Positions 1 to 64,000 of a DNA stretch of 64,000 nt are shown piece by piece (position 1 is the first letter of the stretch; the number at the start of each line of letters is the position of its first letter). Below the pieces are notes generated by a model, which saw nothing but the letters and a program-made list of their open reading frames with translations, ran no database searches and was not told where the DNA came from. Location: positions 558,001 to 622,000 of the forward strand of contig NZ_CP045073.1 of NCBI RefSeq assembly GCF_009301415.1, read 5' to 3'. This DNA comes from Paracoccus kondratievae (lineage in GTDB: Bacteria > Pseudomonadota > Alphaproteobacteria > Rhodobacterales > Rhodobacteraceae). The translations under genes were made by a program, and so were the position numbers.

Positions 1-2
1 TG

Positions 3-1211
3 GGCGGACCGGCCTATCTGGCCCGTCTTGCCGGAGCGGCGATCTCATCCCACGCCGCGCGCGACTATGCGCAAATGATCCGGGAATTCGCCCTGCGGCG
101 CGAGCTGATCTCGCTGGGGCAGGATATCTCGTCCCGCGCGGCGACCATCGCAGTCGATGATTCCGCCGAAGAGCAGATCAAAGAGGCCGAGCAGGTGCTT
201 TACAAGCTCGGCGAACAGGGCGTGGCCGAGCGTGGTTTCCAAAGCTTCCTTGCCGCGGTGACGGGCGCGCTGAACGCCGCCAATGCCGCTTTCAGCCGTG
301 GCGGCGGGCTGTCGGGCATTTCGACCGGGCTGATCGACCTTGACCACAAGATGGGCGGGTTGAACCGTTCGGACCTGATCATCCTTGCCGGGCGGCCCTC
401 GATGGGGAAAACCTCGCTGGCAACCAACATTGCCTTTAACGTCGCGCGGGCGCATCGGCTGGGCGAACTGCCCGACGGCACCCATGGCACGGTTGCGGGC
501 GGTGTCGTCGGCTTCTTCAGCCTTGAGATGTCGGCCGAGCAGCTCGCCGCACGTATCCTTTCCGAGGCCGCCGAAGTACCAAGCGAGGCGATCCGCCGCG
601 GCGACATGACCGAGGATGAGTTTCGCCGCTTTGTCAAAGCAGCCCACGATCTGCAAAACTGCCCGCTTTACATCGACGACACCCCGGCGCTGCCGATCAA
701 CCAGCTTGCCGCCCGTGCCCGCAAGCTTAAGCGCACCATGGGGCTGGATCTGCTGATCGTCGACTATTTGCAACTGCTGCGCGCCACCTCGGCCAAGGAC
801 AGCCGCGTCAATGAGGTGAGCGAGATCACCCAGGGCCTAAAGGCTGTCGCCAAAGAGCTGGACATCCCCGTCATCGCCCTGTCGCAGCTGTCCCGTCAGG
901 TCGAGTCGCGCGACGACAAGCGCCCACAGCTTTCTGACCTGCGCGAATCCGGCAGTATCGAACAGGACGCTGATATCGTCATGTTCGTCTTCCGTGAGGA
1001 GTATTACCGCGAGCGCGAAAAGCCCGCCGATCACGATCTGGACAAGATGGCCTCCTGGCAACAGATCATGGAGGCCTGCCATGGCAAAGCCGAAGTGATC
1101 ATCGGCAAGCAGCGCCACGGTCCCATCGGCACGGTCGAGCTGTCCTTTGAGGGCCGCTTCACCCGCTTTGGCAATCTGGAAAAACACCGCAGTTGGGACC
1201 GGTCTGAATGA
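3..1211 (+). CDS. dnaB: Replicative DNA helicase DnaB (5' end outside window)
   Basis: This is the C-terminal part of the hexameric replication-fork helicase. The frame is open from base 3, so the N-terminal DnaG-binding domain lies upstream of the window. The RecA-like domain is clear: Walker A GRPSMGKTS, Walker B with LLIVDYLQLL, the ALSQLSRQVE segment and the arginine-finger region around LRESGSIEQDAD. An insert after Walker A (about RAHRLGELPDGTHG) separates it from the FFSLEMS strand. The stop overlaps the ATG of the next gene (ATGA). Identification is very secure; only the start is missing. Confidence 0.97.
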   Translation, partial: GGPAYLARLAGAAISSHAARDYAQMIREFALRRELISLGQDISSRAATIAVDDSAEEQIKEAEQVLYKLGEQGVAERGFQSFLAAVTGALNAANAAFSRGGGLSGISTGLIDLDHKMGGLNRSDLIILAGRPSMGKTSLATNIAFNVARAHRLGELPDGTHGTVAGGVVGFFSLEMSAEQLAARILSEAAEVPSEAIRRGDMTEDEFRRFVKAAHDLQNCPLYIDDTPALPINQLAARARKLKRTMGLDLLIVDYLQLLRATSAKDSRVNEVSEITQGLKAVAKELDIPVIALSQLSRQVESRDDKRPQLSDLRESGSIEQDADIVMFVFREEYYREREKPADHDLDKMASWQQIMEACHGKAEVIIGKQRHGPIGTVELSFEGRFTRFGNLEKHRSWDRSE

Positions 1212-1570
1212 ACCTGCCCGTCTCTGTGACGACGATCGGTCTGCTGACCGCATCAAACCTGTTCATGACGGTCGCCTGGTACGGGCATCTGAAGTTCAAG
1301 GCCACGCCCCTTTTTCTGGTCATTCTGATCAGCTGGGGCATTGCCTTTTTCGAATATGTCCTGCAGGTGCCCGCAAACCGTATCGGCTACGGCCATTTCA
1401 GCGCCGCCCAGCTAAAGACCATCCAAGAGGTGATCAGCCTGTCGGTCTTTGTGCTGTTTTCTTGGGTGTGGCTTGGCGAAAAGCTGACCTGGAACGTGGC
1501 GGCGGGCTTTGCCTGCATCTGTCTTGGCGCCTTTCTGATCTTTCACAATTTCGGCGGTTCGGGCCATTAA
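1208..1570 (+). CDS. DUF486/DMT-like small membrane protein
   Basis: A 120-residue integral membrane protein with about four hydrophobic helices, matching the DUF486 family of half-size drug/metabolite-transporter-like proteins. Recognisable stretches are TASNLFMTVAWYGHLK near the N-terminus and WVWLGEKLTWN before the last helix. Its ATG overlaps the dnaB stop by 4 bases, so it is probably co-translated with dnaB. Family members have no settled substrate, so no transport function is assigned. Confidence 0.85.
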   Translation: MNLPVSVTTIGLLTASNLFMTVAWYGHLKFKATPLFLVILISWGIAFFEYVLQVPANRIGYGHFSAAQLKTIQEVISLSVFVLFSWVWLGEKLTWNVAAGFACICLGAFLIFHNFGGSGH

Positions 1571-1634
1571 ATCTGACAGGGCCGTGTCAAACAGCCGATT
1601 GCCTTTGCCCGCCTAGAGGGGCAAAGGTGCGTGC

Positions 1635-2843
1635 ATGAACAGCATGGCTTCCCCCAGCCCGCGCCGTCCCAGCATTCTGACCCTGGTCTCGATCTCGGCG
1701 GCGGGCGCCCTTTCGATGAATATCTTCCTGCCCTCGCTGCCGGCCATGGCGCGGGATTTTGGCGTGGAATACGGCTTCATGCAGCTTTCCGTCTCGGCCT
1801 TTCTTGGGGTCAGCGCGGTGCTGCAACTGCTTTGCGGCCCGATCAGCGACCGCTTTGGCCGCCGCCCTGTCGTGCTTGGATCATTTGCGATCTTTCTGCT
1901 TGCGACTATCGGGGCGCTGCTTGCACCGACTGCGGGCTGGTTCATGCTGTTCCGGCTAATTCAGGCGGTGGTGACCACCGGCTTTGTCATCAGCCGCGCC
2001 GTGGTGCGCGACATGGTCCCGGCTGAACAGGCCGCCAGCATGATCGGCTATGTGACCATGGGCATGTCGCTGGTGCCGATGGTTGCGCCCACGCTTGGTG
2101 GTATCCTGGACGAAACCCTGGGTTGGCGCGCCAGCTTTGTCGCGATGGGTCTGGCCGGGTTTGCCGTCATGACGCTATGCGCGGTCGACCTTAAGGAAAC
2201 CGCGCGCAGCGGGGGGGTGCCGCTGGCCCAGCAGCTGGTGACCTATCCCATCCTTGCCCGCTCGCGCCGGTTCTGGGGCTATGCGCTGACTGCGACGCTT
2301 AGCGCCGGCTCGTTCTACGCCTATCTCGGCGGCGCGCCCTTCGTCGGGCAGGTGGTGCTGCATCTTTCACCGGCCGAGGTCGGCTATTGGTTCGCCGGCC
2401 CCTCTATCGGCTATGCGCTGGGGAATTTCCTGTCCGCGCGCTATTCGACCCGGATCGGCATGAACCGGATGATCCTTGCCGGAGCGGTGATCTGTTCTGC
2501 CTTCCTGACCGCAGCTTTGGTGGTCGATATGCTGGGCGGGCTGACACCGCTGGTCTTTTTCGGCTCGGTCGCCTTTATGGGCCTGGGCAATGGCATGCTG
2601 CTGCCGAACGCCAATGCCGGAATGATGAGCGTGCGGCCCGAGCTTGCCGGCACGGCCAGCGGGCTTGGTGGCTCAATGGCCGTTGCAGGCGGGGCGGGAC
2701 TGGCCGCGCTGGCCGGGATGCTGCTTGACGCTCAATCGGGCGCAGTGCCGCTGTTGACGATCATGGCGGGCTCGGCCATCGCCTCGATCGGCTTCATCAT
2801 TTGGGTGATGATCCGTGAAAGACAGGTCATCTCGGGCGGCTGA
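1635..2843 (+). CDS. Bcr/CflA-type MFS multidrug exporter
   Basis: A 402-residue major facilitator with about 12 hydrophobic segments. The loop 2-3 signature is present as CGPISDRFGRRPVVL, and the next segment carries RAVVRDM, both typical of the Bcr/CflA proton antiporters (DHA1 branch). These exporters remove drugs or sulfur compounds such as cysteine; the substrate cannot be read here. A second ATG three codons in (1644) is an alternative start. It lies just upstream of the ScfR regulator, separated by that regulator's operator, so co-regulation is possible but not shown. Confidence 0.88.
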   Translation: MNSMASPSPRRPSILTLVSISAAGALSMNIFLPSLPAMARDFGVEYGFMQLSVSAFLGVSAVLQLLCGPISDRFGRRPVVLGSFAIFLLATIGALLAPTAGWFMLFRLIQAVVTTGFVISRAVVRDMVPAEQAASMIGYVTMGMSLVPMVAPTLGGILDETLGWRASFVAMGLAGFAVMTLCAVDLKETARSGGVPLAQQLVTYPILARSRRFWGYALTATLSAGSFYAYLGGAPFVGQVVLHLSPAEVGYWFAGPSIGYALGNFLSARYSTRIGMNRMILAGAVICSAFLTAALVVDMLGGLTPLVFFGSVAFMGLGNGMLLPNANAGMMSVRPELAGTASGLGGSMAVAGGAGLAALAGMLLDAQSGAVPLLTIMAGSAIASIGFIIWVMIRERQVISGG

Positions 2844-2860
2844 CCCTCTTGCCGGAACAC

Positions 2861-2891
2861 CTTTGCAAAGCGTATTGGTTGCTTTGCAAAG
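2861..2891. promoter_or_regulatory. Paired CTTTGCAAAG operator in front of the ScfR gene
   Basis: The perfect 10-bp palindrome CTTTGCAAAG occurs twice, at 2861-2870 and 2882-2891, 21 bp apart and so on the same DNA face. The second copy runs into the ribosome-binding site GAGGAG. TTTGCAAA-type boxes are known targets of RamB/ScfR-family regulators, so an autoregulatory operator is the natural reading. The repeats are seen directly; binding is inferred. Confidence 0.75.
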
Positions 2892-2900
2892 AGGAGTCCC

Positions 2901-4295
2901 ATGGCCACGCAAAAGATCTATGCTGGCGTTGCCCTGCGCGAAACCCGCGCACGCGCGGGCCTGACCCAGCGCACCTTCGCCGACCGGCTGGGCGTATCGC
3001 TGCCCTATCTGTCGCAGATGGAAAACAACCATCGCCCGGTTTCGGCCGGGGTGCTGCTGAAGCTCGCGTCGGAATTCTCGGTCGATCTGGGTGCGATGGC
3101 GGTGGGTGATGCCGAACGCATGGTCATGGATATGGCCGAGGCGCTGGCTGATCCGTTGTTCGACTCGCCCCCGCCCCGCGCCGATCTGCGACTTGCCGCA
3201 ACCAATGCGCCAGCGTTGGCACGCGCGTTTCTGGACCTTTACCGCGCCCACCGCGAGGGGCAGGAACGACTGGCGGCCCTGGACGAGGCGCTTGGCGCCG
3301 GAGCGCAAAACGCCACCCCCTCACCTTGGGAAGAGGTGCGGGATTTCTTTCACTACTGCGACAATTACATCGACGCGGTGGACCGCGCGGCCGAGCATTT
3401 CGCCCGCATTCGCCCCGAACTGCGCCCGCTTGACCGCGCTATCGCCGCACTGGCCGAACGCGGGATCGAGGTCACCATGGCCGAGCTTGGCAGCGCCCCG
3501 GTCTATCTGCGCGAAGGCAAACGAGTCACGCTGAACGCCGCCGCCGAACCCGCGACACAGGCCTTTCAGCTATTGCACCTGCTGGCGCTGGAAACGCGTA
3601 GCGACCTGCTTGAAGCGACGCTGGAGCTTGCGCGCTTCCGCAGCACCTCGGCCCGCGACATCGCGCGACTGGGGCTGGCGAACTATTTCGCCGGGGCCGC
3701 AATGATGCCCTATGCGCGCTTTTTGCAAACCGCGCGGGCCGAGCGTCACGACCTCGAAAGGCTGGCCCATCTGTTCCACGCCTCGCTTGAGCAGGTCGCC
3801 CATCGCCTCTCTACCCTGCAACGCGGCGGAGATCGCGGCGTGCCGTTCTTTTTCGTCCGCGTCGATCAGGCTGGCACGATCACCAAGCGCCATTCGGCCA
3901 CCCGGATGCAGTTTGCCCGTTTCGGCGGCGCCTGCCCGCTGTGGAATGTGCATCAGGCGTTCGAGACCCCGGGCCGTTTCCTGCGCCAGTTGGCCGAAAC
4001 ACCGGACGGCAAGCGCTATCTGCTGCTCGCACGCGATGTCTCGAAACCCGGCGGGGCCTTTGGCGCGCCCGTCCGGCGCTTTGCCATCGGGCTGGGATGC
4101 GAGATCAGCCATGCGCGCGAGATGGTCTATGCAGACGGGCTGGATATCGGGAACCCGCAGCTTTTTGAACCGATTGGGGTGTCATGCCGCATCTGCCCAC
4201 GGTCGAACTGCCACCAACGGTCAGTGCCTCCGGTGGACCGCCATATCCGCATCCCGCAGGATCGGCCCGGCCCCCTGCCCTATGAGATCGCCTGA
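2901..4295 (+). CDS. ScfR/RamB-type short-chain acyl-CoA transcriptional regulator
   Basis: A 464-residue regulator. The N-terminus is an XRE helix-turn-helix (about residues 8-65, with RAGLTQRTFADRLGVSLPYL). The middle contains an IrrE/ImmA-like region, and the C-terminus is the DUF2083 domain with the cysteine cluster CRICPRSNCHQRSVPP. This architecture matches regulators that sense propionyl- or acetyl-CoA status and control the methylcitrate and glyoxylate or ethylmalonyl-CoA routes. The middle region lacks an obvious HExxH zinc-protease motif. The start is fixed by GAGGAG 5 bases before ATG. Paired operator boxes immediately upstream suggest autoregulation. Confidence 0.9.
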   Translation: MATQKIYAGVALRETRARAGLTQRTFADRLGVSLPYLSQMENNHRPVSAGVLLKLASEFSVDLGAMAVGDAERMVMDMAEALADPLFDSPPPRADLRLAATNAPALARAFLDLYRAHREGQERLAALDEALGAGAQNATPSPWEEVRDFFHYCDNYIDAVDRAAEHFARIRPELRPLDRAIAALAERGIEVTMAELGSAPVYLREGKRVTLNAAAEPATQAFQLLHLLALETRSDLLEATLELARFRSTSARDIARLGLANYFAGAAMMPYARFLQTARAERHDLERLAHLFHASLEQVAHRLSTLQRGGDRGVPFFFVRVDQAGTITKRHSATRMQFARFGGACPLWNVHQAFETPGRFLRQLAETPDGKRYLLLARDVSKPGGAFGAPVRRFAIGLGCEISHAREMVYADGLDIGNPQLFEPIGVSCRICPRSNCHQRSVPPVDRHIRIPQDRPGPLPYEIA

Positions 4296-4734
4296 ACCGG
4301 CGAAAACGCCGAAACCCTGCACTGGTTCCGTCAAAAATTTAGGTCGCCGGGCAGAATCAGTGCTGGCCATCGTGCCCGATCCGATGCCGGGGACGGCTGG
4401 TGCCCGGCGAACAGTCGGGATGGCGAGCCTGTGGCAAAACCACCCATGCAATTTCATCGGTCCCGGCAAAAATTCAGCAATCGCAGTAATATACAGCGAT
4501 TCCATCTCGTTATCAGCAAAACCCAGATTCTCTATCTAGGGCTGCAAGATTTCACCGCACCACCACCGGCGGATATCCACCTGCAACCGCCCGGCGTATC
4601 GGCATCAATCCGCCCAAACCCTGCCTAAGCGGCCCGCCCCTGTTGCGCTTTGAGCACAGGTCGGATTTATCCCTGCCCAGCCAAGACCAAAACTGCCCCT
4701 GCAGCACGGTCGGAACAACAATGGACCTGGGACA
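4296..4734. other. Intergenic stretch with no supported gene
   Basis: About 440 bp between the ScfR gene and the M23 peptidase. I see no RNA gene, repeat or convincing small ORF. The 3' half, from about 4470, is more AT-rich than the surroundings and probably holds the promoter for the peptidase/bactofilin pair. Confidence 0.5.
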
Positions 4735-6015
4735 TTGCGCATCACCCGTCGCCTGAATTCGGTGCTTGAACGCTGGCTGCCAGAGCAGCGCCTTTTTCTC
4801 AAATCGGACAAGAGCACCCGTTTTCTGCGACTGCGGCCCGCAACCCAACTTGCTGCGATCGGCGGTATCACCCTGGTTTTTGGCTGGTCGATCGTCGCCA
4901 GTTCTATCCTTGTCATTGATGCGATTGCCCCCAGCGGGGCGCGTAATGGCGCAGTGCATAGCCAGTCCACACTTGAGGCGCGGCTGACCGATCTTTCGGC
5001 CGAACGTGATCGCCGTGCCGCCGAAGCTGTGGCAGCGCAGAACCGCTTTGCCGTCGCGCTGGATCAGGTCTCGCGCATGCAATCGCTGCTTCTGGAATCC
5101 GAGGCGCAGCGGCGTGAGCTGGAAACCGGCCTCGACGCCGTTCACGCCAGCCTGCAACAGGCCGTAAAGGCCAGCCGCGAGGCTAACGCCGCCAACAGTG
5201 AAGCAGCACCCGTCCGCACCGCCGAGTTGCAGGCCGCCCTGGACATCCTTGCCGGTGAGCTGGAGCAGGCCGCCAACGCCCGCGCCGATGCCGTGCAGCA
5301 GGCCGAGGACGCGCGCCGCGTGGCCGATGCGCTTGCATTAGAGCGTGACCAGATCGTTGCCCGGAACGATCAGATCCTTTCGCAGCTGGAAGACGCTGTC
5401 AGTGTCTCCGTCAAACCGCTTGACGATATGTTCCGTAGCGTTGGCATGAACCCGGACGAGGTCCTGCGCAAAGTCCGTCAGGGCTATTCCGGCCAGGGCG
5501 GCCCCCTGAACCCGGTCAGCTATTCGTCCAGCGGCAATGCCGCCATTACTCAGGGCGAGGCCAAGGCGAACGAGATCCTGATCACGCTGGATCAGATGAA
5601 CAGCTATCGTATCGCCGTCGAAAAAATGCCGCTGGCGATGCCGGTCAAATCGGCCTTTCGCTATACCTCGCCCTTTGGCCGCCGCTGGGGCCGCTCGCAT
5701 GAGGGCATCGACATGGCCGCTCCGGTCGGAACGCCGGTTTATGCGACAGGCGAAGGCACGGTCATCTTTGCCGGCTGGCAGCGCGGCTATGGCAACCTGA
5801 TCAAGATCCAGCATGAGCTGGGCACCGAAACCCGCTTTGGCCATTTGTCCAAGATTCGGGTCAAGGTTGGCCAAAAGGTATCGCGCGGCAGCTTGATCGG
5901 TGATATGGGCAATACCGGCAGATCGACCGGCTCGCATCTTCATTACGAAGTTCGCGTGAACGGCCGTGCCGTGGACCCTATGCGATTCATCAAGGCAGCC
6001 CAGAATGTTTTCTAA
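4735..6015 (+). CDS. Membrane-anchored M23 (LytM-type) peptidoglycan endopeptidase
   Basis: A 426-residue protein with a short cytoplasmic N-terminus, one membrane segment (about residues 40-65), a long coiled coil rich in E, R, A and Q (about 80-220) and a C-terminal M23/LytM domain. Zinc-site features are visible: HEGIDMAAP, then GNLIKIQHELG, then SHLHYEVRVNG. Such enzymes cleave peptide crosslinks or act as EnvC-like activators. No in-frame ATG is present, so TTG at 4735 is used; the start is uncertain. It overlaps the bactofilin gene by 11 bases, a partnership seen elsewhere where bactofilins position M23 enzymes. Confidence 0.88.
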   Translation: MRITRRLNSVLERWLPEQRLFLKSDKSTRFLRLRPATQLAAIGGITLVFGWSIVASSILVIDAIAPSGARNGAVHSQSTLEARLTDLSAERDRRAAEAVAAQNRFAVALDQVSRMQSLLLESEAQRRELETGLDAVHASLQQAVKASREANAANSEAAPVRTAELQAALDILAGELEQAANARADAVQQAEDARRVADALALERDQIVARNDQILSQLEDAVSVSVKPLDDMFRSVGMNPDEVLRKVRQGYSGQGGPLNPVSYSSSGNAAITQGEAKANEILITLDQMNSYRIAVEKMPLAMPVKSAFRYTSPFGRRWGRSHEGIDMAAPVGTPVYATGEGTVIFAGWQRGYGNLIKIQHELGTETRFGHLSKIRVKVGQKVSRGSLIGDMGNTGRSTGSHLHYEVRVNGRAVDPMRFIKAAQNVF

Positions 6016-6502
6016 GACCCGTGTTACCGAACCAGGCCCCCGTACCCAGCCTACGCCCGAGCCCGAACCCGCGCGCGTCGACACGAGTTACGATATCCCC
6101 GCGACCACTGCGCGCACGCGCACGCCGCCTTCGGTGCTGGCGGCGGACCTGACGGTCACCGGCAATATCCAGACCCAAGGTGACATTCAGGTCGAGGGCA
6201 CCGTGGAAGGCGATATCCGCGCCCATCAACTGGTAGTCGGCGAAAGCGCCACCATCCGTGGGGAAATCGTCGCCGAAGAAGTGGTGGTGAACGGCCGTGT
6301 CGTTGGCCGCGTCCGCGGGCTGAAAGTTCGCCTGACCGCCACTGCGCGGGTCGAAGGCGACATCATCCATAAGACCATCGCGATCGAATCCGGGGCCCAT
6401 TTCGAAGGTTCGGTCCAGCGTCAAGAGGACCCATTGGCCAATGGCGTGACGCCGAAGCTGGCGCCGCCCGTCGCGCGCCCGGTTAGCGACGACTCAGAAT
6501 AA
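6005..6502 (+). CDS. Bactofilin cytoskeletal protein
   Basis: A 165-residue bactofilin. A proline-rich disordered N-terminus (to about residue 40) precedes the DUF583 right-handed beta-helix, whose repeating rungs can be read as GNIQTQGDIQVEGTVEGDI and so on. A short disordered tail follows. Bactofilins polymerise without nucleotide and scaffold cell-wall enzymes at the membrane. The ATG at 6005 lies inside the 3' end of the M23 peptidase gene, so the two are coupled. An upstream in-frame ATG at 5966 would only extend into the peptidase gene and is less likely. Confidence 0.9.
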   Translation: MFSKTRVTEPGPRTQPTPEPEPARVDTSYDIPATTARTRTPPSVLAADLTVTGNIQTQGDIQVEGTVEGDIRAHQLVVGESATIRGEIVAEEVVVNGRVVGRVRGLKVRLTATARVEGDIIHKTIAIESGAHFEGSVQRQEDPLANGVTPKLAPPVARPVSDDSE

Positions 6503-6530
6503 AAGGTCTGTCGACCTGTGACCGGATCCT

Positions 6531-6556
6531 GGGCGGCCCATTGGCCGCCCTTTCTC
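6531..6556 (+). terminator. Rho-independent terminator after bactofilin
   Basis: A perfect 8-bp stem, GGGCGGCC (6531-6538) with GGCCGCCC (6543-6550), and a 4-base loop CATT, followed by TTTCTC. It lies 28 bp past the bactofilin stop and also closes the convergent gene on the other strand. Confidence 0.75.
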
Positions 6557-7409
6557 ACTCCCAAGCGTCGTCCGGCATCAGCCGCCGGTACATGTGCCAG
6601 CTTGCGTGACCCAGCACCGGTAGCGCGACAAACAGCCCCAGAAACAGCGGCAGGATCGCGGCAAACAGCAGCCCGGCGATCACCAGAGCCCAGACCAGCA
6701 TGACCGGAAAATTGACCGCCACCGCCTGAAAGCTGGCGATGATGGCCGAGATAAGGTCCACCTCACGATCAAGGATCAGCGGCAGCCCGACCACAGAGAT
6801 CGAGAAAAGCAGCGCAGCCAGCCCGCCACCGACCAGCGTGCCAGTGGCCAGCATTGCAAGCCCCCGTCCCTGCAACACCGCCTCGGCAGATGAGGAGATA
6901 TTTGTCAGCGCCGATGCGCCCATGAACAGGGCAAAGATGGTATGGGCAGCAAAGACCCAGAACATAAAGAGCAGTAGGATCACCATGGCCATTGAGGGAA
7001 TCTGCCGGTCTTTTTGCTCGATGACCACCGCAACCACCTCGCGCCAGATCAGCGGCTGGTCCGCCTCGATCCGGCGGCTGACCTCATAAAGCCCCACAGC
7101 AGCAAAGGGCGCGATCAGGGGAAACCCGACGATAAAGGGGATAAGCCACCATTCCCGTCCTGCAGCCATGGTTACGGCGGACAGGACCAGCCCGCCCGCG
7201 ACGTAAAAGGCAGAAAACAGCAGCCCAAAGGCCGGAGCACGCCGGAAATCCCGCCAGCCCTCAGCCAGGGCCGCAGGGATGGCCTCGAACCCGACCACAG
7301 CAGGCAATGGAATTTCATCCGGGCCGGGATCCGGTGCGGGATCAGGCAGCGGCGACCGCCCCGGTTCGGGGATCGGGATGGGAATGGGCTTTGGTTCCGA
7401 ATCGTGCAT
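6555..7409 (-). CDS. DUF2189 integral membrane protein
   Basis: A 284-residue membrane protein with a proline-rich cytoplasmic N-terminus (repeated PIPIPEPG-like segments), then about six hydrophobic helices. It fits the DUF2189 family of alphaproteobacterial inner-membrane proteins, whose function is unknown. ATG at 7409 is preferred because GGAGGAG sits 9 bases upstream; an in-frame start at 7457 would add 16 residues. It lies downstream of coaD on the same strand. Confidence 0.8.
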   Translation of the reverse strand: MHDSEPKPIPIPIPEPGRSPLPDPAPDPGPDEIPLPAVVGFEAIPAALAEGWRDFRRAPAFGLLFSAFYVAGGLVLSAVTMAAGREWWLIPFIVGFPLIAPFAAVGLYEVSRRIEADQPLIWREVVAVVIEQKDRQIPSMAMVILLLFMFWVFAAHTIFALFMGASALTNISSSAEAVLQGRGLAMLATGTLVGGGLAALLFSISVVGLPLILDREVDLISAIIASFQAVAVNFPVMLVWALVIAGLLFAAILPLFLGLFVALPVLGHASWHMYRRLMPDDAWE

Positions 7410-7475
7410 GGCCAACCGCTCCTCCGTCGCCTGGACAAAGGTTAGCAGGCCAAACATAAAGAAACAGCAAAAGCC

Positions 7476-7970
7476 TTAGCGCGCGAACCGGCCGACCAGT
7501 GCATCCCGGACAGAGGGCGAGACGAATTTCGATACGTCCCCGCCCAACCGGGCGATTTCCTTGACCAGCTTTGACGCAATCGCCTGACGGCGGGCATCGG
7601 CCATCAGAAAGACGGTTTCGATGCTGTCGTCCATGGCCCGGTTCATACCGACCATCTGGAATTCATATTCGAAATCGGCCACTGCCCGCAGACCGCGGAC
7701 GATCACCTTGGCCCCCACATCGCGGGCGCAATCAATGAGCAGGTTTTCAAAGGGATGGACGACAATCTCACCGCCACGCTGGGCTACGATGCGGTCACAT
7801 TCCTCGCGCACCATGGCGACGCGATCTTCCAGCTCGAACAGCGGTCCCTTGTCGCGGTTGATGGCAACGCCGATCACCAGCCTGTCCACCAGTTCCAGCG
7901 CGCGCTGAATAATATCGAGATGTCCCAAGGTGATAGGATCGAAGGTGCCGGGGTATAGCCCGATGCGCAT
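7476..7970 (-). CDS. coaD: Phosphopantetheine adenylyltransferase
   Basis: A 164-residue enzyme of coenzyme A synthesis that adenylates 4'-phosphopantetheine to dephospho-CoA. The nucleotidyltransferase signature PGTFDPITLGHLDII contains the T/HxGH motif; the substrate-binding RGLRAVADFEYE and a C-terminal segment with the SSKFVSPS-like end (here DVSKFVSPSV) are also present. Length is standard. Upstream, at 8014-8031, is a TTTTGCA/TGCAA inverted repeat resembling the element in front of mmsA. Confidence 0.96.
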   Translation of the reverse strand: MRIGLYPGTFDPITLGHLDIIQRALELVDRLVIGVAINRDKGPLFELEDRVAMVREECDRIVAQRGGEIVVHPFENLLIDCARDVGAKVIVRGLRAVADFEYEFQMVGMNRAMDDSIETVFLMADARRQAIASKLVKEIARLGGDVSKFVSPSVRDALVGRFAR

Positions 7971-8037
7971 GAAAAGGTCCTTCTCCTCGCCTGATGCCGG
8001 CAGTCAAACAGAGTTTTGCAAGAAAATGCAAGGCAGT

Positions 8038-8070
8038 GAGCCTTTTTTGCCATAACAGCAAAAAAGGCTC
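8038..8070 (-). terminator. Strong bidirectional hairpin between the CBS gene and coaD
   Basis: A perfect 13-bp stem, GAGCCTTTTTTGC (8038-8050) with GCAAAAAAGGCTC (8058-8070), and a 7-base loop. It lies just downstream of the minus-strand CBS gene and upstream of coaD. The T and A runs are inside the stem, so it may terminate in either direction, separating the two same-strand genes. Confidence 0.75.
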
Positions 8071-8078
8071 CCCGGCAA

Positions 8079-8516
8079 TCAGTTCCCCATGATCATGCCG
8101 GTCAGCGCCTCTTTCTCGGCCGCCAACTCTTTCAGCCGGGCCGAAACCGTATCGCCGATCGAAACCAGACCGACCATTTCGCCTTCGTCGTTCACCACCG
8201 GCAAGTGACGGAAACGCCCCTGGGTCATGCGGTCCAGAATGACCAACGCATCCTCGCCCGTGGTGCAGGTAATCAGTTTGCGGGTCATCAGTTCGCTGAT
8301 CGGCAGGGTCAGGACAGCGGCACCGCGCCTGCCCAGTTCGCGCACGATGTCGCGTTCGGACAGGATGCCCAGCGGAATGCGCCCATCCTCAGAGACCACG
8401 ACCGCACCGATGCGCTTTTCCGAAAGCAGCCTGGCGGCATCGGCCACGCTGGCATCCGGTGCGACGGTGATGATATCGCCGCTAGGCTTCATCGACAGGA
8501 TCTGAGTAACTAGCAT
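8079..8516 (-). CDS. Two-CBS-domain protein
   Basis: A 145-residue protein consisting almost entirely of a CBS pair (about residues 8-65 and 75-130), with GILSERDIVRELGRRG in the first and VGLVSIGDTV in the second. CBS pairs bind adenosyl ligands such as AMP, ATP or SAM and act as regulatory modules. No catalytic domain is fused, so the partner is unknown. It has its own terminator downstream. Confidence 0.88.
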   Translation of the reverse strand: MLVTQILSMKPSGDIITVAPDASVADAARLLSEKRIGAVVVSEDGRIPLGILSERDIVRELGRRGAAVLTLPISELMTRKLITCTTGEDALVILDRMTQGRFRHLPVVNDEGEMVGLVSIGDTVSARLKELAAEKEALTGMIMGN

Positions 8517-8611
8517 CGCGGTTCCTCCTCGGGTCGGGCTGGCTTAGCTCGTGACCATCAGCGTCACCTCAAGCCGGCCTTGCGTCAAGACTGCTGTTGC
8601 AGTGCAGCGTC

Positions 8612-9505
8612 TCAGGGCACGACCAAAGCCTGAAGGCGCGCGACCTCGGCGCGGATCCCCTGCGCCAGCGCCTCGGCCAGCCGGTTCATGCGTTGCGAGC
8701 GGCGGTCATCAGCATGACGGATCAACCAAAAACTGCGTGTCAGCGAAACCTGATCGGTCAGCACCCGCCGCACTCCGGGGCAAAAGGGGATGGCAAAATC
8801 ATGCACGATCCCAAGTCCCGCCCCTGCCCGGATCGCCTGCATCTGCACAGAAACGGAATTCGAAGTCAGCGCCGCCCATTCCATCCCGGTTTCAGGCAGA
8901 TAATCCAGTTCCCGGTCAAAGATCATGTCGGCGATATAGCCGATCATGCGATGGCCATGCAGATCCTCGCGTGAGCGGATCGGCGGATGGGCGCGCAGAT
9001 AATCCTGATGCGCGGCAAGGTGCAGCTGATAATCGGTCAGACGCTGCACCACCAGCCGCCCGGCCTGCGGCTGGGAAACGGCAATGGCCATATCCGCTTC
9101 GCGCCGCGACAGGTTAAAGACGCGCGGCAGGGCGATGATCTGAATCTCCAGCCGCGGGTGATCCTGCGACAACTTGGCGCAGACCTGCGGCAGAAGATAG
9201 TTCGCGCAACCGTCTGGCGCGCCGATGCGCAACTGCCCGGTCAGGTCCCCGGGACCCGAGAGCGCCTCTTCAGCCTCGCTTAGCGCCGCCTCGACCGCCT
9301 CAGCGTGGGGCAAAAGCCGCTCACCCTCGGGTGCAAGCCCGTATCCCTGCGGGGTTTTGACGAAAAGCTTGGCCCCCAGCGATGCTTCAAGCCGCGCCAC
9401 ACGCCGCCCGACGGTAGAGGCATCAATGCCCAGACGGCGCCCCGCGCCCGACAGGCTGTCAGCGCGCGCCACGGCCAGAAAGATGCGCAGATCGTCCCAG
9501 TCCAT
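8612..9505 (-). CDS. LysR-family regulator divergent from the valine-catabolic genes
   Basis: A 297-residue LysR regulator. The N-terminal winged helix begins MDWDDLRIFLAVARADSLSG, with the recognition region AGRRLGIDASTVGRRVARLE. The C-terminal LysR substrate domain runs from about residue 90. The ATG at 9505 is chosen because homologous sequence begins exactly there; the open frame continues upstream only by chance, antisense to mmsA. Its divergent position suggests it controls mmsA and the genes behind it. MmsR regulators of this pathway elsewhere are AraC-type, so this would be a different type. Confidence 0.9.
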   Translation of the reverse strand: MDWDDLRIFLAVARADSLSGAGRRLGIDASTVGRRVARLEASLGAKLFVKTPQGYGLAPEGERLLPHAEAVEAALSEAEEALSGPGDLTGQLRIGAPDGCANYLLPQVCAKLSQDHPRLEIQIIALPRVFNLSRREADMAIAVSQPQAGRLVVQRLTDYQLHLAAHQDYLRAHPPIRSREDLHGHRMIGYIADMIFDRELDYLPETGMEWAALTSNSVSVQMQAIRAGAGLGIVHDFAIPFCPGVRRVLTDQVSLTRSFWLIRHADDRRSQRMNRLAEALAQGIRAEVARLQALVVP

Positions 9506-9513
9506 CTTACCCC

Positions 9514-9529
9514 TTTGCAGAAATGCAAA
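9514..9529. promoter_or_regulatory. TTTGCA-N4-TGCAAA inverted repeat between lysR and mmsA
   Basis: TTTGCA (9514-9519) and TGCAAA (9524-9529) are separated by GAAA, 8 bp upstream of the lysR ATG and about 80 bp upstream of mmsA. It could be the LysR operator or an ScfR box, since it resembles the CTTTGCAAAG pair at 2861-2891. Which protein binds cannot be told from sequence. Confidence 0.5.
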
Positions 9530-9610
9530 ACGATTTTGCCAGACTTCCTCTTTTTTCGGCAATGCTGCAAGTCTATCATCCGCTCCGACTGGCATTCCTG
9601 GGAGGCATTC

Positions 9611-11110
9611 ATGGAAGAACTCAGCCACTGGATCGACGGCAAAGAGGTCAAAGGCACCTCGGGCCGCTTTAGCGATGTCTATAACCCCGCCACCGGCGAA
9701 GTGATCGCCCGCGTGCCGCTGGCAACCCCGGCAGAGCTGGACGCCGCGGTCAAAAGCGCCGAAAAGGCGCAGATCGGCTGGGCCGCCACCAACCCGCAGC
9801 GCCGCGCGCGGGTGATGATGAAATTCGGTCAGCTTATCCAGGACAATATGGAGCAACTGGCCGAGCTGGTCGCGCGCGAGCACGGCAAGACCCTGCCCGA
9901 CGCGCGCGGCGATGTGCAGCGTGGCCTTGAGGTTATCGAGGTCTGCATGGGCACCCCGGCGCTGCTCAAGGGTGAATATACCGACAACGCCGGCCCGGGC
10001 ATCGACCTTTATTCGATGCGTCAGCCGCTGGGCGTGGTCGCGGGCATCACGCCCTTCAACTTCCCGGCGATGATTCCGCTGTGGAAGATGGGCCCGGCGC
10101 TGGCCAGCGGCAACGCAATGATCCTGAAACCGTCCGAGCGCGTGCCCTCGACCTCGATCATGCTGGCCAAGCTGGCGCAAGAGGCCGGGCTGCCCGATGG
10201 CGTGCTGCAGGTGGTCAATGGCGACAAAGAGATCGTCGACGCGATCCTTGACCATCCGACCGTTCAGGCGGTGGGCTTTGTCGGCTCGACCCCGATCGCG
10301 CAATATATCTATGGCCGCGCCGCGACCAACGGCAAGCGTGCGCAGTGCTTTGGCGGCGCCAAGAACCACATGCTGATCATGCCCGACGCCGATCTGGACA
10401 AGGCGGCGGATGCACTGGTCGGCGCCGGATTCGGCGCGGCGGGCGAACGCTGCATGGCGATCTCGGTCGCGGTGCCGGTCGGCGACAAGACCGCCGATGC
10501 GCTGATCGAACGGCTGGTGCCCAAGATCGAAAAACTGAAGGTCGGCCCCTATACCGCTGGCGAGGATGTCGATTACGGTCCCGTCATCACCAAGGCCGCA
10601 CAAGAGCGCATCAACCGCCTGATCGGTTCTGGCGTGGATCAGGGCGCGAAACTGGTCGTGGACGGCCGCGGGCTGAAAATCCAGGGCTATGAGAACGGCT
10701 TCTTCTGCGGACCGTCGCTCTTTGACAATGTCACGCCCGAGATGGACATCTACAAGGAAGAGGTCTTTGGCCCGGTGCTTTCGACCGTGCGGGCCAAGAC
10801 CTATGAAGATGCGCTGCGTCTCGTCATGGACAACGACTATGGCAACGGCACCGCGATCTATACCGCCGACGGCGACACGGCGCGCGACTTTGCCAGCCGC
10901 GTCAACGTCGGCATGGTCGGGATCAACTTCCCGATCCCGGTGCCGCTTAGCTACTACACCTTTGGTGGCTGGAAAAAGTCGGCATTTGGCGACCTGAACC
11001 AATATGGCCCGGACGCCTTCCGCTTCTACACCAAGACCAAGACAGTGACTGCGCGCTGGTTCTCGGGGATCAAGGACGGCGTTGCGCTGAACTTCAAGGC
11101 CATGGACTGA
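9611..11110 (+). CDS. mmsA: CoA-acylating methylmalonate-semialdehyde dehydrogenase
   Basis: A 499-residue aldehyde dehydrogenase-superfamily enzyme that converts methylmalonate semialdehyde plus CoA and NAD to propionyl-CoA and CO2. It acts at the end of valine (and thymine) breakdown. Family markers are GITPFNFPAMIPLWK, GFVGSTPIAQYIY and the catalytic-cysteine segment AAGERCMAIS; the usual ALDH glutamate is replaced, as expected for the CoA-dependent branch. ATG at 9611 follows GGGAGG. It heads the set of valine genes. Confidence 0.96.
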   Translation: MEELSHWIDGKEVKGTSGRFSDVYNPATGEVIARVPLATPAELDAAVKSAEKAQIGWAATNPQRRARVMMKFGQLIQDNMEQLAELVAREHGKTLPDARGDVQRGLEVIEVCMGTPALLKGEYTDNAGPGIDLYSMRQPLGVVAGITPFNFPAMIPLWKMGPALASGNAMILKPSERVPSTSIMLAKLAQEAGLPDGVLQVVNGDKEIVDAILDHPTVQAVGFVGSTPIAQYIYGRAATNGKRAQCFGGAKNHMLIMPDADLDKAADALVGAGFGAAGERCMAISVAVPVGDKTADALIERLVPKIEKLKVGPYTAGEDVDYGPVITKAAQERINRLIGSGVDQGAKLVVDGRGLKIQGYENGFFCGPSLFDNVTPEMDIYKEEVFGPVLSTVRAKTYEDALRLVMDNDYGNGTAIYTADGDTARDFASRVNVGMVGINFPIPVPLSYYTFGGWKKSAFGDLNQYGPDAFRFYTKTKTVTARWFSGIKDGVALNFKAMD

Positions 11111-11166
11111 TGGCGGCGAGGGAGGTGGAAACGCCCCCTTCCATCCCGGACCACCGGGACAGTGCT

Positions 11167-11219
11167 GGGGCGGGACAACCGCCCCGCCCCTTTGCGCAGG
11201 GCTTGCAATACTTGCGCAA
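11167..11219 (+). promoter_or_regulatory. Hairpin plus TTGCGCA repeats before the acyl-CoA dehydrogenase
   Basis: A 7-bp stem GGGGCGG/CCGCCCC (11167-11173, 11179-11185) may attenuate or end the mmsA transcript. Next come two direct copies of TTGCGCA (11192-11198 and 11212-11218), 20 bp apart, with TTGCAA between them. This 165-bp gap probably holds a second promoter. Confidence is low because no protein is tied to these repeats. Confidence 0.35.
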
Positions 11220-11275
11220 CATTTTCCGGCCATGTCCGGCACGGCATATCACACGAAAGACATGAGGGAGTGAGC

Positions 11276-12421
11276 ATGGATTTCGCGCTGAGCGAGGAAC
11301 AGCAGGCGATTTTTGACATGGCCCGGGATTTTGGGGCCACTGAGATTGCCCCCCACGCCCGCGCCTGGGAAGAGGCCGGCGCCATCCCCCGCGACTTGTG
11401 GCAAAAGGCTGCCGAACTGGGCTTTGGCGGCGTCTATGTCGCCGAAGAACATGGCGGCACCGGGCTAAGCCGTCTGGACGCGACACTGGTCTTTGAGGCA
11501 CTGGCCATGGCCTGCCCTTCGGTCGGTTCGTTCCTGTCGATCCACAATATGTGTGGCGGCATGATCGACAAATTCGGCACCGGGGCCAACAAGACCCGTT
11601 GGCTGCCCGACCTGTGCAGCATGAAGAAAGTGTTCTCCTATTGCCTGACCGAGCCGGGCTCGGGCTCGGACGCGGCGGCGCTGCGCACCCGGGCGGAGCG
11701 TGTCCCCGGCGGGTGGAAGCTCAATGGCACCAAAGCCTTTATCTCGGGTGGCAGCTACTCGGATTGCTATCTGGTCATGGTGCGCACCGGGCAGGACGGT
11801 CCGCGCGGCATCTCGACGGTGGTGGTCGAGGCCGGCACCCCCGGCCTTAGTTTCGGCGCGCTTGAACACAAAATGGGCTGGAAGGCGCAACCGACGGCGC
11901 AGGTCCAGTTCGACGATTGCATCATCCCCGAAGAGAACCTGATCGGCGAGGAAGGCCGCGGCTTTTCCTATGCCATGGCCGGGCTTGACGGCGGGCGGCT
12001 GAATATCTCGGCAGGCGCGCTTGGCGGCGCTCAGGCCGCGCTTGAACAGACGCTGCGCTACATGGGTGAGCGACGCGCGTTTGGCCAGACGCTCGACCAG
12101 TTTCAGGCGCTGCAATTCCGTCTGGCCGAGATGGAGACAGCACTGCAATCCTCGCGCATCTTTCTGCGCCAGGCAGCGTGGAAGCTGGACCGCGGAGAGC
12201 GTGACGCAACCAAATTCTGCGCCATGGCCAAACTGCATGTGACCGACCGCGCCTTTGATGTCGCCAATCAGTGCCTGCAACTTCATGGCGGTTATGGCTA
12301 TCTTGCCGATTACGGGCTGGAAAAGATCGTGCGCGATCTGCGCGTACATCAGATTCTGGAAGGCACCAATGAAATCATGCGGCTGATCATAGGCCGCGCC
12401 CTGCTGGCGGAGCGTGACTGA
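11276..12421 (+). CDS. Acyl-CoA dehydrogenase, probably isobutyryl-CoA dehydrogenase
   Basis: A 381-residue FAD-dependent acyl-CoA dehydrogenase. Visible features are the FAD/substrate segment FSYCLTEPGSGSDA, the GTKAFISGG strand and the C-terminal LHGGYGYLADYGLEKIVRD with ILEGTNEIMR. The probable catalytic glutamate lies in EGTNEI. Its place between mmsA and 3-hydroxyisobutyryl-CoA hydrolase argues for the isobutyryl-CoA to methacrylyl-CoA step of valine degradation. ATG at 11276 follows GAGGGAGTGAGC; the next gene starts immediately after its stop. Confidence 0.92.
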   Translation: MDFALSEEQQAIFDMARDFGATEIAPHARAWEEAGAIPRDLWQKAAELGFGGVYVAEEHGGTGLSRLDATLVFEALAMACPSVGSFLSIHNMCGGMIDKFGTGANKTRWLPDLCSMKKVFSYCLTEPGSGSDAAALRTRAERVPGGWKLNGTKAFISGGSYSDCYLVMVRTGQDGPRGISTVVVEAGTPGLSFGALEHKMGWKAQPTAQVQFDDCIIPEENLIGEEGRGFSYAMAGLDGGRLNISAGALGGAQAALEQTLRYMGERRAFGQTLDQFQALQFRLAEMETALQSSRIFLRQAAWKLDRGERDATKFCAMAKLHVTDRAFDVANQCLQLHGGYGYLADYGLEKIVRDLRVHQILEGTNEIMRLIIGRALLAERD

Positions 12422-13429
12422 ATGAATGATATGATCATCCGTAAGGACCGCCGCGCCGGACGGCTGACCTTTAACCGGCCCCAGGCGCTGAACGCGCTGA
12501 GCCATGAAATGGCGCTGGCAATCGACGCCGCGCTTAGGGAATGGCGCGACGACCCCGAGGTGGCGCTGGTCATCATCGACGCCGAGGGCGAGCGCGCCTT
12601 TTGCTCGGGCGGGGATATCGCAGCGGTCTATCGCGCCGGTCTGGCCGGGGACCACCGCGTCGGACGCGAGTTCTTCCGCGACGAATACATCATGAATGCG
12701 CGGATCGCGGAATATCCCAAGCCCATCGTCGCCTTCATGCAGGGCTTTGTCATGGGCGGCGGTGTCGGTGTCGGCGGCCATGCCAGCCATCGTATCGTCG
12801 GCGACACGACCCAGATCGCCATGCCGGAATGCGGCATCGGCCTGATCCCGGATGTCGGCGGCAGTTGGCTGCTTGGCCATGCTCCGGGCCGCTGCGGCGA
12901 ATATCTGGGGCTGACCGCCGCGCGGATGGGTGCGGGTGATGCGATATTCACCGGCTTTGCCGACAGCTATATCCCCGAGGCCGAGTGGCCCGCGCTGATC
13001 GAGCGGCTGGCCGAAAGCGGCGATGTGACAGCGATCGGCGCCCACCCCGCGCCCGAGGCGCCGCTTGCAACGGTGGACCTGTCTGCCTTTGCCGGCGAAA
13101 CCGTAGCCGAGATTGTCGCCGCGCTGGAAACTGCTGGCAATGAGGCCGCCCTGAAACCCCTGCGCCGCAACTCGCCCCTGTCGATGGCGGCGACGCTGGC
13201 GCTGGTGCGGGCGGCACGCAAGGATGCCACCCTGCGCGACAGCCTTGCGCGCGAATTGCGCTTTACCGCCCGCGCCACCGCCGGCAGCGACTTTCTGGAA
13301 GGGGTGCGGGCGCAGATTATCGACAAGGACCGCAACCCGCGCTGGTCCGCAGACGCGAGTCCCGCGCATGTCGCAGAAATGCTGGCGCCGCTGGGCGCAG
13401 ATGAACTCATCTGGGAGGAGAACAAATGA
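12422..13429 (+). CDS. 3-hydroxyisobutyryl-CoA hydrolase (crotonase superfamily)
   Basis: A 335-residue crotonase-fold protein, longer than a plain enoyl-CoA hydratase and matching the hydrolase subgroup. Oxyanion-hole segments are FCSGGDIAAVY and MGGGVGVGG; the hydrolase signature PECGIGLIPDVGGSW carries the catalytic acidic residues. It would release free 3-hydroxyisobutyrate from its CoA ester, the step feeding MmsB. It starts on the base after the dehydrogenase stop and overlaps mmsB by 4 bases, so all three are one operon. Confidence 0.9.
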   Translation: MNDMIIRKDRRAGRLTFNRPQALNALSHEMALAIDAALREWRDDPEVALVIIDAEGERAFCSGGDIAAVYRAGLAGDHRVGREFFRDEYIMNARIAEYPKPIVAFMQGFVMGGGVGVGGHASHRIVGDTTQIAMPECGIGLIPDVGGSWLLGHAPGRCGEYLGLTAARMGAGDAIFTGFADSYIPEAEWPALIERLAESGDVTAIGAHPAPEAPLATVDLSAFAGETVAEIVAALETAGNEAALKPLRRNSPLSMAATLALVRAARKDATLRDSLARELRFTARATAGSDFLEGVRAQIIDKDRNPRWSADASPAHVAEMLAPLGADELIWEENK

Positions 13430-14301
13430 AGATCGGATTCGTCGGCCTGGGCAATATGGGTGGCCCAATGGCAGCCAATCTTGCCAAGGCAGGCCATGAG
13501 GTCACCGGCTTTGACCTGGCGGCACCGATGCCCGAGGGCGTGACCAAGGCCGCCAGTGCCCCCGAGGCGGCGCAGGGCGCCGAGGTCGTCATCACCATGT
13601 TGCCTAATGGCGCCATCCTGCGTGCCGTTGCCGCCGAGGTAATCCCCGCCATGCAGTCGGGCGCGGTCTTGTGCGACTGCTCGACGGTCGACGTGGATAG
13701 CGCACGTGCAGTCGCGGCCGATGCGCAGGCGGCAGGGCTGGGCGCACTTGACGCGCCGGTCTCGGGCGGGGTCGGGGGCGCAGGCGCCGGCACGCTGACC
13801 TTTATGGTCGGCGGCAGCTCTGCTGCCTTTGAAAAGGTCAGCCCGCTTTTCGACATCATGGGGCAAAAGGCGGTCCATTGCGGCGAATCTGGCGCCGGAC
13901 AAGCGGCAAAGATCTGCAACAACATGATCCTTGGCGTGACCATGATCGCCACATGCGAAGCCTTTGCCCTTGCTGACAAACTGGGGCTGGACCGGCAAAA
14001 GATGTTCGATGTCGTCTCGACCTCTTCGGGTTACAGCTGGTCGATGAACGCCTATTGCCCGGCACCGGGGGTTGGCCCGACTTCGCCCGCAGATAATGGG
14101 TACAAGCCCGGTTTCGCCGCCGAGTTGATGCTGAAGGACCTGCGGCTAAGCCAGCAGGCCGCCGAATCCGCCGATGCCGACACGCCGATGGGTGAGCTTG
14201 CCGCCGCGCTTTACGCCCGCTTTGTCGACGAAGAGGACGGAAAAGGCAGGGATTTTTCAGCCATGCTGCCAAGATTCGAGGCAAGGCACCGCCACGACTG
14301 A
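13426..14301 (+). CDS. mmsB: 3-hydroxyisobutyrate dehydrogenase
   Basis: A 291-residue NAD-dependent beta-hydroxyacid dehydrogenase. The Rossmann motif GFVGLGNMGGPMAANL starts at residue 4, the substrate loop DAPVSGGVGGAGAGTL follows, and the catalytic lysine is in GAGQAAKICNNMILG. It oxidises 3-hydroxyisobutyrate to methylmalonate semialdehyde, the substrate of MmsA. The ATG overlaps the upstream stop (ATGA). The four genes thus cover isobutyryl-CoA to propionyl-CoA. Confidence 0.95.
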   Translation: MKIGFVGLGNMGGPMAANLAKAGHEVTGFDLAAPMPEGVTKAASAPEAAQGAEVVITMLPNGAILRAVAAEVIPAMQSGAVLCDCSTVDVDSARAVAADAQAAGLGALDAPVSGGVGGAGAGTLTFMVGGSSAAFEKVSPLFDIMGQKAVHCGESGAGQAAKICNNMILGVTMIATCEAFALADKLGLDRQKMFDVVSTSSGYSWSMNAYCPAPGVGPTSPADNGYKPGFAAELMLKDLRLSQQAAESADADTPMGELAAALYARFVDEEDGKGRDFSAMLPRFEARHRHD

Positions 14302-14407
14302 CACCGCCCGCACCCCGGGGGCCCGGATTTCTCGCATTCGTGAGGGAGCCAATCGGTAGCTTGCGGCGTTTAACCTACAAGCAAGCTTCTTGTGCTAGGC
14401 TGGACCC

Positions 14408-14731
14408 ATGTCACGCAATCGCCAGAGCCTGATTCTTATCGTCTGCCTGCTTACCGCCCTTGTTCCGCCCAGCTTTGCGGAACCGGCGGGGCAGGCGAAA
14501 GGGGCGGGCAAATCACAGGCCGTCGGCCAATCCCAATCCTCGGCGCTGCGTGTCGGCGACCAGCTGGATAGCGCACGTCTGCATCAGGTGACGCGCCCCG
14601 GCCTTTACGGAATGAGTCAGGCCCCCGCCGGCAGCCGCTATGGCATCGTCGATGGAAAACTGATCCGCTATGATCCGGAAAGCGCGCGTGTCCTGTCCAT
14701 CATCCGACAGGTCGACAAGATCATGGACTAG
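14408..14731 (+). CDS. Small secreted hypothetical protein
   Basis: A 107-residue protein with a clear signal peptide (hydrophobic core LILIVCLLTALVPP, likely cut after SFA near residue 25). A Gly/Gln/Ser-rich linker follows, then a compact C-terminal domain with RPGLYGMSQAPAGSRYGIVDG. The end resembles the short periplasmic domain of RcnB-like or DUF1236-like proteins, but I cannot assign it. It stands alone between mmsB and the convergent recN. Confidence 0.7.
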   Translation: MSRNRQSLILIVCLLTALVPPSFAEPAGQAKGAGKSQAVGQSQSSALRVGDQLDSARLHQVTRPGLYGMSQAPAGSRYGIVDGKLIRYDPESARVLSIIRQVDKIMD

Positions 14732-14741
14732 AGCCCGACGA

Positions 14742-16385
14742 TCAGCCGCGTAGCAACGACCGCGCAGCCTCTTTCGCGGCGGGGGTGATTTCCTCGCCCG
14801 ACAGCATCCGCGCGATCTCTTCGATACGCTGGCTGTCGGTCAACGCCGCCACCTCTGAAGTGGTCATGCCGCCCTGAACCGACTTCGCCACCCGGAAATG
14901 ATGGCCGCCCAAGGCCGCAACCTGTGGGCTGTGGGTGACGACCAGGACCTGTGCGTCCTCGGCCAGCCGGGCGAGGCGACGGCCAACCGCATCGGCAGTA
15001 GCCCCGCCGACACCACGGTCGATCTCGTCAAATATCAGCACCAGCGCATCATTACCGCGCGCCAGACAAACCTTGAGCGCCAGCAGAAACCGCGACAGCT
15101 CACCACCCGAGGCGATGCGGTCCAGTGGCCCGGCAGGGGCACCGGGATTGGTCGCAACGGTAAAGGCGACCATATCGCGTCCCTCTGGCCCCGGATCGCC
15201 CTCAGATATCAGGGTCGCAAAGACCGCGCGTTCCATTTTCAACGGGGCAAGTTCGGCCGCCATCGCGGCATCGAGCCGCTTGGCCGCCGCGATGCGCTGC
15301 TGCGTAAGGTCAGAGGCGGCGGCGTCATAATGCGCATCGGCCTCGTCTACGGCGGTGCGCAGGCGGGCAATATTATCCTCGCCCGCGTCGATCCGACCCA
15401 GACGGCCACGCAGTTCATCCGCGAGCACCGCCAGATCATCCGCCAGAACGCCATGTTTGCGCGCCAGCGCCCGCAGCGCAAAAAGCCGCTCTTCGGTCGC
15501 CTCAAGCTCGCGCGGGTCAAACTCCATCGCATCAAGAGCCGCCTCGACGCCTGACACCGCCTCACCCAGTTCGATCAGCGCCCGTTGCAGGGCGGCTGCG
15601 GGGCCCTCAAGCCGCCCCTCGGCACGTTCGGCGGCGCCGTCAAGCCAGCGCGCGGCGTCCAGCATCGCGCCCTCGGCCCCCTCTGTGCCCAACGCCTGCA
15701 GGGCGCGAACCACGTCCTCGCGGATGCGCTCGGCCCCTTGCATGGCGCGGCGGCGGGTATCAAGCGTGTCCTCTTCGCCCGGCTGAGGATCAAGCTTATC
15801 GAGTTCAGCCACCGCATGCCGCAGGAACTCTTCTTCGTCCTTGGCAGCTGCCAAAGCGGCCTCGGCCTCAGCCAATGCGGCCCGCGCCTCGCGCCGGGCG
15901 GCCCATGCCGCGCGGGTCGGGCCAAGGTCCACCCCGGCAAAGGCATCAAGCAACAGGCGATGGCCACGCGGGTTCAAAAGTCCGCGGTCATCATGCTGGC
16001 CATGCAGCTCGACCAGCACCTCGGACAGGGTCCGCAACACCTCACCCGAGGCGCGCCGGTCGTTGATCCAGCCGGTCTTGCGCCCATCGGCACCGTTCAC
16101 GCGGCGGATGATCAGTTCATCCGAGACCGGAAAACCCGCCTCATCCAGAAGGGTGCGGGCGGGATGATCGGGCGGCAGGTCAAAGACGGCCGTCACCTCG
16201 CCCTGAGTCGCGCCCTGCCGGACCAGATCGGCACGACCGCGCCAGCCGAGGACAAACCCAAGACAATCAAGCAGGATCGATTTACCCGCCCCAGTCTCTC
16301 CGGTCAGCACGTTCAGGCCGGGCCGGAACTCCAGCTCCAGCCGGTCGATGAGCAGCATATCGCGGATATCGAGATGCCGCAGCAT
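14742..16385 (-). CDS. recN: DNA repair protein RecN
   Basis: A 547-residue SMC-like ATPase for double-strand-break repair. Walker A is GETGAGKSILLD near residue 30, the middle is an Ala/Glu/Arg-rich coiled coil, and the C-terminal half has SGGELSRFLLALK (ABC signature) and LIFDEIDRGVGG (Walker B). The ATG at 16385 (MLRHLDIRD) is chosen over the longer frame because RecN similarity begins there. It starts 7 bp after the bamD stop, so it is transcribed with bamD. Confidence 0.96.
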   Translation of the reverse strand: MLRHLDIRDMLLIDRLELEFRPGLNVLTGETGAGKSILLDCLGFVLGWRGRADLVRQGATQGEVTAVFDLPPDHPARTLLDEAGFPVSDELIIRRVNGADGRKTGWINDRRASGEVLRTLSEVLVELHGQHDDRGLLNPRGHRLLLDAFAGVDLGPTRAAWAARREARAALAEAEAALAAAKDEEEFLRHAVAELDKLDPQPGEEDTLDTRRRAMQGAERIREDVVRALQALGTEGAEGAMLDAARWLDGAAERAEGRLEGPAAALQRALIELGEAVSGVEAALDAMEFDPRELEATEERLFALRALARKHGVLADDLAVLADELRGRLGRIDAGEDNIARLRTAVDEADAHYDAAASDLTQQRIAAAKRLDAAMAAELAPLKMERAVFATLISEGDPGPEGRDMVAFTVATNPGAPAGPLDRIASGGELSRFLLALKVCLARGNDALVLIFDEIDRGVGGATADAVGRRLARLAEDAQVLVVTHSPQVAALGGHHFRVAKSVQGGMTTSEVAALTDSQRIEEIARMLSGEEITPAAKEAARSLLRG

Positions 16386-16392
16386 CGCCCGC

Positions 16393-17235
16393 TTACAGCC
16401 ACTTGCCCTGAATGACCTGCCGATAGACACGCGTCAGCCAGCTGTCGCCACGCGCCTCGGGCGACAGGCCGCGACCGCGCAGCTGCGCATAAGCATCGGC
16501 ATAGAAGGGCGAGGAGCGGAAGTTATGGCCGAGAATCGCCCCCGCCGTCTGAGCCTGATCGTTCAGACCCAGCGCCAGATAGGCCTCGACCAACCGCATC
16601 AGCGCCTCGGGCGTGTGCGAGGTGGTCTGGAAGTCCTCGACCACCACGCGGAACCGGTTGATCGCAGCGGTGTAATGGCCGCGCTTGAGGTAGTAGCGAC
16701 CAATCTCCATCTCTTTGGCGGCGAGATGGTCAAAGGCCAGGTCGAACTTGAGGATCGAGGAACGCGCATATTCCGTATCGGGATATTGCTCGATCACCTC
16801 GCGCAGCGCCTGCAGCGCCTGAAAGGTCAGGCCCTGGTCGCGGCCGATCTCGTCTATCTGGTCGTAATAGGACAGCGCCAGCAGGTATTTCGCATAGGCT
16901 GCGTCCTCATCGCCCGGATAGGTGTCGATGAACCGCTGGGCCGCGCCCCGCGCCTCTTCGTATTGGCGGGCACGGTGGTAGGAATAGGCCTGCATGATCA
17001 GCGCACGCTTGGCCCATTCGGAATAAGGGTAAAGCCGCTCGACCTCAGAGAAATACTTCACCGCATCCTTGGGCTTGCGCGAATTCTCAAGCTCGTACTC
17101 GCCGCGCTTGTAGATTTCTTCGGCAGTGAAGTTCTCGAACGATTCGGGTTCTTTGCCGCCCCCGCCCGCGCATCCTGCCAGAAGGCCCAACGACAGCACA
17201 GCCGCGACCAAGGAACCCGATCTGATGCCTGTCAT
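16393..17235 (-). CDS. bamD: Outer-membrane assembly lipoprotein BamD
   Basis: A 280-residue lipoprotein with signal peptide and lipobox LLAGC (cysteine at about residue 22), followed by TPR-like repeats (about residues 35-240). Recognisable parts are SEVERLYPYSEWAKRA and HYTAAINRFRVVVEDFQTT. BamD works with BamA to insert beta-barrel proteins. It lies between lpxC and recN at the end of the division cluster, a common alphaproteobacterial order. Confidence 0.94.
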   Translation of the reverse strand: MTGIRSGSLVAAVLSLGLLAGCAGGGGKEPESFENFTAEEIYKRGEYELENSRKPKDAVKYFSEVERLYPYSEWAKRALIMQAYSYHRARQYEEARGAAQRFIDTYPGDEDAAYAKYLLALSYYDQIDEIGRDQGLTFQALQALREVIEQYPDTEYARSSILKFDLAFDHLAAKEMEIGRYYLKRGHYTAAINRFRVVVEDFQTTSHTPEALMRLVEAYLALGLNDQAQTAGAILGHNFRSSPFYADAYAQLRGRGLSPEARGDSWLTRVYRQVIQGKWL

Positions 17236-17375
17236 TCTACCCTGCCCGTCAGAAATTCATGCCGCCGCATCAGGAAACAGCCCGTGCAGCCTGGTCGTCC
17301 TAGCACAGAAAATCTGGTTGCGCAAAATGCCAAAACCGGAAAAACAGCGATGCAGGCTGAAGCCGGCCATCACCT

Positions 17376-18314
17376 TCAGGCGACGGCCAGCTGACGGGTA
17401 GCAGCAGCGATTCGCTGAGCCGAGGCCAGCACCCCTGCACCGGGCAGCCGGCTTTCCATCGTCGGGGTCAGCGTCACCCATTCCCAGGCATCCGGCTGGG
17501 CAAACAGGGCCCGCAGCAGCCGGTTGGTCATGGCATGGCCCGCGCGGTGGCCTGTGTAGCGCGCCAGCAGCGGCGCCCCGGCCAGCGCAAGATCGCCGAC
17601 CGCATCCAGCATCTTGTGGCGCACAGCCTCGTCCCGGTGGCGCAGCCCACCCGGCGACAGCACCTTGTCGCCATCAAAAACCACGGCGTTCAGATAGGTA
17701 CCGCCAAGCGCCAGACCGCTTTCCTGCATCTTCACCACGTCTGCCTTGCGGCAAAAGGTGCGGCTGTCCATGAGTTCATGCACGAAGGTGCCGTTGGCCA
17801 TGTCGAGTCGCTTTTCCTGATGGCCGATGGCCGCATCGACAAAGTCGATGTCGAAATGGATCTCAAGGTGATCGGCAGGGGACAGGCGTGCATAAGCCTC
17901 ACCCTGCTGAACCTCGACCTCGCGCAGCACGCGAATGGCGCGCAGCGGGGCGTTCTGCTGCCGCAGACCCGCCTCAAGAATGCCACGCACGAAGGGTGCG
18001 GAGGAACCGTCCAGAATCGGCACCTCGGGTCCGTTCACCTCGACCACAGCGTTGTTGATTCCGGTCCCGGTCAGCGCCGCCATCACATGCTCGACCGTCG
18101 AGACGGTCGCCCCCTCGCCATTGTCGAGCAGGGTGCAAAGCTGCGAGGGCGTCACATGGTCCCAACGGGCAGGAATGCGGGCGCCGTCCAGATCGGTGCG
18201 CACGAACACAATGCCATGATCCACCGGCGCAGGCAGGATCACCAGCCGCACGGCTGCACCGGAATGCAGCCCGACGCCACGGAACTGCGCTTTCTGAGCA
18301 ATGGTGATCTGCAT
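17376..18314 (-). CDS. lpxC: UDP-3-O-acyl-N-acetylglucosamine deacetylase
   Basis: A 312-residue zinc enzyme for the committed step of lipid A synthesis. It begins MQITIAQKAQFRGVGLHSG, the family N-terminus; zinc-site segments include STVEHVMAAL and the later GLRHRDEAVRHKMLDAVGD, with GHRAGHAM near the end. The ATG at 18314 is preferred; the longer open frame adds unrelated residues. It has about 235 bp of its own upstream sequence after the ftsZ terminator, so it is probably transcribed separately. Confidence 0.96.
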   Translation of the reverse strand: MQITIAQKAQFRGVGLHSGAAVRLVILPAPVDHGIVFVRTDLDGARIPARWDHVTPSQLCTLLDNGEGATVSTVEHVMAALTGTGINNAVVEVNGPEVPILDGSSAPFVRGILEAGLRQQNAPLRAIRVLREVEVQQGEAYARLSPADHLEIHFDIDFVDAAIGHQEKRLDMANGTFVHELMDSRTFCRKADVVKMQESGLALGGTYLNAVVFDGDKVLSPGGLRHRDEAVRHKMLDAVGDLALAGAPLLARYTGHRAGHAMTNRLLRALFAQPDAWEWVTLTPTMESRLPGAGVLASAQRIAAATRQLAVA

Positions 18315-18488
18315 GGTCTTACCCGCCGTTCTCTGTTGACGACCCGCGCCGGGAGAATCTCCCCACGGCCGCCAGATTGAGTTAGGCACGCCCTGCAGAT
18401 TGCTCAATTAACGTTTTGTAACGGCGTGAAACAATCACTCCCCCGGACTGCAACACAGCCTCAAGACCCGGGCAGACTATTGATTTTG

Positions 18489-18517
18489 CAAATAAAAAGG
18501 ACCGCCGAAGCGGTCCC
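18489..18517 (-). terminator. Rho-independent terminator of ftsZ
   Basis: On the minus strand a 7-bp stem GGACCGC/GCGGTCC (18510-18516 with 18499-18505) and tetraloop TTCG is followed by TTTTTATTT. It lies about 35 bp past the ftsZ stop and marks the end of the division cluster transcript. Confidence 0.9.
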
Positions 18518-18550
18518 CTATGATTCTGCCACAGAAATTTTGTGATCTGC

Positions 18551-20164
18551 TCAATTGGCCTGACGGCGCAGGAACGCGGGAATTTCAACATTGTCGTCCG
18601 AACGATCCGGGCTGGCCAGATCATCGAACCCAGCATCAAAACCGCTGCGATTCCGCGCAGCCACACGCTCACTGACACGTTCGGCGATGGTCGAGGGCGC
18701 GGGCTTTTCCGCCTGTTCGGTATGACCCGAGATGCGCTCAAGCATCCGGCTGAGACCGGCCATGCGGCCCTGACCACGCGGCTGCTCGGCGGCCGCCTGC
18801 TGGGCGGCCTGACGCTCAGGCGCCTTTTGCACGGCGCGCGCAAGACGCTGCATCACCTCGTCCGACGGGGTACCGGCCGGGGCCTGCGGGCGGCGGGTCG
18901 GCGCGACAAAACCGCCAGCGTCACCGTTCAGAACATCGCCGGCCTGAGGCGCAGCGGGGGTCTGGCGCAGTTCCGGCTGATAGGCCGGGCGCGGCATATC
19001 GTCGTCTTCGTGCTGCGCGGCAGGCGCGGTGGGCTGAGGGCGCGCAACAGGCTGGTGCAGGGTCGATTCGGCGACCGGAGCGGTACGGCGCGGGGGAACC
19101 GGGATATCTTCTTCGACCGCTTTCTGCGTGACCGAAGGGGTCTGGGTCAGCGGCTCGCGCATACCACGGCGCGGGGCCGGGATTTCGGCCACCGAAGCGT
19201 CGATGCCGGTCGCCACGACCGAAACGCGGATCGAACCTTCCATCTGGGGGTCGAGGGTCGAACCGACGATGATATTGGCATCGGCATCGACTTTCTCGCG
19301 GATCTTCTCGGCCGCCTCGTCCATTTCGAACAGGGTGAGGTCATAGCCACCGGTGATGTTGATAAGCACACCCTTGGCGCCGTTGAGGCTGATTTCGTCC
19401 AGCAGCGGGTTGGCGATGGCTTTCTCGGCGGCCTGAACGGCGCGGTTCTCGCCCGAGGCCTCGCCGGTGCCCATCATCGCCTTGCCCATCTCGTCCATCA
19501 CCGCGCGCACGTCGGCGAAGTCGAGGTTGATCAGGCCCGGACGCACCATCAGGTCGGTCACGCCTTTGACGCCCTGATAAAGCACGTCGTCAGCCATGGC
19601 GAAGGCTTCGGTGAAGGTGGTCTTTTCATTCGCCAGACGGAACAGGTTCTGGTTGGGAATGATGATCAGCGTGTCGACAACTTTCTGCAGCTGTTCGACC
19701 CCTTCCTCGGCCTGGCGCATCCGCTTGGTGCCCTCGAACTGGAAGGGCTTGGTCACAACGCCGACGGTCAGGATGCCCATCTCACGCGCGGCCTGAGCGA
19801 TGATCGGGGCAGCGCCGGTGCCGGTGCCACCGCCCATACCGGCGGTGATAAAGCACATATGCGCACCCATGAGGTGATCGACGATGTCCTCGATCGTTTC
19901 TTCGGCCGCCTTGGCACCGATGGTCGGCTTGGCACCCGCGCCCAGACCTTCGGTCACTTTCGGGCCCAGCTGGATGCGGCTTTCAGCCTTGGACTGCTGC
20001 AGCGCCTGCGCATCGGTATTCGCCACGACGAATTCGACGCCCTCAAGCTGCTTTTCGATCATGTTGTTGACTGCGTTTCCGCCCGCGCCCCCGACGCCGA
20101 AGACGGTAATGCGCGGCTTCAGTTCCTGGTCATCATTCAGCATCAGGTGGATCTGCCGTTCCAT
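18551..20164 (-). CDS. ftsZ: Cell division protein FtsZ
   Basis: A 537-residue tubulin-like GTPase that forms the Z-ring. The G-box GGGTGTG lies at residues 111-117, preceded by [14 protein letters not shown]. After the GTPase core (to about 320) there is a long Pro/Ala/Gln-rich linker of roughly 190 residues, typical of alphaproteobacteria, then the conserved C-terminal peptide [12 protein letters not shown] for FtsA and other partners. ATG at 20164 is used; a second Met eight residues in is possible. It is separated from ftsA by 220 bp, which may hold its own promoter. Confidence 0.98.
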
Positions 20165-20384
20165 GTCTCGCCTGCCTTACATCTGTTGCGCCGGACATCT
20201 GCGCAGTCCGGTCGAATCCCCTATGGCTCTCAGCCTAGCCAGATTCTCTCCGAGCGTCACCCGAAAAACACAGGTCGCATACCAAATATGGCGGTAATCG
20301 CCGGGGTTCTCGGCGGTATCTTGCCCAAACTCCAGCATGTGGTGGGGACGCCCGCCCACACCACCGCATCCGGGTTCTGCCTGA

Positions 20385-21719
20385 TCACCAGTTGTTGCGG
20401 AACCAGCGATAGGCCCGGCGCAGACTGCGCGCCGGATAATGTTCGGCGGGCATGTCGAAATCCCACCATTCATCCTGCGGATGGGCCGTCAGCAGCGCCA
20501 GCCCGATGGCCGAGGAAAAGCCCGGCGCGGTCGCGTTATGCGGCAGGCCCTGAATGCGCAGCGGCCGGCCGATACGGACATTCTGTCCCAGAATGCGCGA
20601 GGCAAGGACGTCCAGCCCCGGGATCTGGCTTGACCCGCCGGTCAGGACGATCTGACGCGCGGGCATGCAATCAAAGCCCGCTGCCTCAAGGATCTCACCC
20701 ACTTTCTCAAGGATCTCTTCGACGCGGGGACGCATGATGCCGATCAGATCGGCACGGCTGACGCTGCGGCGGTCGGTATCCCAGTCCCCGGTCGAACCGC
20801 CCAGTTCGATCATTTCGCGGTCATCACGGCCGGTGGCCTCAAGCCCGCCATGCAGGGTCTTCAGCCGCTCGGCCACGGCGTAGCTGACGCGCAGACCCTT
20901 GGCGATGTCCTGGGTGATCAGATCGCCGCCAAAGCGCACCGCATCGGCAAATATCATGTGCTTTTTAATGAACACCGACACGCCGGTGGTACCGCCGCCC
21001 AGATCGATACAGGCCGCGCCCAGTTCCTGCTCATCCTCGACCAGCGCAGCAAGCCCAGCGGCGTAAGAGGCCGAGGCCACGCCCGCCAGCTCCATGTCGC
21101 AGCGCCGGATACAATGGACGAGGTTCCCGGCAGCATCACCGTCGATGGTCAGCACATGCATGTCGCAGGCCAGGCGGCTGCCCGACTGGTCGCGCGGGTC
21201 CGACAGACCAGAACGCCCGTCGATGGCAAAGTTCACCGGCTGAGCGTGCAGCACCTCTCGCCCGCGCCCGAAATCGGGCACGTCGCATGAGGCCAGCACC
21301 CGCGCCACGTCGGTTTCGGTGACCTTGCCCGAAGGCAGCGTGATTTCGCCCGCCAGCCCATAGCTTGCCGGACGCGCGCCCGAGATACAGGCGATGACGT
21401 GATCTACCCGGGTCCCAGCGACCTTTTGCGCCGACTGGATCACCGTGCGGATGGCGCGTTCCGTCTCGGCCATGGTCTCGATCTCGCCATAGCGCATCCC
21501 GCGCGAACGGGTGGTGGCGGTACCGATAACCCGGAAATTCGACTGACCGGCCATAGGGCCGACGCCATCGGTTTCGCGGAACTGACTTGGACCGTCGAAT
21601 TGCAGGACAAGACAGGCGATTTTCGAGGTCCCGATATCCAGAACCGCGATGACGCCGCGCTGCATCGCCTGGCGGCGCATGTTTCGCATTGCCCGCTGGC
21701 CCTGATACAGATCCTTCAT
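20385..21719 (-). CDS. ftsA: Cell division protein FtsA
   Basis: A 444-residue actin-like ATPase that tethers FtsZ to the membrane. The phosphate-1 motif AVLDIGTSKIACLV is at about residue 25, the phosphate-2 strand is CIDLGGGTTGVSVF, and the adenosine motif VLTGGSSQIPGL lies in the C-terminal third. The C-terminus ends in a basic/aromatic helix (RSLRRAYRWFRNNW), the membrane-targeting helix. The ATG at 21719 (MKDLYQGQ) is preferred over a 46-residue extension. It follows ftsQ by 22 bp. Confidence 0.96.
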   Translation of the reverse strand: MKDLYQGQRAMRNMRRQAMQRGVIAVLDIGTSKIACLVLQFDGPSQFRETDGVGPMAGQSNFRVIGTATTRSRGMRYGEIETMAETERAIRTVIQSAQKVAGTRVDHVIACISGARPASYGLAGEITLPSGKVTETDVARVLASCDVPDFGRGREVLHAQPVNFAIDGRSGLSDPRDQSGSRLACDMHVLTIDGDAAGNLVHCIRRCDMELAGVASASYAAGLAALVEDEQELGAACIDLGGGTTGVSVFIKKHMIFADAVRFGGDLITQDIAKGLRVSYAVAERLKTLHGGLEATGRDDREMIELGGSTGDWDTDRRSVSRADLIGIMRPRVEEILEKVGEILEAAGFDCMPARQIVLTGGSSQIPGLDVLASRILGQNVRIGRPLRIQGLPHNATAPGFSSAIGLALLTAHPQDEWWDFDMPAEHYPARSLRRAYRWFRNNW

Positions 21720-21741
21720 ATCTTCCTGCCTCTCCAAGCTG

Positions 21742-22758
21742 TTAGCCGCTCTTTTTCGTGCTCTTTCCACCGGATTTTCCGGCGGCTTCGACCGGTTTGC
21801 CGTCAGGCCCGATCTCGGGTTGGCCGCGCGCGCGGCGAATGGCGTTCTGGGCCTCAAGCCCCAGCCGCACCACCGGCCGTGCCTCCTGCCGCAGATCGAT
21901 CACCGCGATGTCGCGTTCAAACATGTCCTGGGCGCGGTCCAGCGCAATGGCACGCTCAAGCGCCTGCAGGGCCTTGTCTTCGGGCAGCTTGATGCGCTGG
22001 CCGCGATCCAGAACCAAGTCCCAGCGCCGCTCTCCAATACGTTCCAGCCCGCGCAGACGGGGCAGGATCGGCCCGGCCGCGTCGATCAGGGCCAGCGCCT
22101 CGGGGGCGGCAAGGTCTGCGCCCTCACCCGCGATGATCGGCAGATCGCCCCGCACCTCACGCGAGGTGACCGAGGCAACGCGATGCCCGGTCTTGTCAAG
22201 CAGCTCGATCCCCCGCGCATGGCGCCACAGCACCACCGGCACCCGTTCGGTCACCACCGCCGACAGCACCCCGCCCGGCTTGATGCGCAGATCAACCGCC
22301 TCGACCGCGTCAAGCTTCAGCACCCGCTCGCGCAGCTTTTCAAGGTCGATGTCAAAGCTGGAGGCCGGCAGATCGACCGGCAACATGGCGCGCAAGCCCT
22401 TGTCCACGACCGGCGAGGCCCCTTCGATGGTCATCATCTTGACCATGAACTCCTCGCGGTGCTGGATGCGATCAACGATGGCGTTGATACCACCGGTCAG
22501 ATTGGCGCGGCGCGTTTCATCGGAAAGCCACAGCCCCGCGACCATTGCCGCCAGAAAGGCCGGCAGGCCGATATGGACAAGCCGCCGCACCAGCGGACGC
22601 AGCATCATCCGGTTCAGGCGATAGGCAAGGCGCGAAGGCGCAGGATCGCGGCGTGGCGCGCGGTTCAGCGCCGGGGCAGGACGCGCAGGAACGTGCCGCA
22701 CCGGGGCCGGACGGCCACCGTCACCATGCCCACGGTGAAAGGGATTCAGGCCCTGCAC
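21742..22758 (-). CDS. ftsQ: Cell division protein FtsQ
   Basis: A 338-residue bitopic membrane protein of the divisome. A basic cytoplasmic N-terminus (to about residue 75) precedes one membrane helix ([14 protein letters not shown]), then the POTRA and FtsQ beta domains. A charged Lys/Ser tail ends the protein. I place the start at GTG 22758 because GAGGAG lies 5 bases upstream; it overlaps the ddl stop by 13 bases. A TTG start at 22785 is the alternative. Confidence 0.92.
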
Positions 22759-23681
22759 AGCGCCTCCTCGACGATCCAGCGGCAAAGCGCGGGAAAGTCC
22801 ATACCAGTATGGGCCGCCTGTTCCGGGGCCAGAGAGGTGGGCGTCATGCCGGGCTGGGTATTCACCTCAAGGATGATCAGCCCGTCCAGCCCGCGGCTTT
22901 CGTCCCAGCGGAAATCCGTCCGGGTAAGCCCCCGGCAGCCAAGCGCCTGATGCGCGCGGACAGCATAGTCGCGGCAGGCGGCGGCGATTTCGGCCGGGAT
23001 ATCAGCCGGGATCACATGGGTCGAACCGCCGGGCTTGTATTTGGCATCATAATCATACCAGCCCCTGGTCACGATCTCGGTGACGCCAAGCGCACGGTCG
23101 CTCAGCACAGCGACGGTCAGTTCCCGGCCCGGGGCATAGGTTTCCACCATCACCCGCGCGGGCATCTGGTCCGAGAGCTGAGGCGGACCGTTCGCGGCCT
23201 CGTGCACGATATACACGCCGACCGAAGAGCCCTCGTCATTCGGTTTAACCACATAGGGCGGGGCCATGACATGACGGTTGCGCACCTCATCGGCCGAGGC
23301 GATCACGCTATCCATGACCGGCAGCCCGGCAAGGCGCAGCACCTGTTTGGCGCGGCTTTTATCCATGGCCAGCGCAGAGGCCAGCACGCCCGAATGCGTA
23401 TAGCGATAGCCCAGCCACTCTAGCAGGCCCTGAACGCAGCCATCCTCGCCCCAGCGGCCGTGCAGCGCGTTAAAGACCACGTCAGGCGCATACTCGGCCA
23501 GACGCGCGGGCAGATCCCTGCCCGCATCCAGTTCCACGACTTCAAAGCCCGCCTGCCGCAGCGCCTTCGCGCATTCACGCCCAGAGGACAGTGACACCTC
23601 GCGCTCTGCCGAGGGGCCGCCCATCAGGACCACGACTTTCGGGGCTGTCCTGCTCGACCTGCCCGCCAATTTCCGCCTCAT
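22746..23681 (-). CDS. ddl: D-alanine-D-alanine ligase
   Basis: A 311-residue ATP-grasp enzyme making the D-Ala-D-Ala end of the peptidoglycan stem peptide. Landmarks are [51 protein letters not shown] and the metal-binding end [14 protein letters not shown]. Its position in the cluster suggests the B-type paralog. The 3' end overlaps ftsQ. Confidence 0.95.
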
Positions 23682-23786
23682 GTCCCCGGTTGATCCGGGT
23701 ATTTGTTCGGTGAGGATAGCTGTTATGGCCGAATCACAAAAGTCCCTTTTCGCATCGGGCGCGATATTTCGGGACAGGCAGGCAAG

Positions 23787-24707
23787 TTACGGCTCACCAA
23801 TACGAATGACTTCCCATTCCAGTTGATGGCCGCTCGTCTCGCGCACCTTCCGGCGCACCAGCTCGCCTAGCGCCTCAAGGTCGGCGGCCGTGGCGCCATC
23901 GGCATTCAGCAGGAAATTGGGGTGCTTTTCAGACATTTGCGCACCGCCCAGGCGGTGGCCGCGCAAGCCCGCCTCGTCGATCAGGCGCCATGCCTTCAAT
24001 TCATGGCTGTCATCGGCACGGCCGGTCGAGGAATAGCCTGCCGGATTGCGGAAGGTCGAGCCAGCACTGCGGTCGCGCGTGGGCTGGCTTGCGTCACGAC
24101 GGGCAAGCTGCTCATCCATCCGGGCCGCGAGTGCCTGCGGGTCACCCTGCCCGGCGCGAAAGCGGGCCTCGGTGATCACCCAGCCTTCGGGAATTTCCGA
24201 ATGGCGATAGGCCAGGCGCAGATCCGCGGCCGGGATTTCGTGCAGACTGCCGTCACGGGCGACGGCACGGACCGAGATCAGGTGATCTGCGACATAAGAA
24301 CCATAACAGCCCGCATTCATCCGCACCGCACCGCCAATACTGCCGGGAATGGTCCGCAGAAAGGTCAGGTCCAGCCCCGCCTCGGCCGCGCGGCGCGCGA
24401 CATGGGCGTCAAGCGCGGCTGCCCCGGCGGTAACAGTCCCGTCCTGGCATGAAATGGCGTTGAAGCCACGTCCCAGCCGGATCACCACACCACGAATACC
24501 GCCGTCGCGCACGATGAGGTTCGATCCGACGCCCATCGGGAAAACCGGCAACTCGGGATCGAGATCACCCAGGAAATCGGCCAGATCGGCCTCATCCGCG
24601 GGCTGGAACAGCCAATCGGCAGGGCCCCCGACGCGCAGCCAGGTCAGATCGGCAAGAACTCGGTTCGGGGTCAGTGCGCCGCGCGGCGAAGGAAGCGTCT
24701 GGGTCAT
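23787..24707 (-). CDS. murB: UDP-N-acetylenolpyruvoylglucosamine reductase
   Basis: A 306-residue FAD enzyme that reduces UDP-GlcNAc-enolpyruvate to UDP-MurNAc. The FAD-binding segment is [33 protein letters not shown] and the serine-containing [13 protein letters not shown] identify a type II MurB; the catalytic glutamate region is [10 protein letters not shown]. The gap to ddl is about 105 bp. Confidence 0.96.
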
Positions 24708-24761
24708 GTCGGTTCGTTAATCAGCGTTGCGGATGCCGTCAATGCAGCCAGGGGAAAGCAG

Positions 24762-25127
24762 TCACTCAGCGATACTGAAACCCACCGCCAGGGTCGACAG
24801 GACCAGCAACAGCCAGATATCCCAGCTGCCGACGGGTGGGCGTTTCGGCGCTGACCGGGCGATCCCGTCAAAGAGCCAGCGCACCCCTGCCCCCAGCAGC
24901 AGCCCACCTGCCGCGATCAGCATCAGCAGACTCATCAGCATGCCCGCAAGGCCGGGCAAATGACCGCCGGTCTTGCTTGCGCCGATCATGTAGCACAACA
25001 GGGCCGAGCCAAGCAGCAAGGCAAAGTCGATCGCAAGCTTGCCTCCGGTCCGGGCGGCAACCCGCAATGCGCCAATGATGCCGGTCAGCACCACGACCCC
25101 GGCGACGATCAGCCAGACCTCTCCCAT
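24762..25127 (-). CDS. Small membrane protein within the mur cluster
   Basis: A 121-residue protein with about four hydrophobic segments (for example VWLIVAGVVVLTGIIGAL and LAGMLMSLLMLIAAGGLLL). I do not recognise a named family. It lies between DUF2484 and murB on the same strand, 10 bp after DUF2484, so it is in the same operon. ATG at 25127 is preferred; the longer frame starts in sequence belonging to the neighbour. Confidence 0.7.
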   Translation of the reverse strand: MGEVWLIVAGVVVLTGIIGALRVAARTGGKLAIDFALLLGSALLCYMIGASKTGGHLPGLAGMLMSLLMLIAAGGLLLGAGVRWLFDGIARSAPKRPPVGSWDIWLLLVLSTLAVGFSIAE

Positions 25128-25137
25128 AGCCTCGCGC

Positions 25138-25413
25138 TCAGCGCAGACCGCGCTGGACCAGCGCACGGCGCCGACGCCGGGGGTCAAACGGCGGCCAGAC
25201 AAGCAGGGACAGGCCAAGTGCAAAGAACAGCACGCCAAAACCCGGCCCGCACAGATAGGTCAGCCAGCCCAGCACCGGCACCCCGCAAAGAACCAGCGTC
25301 CAAAAGGCCGAATAGCGCCAGCGCAGCCGCACAAAGGGCAAGAGACAGGCCATCACGCCCCAAAGGACAGCAGCAAGCGCCGCAGTGGCAGGATGGCTTG
25401 CAAGGGCGATCAC
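25138..25413 (-). CDS. DUF2484 family membrane protein
   Basis: A 91-residue protein with three hydrophobic segments and a basic tail ([14 protein letters not shown]). Proteins of the DUF2484 family are found at this place, between murC and murB, in Rhodobacterales, which supports both the assignment and the taxonomic reading. Its ATG overlaps the murC stop by 4 bases. Function unknown. Confidence 0.82.
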
Positions 25414-26837
25414 GCCGCTTTCTCCGCCAGAAGTTCGGGCAGATTATTCGCCCAGGCCGAAATAGTGCCCGCCCCAAGGCAGACCACCATATCGCCGGGC
25501 CGCGCCTGTTCGCGGACCAGCCGCGCCAGATCGGTTTCGTCGATCACAGCCCGGGCATGGCGATGGCCATGGGCAATCAACCCCGCAACCAGATCATCGC
25601 GAGAGGCACCGGGGATCGGGTCCTCGCCCGCGGCATAGACCTCGGCAATGCCAACGACGTCGGCCTCGTTGAAGCAGGTGCAGAAATCGTCAAACAGGCT
25701 CGACAGCCGCGAATAGCGATGCGGCTGGTGCACTGCGATGACGCGTCCCTTGGTCGCCTGCCGCGCGGCCTTGAGCACCGCCGCGATTTCGACCGGATGA
25801 TGGCCATAATCATCAATGATCGTGACCCCGTTCACCACGCCAACGCGGGTAAAGCGGCGGCCAACGCCTCCGAACCGAGCCAGCGCCTCTCGGATCTGGG
25901 CACGCTTCATGCCCAGATGGCGGGCGACCGCCACGGCCGCAAGCGCATTCGAGACGTTATGATCGCCCGGCATCGGCAGGGTGCAGCCCTCGATCACCGG
26001 GACATCGTCGCCATTCAGATCGGCCTCGGCCTGCAGGGCGATATCGAAATGTGCTACTCCGTCCTCATAGCGCAGGTTCATCGCCCGCACATCGGCCTGA
26101 GCGTTAAAGCCAAAGGTGACAACGCGGCGGTCCGTCAACCGGCCGACCAGCGCCTGCACCTCGGGGTGATCGGTGCAGCAGACGGCAAGGCCATAAAAGG
26201 GAATGTTCGAGACAAAATCCTGAAAGCCCTTGCGCAGCGCGTCAAAGCTGCCCCAATGCTCCATATGCTCGGGGTCGATATTGGTGACGATGGCGATGGT
26301 CGCGGGCAGACGGTTGAACGAGCCATCCGATTCATCAGCCTCGACCACCATCCATTCGCCAGCCCCGGCACGGGCGTTCGAACCATAGGCGTGGATCACG
26401 CCGCCGTTGATGACGGTCGGGTCAAAACCACCGGCGTCCAGCAGGGTCGCCACCATGGTCGTCGTCGTGGTCTTGCCATGGGTCCCGGCAATGGCGACGT
26501 TGGATTTCAGCCGCATCAGCTCGGCCAGCATCTCGGCCCGGCGCACGACGGGCAGACCGCGGCGGCGCGCCTCTTCCAGTTCGGGGTTGCCCTTCTTGAT
26601 CGCGGTCGAGATGACGACGACGCCCGCATCGCCAATATTCTCGGCTCTCTGCCCTTCAAAAACGGTGGCGCCAAGGGCCTCAAGCCGGTCGGTGATCCTT
26701 GAGCGTTTCGCATCCGACCCCTGAACCGTATAGCCCAGCGTCATCAGCACTTCGGCGATACCAGACATGCCGATGCCGCCGATGCCGATAAAGTGGATGG
26801 GGCCCAGTTCGCCGGGAAGTTTGGTCGCTGCGTTCAT
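25410..26837 (-). CDS. murC: UDP-N-acetylmuramate-L-alanine ligase
   Basis: A 475-residue Mur ligase adding L-Ala to UDP-MurNAc. The N-terminal Rossmann region begins [17 protein letters not shown], the ATP loop is [13 protein letters not shown] near residue 120, and the C-terminal ligase domain has [10 protein letters not shown] and HQPHRYSRL. The start overlaps the murG stop by 4 bases. Confidence 0.97.
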
Positions 26838-27940
26838 CGGGTCAGTTCCGTCACTAGATCTGCAAGGCGCTGCGCCGCATCCGGGCGACCCAGCGAAAGC
26901 GCCGCCGCTGCCATGCCGGTGGCGCGGGCGCTGTCGGAAAGGATATCCCGCATGTCGCGCCTGAGGCTTTCGGCGTCAAGCACGGATTCGGGCAAAAGGA
27001 TCGCCGCGCCCGAATCCGCCAACGCACGGGCATTGGCGCTTTGGTGGTCCCCGGTGGCGGCGGCATAAGGGATCAGGATGGCCGGACGGCCGATCACAGT
27101 GATATCCGCAATCGACGAGGCGCCGGCTCGGCTGATCACCAACTGGCACGAGGCAAGCCGTTGCGGCACGTCCTCGAAAAACGGGCGCACCTCGGCGGGA
27201 ATGCCGGCGGCTAGATAGGCAGCGGTCACGCGCTCGACATCCTCGGCGCGGGCCTGATGGCTGACCGACAGCCGGGCGCGCATCGCATCAGGCAGGCCGG
27301 CGACGGCGGCGGGCACCGTGTCGGAAAGCACGCGCGCGCCCTGACTGCCGCCAATGACCAGAAGGTTCAGCGTCCCCTCTTCGGAGGCAGGCGTATAGGC
27401 AGCCCCCGCCTGATCCAGCACCGCCTGTCGCACCGGGTTGCCGGTATGGAGGCCCTTCACCCCGGATGGCAACCGGGTCGGCCAGGTGCCGCAGGCGACG
27501 CGATCAACGCGGCGGGCAAAAGCTGCGTTGACGCGCCCCATGATGCCGTTCTGTTCATGAACCATGCGCGGGATCCGCAGCGCCAGCGCCGCCGACATGG
27601 CCGGAATGGTCGGATAGCCGCCAAAGCCTACGACCACGGCGGGCCGGTCGGCACGCAGCGCGCGGATAGCGGCAAGGACCCCCGCCCCAATGCGGAACGG
27701 CACGGCCAGCTTGGCCAGCGCCCCGCCACGTGCGGTGGTGGCCGAGCTGACGACCTCGCGCACGACCTCTTGCGGAAAGGCCCCGGCATAACGCGCGCCG
27801 CGTTCATCGGTGGACAGCTTTACCCTCCAGCCGCGTTCCAGCAGGACCTCGGCCAGCGCCTGAGCGGGAAACATATGGCCTCCGGTACCGCCTGCTGCAA
27901 TCAGGCAGAGCGGCCGGCCTTGAGTCTGTACGGCGCTCAT
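26834..27940 (-). CDS. murG: Undecaprenyl-PP-MurNAc-pentapeptide GlcNAc transferase
   Basis: A 368-residue GT-B glycosyltransferase that makes lipid II at the inner face of the membrane. The N-terminal Gly-rich loop is [12 protein letters not shown], with [11 protein letters not shown] following; the donor-site segment is [12 protein letters not shown]. It overlaps both ftsW and murC by 4 bases. Confidence 0.97.
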
Positions 27941-29106
27941 CCCCGACCTCGGCCCAGCACGTCGCCAATGCGACCCTGAGGACGGGTGCGGGTCAGCGCA
28001 AGCAGCATCCCCGCCGCAATCCCCGAAGCGATGACCGAACTGCCGCCATAGCTGATAAAGGGCAGCGTCATGCCCTTGGCAGGCAGCAGCCGCACCGCAA
28101 CCCCCATGTTGATCAGCGCCTGCACGCCAAAGGCACAGGCAAGTCCCGTCCCGGCGATACGGGCAAAGGGGTCGCGTTCATTCTGCAGGCGCAGAAGCGA
28201 ACGGATAACGATGGTCGCGTATAGCGCAATGATGATCAGCACCAGGATCAGGCCATATTCCTCGGCCGCGACGGCGATGATAAAGTCGGTATGCGCGTCC
28301 GGCAGCGACCATTTGACCGAGCCTTCGCCCACGCCAACGCCAAAAAAGCCGCCCTCCTGAATGGCGTTGGTCGCATAGCCCAGCTGGGTGCGCGGATCGA
28401 CCTCGGCAGCAAGAAAGCCGTTGATCCGGCGGGCAAAGTGATCAGAGGCGCCATAGGCAAAGACGCCCCCCATCATCGCCATGCCAAGCACGCCGAAAAG
28501 CAGATAAAGCGGCGCGCCGGCGATGAAATACATCACGCACCACGAAAAGAGCACCAGCGAGGCCTGACCAAAGTCAGGCTGCAGCGCAAGCAGCACCACG
28601 ACCACGCCTGCCAGCACCGCCGAATAGGCACGGCCGGGCGGACCTCCGACCTCCTGGCTTGCGGCCATGAACCATGCGCAGATGGCGACAAAGCAGGGCT
28701 TCAGAAACTCGGACGGCTGCACCGACATGCCACCCGGCAGCCGCAGCCAGCGCACCGCGCCCTTGCCGAAGTCTGTGCCGATAAAGGGCAAAAGCAGGAT
28801 CGCCGCCATTGCAACGGCAAAGCACAGGACCCCAAGCCGACGCACCTGCCGGGGCGAAAAGGTCGAGACGACCAACATCACCCCCAGCGCCATGGCACCA
28901 AAGACCGCCTGACGGCTGACGTAATAGAACTGCGGCAAGCCGTTCTTTTCGGCAAGCGGCACCGAAGCCGCCAGCCCCAAAAGAAGCCCCACCGCAAATA
29001 GCCCCAGCACGCAGGCCAGGGACCATCGGTCCACCGTGCGCCACCATCGGGGAAGAATCGGATCACCAGCCCGCACGGGCGTGGTGCCAAAGACCATCTC
29101 GGTCAT
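27937..29106 (-). CDS. ftsW: Lipid II polymerase FtsW
   Basis: A 389-residue SEDS-family membrane glycosyltransferase with about ten helices. Family segments include [28 protein letters not shown] and the C-terminal [13 protein letters not shown]. It is the first gene of this division transcript: instead of murD or other mur genes, about 260 bp of non-coding sequence and a divergent ATPase gene lie upstream. Confidence 0.96.
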
Positions 29107-29369
29107 GGGATACCGCCGTCACTGCCTCGAATTGATCGCCCGTTTGCCGGGTCTGACTGAAAGCATAGCGCGATTGGCCGTCCGACGCTACTGCGGATTC
29201 ACTGACGCGGCGACAGGGGCGGATCACATCGCGCTGAGCCCGCCAGCAGGTGACAGGCCGCAGGTCTGTGCGGCACCCCCGCCGCAGGATCAGGGCCAGC
29301 TTGCACGGCCCCCTTTTCCTCGGCCCCTTGGGGGACTAACTATCGCCAAGCCCAGCAAAAGGAAGGCCC

Positions 29370-30266
29370 ATGCTGTACCAGACCAAAGCCGAATGGCTGG
29401 CCGCCCCGAAAAAGCGCGTGCTGTTCTTTGGCATGTCGGGTCTGGGCAAGACTTTCCTTGCCTCGATGCTGCGCGCCTCGGGTGACTGGTTCCACTATTC
29501 GGTCGATTACCGCATCGGCACCCGCTACATGGGCGAGCTTATTGCCGACAACTTCAAGCGCGAGGCGATGAAGGTCCCCTTTCTGCGCGAATTGCTGCTG
29601 TCGGATTCGGTCTATATCGCCTCGAACATCACCTTCGAGAACCTTGCGCCGCTGTCGACCTATCTGGGCAAACCGGGCAGCGTCACCCGCGGCGGGCTTG
29701 AGTTCGAAGAATACATGCGCCGCCAGGCCCAGCACCGCGCCGCCGAGATCGCGGCATTGCTGGACACCGGGCATTTCATCCGCCGGGCCGAAGAAATCTA
29801 CGGGCTTGAGCATTTCGTTTGCGACTCTGGCGGCTCGGTCTGCGAAGTGGTGGAGCCGTTCGCTGATGGCGACCCGGTGCTTGATGCGCTGGAACGGGAG
29901 TTACTGCTGATCTGGATCAAGGGTTCGGACGCGCATACCGAGGAACTGGTACGCCGCTTCGACCGCGCGCCGAAACCGATGTATTACCAGCCCGCGTTCC
30001 TTGACCGCGCCTGGACCGATTACCGGGTCGAAAAGGGCCTGCGCGAGGATCAGGTCAACCCCGACGACTTTATCCGCTGGACCTATGCCCGGGCGCTTGC
30101 GCATCGCCAGCCCCGTTACGAGGCCATGGCCCGGCGCGGCGTGACGCTGCTGGCCGAAGAGGTCGCGACCGTAAAAACCCCGGAGGATCTGATCGCCCTG
30201 ATCGGCCAGGCGATCGAAAGACAGTCACCGACTGAAAGGACGCATGATGCCCATCACCCTGCCTAA
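29370..30266 (+). CDS. Uncharacterised P-loop ATPase/kinase-like protein
   Basis: A 298-residue soluble protein. A Walker A motif GMSGLGKT is near residue 21 and is followed at once by [21 protein letters not shown], which suggests a small-molecule or nucleotide kinase-like fold. A possible second acidic segment is [14 protein letters not shown]. No domain I can name with confidence. The gene is divergent from ftsW, and its 3' end overlaps metA by 20 bases, so it is translated with metA. GGAAGG lies just upstream of ATG. Confidence 0.75.
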
Positions 30267-31173
30267 TGACCTGCCTGCCTTTGACATCCTGTCGAACGAA
30301 GGCGTCATGGTCATGTCGCCGGGCCGGGCCGCGACCCAGGATATCCGGCCCCTGCGCATCGGGCTGCTGAACCTGATGCCGAAAAAGATCCAGACCGAGA
30401 ACCAGTTCGCCCGGCTGATCGGCGCGACGCCGCTGCAGATCGACTTTCAGTTGATCCGCATGTCGGATCATGAAAGCCGCAACACCGCCGCTGATCACAT
30501 GGCAGCCTTCTACCGCCGCTTTTGCGAGGTCGAGGCGACGGGCGAAAAATTCGATGGCCTGATCATCACCGGCGCGCCGGTCGAGCACCTGCCCTTTGAA
30601 GAAGTCACCTATTGGGATGAGTTGAAGCGGGTCTTTGACTGGACCCAGACCCATGTGCATTCGACCTTTGGCGTCTGTTGGGGCGGCATGGCGATGGCAT
30701 GGCACTTTAACCGGCTGCCGAAACACATATTGCAGGAAAAGGCCTTTGGCTGTTTCCGCCACCGCAACCTTGCGCCGGCCAGCCCCTATCTGCGCGGCTT
30801 TTCCGATGATGTGCTGGTCCCTGTCAGCCGCTGGACCGAGGTAAGCCAGGCCGACGTCGATGCAAGGTCGGGGCTAAAGACGCTGATCGCATCAGATCAG
30901 GTCGGGCCCTGCCTGATCGAGGATGCGGCGCATCGCGCGCTCTATGTCTTTAACCACTTTGAATATGACAGCACGACGCTGAAGGACGAATACGACCGCG
31001 ACGTCGCGGCAGGCAAGCCGATCGACGTGCCGGTGAATTACTACCCCGACGACGACCCGTCGCAGGCACCGATGAACCGCTGGCGCAGCCATGCGCATCT
31101 GCTTTACGGTAACTGGATCAACGAGATCTATCAGACGACCTATTTTGACCTGAACCGCATCGGCGAGGCATGA
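30247..31173 (+). CDS. metA: Homoserine O-acyltransferase (MetA family), probably acetyl-type
   Basis: A 308-residue MetA enzyme that acylates L-homoserine for methionine synthesis. The catalytic cysteine sits in [12 protein letters not shown] (residue 144), and the catalytic histidine/glutamate come later (YVFNHFEYD). The acyl-donor pocket reads [14 protein letters not shown]; a glutamate at this place (Glu111 in reference numbering) is known to favour acetyl-CoA, while glycine favours succinyl-CoA. So homoserine O-acetyltransferase activity is predicted. ATG 30247 is preferred over 30244 for spacing from AAAGGA. Confidence 0.93.
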
Positions 31174-31177
31174 TCCC

Positions 31178-32083
31178 ATGACACGGAACGGCAAAGACGC
31201 AAATGACAATCTGCCGGACCTGCCTTTCGTCGGCGCCATCACGCGCTATCTGGAAAAGGACGCCCCCCCCGCGCTGCGCAAGGCCATCGCGGCAGGCAAG
31301 GACAAACAGGTGCTTGACCCATCATATCCTTACCCCGAGGAAATGAAGGGCAAGGACTATGATGAACAGATGGCCGGGCTGCAATTGCAGCTCGTGCGGC
31401 TGATGCATGACGTCATCCGCGAGGGCAAGCGCATGATCGTGCTGTTCGAGGGGCGCGACGCTGCCGGCAAGGGCGGCACGATCGAGCGCGTGCGCGAGAA
31501 CCTGAACCCGCGCTCAGCCTATATCGTCGCGCTGCCGAAACCCAACGAGCGCGAGGCGGATGAGTGGTATTTCCAGCGCTATGTCGATTGGCTGCCCGCC
31601 CGGGGCGAGATCGCGCTTTTCGACCGCAGCTGGTACAACCGCGGTGTGGTCGAAAAAGTCTTTGGCTTCAGCTCGAATGCGCAACGTGAGACCTTCTTTC
31701 GCCAACTGCCGCTGTTTGAAAACATGCTGGTCGATGACGGGGTTATCCTGGTCAAACTGTGGCTCGAGGTTGGCCGGGCCGAGCAGCTGCGCCGTTTCCT
31801 GGCGCGCGAGCGTGATCCGCTGAAGCAATGGAAGCTCAGCTCGATTGACGTCGACGGGCTGGCGAAATGGGACGATTACAGCGCGGCGATCCGCGACACG
31901 CTGCTGCGCAGTCACTCAGGCATCGCGCCCTGGACGGTAATCCGCGCCGATGACAAACGCCGCGCCCGGATTGCCGCAATCCAGACCATCCTGCGGTCGG
32001 TCGAGTTCAGGGGCCGTGACGATCGACTGATTGGCCAGCCCGACCCGCAGATCACCGGCGGACCCGAGATCCTGCCGGAATGA
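31178..32083 (+). CDS. ppk2: Polyphosphate kinase 2 (class I)
   Basis: A 301-residue single-domain PPK2. Walker A is [12 protein letters not shown] near residue 90, the lid region has the [16 protein letters not shown] signature, and the C-terminal helix carries the usual basic residues. PPK2 enzymes phosphorylate nucleoside mono- or diphosphates from polyphosphate; the single-domain layout and length suggest the NDP-phosphorylating class I. It starts 4 bp after metA ends. Confidence 0.94.
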
Positions 32084-32094
32084 GGGGCGCGCGG

Positions 32095-33039
32095 ATGCCG
32101 GATCGGACGCTTACCCCCGAACGCAGGCCGCGCCTTTTTCTGGTGGCAGCATGGATGATGGCGGCCCTCTGGCTTGCGATGCTGACACCCGCCGGGGCGC
32201 AAACGCTGCCTGACTGGCAGGACCCGCAGATCAACGACTTTGCCGGGCTTTTGACACCCGAGGATGCCCGGGCGCTTGATGAGGCGCTGACCGCCCTGCG
32301 CGATCAAACCGGGGTCGAGGGCACGGTCGTCACCCTGCCTGACCGCGCCCGCTACGGCGGCACGGACGGGCTTGAAGCCTTTGCCACCCGGCTTTTCAAC
32401 CATTGGGGCGTCGGCGACGCGACCCGCAACGACGGCTTCATGGTGCTGGTGCTGTCTGAAAACCGCGAAGCGCGGATCGAGCTGGGACGCGGCTATGAAA
32501 ACGACGCCGACATCCTTGCCCAGGAAATCATGCGCAACACCATGCTGCCTGCCTTTCGTGACGGGCAAATGTCGCGCGGCATCCGCGAAGGCACCTTGGC
32601 AGCAATCGACCTGATCGCCCGACCGACAGCGGCAGGACAGCCGGTCCGCGCCCCGAAAACAAGCATTGTCGACCGCATCGTGCCACTGTTGTTCGGCGGG
32701 GCGTGGCTTGTGATCCTTGGCGGCATTGCGCGGCAGGCATGGCGGCGCAATCGCTGCCCGCAATGCCGCCGGCGTGGACTGGAGACACAGGCCACCCCCC
32801 TTGAGACCCCGCTGCCGGAAGGCGGGCATATGGTCTCGCATGAAACCGTGACGCGGCGGTGCCCGGCCTGCGGCTGGTCCGAAAGCCGTGAGCGTCTGCG
32901 CCCGCAAACCGTCTGGTATGGACCGACCGGCACCGTGCTGCGCAGCGAGCGGACACCGGGCTATCGCAGCCTCTCGGGCGGGTCCCCGGGCTTTGGCGGC
33001 GGCTCATCGCGCGGTGGCGGGGCCTCGGGCCGCTGGTAG
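32095..33039 (+). CDS. TPM-domain (YgcG-like) membrane protein with zinc ribbon
   Basis: A 314-residue protein: signal-like hydrophobic segment (LVAAWMMAALWLAML), TPM domain (about residues 45-170, with NDFAGLLTPEDARALDEAL and DGFMVLVLSENREARIELG), one membrane helix (about 205-220), then two CxxC pairs (CPQC and CPAC) that look like a zinc ribbon, ending in a Gly/Ser-rich GGGSSRGGGASGRW tail. TPM proteins have been linked to photosystem II repair in plants and to respiratory chain assembly in bacteria; the role here is unknown. ATG 32095 follows GAGGGG; 32080 is the alternative start. Confidence 0.85.
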   Translation: MPDRTLTPERRPRLFLVAAWMMAALWLAMLTPAGAQTLPDWQDPQINDFAGLLTPEDARALDEALTALRDQTGVEGTVVTLPDRARYGGTDGLEAFATRLFNHWGVGDATRNDGFMVLVLSENREARIELGRGYENDADILAQEIMRNTMLPAFRDGQMSRGIREGTLAAIDLIARPTAAGQPVRAPKTSIVDRIVPLLFGGAWLVILGGIARQAWRRNRCPQCRRRGLETQATPLETPLPEGGHMVSHETVTRRCPACGWSESRERLRPQTVWYGPTGTVLRSERTPGYRSLSGGSPGFGGGSSRGGGASGRW

Positions 33040-33111
33040 GCTCTGTCATGCTTGCGAGCTTGGCGTGAGGCGGCTAGCGTCAAGCCAGAGTGCCTCAAGG
33101 AAAGCTCCGAC

Positions 33112-34164
33112 ATGAAACCTCTCCGCTTCCCCGCCCTTGCCCTTGCGCTGGCCAGTTCCAGCCTGACCGCTGCATGGGCCGCCGATCCTGAACTGACGGT
33201 CTTTGACTGGGCCGGGTTCGAAGAGCCGGTGATCTTTCAGGGCTATATCGACCAGCATGGCGACAGCCCGACCTTCGCCTTTTACGGCGATGATGACGAG
33301 GCCTATCAAAAGCTCTCGTCCGGCTTCAAGGCGGATGTCGCCCACCCCTGCTCGCAGATGGTGTCGAAATACCGTGATGCCGGCCTGATCGAGCCCTGGG
33401 ACGTCTCGAAGATCCCTGCGTTCGAGACCATCGACGCGAAGTTCCTGAATTCTCCGATCTTCAAGGACGATCAGGGCGTCTGGTACATCCCGACCGACTG
33501 GGGTGCGACCGCCATCGCCTATAACAAGGACACCGTCCCGGCCGAGGATGTCGCCAGCCTGAACGTCTTTATCGACCCGAAATATCAGGGCCGCACCTCG
33601 CTGCCCGATTCGGCCGACGATACCTGGGCGCTGGCCTATCTCGCCACCGGCACCACGGATTGGACGCAGGTGACGGATGAACAGTTCAAGGCGGCCGCCG
33701 ACTGGCTGCGTCAGGCCCATCAGAACGTCGCCGCCTATTGGGCCGATCCGGCCGAACAGGCACAGCTGATGGCATCGGGCGCGGTAGATGTGGCCTGGTC
33801 CTGGAACGACGCGGTGGTTCTGCTGGAAAACGACGGCTTCCCGGTCGGTTTCCAGCGTGCGGCCAAAGAAGGCAGCTCGACCTTCTTCTGCGGGTTCATC
33901 AACCTCAAGAACGGGCCGGGCAAGGAAGACAAGGTCTATGACTTTATCAACGCCTGGCTGGCACCCGAGGCAGGCAAGGGCCTGCTTGACACGATCGGCT
34001 ATGGCCACACCTCCAACGTCGCCATGGAGACGATCAAGGACGAGCCTGCGGTGCAAGAGGGGCTTTCGCCCGTCGACGCCCCGATTCTTTCGCAAACCCC
34101 GAACGATCCCCAGCAGCGCGAGCGTCAGCTGCAAGAGTTCGAAAAAATCAAGGCCGGCTTCTAA
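33112..34164 (+). CDS. Periplasmic spermidine/putrescine-type binding protein
   Basis: A 350-residue ABC-transporter solute-binding protein of the PotD/PotF family. The signal peptide ends near AAWAADPEL (residue 23). The opening strand LTVFDWAGFEEP and later segments YIPTDWGATAIAYN and VDVAWSWNDA are typical of this family. No permease or ATPase genes are adjacent, so it is an orphan or serves a transporter elsewhere. The ligand is probably a polyamine but cannot be fixed from sequence. Confidence 0.88.
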   Translation: MKPLRFPALALALASSSLTAAWAADPELTVFDWAGFEEPVIFQGYIDQHGDSPTFAFYGDDDEAYQKLSSGFKADVAHPCSQMVSKYRDAGLIEPWDVSKIPAFETIDAKFLNSPIFKDDQGVWYIPTDWGATAIAYNKDTVPAEDVASLNVFIDPKYQGRTSLPDSADDTWALAYLATGTTDWTQVTDEQFKAAADWLRQAHQNVAAYWADPAEQAQLMASGAVDVAWSWNDAVVLLENDGFPVGFQRAAKEGSSTFFCGFINLKNGPGKEDKVYDFINAWLAPEAGKGLLDTIGYGHTSNVAMETIKDEPAVQEGLSPVDAPILSQTPNDPQQRERQLQEFEKIKAGF

Positions 34165-34171
34165 TCGCCGC

Positions 34172-34203
34172 CTGATGCGCTCTGCCCCGGCGGGGCGCAT
34201 CAG
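34172..34203 (+). terminator. Possible terminator hairpin after the binding protein
   Basis: TGATGCGC (34173-34180) pairs with GCGCATCA (34195-34202), with a smaller GC-rich hairpin inside. There is no T-run after it. The 344 bp from here to the ssrA promoter hold no convincing gene; open frames there lie across the RNA gene and are chance. Confidence 0.45.
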
Positions 34204-34508
34204 CTACCGCGCGGGAATAAGCCAAATAACCGCCGCCCAAGCGGTGATTTTGCAGAATGTTCCCCGCACGCGCGGCGATAGACCGGTCAGCGCATCCTGG
34301 CCGCGCGCATCACCCACACGTTCCACGTAAACGCGGGATGGGATCCCGGACGATGTGAGCGGGATCACGCCACAGATGGGTGCCCGTGTGGACGACGGTC
34401 GATTTCCTCAGCACGGAATTCACCGGCACGTGTTCCTCCCTATGCGGTAATGACCGGCCAGTCAGGTATGCAGCGGCGGTCGGCCCCGTCTCCCTGACAT
34501 CCGCTCCC

Positions 34509-34537
34509 TTGCGTGTCCGCTGGGCCGCGCCTATATT
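34509..34537 (+). promoter_or_regulatory. sigma70-type promoter of ssrA
   Basis: A -35 box TTGCGT (34509-34514) and a -10 box TATATT (34532-34537) are separated by exactly 17 bp, directly upstream of the permuted tmRNA gene. Transcription would start near 34544. Confidence 0.75.
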
Positions 34538-34543
34538 CCGCCT

Positions 34544-34856
34544 GTTCGGGTTCGCCCGGGCTATGGGCATAAACGCGCAGGTAATAAGCGGATCGGACCC
34601 GGGGGCGGTACCCGGCGGCTCCACCAAAAACCCTCGTTGGGGGCACCTGGGGCCGAAACAGGATCGACGAACGTCTAAAGCTGTTGCTTTGTCCCGGTGA
34701 GCTACCACCGTTATCGGTGCAAAAAGTACAGTTGCCAACGACAACCGTGCTCCGGTCGCTCTGGCTGCGTAAGCAGCTCGGGTAACCGAAACTTAAGCCC
34801 TTGCGCCTAGCAGCGTAAGGCGGGGCCCGCAGGAGCCTGGCAACAGAATCCTGCAC
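34544..34856 (+). ncRNA. ssrA: Circularly permuted two-piece tmRNA
   Basis: tmRNA rescues stalled ribosomes and tags the unfinished protein. The acceptor piece comes first and ends in CGGCTCC-A-CCA (34616-34626). After a 22-base linker the coding piece starts GGGGCCG (34649-34655), which pairs with CGGCTCC to form the 7-bp acceptor stem (one G-U). The conserved GGATCGACG follows. The tag frame from 34734 to 34772 reads ANDNRAPVALAA then TAA. A hairpin GCAGGA/TCCTGC (34829-34854) marks the 3' end. The acceptor piece is expected to start near the predicted transcription start. The T-arm stem CCGGG/CCCGG closes a loop GGCGGTA that lacks the usual TTCRANY. Confidence 0.95.
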
Positions 34857-34932
34857 CTTATTATTCCCCTCATGCGGTGCTGTTTTCCTTGGGCTTCTGC
34901 TGTCCAGTTTTGCGAAGTTTTACCGTTTGCGT

Positions 34933-35391
34933 TCACGATAATCCCTCAGAATGGTGTGAGCGTCGGCCTTCGTGTCCTCGTGGCGGCAGTACCGCTGGAC
35001 CATTTCCGCCGACAGTCCGATTGAATCGCTGACGCGCTGCAATCAACCCGGCCCGTGTACGTTCACTGATGAGATTGCGCTCGAACTCGGCAAAGGCGGC
35101 CATGATATGAAAGATCAACCGCCCACCTGACGTGCTGGTGTCGATCGCTTCGTTGAGGGATCTGAACTCACATCCCCTTTCGCCGAGTTCCTCGATGAAC
35201 CTCACCAGATCGGTCAGGGACCGCCCCAGCCGGTCGAGCCTCCAGACCACCAGCGTATCGCCGGGCTTCAGCGCGCGCAGCACCTTCTCCAGTCCGGGCC
35301 TGTCCATGTTCGAGCCCGTAGCGCCGTGATCCTGAAAGAGCTTGTCACAGCCTGCATCCTTGTTCCGTGGCGGCCGGTCATCGACCGCCAT
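34933..35391 (-). pseudogene. Serine recombinase/invertase remnant
   Basis: About 150 residues of a resolvase/invertase catalytic domain. GDTLVVWRLDRLGRSLTDLV, then EAIDTSTSGGRLIFH and FERNLISERTRAGL, are unmistakable. The first ~25 residues, with the nucleophilic serine (YxRVSxxxQ), are missing, and the C-terminal helix-turn-helix is out of frame after RQRFN. It cannot be active. It lies 75 bp past ssrA, a common integration site, and probably marks an old element boundary. Confidence 0.85.
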
Positions 35392-35455
35392 CTCGGCCGC
35401 GAGGTCATGGGCGTCGTGCAGGGCGGATCAGTGTCGTGGCAGTTGGGGCATAGGG

Positions 35456-36244
35456 CTATGAGGGCGAAATCGCGCCGGGCCAGTAGAAGGCATCATCGGT
35501 CGGACGCGGGCCGAATATGGCCTGACCGACACGCACGACATCAGCACCTTCTTCGATGGCAACCTCATAATCCCCTGACATGCCCATGGATAGCTGCGTC
35601 AAGCCGGGATGAACGGCCATGGTCTTGTCCCGCAGAGCGCGCAGCAACCGGAAGCAGGGGCGCACCCGTTCGGTATCCGCGCTAAAAACTGCCAGTGTCA
35701 TCAGGCCGCGAGGTTTCAGCCGGGGATATTCCGGCAAGCGTTCCACAAACGCGGTCAGATCGTCAGGGTGCAAGCCGTATTTGCTGGCCTCGCCGGAGGT
35801 GTTCACCTGCACGAACACGTCAAGGTCGCGCCCTTGTGTATCAAGGCGGCGGTTCAGTTCCTCGGCTAGCCGGAAGCTATCGAGAGCGTGGAACTCCGAT
35901 GCGAAGCGGACGAGATATTTCACCTTGTTGGTCTGGAGGTGGCCGATGATGCTCCAGCGGATCGCAAGATCGGCAAGTGCTGCCTGCTTGTCGCGCGCCT
36001 CTTGCAGCTTGTTTTCCCCAAAATCAGAGATTCCCGCCGCAAAGGCGAAGCGCAGGATATGGGCGGGAACCGTCTTGGTGACGGGCAGAAGCCGCACATC
36101 TTCGGGCTGGCGGCCGCTGCGCAGGCAGGCGGCGGCAATGCGTTCCTGCACATCTTGCAGGTTGGCGGCAAAGGCGCGAGCGGGATCGTCCCCGAAGCGT
36201 GCTATGTCTTCCGATGAAAGATCGACGTTCAGCGAGACTGTCAT
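35456..36244 (-). CDS. yggS: PLP homeostasis protein (YggS/PLPBP family)
   Basis: A 262-residue PLP-binding protein with an alanine-racemase-like TIM barrel and no known enzyme activity; it buffers pyridoxal phosphate and affects vitamin B6 and amino-acid balance. LLPVTKTVPAHILR carries the PLP-binding lysine, FGENKLQEARDK and WSIIGHLQTNKVKYL are family signatures, and LSMGMSGDYEVAIEEGADVVRVG is the phosphate-binding end. ATG 36244 (MTVSLNV) is preferred; the longer frame adds an unlikely N-terminus. It lies 28 bp after glyA and is likely co-transcribed with it. Confidence 0.95.
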   Translation of the reverse strand: MTVSLNVDLSSEDIARFGDDPARAFAANLQDVQERIAAACLRSGRQPEDVRLLPVTKTVPAHILRFAFAAGISDFGENKLQEARDKQAALADLAIRWSIIGHLQTNKVKYLVRFASEFHALDSFRLAEELNRRLDTQGRDLDVFVQVNTSGEASKYGLHPDDLTAFVERLPEYPRLKPRGLMTLAVFSADTERVRPCFRLLRALRDKTMAVHPGLTQLSMGMSGDYEVAIEEGADVVRVGQAIFGPRPTDDAFYWPGAISPS

Positions 36245-36272
36245 ATCCGAACAGGCTCCCGCATCATGGCGG

Positions 36273-37577
36273 TCAGTAGGGCAGCGGAAAGCGACCGACG
36301 AGGCCGCGCACAAGCCCGCCGATCCGTTCTCGCTCGGCTTCGAGCGTCCCCCCGCGAACGGCGCGCAGCGTGTCGAGCATCAGAGCGGCGATCTGCCTGT
36401 ATTCTTCCGGTCCGAAGCCGCGTGAAGTTCCTGCCGCGCTGCCGACCCGGATGCCCGATGTTACCATGGGCATTTCGGGGTCATTCGGTATCGCGTTCTT
36501 GTTGAGCGTGATGCCGACAGATTCCAGCGCCTTTTCGGCGATATTGCCGGTGACGCCGAGAGGACGCAGATCGACCACCGCCAGATGGCAGTCGGTTCCG
36601 CCCGTGGTGATCGCCAATCCGCCTTCGGTCAGCGTTTGCGCGAGGACGCGGCAATTCTCGACCACGCGCCGCGAATAGGTCTTGAACGAGGGGTGAAGTG
36701 CCTCGCCGAACGCCACAGCCTTCGCTGCGATGACGTGCATGAGCGGACCGCCTTGCAGACCGGGAAAGGTCGCTGAATTGATCTTCTTCGCAATCTCGGC
36801 ATCATTGGTCAGGAGGAACCCGCCGCGTGGCCCGCGCAACGTCTTGTGCGTGGTTGAGGTGACGACATCGGCAAAGGGTATTGGCGACGGATAGGCGTCA
36901 CCGGCCACCAAACCCGCGAAGTGCGCCATATCGACCATAAGGATTGCACCCACTTCGTCGGCGATCTGGCGGAAGTGGGCAAAATCCAGCGTGCGCGGAT
37001 AGGCCGATCCACCAGCGATCAACAATTTCGGGCGATGCGTCCGCGCCAGCTCGGCCACCTGATCCATGTCGATCAGATGGCTTTCGGGGTCCACGCCATA
37101 GCTGACGACATTGAACCATCGGCCCGACAGGTTGACGGCAGCGCCATGCGTCAGATGGCCGCCCGCCTTGAGGTCGAGGCCAAGGATCGTATCGCCGGGT
37201 GTCAACAGCGCAAGGAATACCGCCTGATTGGCTTGGCTTCCCGAGTGCGGCTGCACATTGGCAAAAGTGCTTCCGAAAAGCTGGTTCAGGCGCTCTATGG
37301 CGAGGTCTTCCACCACATCGACATTGGCGCAGCCGCCATAATAGCGCCGATACGGATAGCCTTCGGCATATTTGTTGGTGAGGATCGAGCCTTGCGCTTC
37401 CAGAACGGCGGGGCTGACAAAATTCTCCGAGGCAATAAGTTCGATGCAGTTGCGCTGGCGGTCCCGTTCGTCGTTAATGGCCGCGAATACGGTGCTGTCC
37501 CCACCCGACAGACTGCTGCTTCCAACACTTCCTTCCGCAAGGGGCTGGCCTGGGGCTTCGGCTGTCGATGTTGCCAT
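36273..37577 (-). CDS. glyA: Serine hydroxymethyltransferase (accessory copy)
   Basis: A 434-residue PLP enzyme that interconverts serine and glycine with tetrahydrofolate. The PLP lysine is in [14 protein letters not shown] (about residue 245); other family segments are [20 protein letters not shown] and [15 protein letters not shown]. An unusual Ser/Gly-rich N-terminal extension of about 25 residues precedes the fold. Since it sits in a region bounded by recombinase remnants with other B6 genes, it is probably a second, acquired copy; whether it prefers serine or a related substrate such as alpha-methylserine is open. The operator at 37665-37707 lies about 90 bp upstream. Confidence 0.93.
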
Positions 37578-37664
37578 CGCTTATCTCCTTCAAGGTTCAG
37601 GCAGGGAGCGGCTAACCACATGGGCATCATGCGGCAGCCGGTCCGCCGGTCCCTATCATGAGAG

Positions 37665-37707
37665 TGGTCTGATATTCCCAACCATTTGCGGGATCATATC
37701 CAGACCA
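37665..37707. promoter_or_regulatory. Predicted MocR/PdxR operator upstream of glyA
   Basis: TGGTCTGAT (37665-37673) and an inverted copy ending CAGACCA (to 37707) span 43 bp. The same arrangement, with the same 43-bp span, occurs at 39204-39246 between mocR and benE. MocR regulators bind spaced repeats, so both are assigned to the MocR gene between them. The repeats are seen; binding is inferred. Confidence 0.7.
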
Positions 37708-37708
37708 T

Positions 37709-39202
37709 TCAGGTAGGCATCCTCACCGACTGGAGTGCGTTCGCCAGTTTTCTAACCGCAACCTCAAGCTCTGCCGGCGTGTAGGCGGCAAAGCCCATCA
37801 GGAAACCGGCCTTGCCGCCGCCCGTGGCATGTAACGGCGACAGTCCCAACAACTCCACGCCGACACGGCGCGCGGCATCCACGGCCACGCGCTCGGGAAT
37901 GTCGCAGGTCAGAACGCAAGGCATCTGCAAACCACCGATAGGAATACGAGGTTCGACAAAATCGGAAAGGTGTTTGCGGACCAAGCTAGAAAGCACATCA
38001 AGCCGTTGCGCATAGATGCCGCGCATAGCGCGAACATGCGCGCCGAAATGCCCGCCTTCCATAAATCGCGCCAGCACCAGTTGCGCCATGGAGGCGGTGT
38101 GACCGTCGAGCAATGTGCGGGCGACCGTCATCGGTTTCACCAGCGGCGGCGGCAGTATGACATAGCCGATCCGTAACCCCGGAAAGAGGGATTTGGTGAA
38201 GGTGCCAATATAAATGGTCCGGTCATGCGGATCGAGACCCTGCACGCAGGCCGTGGGCTTGCCCGCATAATGGAACTCGCTGTCATAATCATCCTCGATG
38301 ATCCACGCCTGATTCCGGGCCGCCCATTGGATCAGCGCCAGCCTGCGATCCAGCGCCAGTGTCACGCCGGTCGGGAACTGGTGGGAGGGGGTCAACGAAA
38401 CAGCCTTGGCATGGCGGGGATCGTCCAGGATCGGCTCGACCATAATCCCCTGCCGGTCCACCCGAACGGGCACGCATTCCAGCCCCGCTGCGTCGAACGC
38501 CTTGCGTGCGCCGTAATAGGCTGGGTCTTCGATGAAAATGCGATCACCGGGATCGAGCAGCATGTTCGCGCAGAGCGTCATTGCCTGTTGCGAACTGGTC
38601 AGCACCAGCACGCGGTCGGCAGTGGCGCGCGCCCCGCGTTCGAGGTTCACATAGTCGGCGATAGCCCGGCGCAGCGGCTCGGCCCCCTGCGGATCGCCAT
38701 GCAGCAGGGCCAACGTGCCGGTTTCCTTCAATACCTGTCGCTCCAGCCGTTCCCAAAGCGGGAGGGGAAAGCTGCGCGTATCCGGCACTCCGGGTGCGAA
38801 GGGGCGCGGCATCAGTATCTCACGCACACCACCGCTGCGGAACGTGGCGTCGCCGCGCTTACTTAGGTTTGGCGCTTGGTTGCGCATGAGAGCGTCGCGC
38901 TTGGAGCGCCGGTGTCCGGGTGTGAACTCCGTCATTTCCGCCACGAAGCTGCCGCTGCCGACGCGCCGTTCAATGAAGCCCTCGGCATGAAGCTGCGCAT
39001 AGGCGGATTCTATCGTGTCGCGCGAAACGCCCAGCGATGCCGCAAGCGCGCGAGAGGCTGGGAGCGCCTTTCCGGAACCAATTGCGCCGTCAAGGATCAG
39101 TTGGCGGATAGCCCGCTGAATCCGCGCGTGGAGCGGCATTGCCGCATGGGCCGGATGGGCGAGCCATGCCTTCACGGATTCGAGCTGCGAGTGCCTGAAC
39201 AA
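37709..39202 (-). CDS. MocR/PdxR-type GntR regulator with aminotransferase domain
   Basis: A 497-residue regulator: GntR winged helix (about residues 22-90, with LPASRALAASLGVSRDTIESA) joined to a fold-type I aminotransferase-like domain that binds PLP (lysine in GTFTKSLFPGLRIGYV). PdxR members sense PLP and control B6 synthesis or salvage. Neighbours here are a pdxY fragment, a PLP-homeostasis gene and a PLP enzyme, which favours a PdxR role. The frame begins at TTG 39202, immediately next to the predicted operator; an internal Met (39139, MPLHARIQ) is the alternative start. Confidence 0.9.
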   Translation of the reverse strand: MFRHSQLESVKAWLAHPAHAAMPLHARIQRAIRQLILDGAIGSGKALPASRALAASLGVSRDTIESAYAQLHAEGFIERRVGSGSFVAEMTEFTPGHRRSKRDALMRNQAPNLSKRGDATFRSGGVREILMPRPFAPGVPDTRSFPLPLWERLERQVLKETGTLALLHGDPQGAEPLRRAIADYVNLERGARATADRVLVLTSSQQAMTLCANMLLDPGDRIFIEDPAYYGARKAFDAAGLECVPVRVDRQGIMVEPILDDPRHAKAVSLTPSHQFPTGVTLALDRRLALIQWAARNQAWIIEDDYDSEFHYAGKPTACVQGLDPHDRTIYIGTFTKSLFPGLRIGYVILPPPLVKPMTVARTLLDGHTASMAQLVLARFMEGGHFGAHVRAMRGIYAQRLDVLSSLVRKHLSDFVEPRIPIGGLQMPCVLTCDIPERVAVDAARRVGVELLGLSPLHATGGGKAGFLMGFAAYTPAELEVAVRKLANALQSVRMPT

Positions 39203-39203
39203 A

Positions 39204-39246
39204 TGGTCTGATCCTCTGGAAATAATTGGCGGGGAACATCAGGCCA
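39204..39246. promoter_or_regulatory. Predicted MocR/PdxR operator between mocR and benE
   Basis: TGGTCTGAT (39204-39212) and the inverted half-site ATCAGGCCA (39238-39246) again span 43 bp, as at 37665-37707. It fills most of the short divergent intergenic region, so it would control both mocR and the permease gene. One base differs in the second half-site. Confidence 0.7.
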
Positions 39247-39312
39247 TTGGCCGGCTAAATGTCAAGCCATGTTTACGGCCTCGCGCCCTGCCTTTGGAGA
39301 ATCCCCGGAACC

Positions 39313-40545
39313 ATGTCGTCCAGTTCGTCACCATCGCCCATCCGGTTGAATGATCTTACCCATCCCATCGTCGCAGGGCTGATTTCCGTCATCGTCAACT
39401 ATGGCGGGACTTTCATTCTTGTCTTCCAAGCCGCGCAGGTTGCGGGCCTTAGCCCGGAATTGACGGCATCATGGGTATGGTCGGTTTCGATTGGTGTCGG
39501 CCTGACCGGGCTTTTCTTGAGCTGGCGCTACCGCGAGCCGATCATCACGGCGTGGTCAACGCCAGCCGCCGCCTTTCTTGTCACGGCGCTTGCGACCACG
39601 TCCTATGCGGAAGCCGTCGGAGCCTACATCATCTCTGCTGCTGCCTTCGTTCTGCTCGGCATGTCGGGATATTTTGAGAAAGTCATCCGATTGATCCCGC
39701 CCGGCATCGCCTCGGGCCTGCTCGCGGGCATATTGCTGCAATTCGGAATTGGGGCCTTTGGCGGCGCGAGCGTCGATCCGGTGCTGGTTGGCCTGCTGAT
39801 CCTTGCCTATGTGCTGCTCAAACGCATTTCCGCACGCTATGCCGTGGTCGGCATCCTCGTAATCGGACTGGTGTTTTTGCTCTTGCAGGATCGCGTCGAT
39901 CTGTCGGACCTGCAATTGCAGCTCGCCATGCCGATCTTTACCATGCCGGAGTTCACGCTGAACGCGGCATTGAGCGTGGCGCTGCCCTTGTTCCTCATCA
40001 CGCTGACCGGACAGTATATGCCCGGCATGCTGGTGCTGCGGAACGACGGGTTCAAGACGAGCGCCAACCCTATCGTGACCACGACCGGCCTTGGCTCGCT
40101 TGTCATGGCGCCGTTCGGCTCACATGCGTTCAACATCGCCGCCATCACGGCCGCCATCGCCACAGGCCGCGAAGCGCATGAAAACCCATCGAAGCGGTGG
40201 ATCGCTGGTATCGCGGCAGGCTGCTTCTATGTGCTGGTCGGCGTGTTCGGCGTGACCCTTGCGGCGGTGTTCATGGCTTTCCCCGCGACGTTCATCACCA
40301 CGCTCGCAGGCCTCGCGCTGCTCGGGACCATCGGCGGCAGCCTCGCGGGGGCCATGGCGGAACCGGTATCGCGCGAAGCGGCGCTCATTACGTTCCTCGC
40401 TTCGGCCGCCAACATCACCATGCTCGGTGTCGGAGGCGCGTTCTGGGGGCTGGTGATCGGCCTAATCGCGTACATGGTGCTGAACGGACAGCTTCCCCGC
40501 AAACGACCTGCCGAAACTGCGATCAGCGAGAGCGCCGCCGAGTGA
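39313..40545 (+). CDS. BenE-family permease, candidate vitamin B6-related transporter
   Basis: A roughly 410-residue membrane protein with about 12 helices, of the benzoate/H+ symporter BenE family (NCS2-like fold). Recognisable parts are HPIVAGLISVIVNYGGTFIL, then TAWSTPAAAFLVTAL, and later MAPFGSHAFNIAAITAAIATG. No aromatic-degradation genes are nearby. It is divergent from a MocR regulator and overlaps the start of pdxY, so a B6-vitamer role is inferred instead. ATG 39313 is preferred; 39259 adds 18 residues and lies close to the operator. Confidence 0.82.
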   Translation: MSSSSSPSPIRLNDLTHPIVAGLISVIVNYGGTFILVFQAAQVAGLSPELTASWVWSVSIGVGLTGLFLSWRYREPIITAWSTPAAAFLVTALATTSYAEAVGAYIISAAAFVLLGMSGYFEKVIRLIPPGIASGLLAGILLQFGIGAFGGASVDPVLVGLLILAYVLLKRISARYAVVGILVIGLVFLLLQDRVDLSDLQLQLAMPIFTMPEFTLNAALSVALPLFLITLTGQYMPGMLVLRNDGFKTSANPIVTTTGLGSLVMAPFGSHAFNIAAITAAIATGREAHENPSKRWIAGIAAGCFYVLVGVFGVTLAAVFMAFPATFITTLAGLALLGTIGGSLAGAMAEPVSREAALITFLASAANITMLGVGGAFWGLVIGLIAYMVLNGQLPRKRPAETAISESAAE

Positions 40546-40673
40546 TGACCATGCAGACCTCTATCATTTCGATCCAGAGTCAGGTCGTCCATGGGCATGT
40601 CGGCAATAGCGCCGCCGTCCTGCCCATGCAGGCGCGCGGGCTAAACGCGGCGGCGGTGCCGACACGGTCATGA
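40545..40673 (+). pseudogene. pdxY: 5' fragment of pyridoxal kinase pdxY
   Basis: Forty-odd codons starting with the ATG at 40545 (overlapping the benE stop) read SIQSQVVHGHVGNSAAVLPM, the N-terminus of the ribokinase-family pyridoxal kinase, which normally continues for about 280 residues. Similarity stops after NAAAVPT and a stop codon follows at once. No continuation is seen downstream in any frame. The gene was cut by a rearrangement at about 40665. The original operon was therefore benE-pdxY. Confidence 0.82.
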
Positions 40674-40942
40674 TGCCGCCCCCACTCAGGAGCAGTTGTG
40701 TAATCCTTCGTCTCCACAGCCCCTCAGATCACGCTCCTGCGGCCTATGGGACTCACAAGACACCCTATCGCCGATGATGGAAGCGCTGGCACTAAAACAG
40801 CACCATCTCGTGGCATGGCCAAGCTCGCTGCTGCCCCTCAAGTCTGCCGCCATCAGCAGGTCATCAGGCGCACGGCAAAGGAAATCCTGAGCAGCGGAGG
40901 CCGATTGGTTTTCAGAGATCGACGCTATCGAAAGGCAGTCAT
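40674..40942. other. Junction sequence after the pdxY fragment
   Basis: About 270 bp with no recognisable gene. It starts where the pdxY similarity breaks off and ends at a small hypothetical gene; probably scrambled sequence left by the rearrangement. Confidence 0.4.
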
Positions 40943-41242
40943 GTGAACAAAATGCACAGCACCAAAGACCCATCCGCCGACACCGATCTTCAGGCTGAGA
41001 TACTGGCCCTTAAGCTGGTCCTGACGCCCATCGTCGGGGCTATCCTCGATGCGCCCGCCATAGTGAAGCAGTATGAATACCTGCTGAGCCGTGCACGGCA
41101 GGAGCGCAGGACAGCACCGGTCGAGAGCAGCGCTCTGGATGAGACGACGTTCAAGGCACTGCTTTCCGCTGAACAGTGGCTGAGCGATATGTCCAGCGAC
41201 TATCTGGAGCGAAAACTCGAAGCCAACCGCAAAACGCATTGA
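40943..41242 (+). CDS. Small hypothetical protein
   Basis: A 99-residue acidic, mostly helical protein without signal or membrane segment; no family recognised. GTG at 40943 follows AAAGG by 8 bases; ATG at 40952 is an alternative. Sequence such as LQAEILALKLVLTPIVGAIL and SAEQWLSDMSSDYLERKL suggests a helical bundle. It lies between the pdxY fragment and an integrase remnant, so it may be cargo of the old element. Confidence 0.5.
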   Translation: MNKMHSTKDPSADTDLQAEILALKLVLTPIVGAILDAPAIVKQYEYLLSRARQERRTAPVESSALDETTFKALLSAEQWLSDMSSDYLERKLEANRKTH

Positions 41243-41481
41243 TCCGGTCAGGCGGCGACAGAACGGCAGGGAGGACCACCGATATCGCGAAATGGCAGGC
41301 ACGATCCTAATGCAAAAAGCCCGCCTCGGTGGCCCGGGGCGGGTTATCGTGGCGATATCGGTTCAGGACACCCCTGCCCGCCTCAACGCCTCGGCCAGCG
41401 CGTCCTTGCCACGCTCCGCCGCCACCTGCTCCAGCTTGGCTTGCGCCCGATCGGTTAGGCCCGCAGCACGTAGGTAAGGAT

Positions 41482-41930
41482 GGCGTTCTGTCGTTCCGCC
41501 AGTCCAAAACCGGAGGCATGGCCTATGTCCCTTGGACAGCGCCCCTGCCAAGCTGGGGGGGGCGGATGGGATCAAGAACGCAGAGAAATGCTCGATGCCA
41601 TCCGATGCTTGTCAGGGGACTAACGTTCCTGCAAGCGCGCGGGTCTCGGCCAAGGTCCGAAAAGGGGTTAGCAACCTTATTAGTGACGCGGCGCGCGAGG
41701 CAAAGCTTGAAGCGCGTACCGCTCATGGCCTTCGCACGGCACGCTTGACTCGCATTGCCGAAGCAGGCGGATCGGCCCACGCCATCAAGTCATGGGGCGG
41801 TCACAAGACACTGGCCGAGGCCGCACATTATACCCAGTCTGCGGATGCAAAGCGGCTGGTGACCGGCACGGAACAAGAACAGAATAGTGTATCACTCGCC
41901 GAACGTGATACAAAAATTGGAAATAACTGA
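41482..41930 (+). pseudogene. Tyrosine integrase remnant (C-terminal half, frameshifted)
   Basis: Reading begins GVLSFRQSKTGGMAYVPW in one frame and continues in another as SNLISDAAREAKLEARTAHG, then LRTARLTRIAEAGGSAHAI and GGHKTLAEAAHYTQSADAKR. The HxxR, GGHKT and final Tyr segments of the phage integrase catalytic core are visible, but the frames do not connect (shift between about 41540 and 41650) and the N-terminal half is absent. The 240 bp upstream hold no clear gene on the plus strand; a minus-strand frame ending there (41363-41575) is unrecognised. Confidence 0.8.
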
Positions 41931-42105
41931 ATAAATTCAACACCGATTTAAGGAGGTGGCGGGCCGAAGCCGACGAAACAGAGAACTACACCTACGCTAT
42001 TCCCCTCCATAGCCCTCCTTAAGGCTCCCAAGGCCACTGACGCGGCATTGCTCGATTAGGCTGTCGAAATTTCCGCTGGCGCGACGGGAAGCTTTGACGT
42101 ATCTA

Positions 42106-42137
42106 TTATCTCAATAATTCTTGAATTGTTGAGATAA
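42106..42137. promoter_or_regulatory. ArsR operator over the ars promoter
   Basis: TTATCTCAA (42106-42114) and TTGAGATAA (42129-42137) form a perfect 9-bp inverted repeat ending 2 bp before the arsR ATG. A -35-like TTGACG is at 42094-42099; the -10 is not clear. This placement is as expected for an arsenite-responsive ArsR repressor. Confidence 0.8.
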
Positions 42138-42139
42138 CG

Positions 42140-42502
42140 ATGAACGAGAAACAAGCCCTCCATGCCTTTGCCGCACTCTCGCAGGAGACGCGGTTGCGGA
42201 TCGTCCGGCAGCTGGTGACTGCTAGCCCGGAAGGCATGTCAGCCGGAGCCATCGGCGAAGCGATGGATGGCGCATCTTCGTCCCGTATGTCGTTTCATCT
42301 GAGCCATCTCGAACAGGCCGGGCTTGTCGAGTCCCGCCGTGACGGGCGGTCGATCATCTACAGCGCCGCGCTGACCACGCTTTCCGGTCTCGTGGAATTT
42401 CTCATGCGCGATTGCTGTCAGGGCCACCCGGAGGTCTGCAATCCGGCAATGGCGGCGCTGTCCTCCTGCTGCGAACCCACGAAAGGAACCTCCCATGTCT
42501 GA
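42140..42502 (+). CDS. arsR: ArsR arsenic-responsive repressor
   Basis: A 120-residue winged-helix repressor. HTH segment SSSRMSFHLSHLEQAGLV; the beta-wing is RRDGRSIIYSA. The classical N-terminal ELCVC site is absent; instead a C-terminal cysteine group RDCCQGHPEVC and a final SSCCEPT are present, suggesting As(III) binding near the C-terminus as in several proteobacterial ArsR types. The ATG follows the operator closely, and it overlaps the next gene by 8 bases. Confidence 0.93.
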   Translation: MNEKQALHAFAALSQETRLRIVRQLVTASPEGMSAGAIGEAMDGASSSRMSFHLSHLEQAGLVESRRDGRSIIYSAALTTLSGLVEFLMRDCCQGHPEVCNPAMAALSSCCEPTKGTSHV

Positions 42503-43034
42503 TGCACAAGAGTATCGCGTCTTCAACGTTCTGTTCCTCTGCACCGGCAATTCGGCGCGCTCGATCCTCGCGGAAAGCATCCTGAACAAGGATGGTGAGG
42601 GTCGCTTTCGTGCCTTCTCCGCCGGGTCGCAACCGAAGGGGACGGTCAATCCCTTCGCGCTGAAGGTGCTGAAGAGCTTCGACTATCCCACCGAGGGCTT
42701 TCGCTCGAAGAGCTGGGAAGAGTTTGCGGGGCCTGATGCGCCTGTCATGGATTTCGTGTTCACCGTCTGCGACAACGCCGCAGGCGAAGCCTGTCCGGTC
42801 TGGTCCGGACAGCCCATGACCGCGCATTGGGGTATAGAAGACCCAGCCGCCGTCGACGGGCCTGATATACAGAAGGAAGCCGCCTTCGTTGCGGCCTTCC
42901 GCTACATGAAGAACCGCATCTCGGCCTTCACGTCCCTACCGGTCGCCAGTCTCGACAAGTCGTCACTGCGCACAAAGCTGACCGAGATCGGCCAATCCGA
43001 TGGTGCGTCGTCTCCACGTAACAGTGCAGCGTGA
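42495..43034 (+). CDS. arsC: Arsenate reductase, low-molecular-weight phosphatase type
   Basis: A 179-residue protein of the LMW-PTP fold. The P-loop FLCTGNSARSILAE (CX5RS) starts near residue 16, and a second cysteine-rich segment FTVCDNAAGEACPVW follows, as in this arsenate reductase group. It would reduce As(V) to As(III) for export. It overlaps arsR by 8 bases. A second, unrelated arsenate reductase follows. Confidence 0.92.
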   Translation: MSDAQEYRVFNVLFLCTGNSARSILAESILNKDGEGRFRAFSAGSQPKGTVNPFALKVLKSFDYPTEGFRSKSWEEFAGPDAPVMDFVFTVCDNAAGEACPVWSGQPMTAHWGIEDPAAVDGPDIQKEAAFVAAFRYMKNRISAFTSLPVASLDKSSLRTKLTEIGQSDGASSPRNSAA

Positions 43035-43042
43035 GGCGGGTC

Positions 43043-43468
43043 ATGGACGTCATCATCTATCACAACCCGGATTGCGGGACTTCGCGCAACACCTTGGCGA
43101 TGATCCGCAATGCAGACGTCGAACCGCATGTCATCGAATATCTGAAGACGCCGCCGTCTTGGGACATGCTCACCCGGCTCATCGCGCGCATGGGCATATC
43201 GGTGCGCAGCCTGCTTCGGGAAAAGGGAGCCCCCTATGCCGAGTTGGGCCTTGGCAATCCGGCACTGAGCGACGAGCAGTTGCTCGACGCCATGATGGCG
43301 CATCCCATCCTGATCAACCGCCCCATCGTCGTAAGTCCCAAGGGCGTAAAACTCTGCCGGCCGTCCGAGAACGTGCTCGACCTGCTGCCGCCGCAGCGCG
43401 GCGCGTTCGTCAAGGAAGACGGCGAGCGCGTGATCGACGAACACGGCCGACGCGTCGCAACGGCCTGA
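43043..43468 (+). CDS. arsC: Arsenate reductase, glutaredoxin-dependent type
   Basis: A 141-residue ArsC of the thioredoxin-fold family. The active-site cysteine is in YHNPDCGTSRNTLAMI, and the Arg residues that bind arsenate are in NRPIVVSPKGVKLCRPSE. It uses glutathione/glutaredoxin, unlike the preceding reductase. ATG 43043 is used; an in-frame GTG at 43031 overlaps the previous stop. Confidence 0.94.
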   Translation: MDVIIYHNPDCGTSRNTLAMIRNADVEPHVIEYLKTPPSWDMLTRLIARMGISVRSLLREKGAPYAELGLGNPALSDEQLLDAMMAHPILINRPIVVSPKGVKLCRPSENVLDLLPPQRGAFVKEDGERVIDEHGRRVATA

Positions 43469-43477
43469 GGGGATCCC

Positions 43478-44533
43478 ATGTCTACCTTCGAACGCTACCT
43501 GACCCTCTGGGTCGCCCTGTGCATTGTCGTCGGTATCGCACTTGGCCATTTTCTGCCGGGCGCATTTCATGCCATCGGCGCGATGGAAATTGCTAAGGTC
43601 AACCTGCCGGTTGCCGTGCTGATCTGGCTGATGGTCATCCCCATGCTGCTCAAGATCGACTTCGCCGCATTGGGCGAGGTCAGCCGGCACTGGCGCGGCA
43701 TCGGCGTGACGCTGTTCATCAACTGGGCGGTGAAGCCGTTCTCGATGGCGCTGCTGGGCTGGCTGTTCATCGGCTGGCTGTTCCGGCCATACCTGCCTGC
43801 GGACCAGGTCGACAGCTATATTGCCGGCCTCATCATCCTTGCCGCCGCGCCATGCACGGCCATGGTGTTCGTCTGGTCGAACCTCACGAAAGGCGAGCCG
43901 CATTTCACATTGAGTCAGGTCGCGCTCAACGACGCCATCATGGTCGTTGCCTTTGCACCCATCGTCGGCCTGTTGCTGGGCCTGTCGGCCATCACCGTGC
44001 CATGGGGCACGCTGGTCCTGTCGGTGGTGCTCTACATCGTCATCCCGGTCGTCATCGCGCAGATCATCCGTCGCCGGGTGCTGGCGAACGGCGGGCAGGC
44101 AGCGCTTGACCGCCTGCTTGCAAAGCTTGGCCCGGCCTCCCTCGTTGCGCTGCTGACGACGCTGGTTCTGCTGTTCGGCTTTCAGGGCGAGCAGATCATC
44201 GCGCAGCCGGCGATCATCGGCCTGCTTGCCGTACCGATCCTGATTCAGGTCTATTTCAACGCCGGCCTTGCCTATCTGCTCAACCTTCTGGCCGGCGAGC
44301 AGCATTGCGTCGCGGGTCCCTCGGCGCTGATCGGCGCGTCGAATTTTTTCGAACTGGCGGTTGCTGCCGCCATCAGCCTGTTCGGGTTTCACTCGGGCGC
44401 GGCGCTCGCCACGGTCGTCGGCGTGCTGATCGAAGTGCCGGTGATGCTCTCGGTTGTCTGGATCGTGAACCGTTCCAAAGGCTGGTATGAGCGCGGCGGC
44501 AAAGTATCCGAACTCGCGGAAGAGCAGCGTTGA
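43478..44533 (+). CDS. acr3: ACR3-family arsenite exporter
   Basis: A 351-residue permease with about ten helices. The essential cysteine is in [17 protein letters not shown], and [15 protein letters not shown]-like sequence (here [18 protein letters not shown]) is the C-terminal signature. It extrudes As(III) made by the two reductases. It starts 9 bp after the second arsC and its stop overlaps the arsH ATG. Confidence 0.95.
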
Positions 44534-45249
44534 TGCCGGACGATCTTCCCAATCTTGATGCCGGTTGCGTTGATATTCCGGGCATCGGCCGATTGCGTGC
44601 AACAACGCCGTCTACCCATCAGCCGCGTATCCTGCTGCTTTACGGCTCGCTCCGCGAGCGATCTTACAGTCGCTTCCTGACATTCGAAGCCGAGCGTCTG
44701 CTCAAGCATTTCGGGGCCGAAACACGTATCTTCGATCCGTCCGGCCTGCCGCTGCCGGATGGGGCTGAGGTCAACCATCCCAAGGCGCAGGAACTGCGCG
44801 AGCTCTCGCTCTGGTCCGAAGGTCACGTCTGGACCAGCCCGGAGCGTCACGGTGCGATGAGCGCGGTGATGAAGGCGCAGATCGACTGGATTCCCCTTTC
44901 GGTCGGCGCGGTAAGGCCGACACAGGGCCGGACACTCGCCGTCATGCAGGTCTCCGGCGGCTCGCAGAGCTTCAACGCCGTCAACCAGATGCGTGTGCTC
45001 GGGCGCTGGATGAGGATGGTCACGATCCCTAACCAGTCCTCTGTCGCCAAAGCCTTTCAGGAGTTCGACGAGGCGGGCCGGATGAGACCGTCCTCATATT
45101 ATGATCGGGTCGTCGACGTGATGGAGGAATTGGTCAAGTTCACGCTGCTGACGCGCGACGTGTCGTCCTACCTGACTGATCGCTATTCCGAGCGAAAGGA
45201 AAGCGCTGAAGCCTTGGCCCAGCGCGTGAACCTGACGGCGGCGACCTGA
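44533..45249 (+). CDS. arsH: ArsH organoarsenical/NADPH-FMN oxidoreductase
   Basis: A 238-residue flavodoxin-like protein. The FMN phosphate loop [14 protein letters not shown] is near residue 35; [20 protein letters not shown] and [14 protein letters not shown] are typical of ArsH. ArsH oxidises trivalent methylarsenicals or reduces quinones with NADPH. The ATG at 44533 overlaps the acr3 stop (TGATG). It ends the arsenic operon. Confidence 0.94.
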
Positions 45250-45292
45250 CCAATATTGTGGCGACGCGCCCACTGTTGTGCTGTGGCGTGCT

Positions 45293-45377
45293 ATCGGCGG
45301 CTTTGATGCAGTTTTCTGCCTAGAGGGTAATCGGCGGTGATCGGCGGCTATAGCGCACTATAGAGGGCAATCGGCGG
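45293..45377. repeat. Four ATCGGCGG repeats
   Basis: ATCGGCGG occurs at 45293, 45330, 45340 and 45370. The second and fourth copies are part of a longer repeat AGAGGGYAATCGGCGG that recurs exactly 40 bp apart. The rest of the 45250-45610 gap has no supported gene; a frame running through it into the next gene is not believed. The purpose is unknown; iteron-like or regulatory use is possible. Confidence 0.6.
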
Positions 45378-45610
45378 GCATGGCGGAGGGAAAGGACTCT
45401 TCGACAAACTCGCTCGAAGTATGCCCCACATCGCGCCAGCACGCCCTCGTATTCTTAGGTGAATCTTCGCTACCGCATAACTTCGCTCTCACCAAAAAAG
45501 CAGTGCATCGTCCAGCCTTAGATGCTCAGGCCAGTATTACCTTGATAGTGTCTTCTGCCCACGCCTTCGTTGTGTCGCAGTCAAAATTGCCCGCACGAAA
45601 GGACACGAAG

Positions 45611-45841
45611 ATGGAGGCAACCAAAGTCGATGTGATCTGTATTAACCAGATGGAGCTGGCAGCACGCTGGCGGATCAGTCACCGGACCCTTGAGCGTTGG
45701 CGTTGGACCGGCGAGGGTCCTAAGTTCCTCAAGGTCGGCGGGCGAGTGGTCTATCGCCTAACCGACATCGAGGAGTACGAGGAGATGATGATCCGCTCCA
45801 GCACCTCAGGCGTTCGCGACGCTCACCAGTTCAGCGCATAA
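45611..45841 (+). CDS. Small helix-turn-helix (AlpA/excisionase-like) protein
   Basis: A 76-residue DNA-binding protein whose HTH reads ELAARWRISHRTLERWRWTG, followed by the wing FLKVGGRVVYRLTDIEEYE, the layout of the MerR/AlpA excisionase group. ATG 45611 has AAAGGA 8-10 bases upstream; the longer frame from 45380 runs through repeats and is rejected. It may be a leftover excisionase or a regulator of the restriction operon. Confidence 0.75.
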   Translation: MEATKVDVICINQMELAARWRISHRTLERWRWTGEGPKFLKVGGRVVYRLTDIEEYEEMMIRSSTSGVRDAHQFSA

Positions 45842-45948
45842 CTTTGAGCCATGATGACGGTCGCCTGTCAGTGAGGCCGTCATCATGTGCTACTTGTTGG
45901 TCGGCCGCACCTGTATATCCGCACTAGAGAAAAGATGAACGTCGATGT

Positions 45949-46305
45949 CTAGTTGGCGCCACGCCTTTTGACTAAGTCACTTGCTAGCTTTATAAGACGC
46001 TGAATTTCTGAATTGGATGCATGATGCTCCTTCAGGAACCTCAAAAGCGCCATGAGCTCTGGGTGCCCGTGGAGAAACTCAGTCATCTCTGGGTCAGTTG
46101 AGGATGACAGGCGAAAGAGTACATCCGGATCGGCGGCCAAGACCCGGGCCAATGCCTTGATCACTTCCGCGCTCGGCGGCTTCTCCTTGCCACGTTCGAT
46201 GCGGCTCAAATAGGCTGGTGAGATCCCAACTTTCGCAGCCGTCTCCCGGAGCCCCAGGTCCTGGGCAACGCGCAGTTCTCGCAGTGTCTCGCCGAAGTTC
46301 CTCAT
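45949..46305 (-). CDS. XRE-family regulator divergent from the restriction operon
   Basis: A 118-residue protein with an N-terminal XRE domain (FGETLRELRVAQDLGLRETA, then KVGISPAYLSRIERGKEKPP) and a helical C-terminal tail of about 50 residues. It is divergent from the HTH gene that leads the restriction-modification operon, the position of a control protein. It is longer than typical C proteins (about 80 residues). ATG 46305 (MRNFGETL) is preferred over the 22-residue extension. Confidence 0.83.
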   Translation of the reverse strand: MRNFGETLRELRVAQDLGLRETAAKVGISPAYLSRIERGKEKPPSAEVIKALARVLAADPDVLFRLSSSTDPEMTEFLHGHPELMALLRFLKEHHASNSEIQRLIKLASDLVKRRGAN

Positions 46306-46321
46306 GACCGTGGTACCTACC

Positions 46322-46340
46322 GCATTGTTTAGTGTTATGC
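46322..46340. promoter_or_regulatory. Possible operator between the two HTH genes
   Basis: A short inverted repeat GCAT (46322-46325) and ATGC (46337-46340) with 11 bases between lies in the 137-bp divergent region, which also contains TTTAGTGTTA. A weak candidate for the XRE site. Confidence 0.25.
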
Positions 46341-46442
46341 AACGCAAAAAACGGCTGGCGTATGGCGGCAATGTCTTGTAAGAGCGAGCATAATCTGTCC
46401 GATCGCGCCCGTCTGGGCCGTTCGTCAGAAAGGGGAGCTGAC

Positions 46443-46679
46443 GTGTCGAGCGAAGAGATCCTGAAGCTGCGTGAGGTCGCCGCCCTCTTAAAGGTGGGGG
46501 AAAAAACGGTCTACTCCATGGCTCAAGCTGGCGAGCTGCCTGCTTTCAAGGTTCGGGGGCAATGGCGCTTTTCTCGTGCAGACATTGATGCGTGGATCGG
46601 GCAGCAAAAGCGCACTACACAAGACCATCTCGACGAGGATCAGCAATCGAGGATCAGCAATAATGTCCGCCTGCACTAA
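46443..46679 (+). CDS. Excisionase-family HTH protein at the head of the restriction operon
   Basis: A 78-residue DNA-binding protein, HTH EVAALLKVGEKTVYSMAQAG and wing FKVRGQWRFSRADIDAWI, of the helix-turn-helix excisionase type. GTG 46443 is chosen because AGGGGAG lies 7 bases upstream. Its 3' end overlaps the first methyltransferase by 17 bases. That coupling suggests it is a regulatory or DNA-binding partner of the system rather than a phage excisionase. Confidence 0.78.
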   Translation: MSSEEILKLREVAALLKVGEKTVYSMAQAGELPAFKVRGQWRFSRADIDAWIGQQKRTTQDHLDEDQQSRISNNVRLH

Positions 46680-48696
46680 GGAAACGAAGCAGAGAAAAAA
46701 GAAGGCGCCTTCGCAGACGGGAAACACGATTCCGGCGGGATACATCCTTGATTATGCTTCCGGCAAGCAGATCAAAGAAACGAAAAAGGAAATCGTTCGA
46801 CAGCGAATTATTCGAGCTCTGATCCACGAGTACGGATTCTCTCCCGAAGATATGGAATTGGACTTCTCCATCGGCGGTCGCAAGAAGGTGGATGTGGCCA
46901 TCTTCCACCATGGGAAGGAGCACACCTTGGAGAATCTCGGACGTGCTGTGCTCTGCCGCCAGGAGCCAACTATCGGCAAGAACGCCGTCCGTATCCGTGA
47001 CTTCGAACAGGCCGCCAAGGACCTAGACGAAATCGAAACCATCATGCGGGACGTCGATGCGGTTCAGTACGGGCTTTGGACCAATGGCCTGGAGTTCTTC
47101 TTTGTAGAGAAGGAACGGAAGCGCTTCGAAACCAAGTGCACCCCCATTGGCGACTGGCCCATGGCCGAAGAGTCAGTTGGCACCAAGGAGGTCATCTCCG
47201 ATGCCCATACCCGGGTCGCCGACAACGAGATGCTCAAGATCACCTTCCGCCGTTGTCACAACTTCATTCATGGCAACGAGGGAATGCCCAAGGACGCCGC
47301 CTTCTGGCAGTTCCTGTATTTGATCTTCTGTAAGATGCACGACGAAAACCTGCGCACTAAGCAACGCCAGGCTTGGCAGCGCCGCTTCTGGGCTGGCCCG
47401 AAGGAACAGTTCGAGGCGGACGGGCGCAAGGCCATCCGTGCGCGCATCGACGAGCTCTTCACCGAGGTGAAAAAACAGTACAAAAATATCTTCCGAGGAA
47501 ACGAGGAGATCAGTCTCTCCGACCGGGCGCTGGCCTTTATAGTTTCCGAATTGGCCAAATACGACTTCACCCGCACAGACGTCGATGCGAAGGGCGTGGC
47601 ATACCAGGAGCTGGTTGGCGTCAACCTTCGTGGCGATCGCGGTCAGTACTTCACGCCGCGGGGCGTCGTGAAGCTGGTGGTCGAGATGCTCGACCCGAAA
47701 GAGAACGAGATCTTACTGGATCCAGCGTGCGGCACCGGCGGATTCTTGGTCGCTACTCTAGGCCATATGCTCAAGCAGTTCCGCGAGGAGCAGAATACCC
47801 AAGCCGGTAACGAGAGCACCACTGAATTTCTGAGTGTCCACGAGCGGCTGAAGGAGTATGCCGCTTCAAACGTATTCGGGGCCGACTTCGACCCGTTCCT
47901 GATCCGCGCCGCGCAGATGAACATGGTGCTGGCTGGTGACGGCCGCGGTCACATTTACAACATCAACTCCCTAGAATTCCCGCTGGGGCATCTGGCGGAT
48001 CTTCCGGCCGCCAAAAGAGAGATCCCGCTGGGTTCGGTAGACATCATCGCTACCAACCCACCATTCGGGTCGGATATTCCGATTACCGACAAGCACATCC
48101 TGGAGCAGTACGAGCTGGCCCACAACTGGGAGCCGGATGGCGAAGGTGGTTTCCGCAACACCGGTGTGCTTAAGGGCAGCGTTGCACCCGAAATCCTCTT
48201 CATTGAGCGTTGCATCAAGTGGCTGAAGCCCGGCAAGGGCCGCATGGGCATCGTCCTGCCCGATGGCGTTCTCGGCAATCCGGCAGCGGAATATATTCGA
48301 TGGTGGATCATGCGGGAAGCCCAGGTGCTCGCCTCCGTCGATCTGCCGGTGGAGGCATTCATCGCGGAAGCCAACGTCAATATTCTTACCAGCCTTCTGT
48401 TCCTGCGCCGAAAGGATGACCAGGAGAAGCATCGCGAGGCGCTGGGCGGAGCCGACGAATATCCAGTTTTCATGGCCGTAGCGGACAAGGTTGGCTTCGA
48501 TCGCCGTGGCAACAAACTCTACAAGCGCACTCCAGACGGCGAAGAAATCATCGAACCTAAACAGCACATTGAGCGAATTCGTATCGGGGGGCGCTTCGTA
48601 GAGCGAACTCTGACCCGCAGCGAAAAGATCGAGGACAATGATCTGCCGCTAATCGCTGAGAAGTACCGTGAGTTTCTGAAGGAGCAGAACGGATGA
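46663..48696 (+). CDS. Type I-like adenine methyltransferase 1 with HsdR-N-like domain
   Basis: A 677-residue protein. Residues about 35-155 resemble the HsdR N-terminal nuclease domain (KKEIVRQRIIRALIHEYGFS, then RKKVDVAIFHHGKEHT), but the expected ExK strand reads AVLCRQ (95-100), so the nuclease site looks dead. Residues about 190-310 are an HsdM-like helical region. The N6-adenine methyltransferase core follows: GQYFTPR (328-334), motif I LLDPACGTGGF (351-361) and motif IV NPPF (465-468), all intact. ATG 46663 is used. It overlaps the paralogous next gene by 4 bases. Third-codon positions look less GC-rich than in the core genes. Confidence 0.9.
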   Translation: MSACTKETKQRKKKAPSQTGNTIPAGYILDYASGKQIKETKKEIVRQRIIRALIHEYGFSPEDMELDFSIGGRKKVDVAIFHHGKEHTLENLGRAVLCRQEPTIGKNAVRIRDFEQAAKDLDEIETIMRDVDAVQYGLWTNGLEFFFVEKERKRFETKCTPIGDWPMAEESVGTKEVISDAHTRVADNEMLKITFRRCHNFIHGNEGMPKDAAFWQFLYLIFCKMHDENLRTKQRQAWQRRFWAGPKEQFEADGRKAIRARIDELFTEVKKQYKNIFRGNEEISLSDRALAFIVSELAKYDFTRTDVDAKGVAYQELVGVNLRGDRGQYFTPRGVVKLVVEMLDPKENEILLDPACGTGGFLVATLGHMLKQFREEQNTQAGNESTTEFLSVHERLKEYAASNVFGADFDPFLIRAAQMNMVLAGDGRGHIYNINSLEFPLGHLADLPAAKREIPLGSVDIIATNPPFGSDIPITDKHILEQYELAHNWEPDGEGGFRNTGVLKGSVAPEILFIERCIKWLKPGKGRMGIVLPDGVLGNPAAEYIRWWIMREAQVLASVDLPVEAFIAEANVNILTSLLFLRRKDDQEKHREALGGADEYPVFMAVADKVGFDRRGNKLYKRTPDGEEIIEPKQHIERIRIGGRFVERTLTRSEKIEDNDLPLIAEKYREFLKEQNG

Positions 48697-50711
48697 GTGA
48701 CGAAGAAAATGTCATTGAAGCTTCTCAGGATGCGGCCGAAGAAAGCGGGCCCGATAACTTCTTCATCGATATACTGACGGGGAACAAGGAGAGCGCATCG
48801 GCGAAGAAGCTCTTGGTACAAAAGGTGCTCCGACAGCTGATCGAAAGCTACGGTTTTGATCGAAACGATATTGAGCTGAATTACAACCCCCAAATACCCG
48901 GCCAGGGACGCAAGCGCATTGATATTGCGATCTTTCGCCCCGATGCGGAGCACACCAATGAAAATCTGCAACGGATTATAGTCTGCAAAAATCAAAAGAA
49001 GCGCGACAAGCTTCGGTCCATTGCCGAGGCTGACATAGACCTGCGGGAGCTCAAGGAGCTGCTGGAATTGATCCCTGGCGCTTCGTTGGGAATGTGGACG
49101 AACGGCCAGGAAGAATTCCTCTTCCAGGTTGAACGCACCCGGTTCGAGGTTCGATCGAAGCCATTAGGCATCTGGCCGGCGCCGGGGGAGCACACCGCTG
49201 ACTTGGATCGGACAGGCGGGGTCATTCAGGTCAGTGCCGAGGCGGAAGACCTCGAGGATGCACTGCTGCGCTCGCACCGTTTCCTGAATAGAAACCTGGG
49301 CCTGGATCACAAGGACACCTTCAAACAGCTTGCGGTGTTGATGCTGGCCAAGATTTTCGACGAAACGCTGCCGAGCGGCGAACGCAAGTTTTGGATCAGG
49401 GGAGACGAGCCTTTCACGGAGCCGGGGCAGCAGGCGATCGCCCAACGCATCAATGAGTCCATCGCTGCGGCCAAGGCCTGGCAGCCAAGCCTGTTAACCC
49501 GTGGCTGGGAGCTGACGCTAGAGCCTCATGAGACGGCTCGTGTGGTCATGGAACTGGCGCGTTATTCCCTGAGCGAAACGCAACCCCGTTTCCGCACGGG
49601 AGCGTTCCGTGCAGTTGCCCGTAGCGTTATGGATGGCCGCGAGGGTCGGTATCCGACACCGCTGAATGTCGCCGAGATGGCGGTGGAGATGCTCGACCCG
49701 CAGCCCGGCGAACGCATAATGGACTGCTCCAGCGGCACCGGCACGTTCCTGGCCATGACCGCTGCTCACGTCTTCAAGAAAAAGCTCGCGGCTTTAGGAA
49801 CCTCGCCTGAGGAAGCTACCGGTGAGCAGATCCGCCGCGCACAAGATGAAACCGCGGCTTGGGCTTCCACGAATGCCCTTGGCTGTGACATCGATCCGTT
49901 TCTGGCCGTGGCCAGTCGCATGAACCTTCTCTTCACAATAGGCAATCCCGGCCGCGTCTTTCGTATCGACGCGCGCACTTTCCCGGACGGGGATCTCGAC
50001 GGTATCGAAGCTGCTCGCCCTGCGATGGCTTTGGGCAGCATGGACGTTGTCCTGCTGAATCCGTGGTTCTCGACCCAGGATACGGTCAGCGACGCCTCCA
50101 TCCTCGAGCGCTACGAATTGGGCAACACTTGGGAGCGCGACGAGGCTGGCGGGTTCCGGAACACCGGCAATCTGAATGCTGGAGGTGTGCCTCCTGAAGT
50201 CCTGTTCATCGAGCGCGCCCTGCAATGGGTCAAGCCGGGCACGGGGCGAATCGGCATCTTGTTGCCGGATGGTCTTCTCGGTAATCCGAGTGATGAATAC
50301 GTGCGCTGGTGGATCTTGCGACACTGCGAAGTGCTGGCCTCGGTTGATCTACCGGTGGAACCGTTCAAGGTCACCGTCAAGGAATATGGCCTAACCCCTG
50401 CCTTGCCCAGCTTCCTGGTGCTGCGCCGTCGTAGCCAGGAGGAGCTGATGCGTACCGAACACCCAGAATACAAGGTCTTCATGGCCGTGGTGGATCGCGC
50501 TGGCGTCGACGCCCGGGGCAATTTGTTATTCCAGCGAGCGCCGGACGGTGAGGAACTCATCTTCGACGAGGAAGTGGTCGAACGTGTACGCGAAGCTGGT
50601 GAAGTCGAGATTCGCCGCACGACACGCCGCAGCCGCCGTATTCATGACGAGCTGCCCGTGGTGGCGGAGAAGTACAAGAGCTTCCGGGAAACCGGCGAGG
50701 TGTCCCAATGA
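48693..50711 (+). CDS. Type I-like methyltransferase 2, diverged paralog
   Basis: A 672-residue paralog of the preceding protein, alignable over its length. The HsdR-N-like domain has D77 in GRKRIDIAIF, but the ExK strand reads IIVCKN (95-100), again without the glutamate. The methyltransferase core is altered: GQYFTPR is GRYPTPL (318-324), motif I is IMDCSSGTGTF (342-352), and motif IV is NPWF (456-459) rather than NPPF. SAM binding may be kept, but catalysis is doubtful. It may serve as the non-catalytic half of a heterodimer. It overlaps its neighbours by 4 bases on both sides. Confidence 0.88.
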   Translation: MSDEENVIEASQDAAEESGPDNFFIDILTGNKESASAKKLLVQKVLRQLIESYGFDRNDIELNYNPQIPGQGRKRIDIAIFRPDAEHTNENLQRIIVCKNQKKRDKLRSIAEADIDLRELKELLELIPGASLGMWTNGQEEFLFQVERTRFEVRSKPLGIWPAPGEHTADLDRTGGVIQVSAEAEDLEDALLRSHRFLNRNLGLDHKDTFKQLAVLMLAKIFDETLPSGERKFWIRGDEPFTEPGQQAIAQRINESIAAAKAWQPSLLTRGWELTLEPHETARVVMELARYSLSETQPRFRTGAFRAVARSVMDGREGRYPTPLNVAEMAVEMLDPQPGERIMDCSSGTGTFLAMTAAHVFKKKLAALGTSPEEATGEQIRRAQDETAAWASTNALGCDIDPFLAVASRMNLLFTIGNPGRVFRIDARTFPDGDLDGIEAARPAMALGSMDVVLLNPWFSTQDTVSDASILERYELGNTWERDEAGGFRNTGNLNAGGVPPEVLFIERALQWVKPGTGRIGILLPDGLLGNPSDEYVRWWILRHCEVLASVDLPVEPFKVTVKEYGLTPALPSFLVLRRRSQEELMRTEHPEYKVFMAVVDRAGVDARGNLLFQRAPDGEELIFDEEVVERVREAGEVEIRRTTRRSRRIHDELPVVAEKYKSFRETGEVSQ

Positions 50712-51286
50712 GCAGAAAGTTTCAGGTCAAATCTGTTCCGAGCACCTGGCTGGAAAACAATGGGCGCCGGCTAGACTGCGGTCCGTACCTTTCTGGGGCA
50801 ATGGAAGCAAGGGAACTGCTGAGGAAACTGCCCGCGGAGAAGACGCATTTAGCTAATCTCACTGTCGATATCTTCCATGCTGGCCGAGAGAGCCGTCAGT
50901 GGGTAGAGGCCGAGGAGTTTGGCGTCCGGTTTATGGGAAGCACCGATGTTCTGGCCGCAGATTTGTCTGGGCTACCCCTCATCTCAAAGAAGCAAGTTCG
51001 AGCGAATCCAAACTTCACAATCCGAGCTGGCTGGACCCTCATCACTAGGTCGGGAACAATCGGCCGGATGGCCTATGCACGTTCTGACATGGATGGAGTG
51101 GCCTGCTCTGAACATGTGATGCGAGTGGCCCCTGATGAGCAGAAGATCAAGCCTGGTTACCTATACGCCTATTTGCATAGCCGTTTTGGTGTGCCACTCG
51201 TTGTTTCAGGCACTTACGGAGCAATCATCCAGCACATCGAACCACATCATATCTCGGATCTGCCAGTTCCGCGCCTCGGTGAATTA
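50708..51286 (+). pseudogene. hsdS specificity subunit, N-terminal part, cut by an IS
   Basis: About 193 residues of a type I specificity subunit: one target-recognition domain with LISKKQVRANPNFTIRAGWT, then SEHVMRVAPDEQKIKPGYLY and GAIIQHIEPHHISDLPVP, the conserved end of a TRD before the central helix. The frame is interrupted by the insertion sequence immediately after RLGEL. A normal HsdS has two such domains and about 400 residues. The ATG overlaps methyltransferase 2 by 4 bases. Confidence 0.85.
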
Positions 51287-52137
51287 GGTTGTGTTGACAA
51301 AAAGGATTCCCCTGCGCGTCTGGCTGTGATTCAAGATCATCTCTACGTGGGAGGTGACCTTGGCACGCAATCTGATGTCCGACGACGAATGGGCATTCTT
51401 TGAGGGCTTCATCCGAGCCGTCCGGCATCCGAACGGGCGCAAGCCTGCGGACCATCGACTTGTTCTGGATGGCATTTTCTGGGTCGCGCGGACCGGTGCG
51501 CCCTGGCGGGACCTGCCAGAGGAGTTTGGCAAGTGGTCATCTGTCTACCGGCAGTTCCGGCGCTGGACGCTCGCCGGGCTGTGGGAGGACATCCTGGATG
51601 CCTTGAACCACGCGAAGCTCGCGCCCGACAAGCTCCAGATGATCGACAGCACTGTGATCAGGGCCCACCACCATGCGGCCGGCGCAAAAGGGGGACTCCG
51701 AAAGAGGCTCTTGGCCGTTCAAGAGGTGGGTTCTCGACCAAGATCCATCTCCGCGTCAACGGCGCTGGCCTCCCGATAAGGACCGAGATCACGCCCGGGC
51801 AGGATTCAGACTACACGGGCTATGATCTGGTGATGGCCGACAACCTTCCGCAGCCCGCCGTGTTGGTCGCCGACAGGGGCTATGACTCTGATAAAATTAG
51901 AGAAGACATCGAGAGCCGTAACGCGCTGCCCATGATCCCCATGCGAAAGAACCGCAAGGTGCGCAAGGTCGTCGACATGACCATCTACACCTTGCGCAAC
52001 ATGGTCGAGCGTTGTTTCAACAAGCTCAAGAACAGTCGCCGCCTGGCAACACGCTACGACAAAACCGCAGACAGTTTCCTCGGCTTCATCGACATCGCCT
52101 GCATCAGGCTCTGGCTTCGCCATTTGTCAACATGACC
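51287..52137 (+). mobile_element. IS5-family (IS427-like) insertion sequence, 851 bp
   Basis: Terminal inverted repeats start GGTTGTGTTGACAAA on the left (from 51287) and GGTCATGTTGACAAA on the right (complement, to 52137); 10 bp of TGTTGACAAA match perfectly. TA lies directly outside each end (51285-51286 and 52138-52139), a 2-bp target duplication as in this IS group. It carries one transposase in two frames. The element looks complete and so possibly recent. Confidence 0.9.
51354..52135 (+). CDS. IS5-family transposase, two frames joined by -1 frameshift
   Basis: The first frame (GTG 51354 to 51779) has the DUF4096 helix-turn-helix domain and the first catalytic Asp in QMIDSTVIRAHHHAAG. 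The second frame (to 52135) has KEALGRSRGGFSTKIHLRVN, the second Asp in LVADRGYDSDKIRED and the Glu in MVERCFNKLKNSRRLATRYD. They meet at the slippery run AAAAGGGGG (51686-51694), where a -1 shift gives one continuous DDE transposase of about 260 residues. This is the usual expression mode of the group, so I treat it as intact. Confidence 0.88.
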
Positions 52138-52225
52138 TAGCGCAATGCTGAATGCAGAAGCCCGGGTAAAAGAGGCTCAAGCCCTCTACATGAGAGGTTT
52201 GGCGGCAATAGCGGAGGGTGTTTGA
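52138..52225 (+). pseudogene. hsdS 3' tail
   Basis: After the IS the sequence reads, in one frame, AMLNAEARVKEAQALYMRGL then AAIAEGV and a stop overlapping the hsdR ATG (TGATG). This is the kind of coiled-coil tail that ends HsdS. It is not in frame with the N-terminal part after precise removal of the IS, and a whole second recognition domain is missing, so a deletion accompanied or preceded the insertion. Confidence 0.6.
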
Positions 52226-55185
52226 TGTCTTTCAACGAGGCTAACACCGTCGAAGCCTTCATCCGTGACCGCCTCGCGGGCAGCACCAATTCACCCACAG
52301 TCACGCCCGGCCTCGCCCGGCAGGGCGGCGCGATCTCCGGCCTCGGCTGGCATTTCGTCGGCCCCGCCGACCTTCCGCGCGAGTCGCAGGAGGCATTGGT
52401 CGAGCCCTATCTGCGCGATGCCCTGATCCGCCTGAACCCCGACATCGCCGCCAACCCGTCCCGCGTGGACGACGTGCTCTACCGCCTGCGCGCCATCGTC
52501 ATGTGCGCGCGCTCGGACGGGCTGGTTAAGGCCAACGAGGAATTCGCCGCCTGGATGCTCGGCGAACGCTCAATGCCCTTCGGCGCGGACGGCCAGCATG
52601 TCACCATCCGCCTGATCGATTTCGACGACATCGAACAGAACAGCTTTGTCGTCACCCAGCAGTTCACCTTCCGCGCCGGCAAGACCGAAAAGCGCGCCGA
52701 TCTGGTGATGCTGGTCAACGGCCTGCCGCTCGTCCTGATCGAGGCCAAGACGCCGGTCCGCTCCAGCCAGAGCTGGCTCGACGCCGCGCTCCAGGTCCAT
52801 GACGACTACGAGCAGAACGTGCCGGAGCTGTTCGTGCCGAACGTCTTCTCGGTCGCGACCGAGGGCAAGGAATACCGCTACGGCTCCGTCCGCATGCCCG
52901 TCGATCTCTGGGGCCCGTGGCGCACGGATGCCGATGGCCCGCAGTCCATGGGAGAGGTCGAGAAGGCCGTCAACGCGATGCTGCGCCCGGCGATGGTGCT
53001 GGACCTGCTCGCCAACTTCACCGCGTTCGCCACGCAGAAGGGCAAGCAGCGCATCAAGATCATCGCCCGCTATCAGCAGGTCGAGGGCGTCAACAAGATC
53101 GTCGAGCGCGTCGTCGCTGGCCAGGTGCGCAAGGGACTGATCTGGCACTTCCAGGGCTCAGGCAAGTCGCTGTTGATGCTGTTCGCCTCAAAGAAGCTAC
53201 GCCTGCACCCGGCGTTGAAAAACCCGACCGTGCTGGTGGTGGTCGACCGCATCGACCTCGACAGCCAGATCGCCGGCACCTTCTATGCCGCCGACATGGC
53301 CAACCTGGTGCGCACCGACAGCCGCAAGGAGCTGTCCGACCTGCTGGCCAAGGACGTGCGCAAGGTCGTCATTACCACGATCCACAAGTTCGCAGAGGCG
53401 GACGGCGTGCTGAACGACCGCGACAACATCATCGTCATGGTCGACGAGGCGCACCGCACACAGGAAGGCGACCTTGGCCGCAAGATGCGCGAGGCGCTGC
53501 CGAACGCGTTCCTGTTCGGCCTGACTGGCACGCCGATCAACCGTGCCGACCGCAACACCTTCTACGCCTTCGGCGCCGAGATCGACGAGAACGGCTACAT
53601 GAGCCGCTACGGGCTCAACGACTCGATCCGCGACGGCGCGACCAAGGAGTTGCATTTCGAGCCGCGGCTGGTAGACCTGCACATCGACCAGCAGGCGATC
53701 GAAGAGGCCTATGCCGAGCTGACCGAGGGCCTCACGGACGAGGACAGGGACAAGCTCGGCCGCGCCGCCGCGAAGATGTCGATCCTGGTGAAGGCGCCGG
53801 AACGCATCAGCGCCATATGCGCCGACATCGCGCAGCACTTCCAGGCGAAGGTCCAACCGAACGGTTTCGGCGCGCAGGTGGTGACCTTCGACCGCGAGAG
53901 TTGCGTTCTCTACAAGAAGGAGCTCGACAAGCACCTGCCGCCGGAAACCTCCGACATCGTCATCTCGGTTAACAGCGGCGAGCCGGAATATGCGGCCTAC
54001 AAGCGCGACCGGGATGCCGAGGAAAAGCTTCTCGACCGTTTCCGCGACCCGAAGGACCCGCTGAAGATCATCATCGTGACATCGAAGCTGCTGACCGGCT
54101 TCGACGCCCCGATTTTGCAGACGATGTATCTCGACAAGCCGCTGCGCGACCACACGCTGCTGCAGGCGATCTGCCGGACAAACCGCCCCTACGGCGAGCA
54201 GAAGACGCACGGCCTGATCGTCGACTACCTCGGCATCTTCGACGACGTCGCGCAGGCCCTGAAGTTCGACGAGAAGGGCGTTCAGAAGGCGGTGTCCAAC
54301 ATCGCCGAACTGGCCGCAATGCTGCCGTCCGCGATCCAGAAGTGCCTGGAGTATTTCGCCGGCGTCGACCGCACCCTAACCGGCTACGAGGGCCTCATCG
54401 CGGCACAGGATTGCCTGCCGAACGACGAGCGCCGCGACGCCTTCGCATCGGATTTCAGTGTCCTGAGCCGCATTTGGGAGGCGCTATCGCCAGACCCGGT
54501 TCTGACACCCCACGAGAAGGACTATCGCTGGCTGGCGCAGGTCTACGAGTCGCTCAAGCCGTCGACGGGAACGGGGCGACTGCTCTGGCACCGGCTCGGG
54601 GCCAAGACGATCGAGCTGATCCACGAGAACGTCCACGTCGACGCGGTCCGAGACGACCTTGACACCCTCGTGATGGACGCGGAGCTGCTCGAGGCCGTTC
54701 TCGGCAACCCGGACCCGGAGAAGAAAGCCAAAGAGATCTCGGTCAAGCTGACCGGCCGGCTGCGCAAGCACGCCGGGAACCCGAAATACAAAGCGCTGGC
54801 AGAGCGCCTCGAAGACCTCAAGAACCGCCACCAGCAGGGGCTCCTTCTCAGCATCGACTTCCTGAAAGAGCTGCTCGCACTCGCCAAGGACGTCGTGAAG
54901 ATGGAACGCGAGACGCCGGTCGAGGAAGACATCGACCGCGGCAAGGCCGCCCTCACGGAACTCTTCGAGGAAGCGAAGAACGGAGAGACGCCGATCATGG
55001 TCAAGCGCGTCGTCGACGACATCGACGAGATCGTCCGCGCGGTGCGCTTCGATGGCTGGCAGGCCACCCATGCTGGCGAGCGTGAGGTGAAGAAGGCGCT
55101 TCGTCAGACGCTCTTCAAGTACAAGCTCCACCAGGACTCAGAGCTTTTCGAGCGGGCCTACGGCTACATTCGGGAGTATTATTGA
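52225..55185 (+). CDS. hsdR: Type I restriction enzyme HsdR
   Basis: A 986-residue motor-nuclease. The N-terminal nuclease domain is intact: D159 in RADLVMLVNG and E173/K175 in LIEAKTP. The translocase has Walker A FQGSGKSL (309-316), the DEAH box VDEAHRTQ (407-410), GLTGTPINR and the later helicase motif QAICRTNRPYG. A C-terminal helical domain follows. It should cut DNA if given a working methylase-specificity complex. The gene is markedly more GC-rich than the two methyltransferases, suggesting a different history. Confidence 0.95.
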   Translation: MSFNEANTVEAFIRDRLAGSTNSPTVTPGLARQGGAISGLGWHFVGPADLPRESQEALVEPYLRDALIRLNPDIAANPSRVDDVLYRLRAIVMCARSDGLVKANEEFAAWMLGERSMPFGADGQHVTIRLIDFDDIEQNSFVVTQQFTFRAGKTEKRADLVMLVNGLPLVLIEAKTPVRSSQSWLDAALQVHDDYEQNVPELFVPNVFSVATEGKEYRYGSVRMPVDLWGPWRTDADGPQSMGEVEKAVNAMLRPAMVLDLLANFTAFATQKGKQRIKIIARYQQVEGVNKIVERVVAGQVRKGLIWHFQGSGKSLLMLFASKKLRLHPALKNPTVLVVVDRIDLDSQIAGTFYAADMANLVRTDSRKELSDLLAKDVRKVVITTIHKFAEADGVLNDRDNIIVMVDEAHRTQEGDLGRKMREALPNAFLFGLTGTPINRADRNTFYAFGAEIDENGYMSRYGLNDSIRDGATKELHFEPRLVDLHIDQQAIEEAYAELTEGLTDEDRDKLGRAAAKMSILVKAPERISAICADIAQHFQAKVQPNGFGAQVVTFDRESCVLYKKELDKHLPPETSDIVISVNSGEPEYAAYKRDRDAEEKLLDRFRDPKDPLKIIIVTSKLLTGFDAPILQTMYLDKPLRDHTLLQAICRTNRPYGEQKTHGLIVDYLGIFDDVAQALKFDEKGVQKAVSNIAELAAMLPSAIQKCLEYFAGVDRTLTGYEGLIAAQDCLPNDERRDAFASDFSVLSRIWEALSPDPVLTPHEKDYRWLAQVYESLKPSTGTGRLLWHRLGAKTIELIHENVHVDAVRDDLDTLVMDAELLEAVLGNPDPEKKAKEISVKLTGRLRKHAGNPKYKALAERLEDLKNRHQQGLLLSIDFLKELLALAKDVVKMERETPVEEDIDRGKAALTELFEEAKNGETPIMVKRVVDDIDEIVRAVRFDGWQATHAGEREVKKALRQTLFKYKLHQDSELFERAYGYIREYY

Positions 55186-56216
55186 TGGTGGCGTCGAGCA
55201 ATGGACTTGGCCGACTTTCGCGCGTCGACCTTCGTGAGATTTGGGTGAGCGAGTCGAGCGATTTTACTCCTTGGCTTGCAAGGGAAGACAACCTCGAAAT
55301 CTTGGGCGAGACGCTGGGGATCGATCTCGAACTGGAGGCGCAGGAAAAATCCGTAGGACCATTCCGCGCCGACATCCTTTGCAAGGATATCGGAACTGGA
55401 TCATGGGTGCTCGTCGAGAACCAACTCGAACGCACCGACCATAGTCATCTCGGACAGCTATTGACCTATGCCTCGGGGCTTGAAGCCGTAACAATCGTCT
55501 GGATTGCGGCGCGTTTCACTGAGGAACATCGCTCTACCCTCGATTGGCTCAACAAGATCACAGACGAGAGCTTCAGGTTCTTTGGGCTGGAAGTGGAACT
55601 ATGGAGAATCGGCGACTCGCCTGCAGCACCCAAGTTCAACATCGTGTCCAAACCAAACGACTGGTCACGATCTGTCGCTCAGGCTGCCCGCGCGATCGAC
55701 GAGTCAGAACTCTCTGACACTCGACTGAAGCAGCGATCCTATTGGGATGCTTTCCACCAAGCGCTTGATAAGGCGGCTGGTCCAGTCTCCGGCGCACGCA
55801 AGCCACAGCCGCAGTCCTGGATGGGCTACTCGATTGGCAGGACAGGCTTCAACCTCGGAGCAGTGATGATCCGGCCGAAGCGCCAGATCAGGGCCGAGTT
55901 GTACATTGCGGGCGATCAGGCGAAGTCTTTCTTTCATCTGCTGCAGGAGCAGAAGCAGGCTATTGAGCAGGAGTTGGGCTATGAGCTCGACTGGGAGGAA
56001 CTGCCTACGAGGCGAGATTGCCGCATCTCCGTGTACATGACGAACGTCGATCCGGAAGACGAGCGCGATTGGCCGCGGCAGCACGAGTGGTTGGCCGCCA
56101 AGGTGAACGATTTGCACAAAGCGTTCCTTAACCGGGTAAGAGAGCTCGATGCTGACGAGTGGCAGAAGGAGGGAGAAGCGGGCGGCACAACAGGCCAAGA
56201 GGCGACCGAGGTCTAG
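55185..56216 (+). CDS. DUF4268 protein coupled to hsdR
   Basis: A 343-residue protein. The N-terminal half contains a nuclease-like segment FRADILCKDIGTGSWVLVEN, then QLERTDHSHLGQLLTYASGL; the Asp and Glu fit a PD-(D/E)xK fold with Gln in place of Lys (VENQ). The C-terminal half is the DUF4268 domain (about residues 190-325). The ATG overlaps the hsdR stop (TGATG), so it belongs to the operon. DUF4268 proteins recur in defence loci, but their role is not established. Confidence 0.85.
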   Translation: MVASSNGLGRLSRVDLREIWVSESSDFTPWLAREDNLEILGETLGIDLELEAQEKSVGPFRADILCKDIGTGSWVLVENQLERTDHSHLGQLLTYASGLEAVTIVWIAARFTEEHRSTLDWLNKITDESFRFFGLEVELWRIGDSPAAPKFNIVSKPNDWSRSVAQAARAIDESELSDTRLKQRSYWDAFHQALDKAAGPVSGARKPQPQSWMGYSIGRTGFNLGAVMIRPKRQIRAELYIAGDQAKSFFHLLQEQKQAIEQELGYELDWEELPTRRDCRISVYMTNVDPEDERDWPRQHEWLAAKVNDLHKAFLNRVRELDADEWQKEGEAGGTTGQEATEV

Positions 56217-56573
56217 AGCGCTTTTCCAGTCTTTGCCTCGTTGGATTTCAGTCCGTTCTTGCGAACGCCACCGGCATCGAAGTGTTCAGCTACGCATCTG
56301 AAAAAATCATTCTAAATCAGCCGCTTGCAACCTGATCACCAAATCGGCGCAGTCATTAGGTCCGGAGAATATCGGCCCTGAGAGACCGCCTCCGGGCCAC
56401 CTGGCAGCAGGGGCAGTGCTCAGCCCGTCCCGCATAACCCTCGAAAACAACGAGAAAATCCGGCCGAAGCCGGATGGGGAGAACGCTTTCGCGAGGGCAA
56501 GTGGCGGAGGGGATGGGCCTGATATCCAACCTTCTCCACCTTCTAGCAGTCTTCTGGCCTCGGCGCATGGTCG
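56217..56573. other. Non-coding gap between the restriction operon and the SLC13 gene
   Basis: About 357 bp between convergent genes. It has a small hairpin ATCCGGCC/GGCCGGAT-like near 56458-56477, but no clear terminator T-run and no gene or RNA I can recognise. Confidence 0.4.
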
Positions 56574-58406
56574 CTAGAAAGGCAGCAGGAGCGGCACGAG
56601 CGCCACACTCGCGGCCATGCAGATCACAGCGAAAGGCACGCCGATCCGCAGGAAATCTACGAACCGGTAATTGCCCGGCCCCACAACCAGCGTGTTCACC
56701 GGCGAAGAGACAGGCGTCATAAACGCAGCCGACGCCGCGAGGGCGACAGTCATCGCGAACGGATAGGGCGAGGCGTCGAGGGCGCTTGCGACGGCCAGCG
56801 CCACCGGGGCCATAAGGACGGCCGTCGCCGTGTTAGAGATGAACAGCCCGAGAAGCCCGGTGACAGCGAAGATTGCAGCGAGCACCAGCCGGGGCGAGGC
56901 ACCGTCGAGCGCGCCGAGCAGCGCCTGTGCCGCGATCTCGACCCCGCCGGTGCGCTGCAATGCCAGTGAAAAGGGCAGCATTCCAACGATCAGGATCAGA
57001 CTCTGCCAGTGGATCGAGCGATAAGCACCGGGCATGTCGATGCAGCGGAATAGTCCCAGGAGCAGACAGCCGAGCAGCGCCGCCTGCACGTTCGGCATCA
57101 CACCCCAGACCATCAGGAGCACCACCACCAGCAGCACGCCTACGGCAAGGGGCGCACTGTGGCGGGCAGGCACGGCCTCGTCAGACTCGGCGGGAAGGTC
57201 CAAAAGAACCAGATCGCGCCGCTCGTCGGCCAGCTTGCGGACTGCGCGCCAGGGACCGACCGTCAGCAGCGTGTCACCTGCGCGTAGGGGCTCGTCGATC
57301 ACACTGTTGGCGACCGGCCTCGTGCCGTGCTTCATGCCGATAACTGACAGGTCATAGGTGCTGCGGAACCGCGCTTGGGTGATGGTCTTGCCGATCAGGC
57401 GCGAGGTCGGCGGCACAATGATCTGCGCCATGCCGATTTCGTGCGCCGTGTCGGTGAACCACTGGCCGGAGACCGGCAGTGGGATCAGGTCGTGCGCCAG
57501 CGCGAAGGCTTCCAGATCGAAGCCCTTATCATCCCCGCGGTCGCGCTGGTCTATCAGCAGGATGTCGCTCGCCGCGAGCACCGTCGCGGCTCCAGGATGG
57601 ATCAACTTGCGGCGAAACCGGCTGCCGCGCTCGATGGCGATGATGTTGATGCCGGCGCTGGAGCGCAGGTCCAATGTATCCAGCCGCTGGCCCACCAGAT
57701 CCGATTCCGGGCGCAGTCGCAGACGGTGTTCGCGCTCGGCCAGATCATAATCGGCAACCCAGCCGGCCAGGGCGGCGCGCTCGGGCAAAGCGGGCGCAGG
57801 ACCGGGCGCCAAAGAGCGGCGGGCCATCAACATGTAGAGGATCGCTAGCACCAGGATCGGCACGCCGAAGGGGGTGAAGGCGAAGAAGCCGAAGCCCTCG
57901 TGCCCCTGCCGCAACAATTCCGAATGCACGACGAGGTTGGGCGCGGTGGCTACCAGCGTCATCATCCCGCTGATCAGCGCCGCCACGGAAAGCGGCATCA
58001 TCAGCCGCCCAGCCGGGATACCGGCTTTGCGGGCGATGCGCATCACGATGGGAATGAAGATCGCCACCACCCCGGTCGAGGACATGAATGACCCAACTCC
58101 CGCCACGATCACCATAAGCAGGAAGATCAGCCGCGCCTCGCTCGCACCGGCCCGCGCCGACAGCCAGTCGCCCAGCCGTTGCGCCACGCCCGTGCGCACA
58201 AGCGCCTCGCCAATCACGAAAAGGGCGGCGATCAGCACGATATTCGGGTCCGACAGCCCCACCAACGCTTCGGACATGGAAATCACGCCCGTCATCGGCA
58301 GCGCGACCATCATGATAACCGCGACCACATCCATGCGCGGGCGGTTGAGCGCGAACATGACGACCGCTGACGCCAGAAGGGCCAGCACCATCGCGAGTGG
58401 CGACAT
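56574..58406 (-). CDS. SLC13-type permease with two TrkA-C domains
   Basis: A 610-residue membrane protein. An N-terminal half of about five helices with FMSSTGVVAIFIPIVMRIAR is followed by two cytosolic TrkA-C/RCK_C domains (about residues 215-375, VGQRLDTLDLRSSAGINIIA and LIGKTITQARFRSTYDLSVI), then a C-terminal membrane half with FISNTATAVLMAPVALAVA. This is the layout of DASS/SLC13 anion permeases such as sulfate or other divalent-anion carriers. It starts 3 bp after the metal ATPase, so the two form one operon. Confidence 0.88.
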   Translation of the reverse strand: MSPLAMVLALLASAVVMFALNRPRMDVVAVIMMVALPMTGVISMSEALVGLSDPNIVLIAALFVIGEALVRTGVAQRLGDWLSARAGASEARLIFLLMVIVAGVGSFMSSTGVVAIFIPIVMRIARKAGIPAGRLMMPLSVAALISGMMTLVATAPNLVVHSELLRQGHEGFGFFAFTPFGVPILVLAILYMLMARRSLAPGPAPALPERAALAGWVADYDLAEREHRLRLRPESDLVGQRLDTLDLRSSAGINIIAIERGSRFRRKLIHPGAATVLAASDILLIDQRDRGDDKGFDLEAFALAHDLIPLPVSGQWFTDTAHEIGMAQIIVPPTSRLIGKTITQARFRSTYDLSVIGMKHGTRPVANSVIDEPLRAGDTLLTVGPWRAVRKLADERRDLVLLDLPAESDEAVPARHSAPLAVGVLLVVVLLMVWGVMPNVQAALLGCLLLGLFRCIDMPGAYRSIHWQSLILIVGMLPFSLALQRTGGVEIAAQALLGALDGASPRLVLAAIFAVTGLLGLFISNTATAVLMAPVALAVASALDASPYPFAMTVALAASAAFMTPVSSPVNTLVVGPGNYRFVDFLRIGVPFAVICMAASVALVPLLLPF

Positions 58407-58409
58407 GCG

Positions 58410-60428
58410 CTAGCCCCCGCGTTGCCGGCCGACGCCGGACCCCCGCGGGATCATTCTACGGTAGGCATGACGTTGGACGGGGGCGCTGATGCTGTCGACC
58501 GTCACCACCTGATCTGGTGACGCTGACTTGTTTTCGTTGCGGCGGATGGGGTCCCTCAGCAAACGCAGCCCGTTGAGCACCACCAGAACCGTTCCGCCCT
58601 CGTGACCGACCACCGCGAGCGGGAGAGGCAGCTCGAAGAATAGCGCGCCTGTCACGAGAATGACCATGGCACCCATGGCGAAGGCGAGGTTCTGCCGAAT
58701 GATCCTCGCCGTGCGACGCGCCAGTCGTTGCGCGTCGGCAAGCCGTCCCATGTCTTCCGACAGAAGCGCCACATCGGCTGCCTGGAGCGCGACGTCGGAG
58801 CCCGCAGCACCCATGGCGATCCCGACATCGGCGCGGGCCAGCGCGGCGGCGTCATTGACCCCGTCGCCGACGAAGGCGACCTTGCCTCTGGCAGCCAACT
58901 CCCCCGCCATCCTGACCTTGTCCTCCGGCAGCATGTCGGCATGGATTTCCTCGGGCTTCAAGCCGAGCTCTTGGCCGATCCGCAGCGCAACCGGGCGGCG
59001 ATCGCCGGTCATCATGACGATTTCGCCGACTCCACCTTCGCGCAACGCGGCGAGCGCTGGCGCAGAGGTCGCGCGGGCCTGATCCGCGATGGTGACAGCC
59101 CCGATCACGTGCCGATCCCGCCCGAAATAGATGACCGTCTCGGTATCCGCAGCCAGCGCCTTCAGCATCGGATGTTCGATGGACGCGCCCATCTGCGCGG
59201 CGAGGCGCGGGTTTCCGGCCCACAGCTGCCCTTCGCCGTCCGCACCGACGATGCCGGCACTCGGTCGGGTGATCACGTTTGTCACTTGGGCCGGTTCAAC
59301 TCCGCGGCTGAGGGCTTCCTGCCGCACGGCAGCCGCACTGTGATGTTCCGACTGGGCCTCGAGCCCAGCAATCAGCGAGAGGAAGCGCCCTTCATCGCCA
59401 TCGAGCGCCACCACCCTGGTGACCGAGGCCTTGCCGGTCGTCAGGGTCCCCGTCTTGTCGAAGGCGAAGGTCTCGACCGCCGCCAGTGTCTCGAGCGCCG
59501 CGCCGCCCTTGAACAACACACCGCCGCGTGCGGCAGCCGACAAGGCAGACAAGATTGCTGCGGGGACCGAGATCACGATCGCGCACGGGCTCGCAGCCAC
59601 CAGCAATGTTGCGGATCGGTAGAGCGCCTCCTCCCAGTCGCGCCCCAGCCAGTAGAAGGCGGCGAAGGCCAGCACGGCTCCGGCCATCACCGCCACCGTG
59701 TAGCGCTGGCCGAACCACGCGCTAAAACGCTCCGACGGCGCCTTGGCCGCCTGTGCCTCAGTCACGAGGGCGATCATGCGGGCGACCGTGCTCTCCTCGA
59801 TCGTCTTCGTGACGGCCATTTCGAGCACGCCATCAAGGTTGACCGTCGCCTCAAACACCTGGGCGCCGGGCTGTTTGGCGACGGGCATTGACTCGCCGGT
59901 GATATGGGCCTCGTCCAGCGAACCCCGGCCGCTGACAATTACTCCGTCCGCCGGAACGCGCGCGCCGGGCCGCAGCACCACGACGTCATCCACCCGTAGA
60001 TCGACAGCAGGGACTTCCGAGACCGACCCGTCCGGCGCCCTTCGAAGCGCCGTTTCCGGCCGAAGCTCCATCAGCGCCTCAATGGCCCGGCGAGCGCGGC
60101 CAAGCGCACGTTCCTCCAGCGTGGTCGAGATACTGAAGAGCGTTAGCAGGACCGCACCCTCGAAGGGCGCACCAACAGCCGCCGCCGCGACGGCGGCAAC
60201 GACCATCAGCAGGTCGATATCGAGAACTCGCTCGTCCCACAGGGTGACGGCCGCCCGCCATGCGGCGGGCAAGCCGCCTGCCAGATACACAAGCGAGAGA
60301 CCTCCGAGAGAGAAGAAAGCCGCGGCAGCGCCCTGAAGCGGCCATAGCGCGAGAGTGGCCAGGAGCATTCCTAGGGCGGTGAGGGCCGTCAGTATGATCG
60401 AGCGATCAAGATCAAATACTTTTCTCAC
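58410..60428 (-). CDS. P1B-4-type heavy-metal ATPase
   Basis: A 672-residue P-type ATPase. TGES (177-180) in the actuator domain, DKTGT (324-328) with the phosphorylated Asp, and GDGVNDAAAL in the hinge. The membrane metal site reads SPC (280-282) in place of CPC, and the last helices carry HEGGT; these two features define the P1B-4 group, known to export Co2+, Fe2+ or Zn2+. There is no N-terminal metal-binding domain. GTG 60428 is chosen because AGGAG lies 5 bases upstream; the longer frame is unlikely. Confidence 0.92.
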   Translation of the reverse strand: MRKVFDLDRSIILTALTALGMLLATLALWPLQGAAAAFFSLGGLSLVYLAGGLPAAWRAAVTLWDERVLDIDLLMVVAAVAAAAVGAPFEGAVLLTLFSISTTLEERALGRARRAIEALMELRPETALRRAPDGSVSEVPAVDLRVDDVVVLRPGARVPADGVIVSGRGSLDEAHITGESMPVAKQPGAQVFEATVNLDGVLEMAVTKTIEESTVARMIALVTEAQAAKAPSERFSAWFGQRYTVAVMAGAVLAFAAFYWLGRDWEEALYRSATLLVAASPCAIVISVPAAILSALSAAARGGVLFKGGAALETLAAVETFAFDKTGTLTTGKASVTRVVALDGDEGRFLSLIAGLEAQSEHHSAAAVRQEALSRGVEPAQVTNVITRPSAGIVGADGEGQLWAGNPRLAAQMGASIEHPMLKALAADTETVIYFGRDRHVIGAVTIADQARATSAPALAALREGGVGEIVMMTGDRRPVALRIGQELGLKPEEIHADMLPEDKVRMAGELAARGKVAFVGDGVNDAAALARADVGIAMGAAGSDVALQAADVALLSEDMGRLADAQRLARRTARIIRQNLAFAMGAMVILVTGALFFELPLPLAVVGHEGGTVLVVLNGLRLLRDPIRRNENKSASPDQVVTVDSISAPVQRHAYRRMIPRGSGVGRQRGG

Positions 60429-60919
60429 TTCATCTCCTGATCGCGGTGTAGGATCACACAATGGAAATGCGCGACAGGTCACCGCAACGCTACCGCCCTT
60501 GCCGTAGGTTCAGTAACAAGATGAGAACACCGGCGCTAGTTTCGACGCGCTCAAGCACCTCGTGCTTTGCCTAGTCGAAAGACGGCCACTAGGCTCGACA
60601 TCGACGTCTCCCCCTATCTGCCGCGCGCCGACGTCGCGACTACCTTTGCTGCGAGCTACATGGGCCGCGTAGCCGGGGGCGGGGAACCCAACGCCCCGGA
60701 TGACGTTAATGATTCATGTTGCTGCGTCGTGATGCCGTTATAGCCGTCCACCGCCCGGCGGGGTTCCGCTTTTCCTCGCGGGGACTTGGGTGCGTGCGGC
60801 TCCCTGCATAAGAGGGGGCCGCAGTGATATCGAATTTCCGTTCACCCCGCCCCTGCAGAACGGAAGGCTAAGTATCACATCCGAAGGCCAGAGCGGAGAC
60901 GTCGGGGTTCAGGAACTCC
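60429..60919. other. Gap between the metal ATPase and the IS66 remnant
   Basis: About 490 bp without a supported gene. The part near 60429-60480 must hold the ATPase promoter. A frame through 60570-60745 ending in a cysteine-rich stretch was noted, but it has no start or ribosome site and no recognisable domain. Probably decayed sequence beside the IS. Confidence 0.4.
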
Positions 60920-61565
60920 GTAAGCGGCGGCGCCGCCTCACCTGCTTTCAGCTTGACGGGTTGAAGTTCCAAGGCAGCAGATCGTCGATCCTCGCTTGCG
61001 GGTGACCGGCGGCCACGGCTTCCAAGGTTACCTTCAGGTAGGCAAAGGGCTCAACATTGTTGATCTTTGCGGTGGCGATCAGGGATGCGATGCGGGCCCA
61101 GGATCTCCCGCCCTCGTCATGGCCGGCGAAGAGTGCATTCTTCCTGGTCAGGGCAATCGGTCGGATCAGGTTCTCGACATTATTGGAGTCGATCTCGACA
61201 CGGCCATCGCGCAGGAAAGTCTGCAGCCCGTCCCAGTGGCGGTGGATATAGGCTAGTTTTTCGCCGAGGCGGGACTTCATCGATACGCGGCGGCATTGCG
61301 CCTGCAGCCATTCGCCGAATGCGGCGACCAGCGGCGCAGTGCGCGCATGGCGGGCCGAGAGTCGTTGGCCGGGGCCCATGCCGCGGATCTCGGCCTCGAT
61401 CCGGTAAAGCTCGGCGATCCGGCGCAGTCCCTCGGCTGCGATCTCGGAACCGTCTCGATCGAAGATCTCCTTCAGCTTGCGCCGGGCATGCCCGGAAACC
61501 TTCTTCTCCGCGATCATGCTCGCCGCAACCGTCTTGTTCTCGCTGTGAAATTCAATGAGTCTGGA
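60920..61565 (-). mobile_element. IS66-family remnant
   Basis: The end GTAAGCGGCGGCGCC at 60920-60934 has the GTAA-start and pattern of an IS66 terminal repeat. Inside it, on the minus strand, is the 3' part of an IS66 transposase. The other end, the front of the transposase and the accessory genes are missing; the remnant stops near the histidine kinase gene, at about 61565. Confidence 0.75.
60948..61540 (-). pseudogene. IS66 transposase, C-terminal part
   Basis: About 195 residues: HARRKLKEIFDRDGSEIAAE, then SRLGEKLAYIHRHWDGL and VEIDSNNVENLIRPIALTRK with the catalytic Glu (VEN) of the DDE core, then ALFAGHDEGGRSWARIASLI and the tail DDLLPWNF. The N-terminal HTH, zinc-binding and first catalytic Asp regions are missing, so it is inactive. 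The open frame continues upstream into kinase-gene sequence by chance. Confidence 0.85.
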
Positions 61566-61609
61566 CCCTAGCATAACGGCGACCGCAAAAACGATTGCAA
61601 TCAGGGGGG

Positions 61610-63010
61610 TTAGTAATCTTCGCGAGCAACAGGCGGAAACGAGACCAGAACGCACAGGCCCGGATGATTATCGTTCAGTGTCAACACCGCGCCATGCAAT
61701 TCGGCAATCGCCCTGACCATACTGAGGCCCAAGCCATTGCCCGGGGTCGTGCGACTCTTTTCGAGGCGAAAGAAGCGGCGGAAAACCTTGTCCCGTTCCT
61801 CAGCTGGGATGCCCGGACCATTGTCGGAAACCTGAAGCAGGGCGCTGTCATCCACCCTCGACAGCGTGACCTCGATCCGCGTGTCTGATGGACAGTGACG
61901 CAGGGCGTTTTCAACGAGATTTGCGATCATCTGGGTCAGGAGTTGCTGATCGCCCTGAACCATCGCGTCCTGATCTTCGATGTCAAACCTCAGCGTTTGA
62001 CCGTTTTCTTCGGCGACGGGACCGTAGGCGTCTTCGATCCGGGCGAGGATCGGGGCAAGAGGGGCTGCGGTAAACCGACCTGACCGCTGACCGGCTTCGA
62101 TCTGCGCGATCCGCAGCAGGGCGTGGAATGTCTCGATCAGATCGTCGGCGATCTCCACGGCTTGTTCCGCATCTTCCCTGATCTCGGAAGTCAGGTCGGG
62201 CGTATTCCGAAGCACATCCAGCCGTTGTTTGAGGCGCTGCATGGGCGTGCGAAGGTCATGGGCGATATCGGCTGAAATCTGTTTCTGGCTTTCGACCATC
62301 TGCTGAAGCTGTGTGATGGTGCGGTTGATTTCATCTGCCATACGGGCAAGGTCATCGCCATCGCTGCCAGTGGTGGGGACGCGTCGATCCAACTGCCCCA
62401 ATGCCACCGATTTCAGCGTCGTGGCGATCTGGGTCAGCCGCCGTTCGGTTTTGCGGCCGACAATGATCCCGGCCAGCAAACCGGTAAGCAGCAAGAGGAT
62501 AAAACCTGCAACGAATCCGCGGCCTAAAACCTCGCGCAGCTCTTCAAGAAAATAGGTGCTTGTGCCCAATGTCAGCCGGTTCGGGCCGAGTTGCACCGAG
62601 TGAAGCAGATAACCCGTCACATCTTCATAGCGGGGCTTGTCGGCTTGGATTGCATTGACCGGGACGTAGTCGCTGCTGCCTTGCCGGTCGATGGCATTGA
62701 CATTTCCGACCAGAACGTTGCCGTCCGCGTCCTGAAGCAGATAGATCCGATAATCCTCGAAGTTGAACCCGTCAAATCCGCCCAGCTTTGCCTGAACCGC
62801 ATCCAGACCTTCGCTTTCGTAAAGATTGCCAAAACCGGCTGCATCGTCCGCAAGTTGGTCTAGCACCCACTCGCTGATTTCCCGATCCGCGAAGTGGTAA
62901 GTCAGACCAAAGACGAGGGCAGTGATGATGGCGTAAAGTGCGGCGAAACGCAGAGACAACCGCGCCGAGGTCGAGCGCAGGAAGTGAAACATGCCGAGAT
63001 TCCTAGCCAT
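61610..63010 (-). CDS. Two-component sensor histidine kinase
   Basis: A 466-residue membrane kinase. Two membrane helices (about residues 20-40 and 170-190) flank a periplasmic sensor of about 130 residues; a HAMP domain follows (RRLTQIATTLKSVALGQLDR), then the H-box ISADIAHDLRTPMQRLKQRL with the phosphorylated His, N-box ANLVENALRHC and G-boxes DNGPGIP and GNGLGLSMV. The signal is unknown. It overlaps the response regulator by 8 bases. Its stop lies next to the IS66 remnant but the protein appears complete. Confidence 0.94.
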   Translation of the reverse strand: MARNLGMFHFLRSTSARLSLRFAALYAIITALVFGLTYHFADREISEWVLDQLADDAAGFGNLYESEGLDAVQAKLGGFDGFNFEDYRIYLLQDADGNVLVGNVNAIDRQGSSDYVPVNAIQADKPRYEDVTGYLLHSVQLGPNRLTLGTSTYFLEELREVLGRGFVAGFILLLLTGLLAGIIVGRKTERRLTQIATTLKSVALGQLDRRVPTTGSDGDDLARMADEINRTITQLQQMVESQKQISADIAHDLRTPMQRLKQRLDVLRNTPDLTSEIREDAEQAVEIADDLIETFHALLRIAQIEAGQRSGRFTAAPLAPILARIEDAYGPVAEENGQTLRFDIEDQDAMVQGDQQLLTQMIANLVENALRHCPSDTRIEVTLSRVDDSALLQVSDNGPGIPAEERDKVFRRFFRLEKSRTTPGNGLGLSMVRAIAELHGAVLTLNDNHPGLCVLVSFPPVAREDY

Positions 63011-63674
63011 GCAGGCTATACCCGGCCCCGCGGACGGTATGGATCAACTCGATCTTGAAGGGCCTGTCCACTTTGTTACGTAGCCGGCTGATATGGGTCT
63101 CGACGACGTTGGTTTTGGGATCGAAATGGAAATCCCAGACTGATTCCAGCAGCATCGTGCGGGTCAGTACCCGGCCAGCATTGCGCATCAGATATTCCAG
63201 TAGCTTGAACTCGCGAGGCTGCAGGTCCAGAGAAATGCCCGCCCGCGTGACCGTACGGCGGATCAGGTTCATTTCCAGATCGGCCACCTGTAAGACGGTT
63301 TCCTCGGCTTTCAGCGGCGGCCTGCGAGTCAGCGCTGCCAGCCGCGCTGACAGTTCCTGAAACGAGAATGGCTTGACGAGATAGTCGTCCGATCCCGCCT
63401 CAAGCCCCTCGACCCGGTCATTGATCCCGTCCATCGCCGAAAGGATCAGGATCGGCGTCTCGACTCCTGCGCCGCGCACGGATTTGATCAAGGTCAGCCC
63501 ATCCAGACCTGGCAACATGCGGTCAAAGATCATCACGTCGTAACTGTTGTCCAGCGCCGACAGGAAACCATCGCGGCCATTGTCGCAGTGATCGACCAGA
63601 TGCCCCTGCGCCCGGAGGCTGGAGGCAATGTAGTCGGCCGTTTCGGGATGGTCCTCGACCACAAGGACGCGCAT
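63003..63674 (-). CDS. OmpR-family response regulator
   Basis: A 223-residue regulator: receiver domain (MRVLVVEDHPETADYIASSL; phospho-Asp in DVMIFDRMLPGLDGLTL; Lys in YLVKPFSFQEL) and an OmpR/PhoB winged helix (LDLQPREFKLLEYLMRNAG, THISRLRNKVD). ATG 63674 is preferred; the longer frame adds unrelated residues. It is the partner of the overlapping kinase. Given the metal ATPase nearby, metal sensing is possible but not shown. Confidence 0.95.
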   Translation of the reverse strand: MRVLVVEDHPETADYIASSLRAQGHLVDHCDNGRDGFLSALDNSYDVMIFDRMLPGLDGLTLIKSVRGAGVETPILILSAMDGINDRVEGLEAGSDDYLVKPFSFQELSARLAALTRRPPLKAEETVLQVADLEMNLIRRTVTRAGISLDLQPREFKLLEYLMRNAGRVLTRTMLLESVWDFHFDPKTNVVETHISRLRNKVDRPFKIELIHTVRGAGYSLHG

Positions 63675-63839
63675 GGCTGCTGCTTTCCGTATTCTGTCTG
63701 CCCGCAGGGATAGCCCACTGTGCGGTTGGGTCAAGACGTCGGGACATTACGGATTGGTATAGTTCCGGCAACGGCCCGGACAGATCGTTCCTGGTAGATA
63801 GCTGCTGACACGAACCGTCAGCCGATCGAGCAGGACAAG

Positions 63840-64000
63840 ATGACAACAATAGACGAGGCCCATGTGCGCCAGCACGCGGCGGCGACCCGAACCCGCCCAA
63901 ATGTGCGACCGACGATGTGTGATATGCAGTTGGATAGCCCGACCCGCCGGTTTCTGGTGGCAGTTCTAACGGCGTTCGGGCTTCTGCGGCTCTGGGCAAT
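63840..64000 (+). CDS. Start of a divergent gene running off the window
   Basis: From ATG 63840, with AGGA 6 bases upstream, the frame stays open to the end of the window (53 codons). It has a polar N-terminus followed by a hydrophobic stretch RRFLVAVLTAFGLLRLWA, suggesting a membrane or exported protein. A later Met (near 63927, MQLDSPTRR) is an alternative start. It is divergent from the two-component pair and could be its target. Confidence 0.4.
   Translation, partial: MTTIDEAHVRQHAAATRTRPNVRPTMCDMQLDSPTRRFLVAVLTAFGLLRLWA

Follow-up and report, generated by a model that had tools for sequence, protein, structure and literature searches.

The window analysed here, a stretch of 64,000 nucleotides from Paracoccus kondratievae, contains a cluster of genes in which a MocR-type regulator lies between a serine hydroxymethyltransferase and a transporter of the BenE family. 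The genes of this cluster are:

35456..36313, minus strand: yggS, the gene that directly follows glyA, a member of the PLP homeostasis protein family (TIGR00044, 173 bits against a cut-off of 106)
36273..37577, minus strand: glyA, serine hydroxymethyltransferase, a second genome copy (the other at C2:366804, 65% identity)
37709..39202, minus strand: mocR, with a GntR wHTH and an aminotransferase-like domain
39313..40545, plus strand: benE-family transporter (Pfam BenE, PF03594, E 9.7e-132, 439.8 bits; TIGR00843, 405.6 bits against a cut-off of 203.4)

The Pfam domains of the MocR protein, PF00392 at residues 26-87 and PF00155 at residues 165-419, fit the architecture of the MocR/GabR subfamily. 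It scores 399.2 bits with the NCBIfam PdxR model (NF052282), above the cut-off of 320, and an assignment to the rhizopine MocR proteins (NF052281) was rejected, as the 411.9 bits obtained lie under the cut-off of 650. In an alignment made through the PDB, Lys337 of this protein corresponds to Lys312 of GabR, which is named as the PLP lysine in the available part of PMC8739950. The benE start is likely the ATG at 39313, as the longest open reading frame, from 39259, begins inside a -10-like hexamer. The longest open reading frame of yggS overlaps the end of glyA, and an in-frame ATG at 36244 does not; this gene too is a second genome copy, the other lying at C1:2214380 with 43% identity. The BenE family has a single match in the whole genome, and the genomic context of this transporter points to B6 metabolism. 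With pdxJ at C2:1065349, the genome encodes at least part of the pathway for de novo B6 synthesis.

A preliminary description of this DNA had drawn attention to two pairs of half-sites, upstream of glyA (37665-37707, site 1) and between mocR and benE (39204-39246, site 2), and had argued that their equal spacing was unlikely by chance. Both parts of this claim were confirmed. A search of both strands of the window for TGGTCTGAT gives two perfect matches only, at 37665 and 39204, and the inverted partners end at 37707 and 39246, giving an outer span of 43 bp at both sites, with imperfect right arms (TGGTCTGGA at site 1 and TGGCCTGAT at site 2). The window holds three TGGNCTG...CAGNCCA pairs with a span of 20-80, namely these two with span 43 and one at 32775 with span 20, as against a mean of 0.335 such pairs, and of 0.02 with span 43, when the window is shuffled by dinucleotides; of 200 such shuffles, none contained two pairs sharing a span. 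The half-sites alone, with one mismatch allowed, are not rare (13 observed in the window versus 10.5 expected), so it is the pairing that carries the signal. Across the whole genome of 4,228,383 bases the pattern TGGNCTGATN{20,30}CAGNCCA is found at these two places only, and the reversed-pattern control gave 0 matches.

To define the anatomy of the sites we used mocR orthologues, taken as the best 80 of 587 confirmed stretches. An ungapped alignment anchored on the mocR start comprises 36 rows, the window and 35 orthologues (G121 among them); L020, L033, L034, L036, L037, L067 and L070, in which the matched start lies elsewhere or the upstream DNA is cut, are not part of it, nor is L052, which has the site all the same. 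The window, L003 and L084 were kept out when a sequence-only profile of 46 positions, R1, was derived from the other 33 rows. The alignment resolves the operator into three boxes, two direct and one inverted, which read TGGtctG - aAAnTGGnnGGg - atCagnCCA (lower case, variable). A two-box palindrome was rejected on this basis, the third box being conserved as well as the outer two. The corresponding features of the window are:

39204..39246, plus strand: putative operator 2 in the mocR-benE intergenic region, boxes A-B-C towards benE (R1 match 39203-39248, 39.3 bits, E 2.7e-9)
39204..39210, plus strand: box A of operator 2, TGGTCTG, one base from the TTG start of mocR; TGG and the last G invariant in 36/36 rows
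39227..39234, plus strand: box B of operator 2, TGGCGGGG, a direct repeat of A that includes GCGGG; TGG invariant in 36/36 rows
39238..39246, plus strand: box C of operator 2, ATCAGGCCA, inverted, from the alignment
37665..37707, minus strand: putative operator 1 between the mocR stop and glyA, boxes A-B-C towards glyA (R1 match 37708-37665, 30.4 bits, E 1.7e-6)
37701..37707, minus strand: box A of operator 1, TGGTCTG
37677..37684, minus strand: box B of operator 1, TGGTTGGG, homologue of the GCGGG box of site 2, on the opposite strand
37665..37673, minus strand: box C of operator 1, ATCAGACCA

Since R1 fits site 2 on the plus strand and site 1 as its reverse complement, the two operators are inverted relative to each other, each reading A-B-C towards its own target. 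The register proposed earlier, in which the sites had the same orientation and a common GCGGG, is thereby rejected. Consistent with this, the two sites are identical at 22/43 positions in that register and at 26/43 when one is reverse-complemented, and their inner 23 bases agree at 7 and 11 positions, respectively. GCGGG is indeed present in both, at offsets 23 and 25, but belongs to a conserved box at site 2 only, and its occurrence at site 1 is a coincidence.

The preliminary description had also suggested scanning related genomes for the spaced half-sites, and a scan of orthologous loci recovers them. Among the matches listed in a scan of 82 sources, 40 of the 43 orthologues with at least 60% identity have, upstream of mocR, an R1 match that extends over at least 44 of the 46 positions; 33 of these 40 are rows on which the profile was trained. 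The 10 non-training orthologues comprise seven that match R1, L070, which matches partly, and the cut contigs L033, where no R1 site is seen in the 82 bases available before the match, and L067, which lacks the 5' part of mocR. Going by their genus names, we take the orthologues to come from Alpha-, Beta- and Gammaproteobacteria. The order of the three boxes and the 43-bp span are constant in 36/36 aligned rows, among the matches listed, and CTA replaces the last CCA in three of them (L018, L031, L062). Besides the window, seven loci have glyA or yggS directly following mocR, and in five of them R1 finds a second operator that faces this gene; it is clear in L003, L004 and L084 and partial in L005 (E 0.014) and L025 (E 0.02). 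In L052 and L072 R1 missed it, and a degenerate copy is visible by eye. The L052 record is titled Bacillus subtilis SK6B4 and carries the cluster at 83% identity to an alphaproteobacterial-type protein; the record is likely to be contaminated or mistitled. In a distant mocR clade (50-55% identity) the 43-bp outer pair lies near mocR in 14/22 loci, that of L039 probably inside coding sequence, and TGG is kept at the place of box B in only 4/22. Members of this clade (L039-L060 without L052, plus L066) are often near benE and show TGGNCTGC half-sites, often with TGT for TGG in the middle box. Hence, the earlier proposal that the sites are operators uniting glyA, mocR and benE in one regulon finds good support in the conservation of the sites at orthologous loci, whereas the two-box anatomy and the relative orientation that it assumed do not stand.

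The genes facing the operator vary among loci within a narrow repertoire. Among the matches listed, the first divergent gene in the 43 orthologues is benE in 31, yggS in 5, a GNAT acetyltransferase in 4 and glyA in 1; in the remaining two, the cut loci L033 and L067, no divergent gene was found. The benE of L014 amounts to a match of 55 residues, and yggS and glyA come after it. Longer same-strand runs include benE-yggS, yggS-glyA, benE-gnat (L030) and benE-yggS-glyA-gnat (L028). Anywhere within the 43 loci, again among the matches listed, yggS is matched in 20 and glyA in 19, though the glyA matches with identities of about 46-57% may include unrelated copies of housekeeping type. The loci with a divergent GNAT gene, L035, L036, L037 and L070, are uncut and all without benE, yggS and glyA. 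Their acetyltransferase is related to an extra operator target in Pectobacterium, where 2 of the 3 genomes searched have a further strong R1 site in front of a GNAT gene (E 3.2e-7 and 1.8e-7), with the TA spacing kept; the third (G164) has weak partial extra matches only. Weak extra matches (E 0.018-0.1) are those in G156, G174 and G176 and the two in G164; the ones in G151 and G171 correspond to the second operators already described for L005 and L025. A partial match of 21 bits in G150 (L161) was set aside, as no target gene was seen downstream on that strand. In Denitrificimonas caeni, L160 (1197-4080) holds a second divergent mocR-benE pair with its own operator, besides L032; its extra site was rejected as a new target, because it precedes this second mocR with its own divergent benE. 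In addition to glyA, mocR and benE, the regulon should include yggS, which directly follows glyA.

Beyond the boxes themselves, the position of the operator relative to the promoters of its targets is conserved. The predicted promoter elements of the window are:

39256..39261, plus strand: -10-like hexamer of benE, TAAATG; TA at the same spacing in 36/36 rows
39260..39265, minus strand: TTGACA, -35-like element of mocR that overlaps the benE -10; an exact match here in 11/36 rows, the window included
37650..37655, minus strand: -10-like hexamer of glyA, TAGGGA (weak), at a distance from box C equal to that of benE

The operator extends across the -35 position of both targets, its box C ending 9 nt short of the -10-like hexamer. 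The benE-side -10-like position reads TATAAA in 18/36 rows, and TA at the glyA-like -10 position is also seen at the second copies of L003, L004, L084, L005 and L025. The best match to TTGACA at 16-19 bp from the -10 reaches at most 3/6 in 31/36 rows, which is about random. The -10 of the mocR promoter would fall in box C of operator 2.

These observations lead us to a scheme that we consider likely as a whole, in which a PLP-binding factor of the MocR/PdxR type activates benE and glyA-yggS and limits its own gene. A MocR dimer, joined through its aminotransferase-like domains and carrying PLP on Lys337, would bind boxes A and B, the direct pair, together with the inverted box C, a stretch of 43 bp, in the manner described for factors of the PdxR/GabR type. 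Given that the operator sits on the -35 position of targets without a recognizable -35, the bound MocR most likely replaces this element and would thereby activate benE and glyA-yggS. Occupancy of operator 2 would at the same time cover the mocR promoter (TTGACA) on the opposite strand, with box A beside the mocR start, and so limit mocR. Targets lacking a -35 and a mocR side possessing TTGACA fit a combination of target activation and autorepression, as for GabR. The signal would probably be PLP, its lack or a PLP adduct, and the output would be a transporter plus additional copies of an SHMT and a PLP-carrier protein. Most of our reservation about this scheme concerns the direction of regulation, where activation is the most likely reading, drawn solely from promoter geometry; the weak -10 of glyA (TAGGGA) counts against the scheme. 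A link of the target genes to one another is plausible, as E. coli PLPHP can hand PLP to serine hydroxymethyltransferase in vitro, according to the part of PMC13353753 available.

The alternative that keeps the most weight, unlikely as we consider it, is that MocR represses at both operators and is released by PLP or a PLP-amine adduct. At benE and glyA alike, boxes B and C do lie over the -35 position and extend into the -35/-10 spacer, as the site of a repressor might, and there are precedents in the family: EnuR is described as a repressor with predicted operators overlapping the promoter core in the accessible part of PMC8739950, and PtsJ is called a repressor in a reference title within that of PMC6917764. 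However, a repressor-controlled promoter would be expected to have a -35 element, which the targets lack, and box C ends short of the -10. Other relatives also speak against it: in the parts of PMC6522883 and PMC6917764 available, GabR and TauR activate their targets, and PdxR is named an activator in reference titles of the same sources. Activation of the targets by MocR remains the preferred reading.

Whether the sites belong to this regulator at all can be judged from their distribution. The binding of MocR is deduced, which leaves room for another DNA-binding protein whose sites stand next to mocR by coincidence; we regard this as very improbable, given that the site is found at the mocR start in 36/36 aligned rows and keeps company with the gene in genome-wide searches. 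Over the whole genome, where the best 150 of 915 first-look candidates were scored, R1 finds exactly the two places described, neither of which was in its training, and no additional operator up to E 10. Among 149 genomes of the family, matches with E <1e-5 are confined to 2, and these are also the two whose mocR has at least 96% identity. In a further 27 family genomes the MocR relatives reach only 32-40% identity (at E 1e-60 or better) and a strong site is absent, and 14/149 show weak partial matches (E 0.002-0.1) without a close mocR, which we took as background. Among 385 genomes of the class none but the genome itself has a match under E 7e-4; two partial matches class-wide (E 7e-4 and 0.003), in genomes without a close mocR, were likewise taken as background. 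The other class genomes include none with a close mocR and four with relatives at 47-51%, so that this test says little beyond background. The filters of the family and class searches were stricter than those of the single-genome search, with 41 and 16 first-look candidates, respectively, scored in the genome itself. That the sites are chance matches or functionless relics of a duplication, to which their sharing of only 26/43 bases even when properly oriented might lend some appeal, has a negligible probability and is already contradicted by the shuffle and whole-genome tests and by distant orthologous loci that conserve the site while the spacer bases are free to vary. We are accordingly highly confident that both sites act as operators of the MocR encoded between them, a judgement made from sequence comparison, and one vitamin B6-binding regulator very probably controls benE and a PLP-dependent enzyme gene through them.

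The kind of regulon is already known, as its type and motif were predicted by Suvorova and Rodionov in 2016 (PMC5320631); what is new is a sharply resolved, conserved case. In the part of that study available, the predicted MocR/PdxR regulons include BenE, GlyA, COG325 and acetyltransferases of the RimI/RimL family, BenE is called a putative pyridoxine transporter with a predicted functional link to GlyA, and two direct boxes with one inverted box form the commonest MocR motif (32% of regulons). The regulons of that study and ours are alike in BenE, GlyA, COG325 and acetyltransferases, and in the two direct boxes and one inverted box with a TGG or TGT core. Resolved here, beyond that part of the study, are the box spacing, the register relative to the -10, the exchange of divergent targets among four families and the inverted pair of operators at mocR-glyA. 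Among papers with BenE plus MocR or YggS in the literature searched, PMC5320631 alone links them; the available text of PMC9484086 mentions a MocR-type PdxR and benE separately, and in PMC11577788 the name BenE belongs to an author. In the literature searched, which excludes subscription journals, there was no experimental study of this mocR orthologous group.

Comparison with characterized members of the subfamily brings out what is shared and what is particular. PdxR of Bacillus clausii, Corynebacterium glutamicum and Listeria resembles this MocR in domain architecture and in the NCBIfam score above the cut-off. The targets of PdxR are the PLP synthesis genes pdxST, whereas here they are benE and glyA-yggS, with no operator found elsewhere in the genome. 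An operator before PLP synthesis or salvage genes, a trait of PdxR, was not seen: R1 sites lie at benE/mocR and glyA only, with none near pdxJ, the other glyA copy or the other yggS copy, and a GNAT relative at C1:408586 (37% identity) gave no operator match either. A link of this regulator to B6 supply is therefore indirect. The GabR operator consists of ATACCA repeats. GabR of Bacillus subtilis activates its target and represses its own gene, according to the available part of PMC6522883, and its PLP lysine is aligned with that of our protein; its target differs, being GABA catabolism. The available text of PMC4944035 notes that an operator of two direct repeats and one inverted repeat, the same layout as here, has been reported for PdxR. 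It also describes YczR, which is alike in being a MocR divergent from a membrane-protein gene, with inverted and direct repeats, but differs in its target, YczE rather than BenE, and its repeat, GTCCACT; BenE and GlyA are absent from this text.

The surroundings of the cluster bear on its history. An open reading frame for a resolvase N-terminal domain (152 aa, 34933-35391, minus strand) lies on one side of the yggS-glyA-mocR-benE cluster, and on the other an open reading frame at 41532-41930 (plus strand) resembles by eye the C-terminal end of a phage-type integrase. Farther on, at 42140-43034 (plus strand), an ArsR/SmtB-type regulator stands beside an open reading frame like low-molecular-weight phosphatases/arsenate reductases, the probable start of an arsenic resistance cluster. 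The mocR gene is absent from G023, a genome of the same genus, and a plasmid of Shinella zoogloeoides has the greater part of the query stretch, at 91% coverage and 80.5% identity, which together suggest that the cluster probably moves horizontally. With its resolvase- and integrase-like flanks and its patchy distribution, the region looks like a degraded mobile region.

At the level of the promoter, the operator fixes the position of a three-box MocR site relative to the -10 of its target. In physiological terms, we tentatively suggest, as a possibility well short of the regulatory scheme in likelihood, that it marks out a small PLP-stress module of the proteobacteria that is carried horizontally. 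BenE, a spare PLP carrier (YggS), a spare SHMT and a GNAT enzyme would be its exchangeable answers to a shortage of PLP or to its capture by a reactive amine, with BenE moving a B6 vitamer or a PLP-attacking amine and GNAT capping the amine. For most species, with E. coli and B. subtilis among them, the transporters of B6 vitamers remain mysterious, as stated in the available part of PMC9997740. Finding a BenE transporter, a PLP carrier, a PLP enzyme and an acetyltransferase under one exactly defined operator open to mutation makes the question of B6 transport testable. If the suggestion is true and BenE carries B6 itself, BenE would be one of the missing bacterial B6 transporters.
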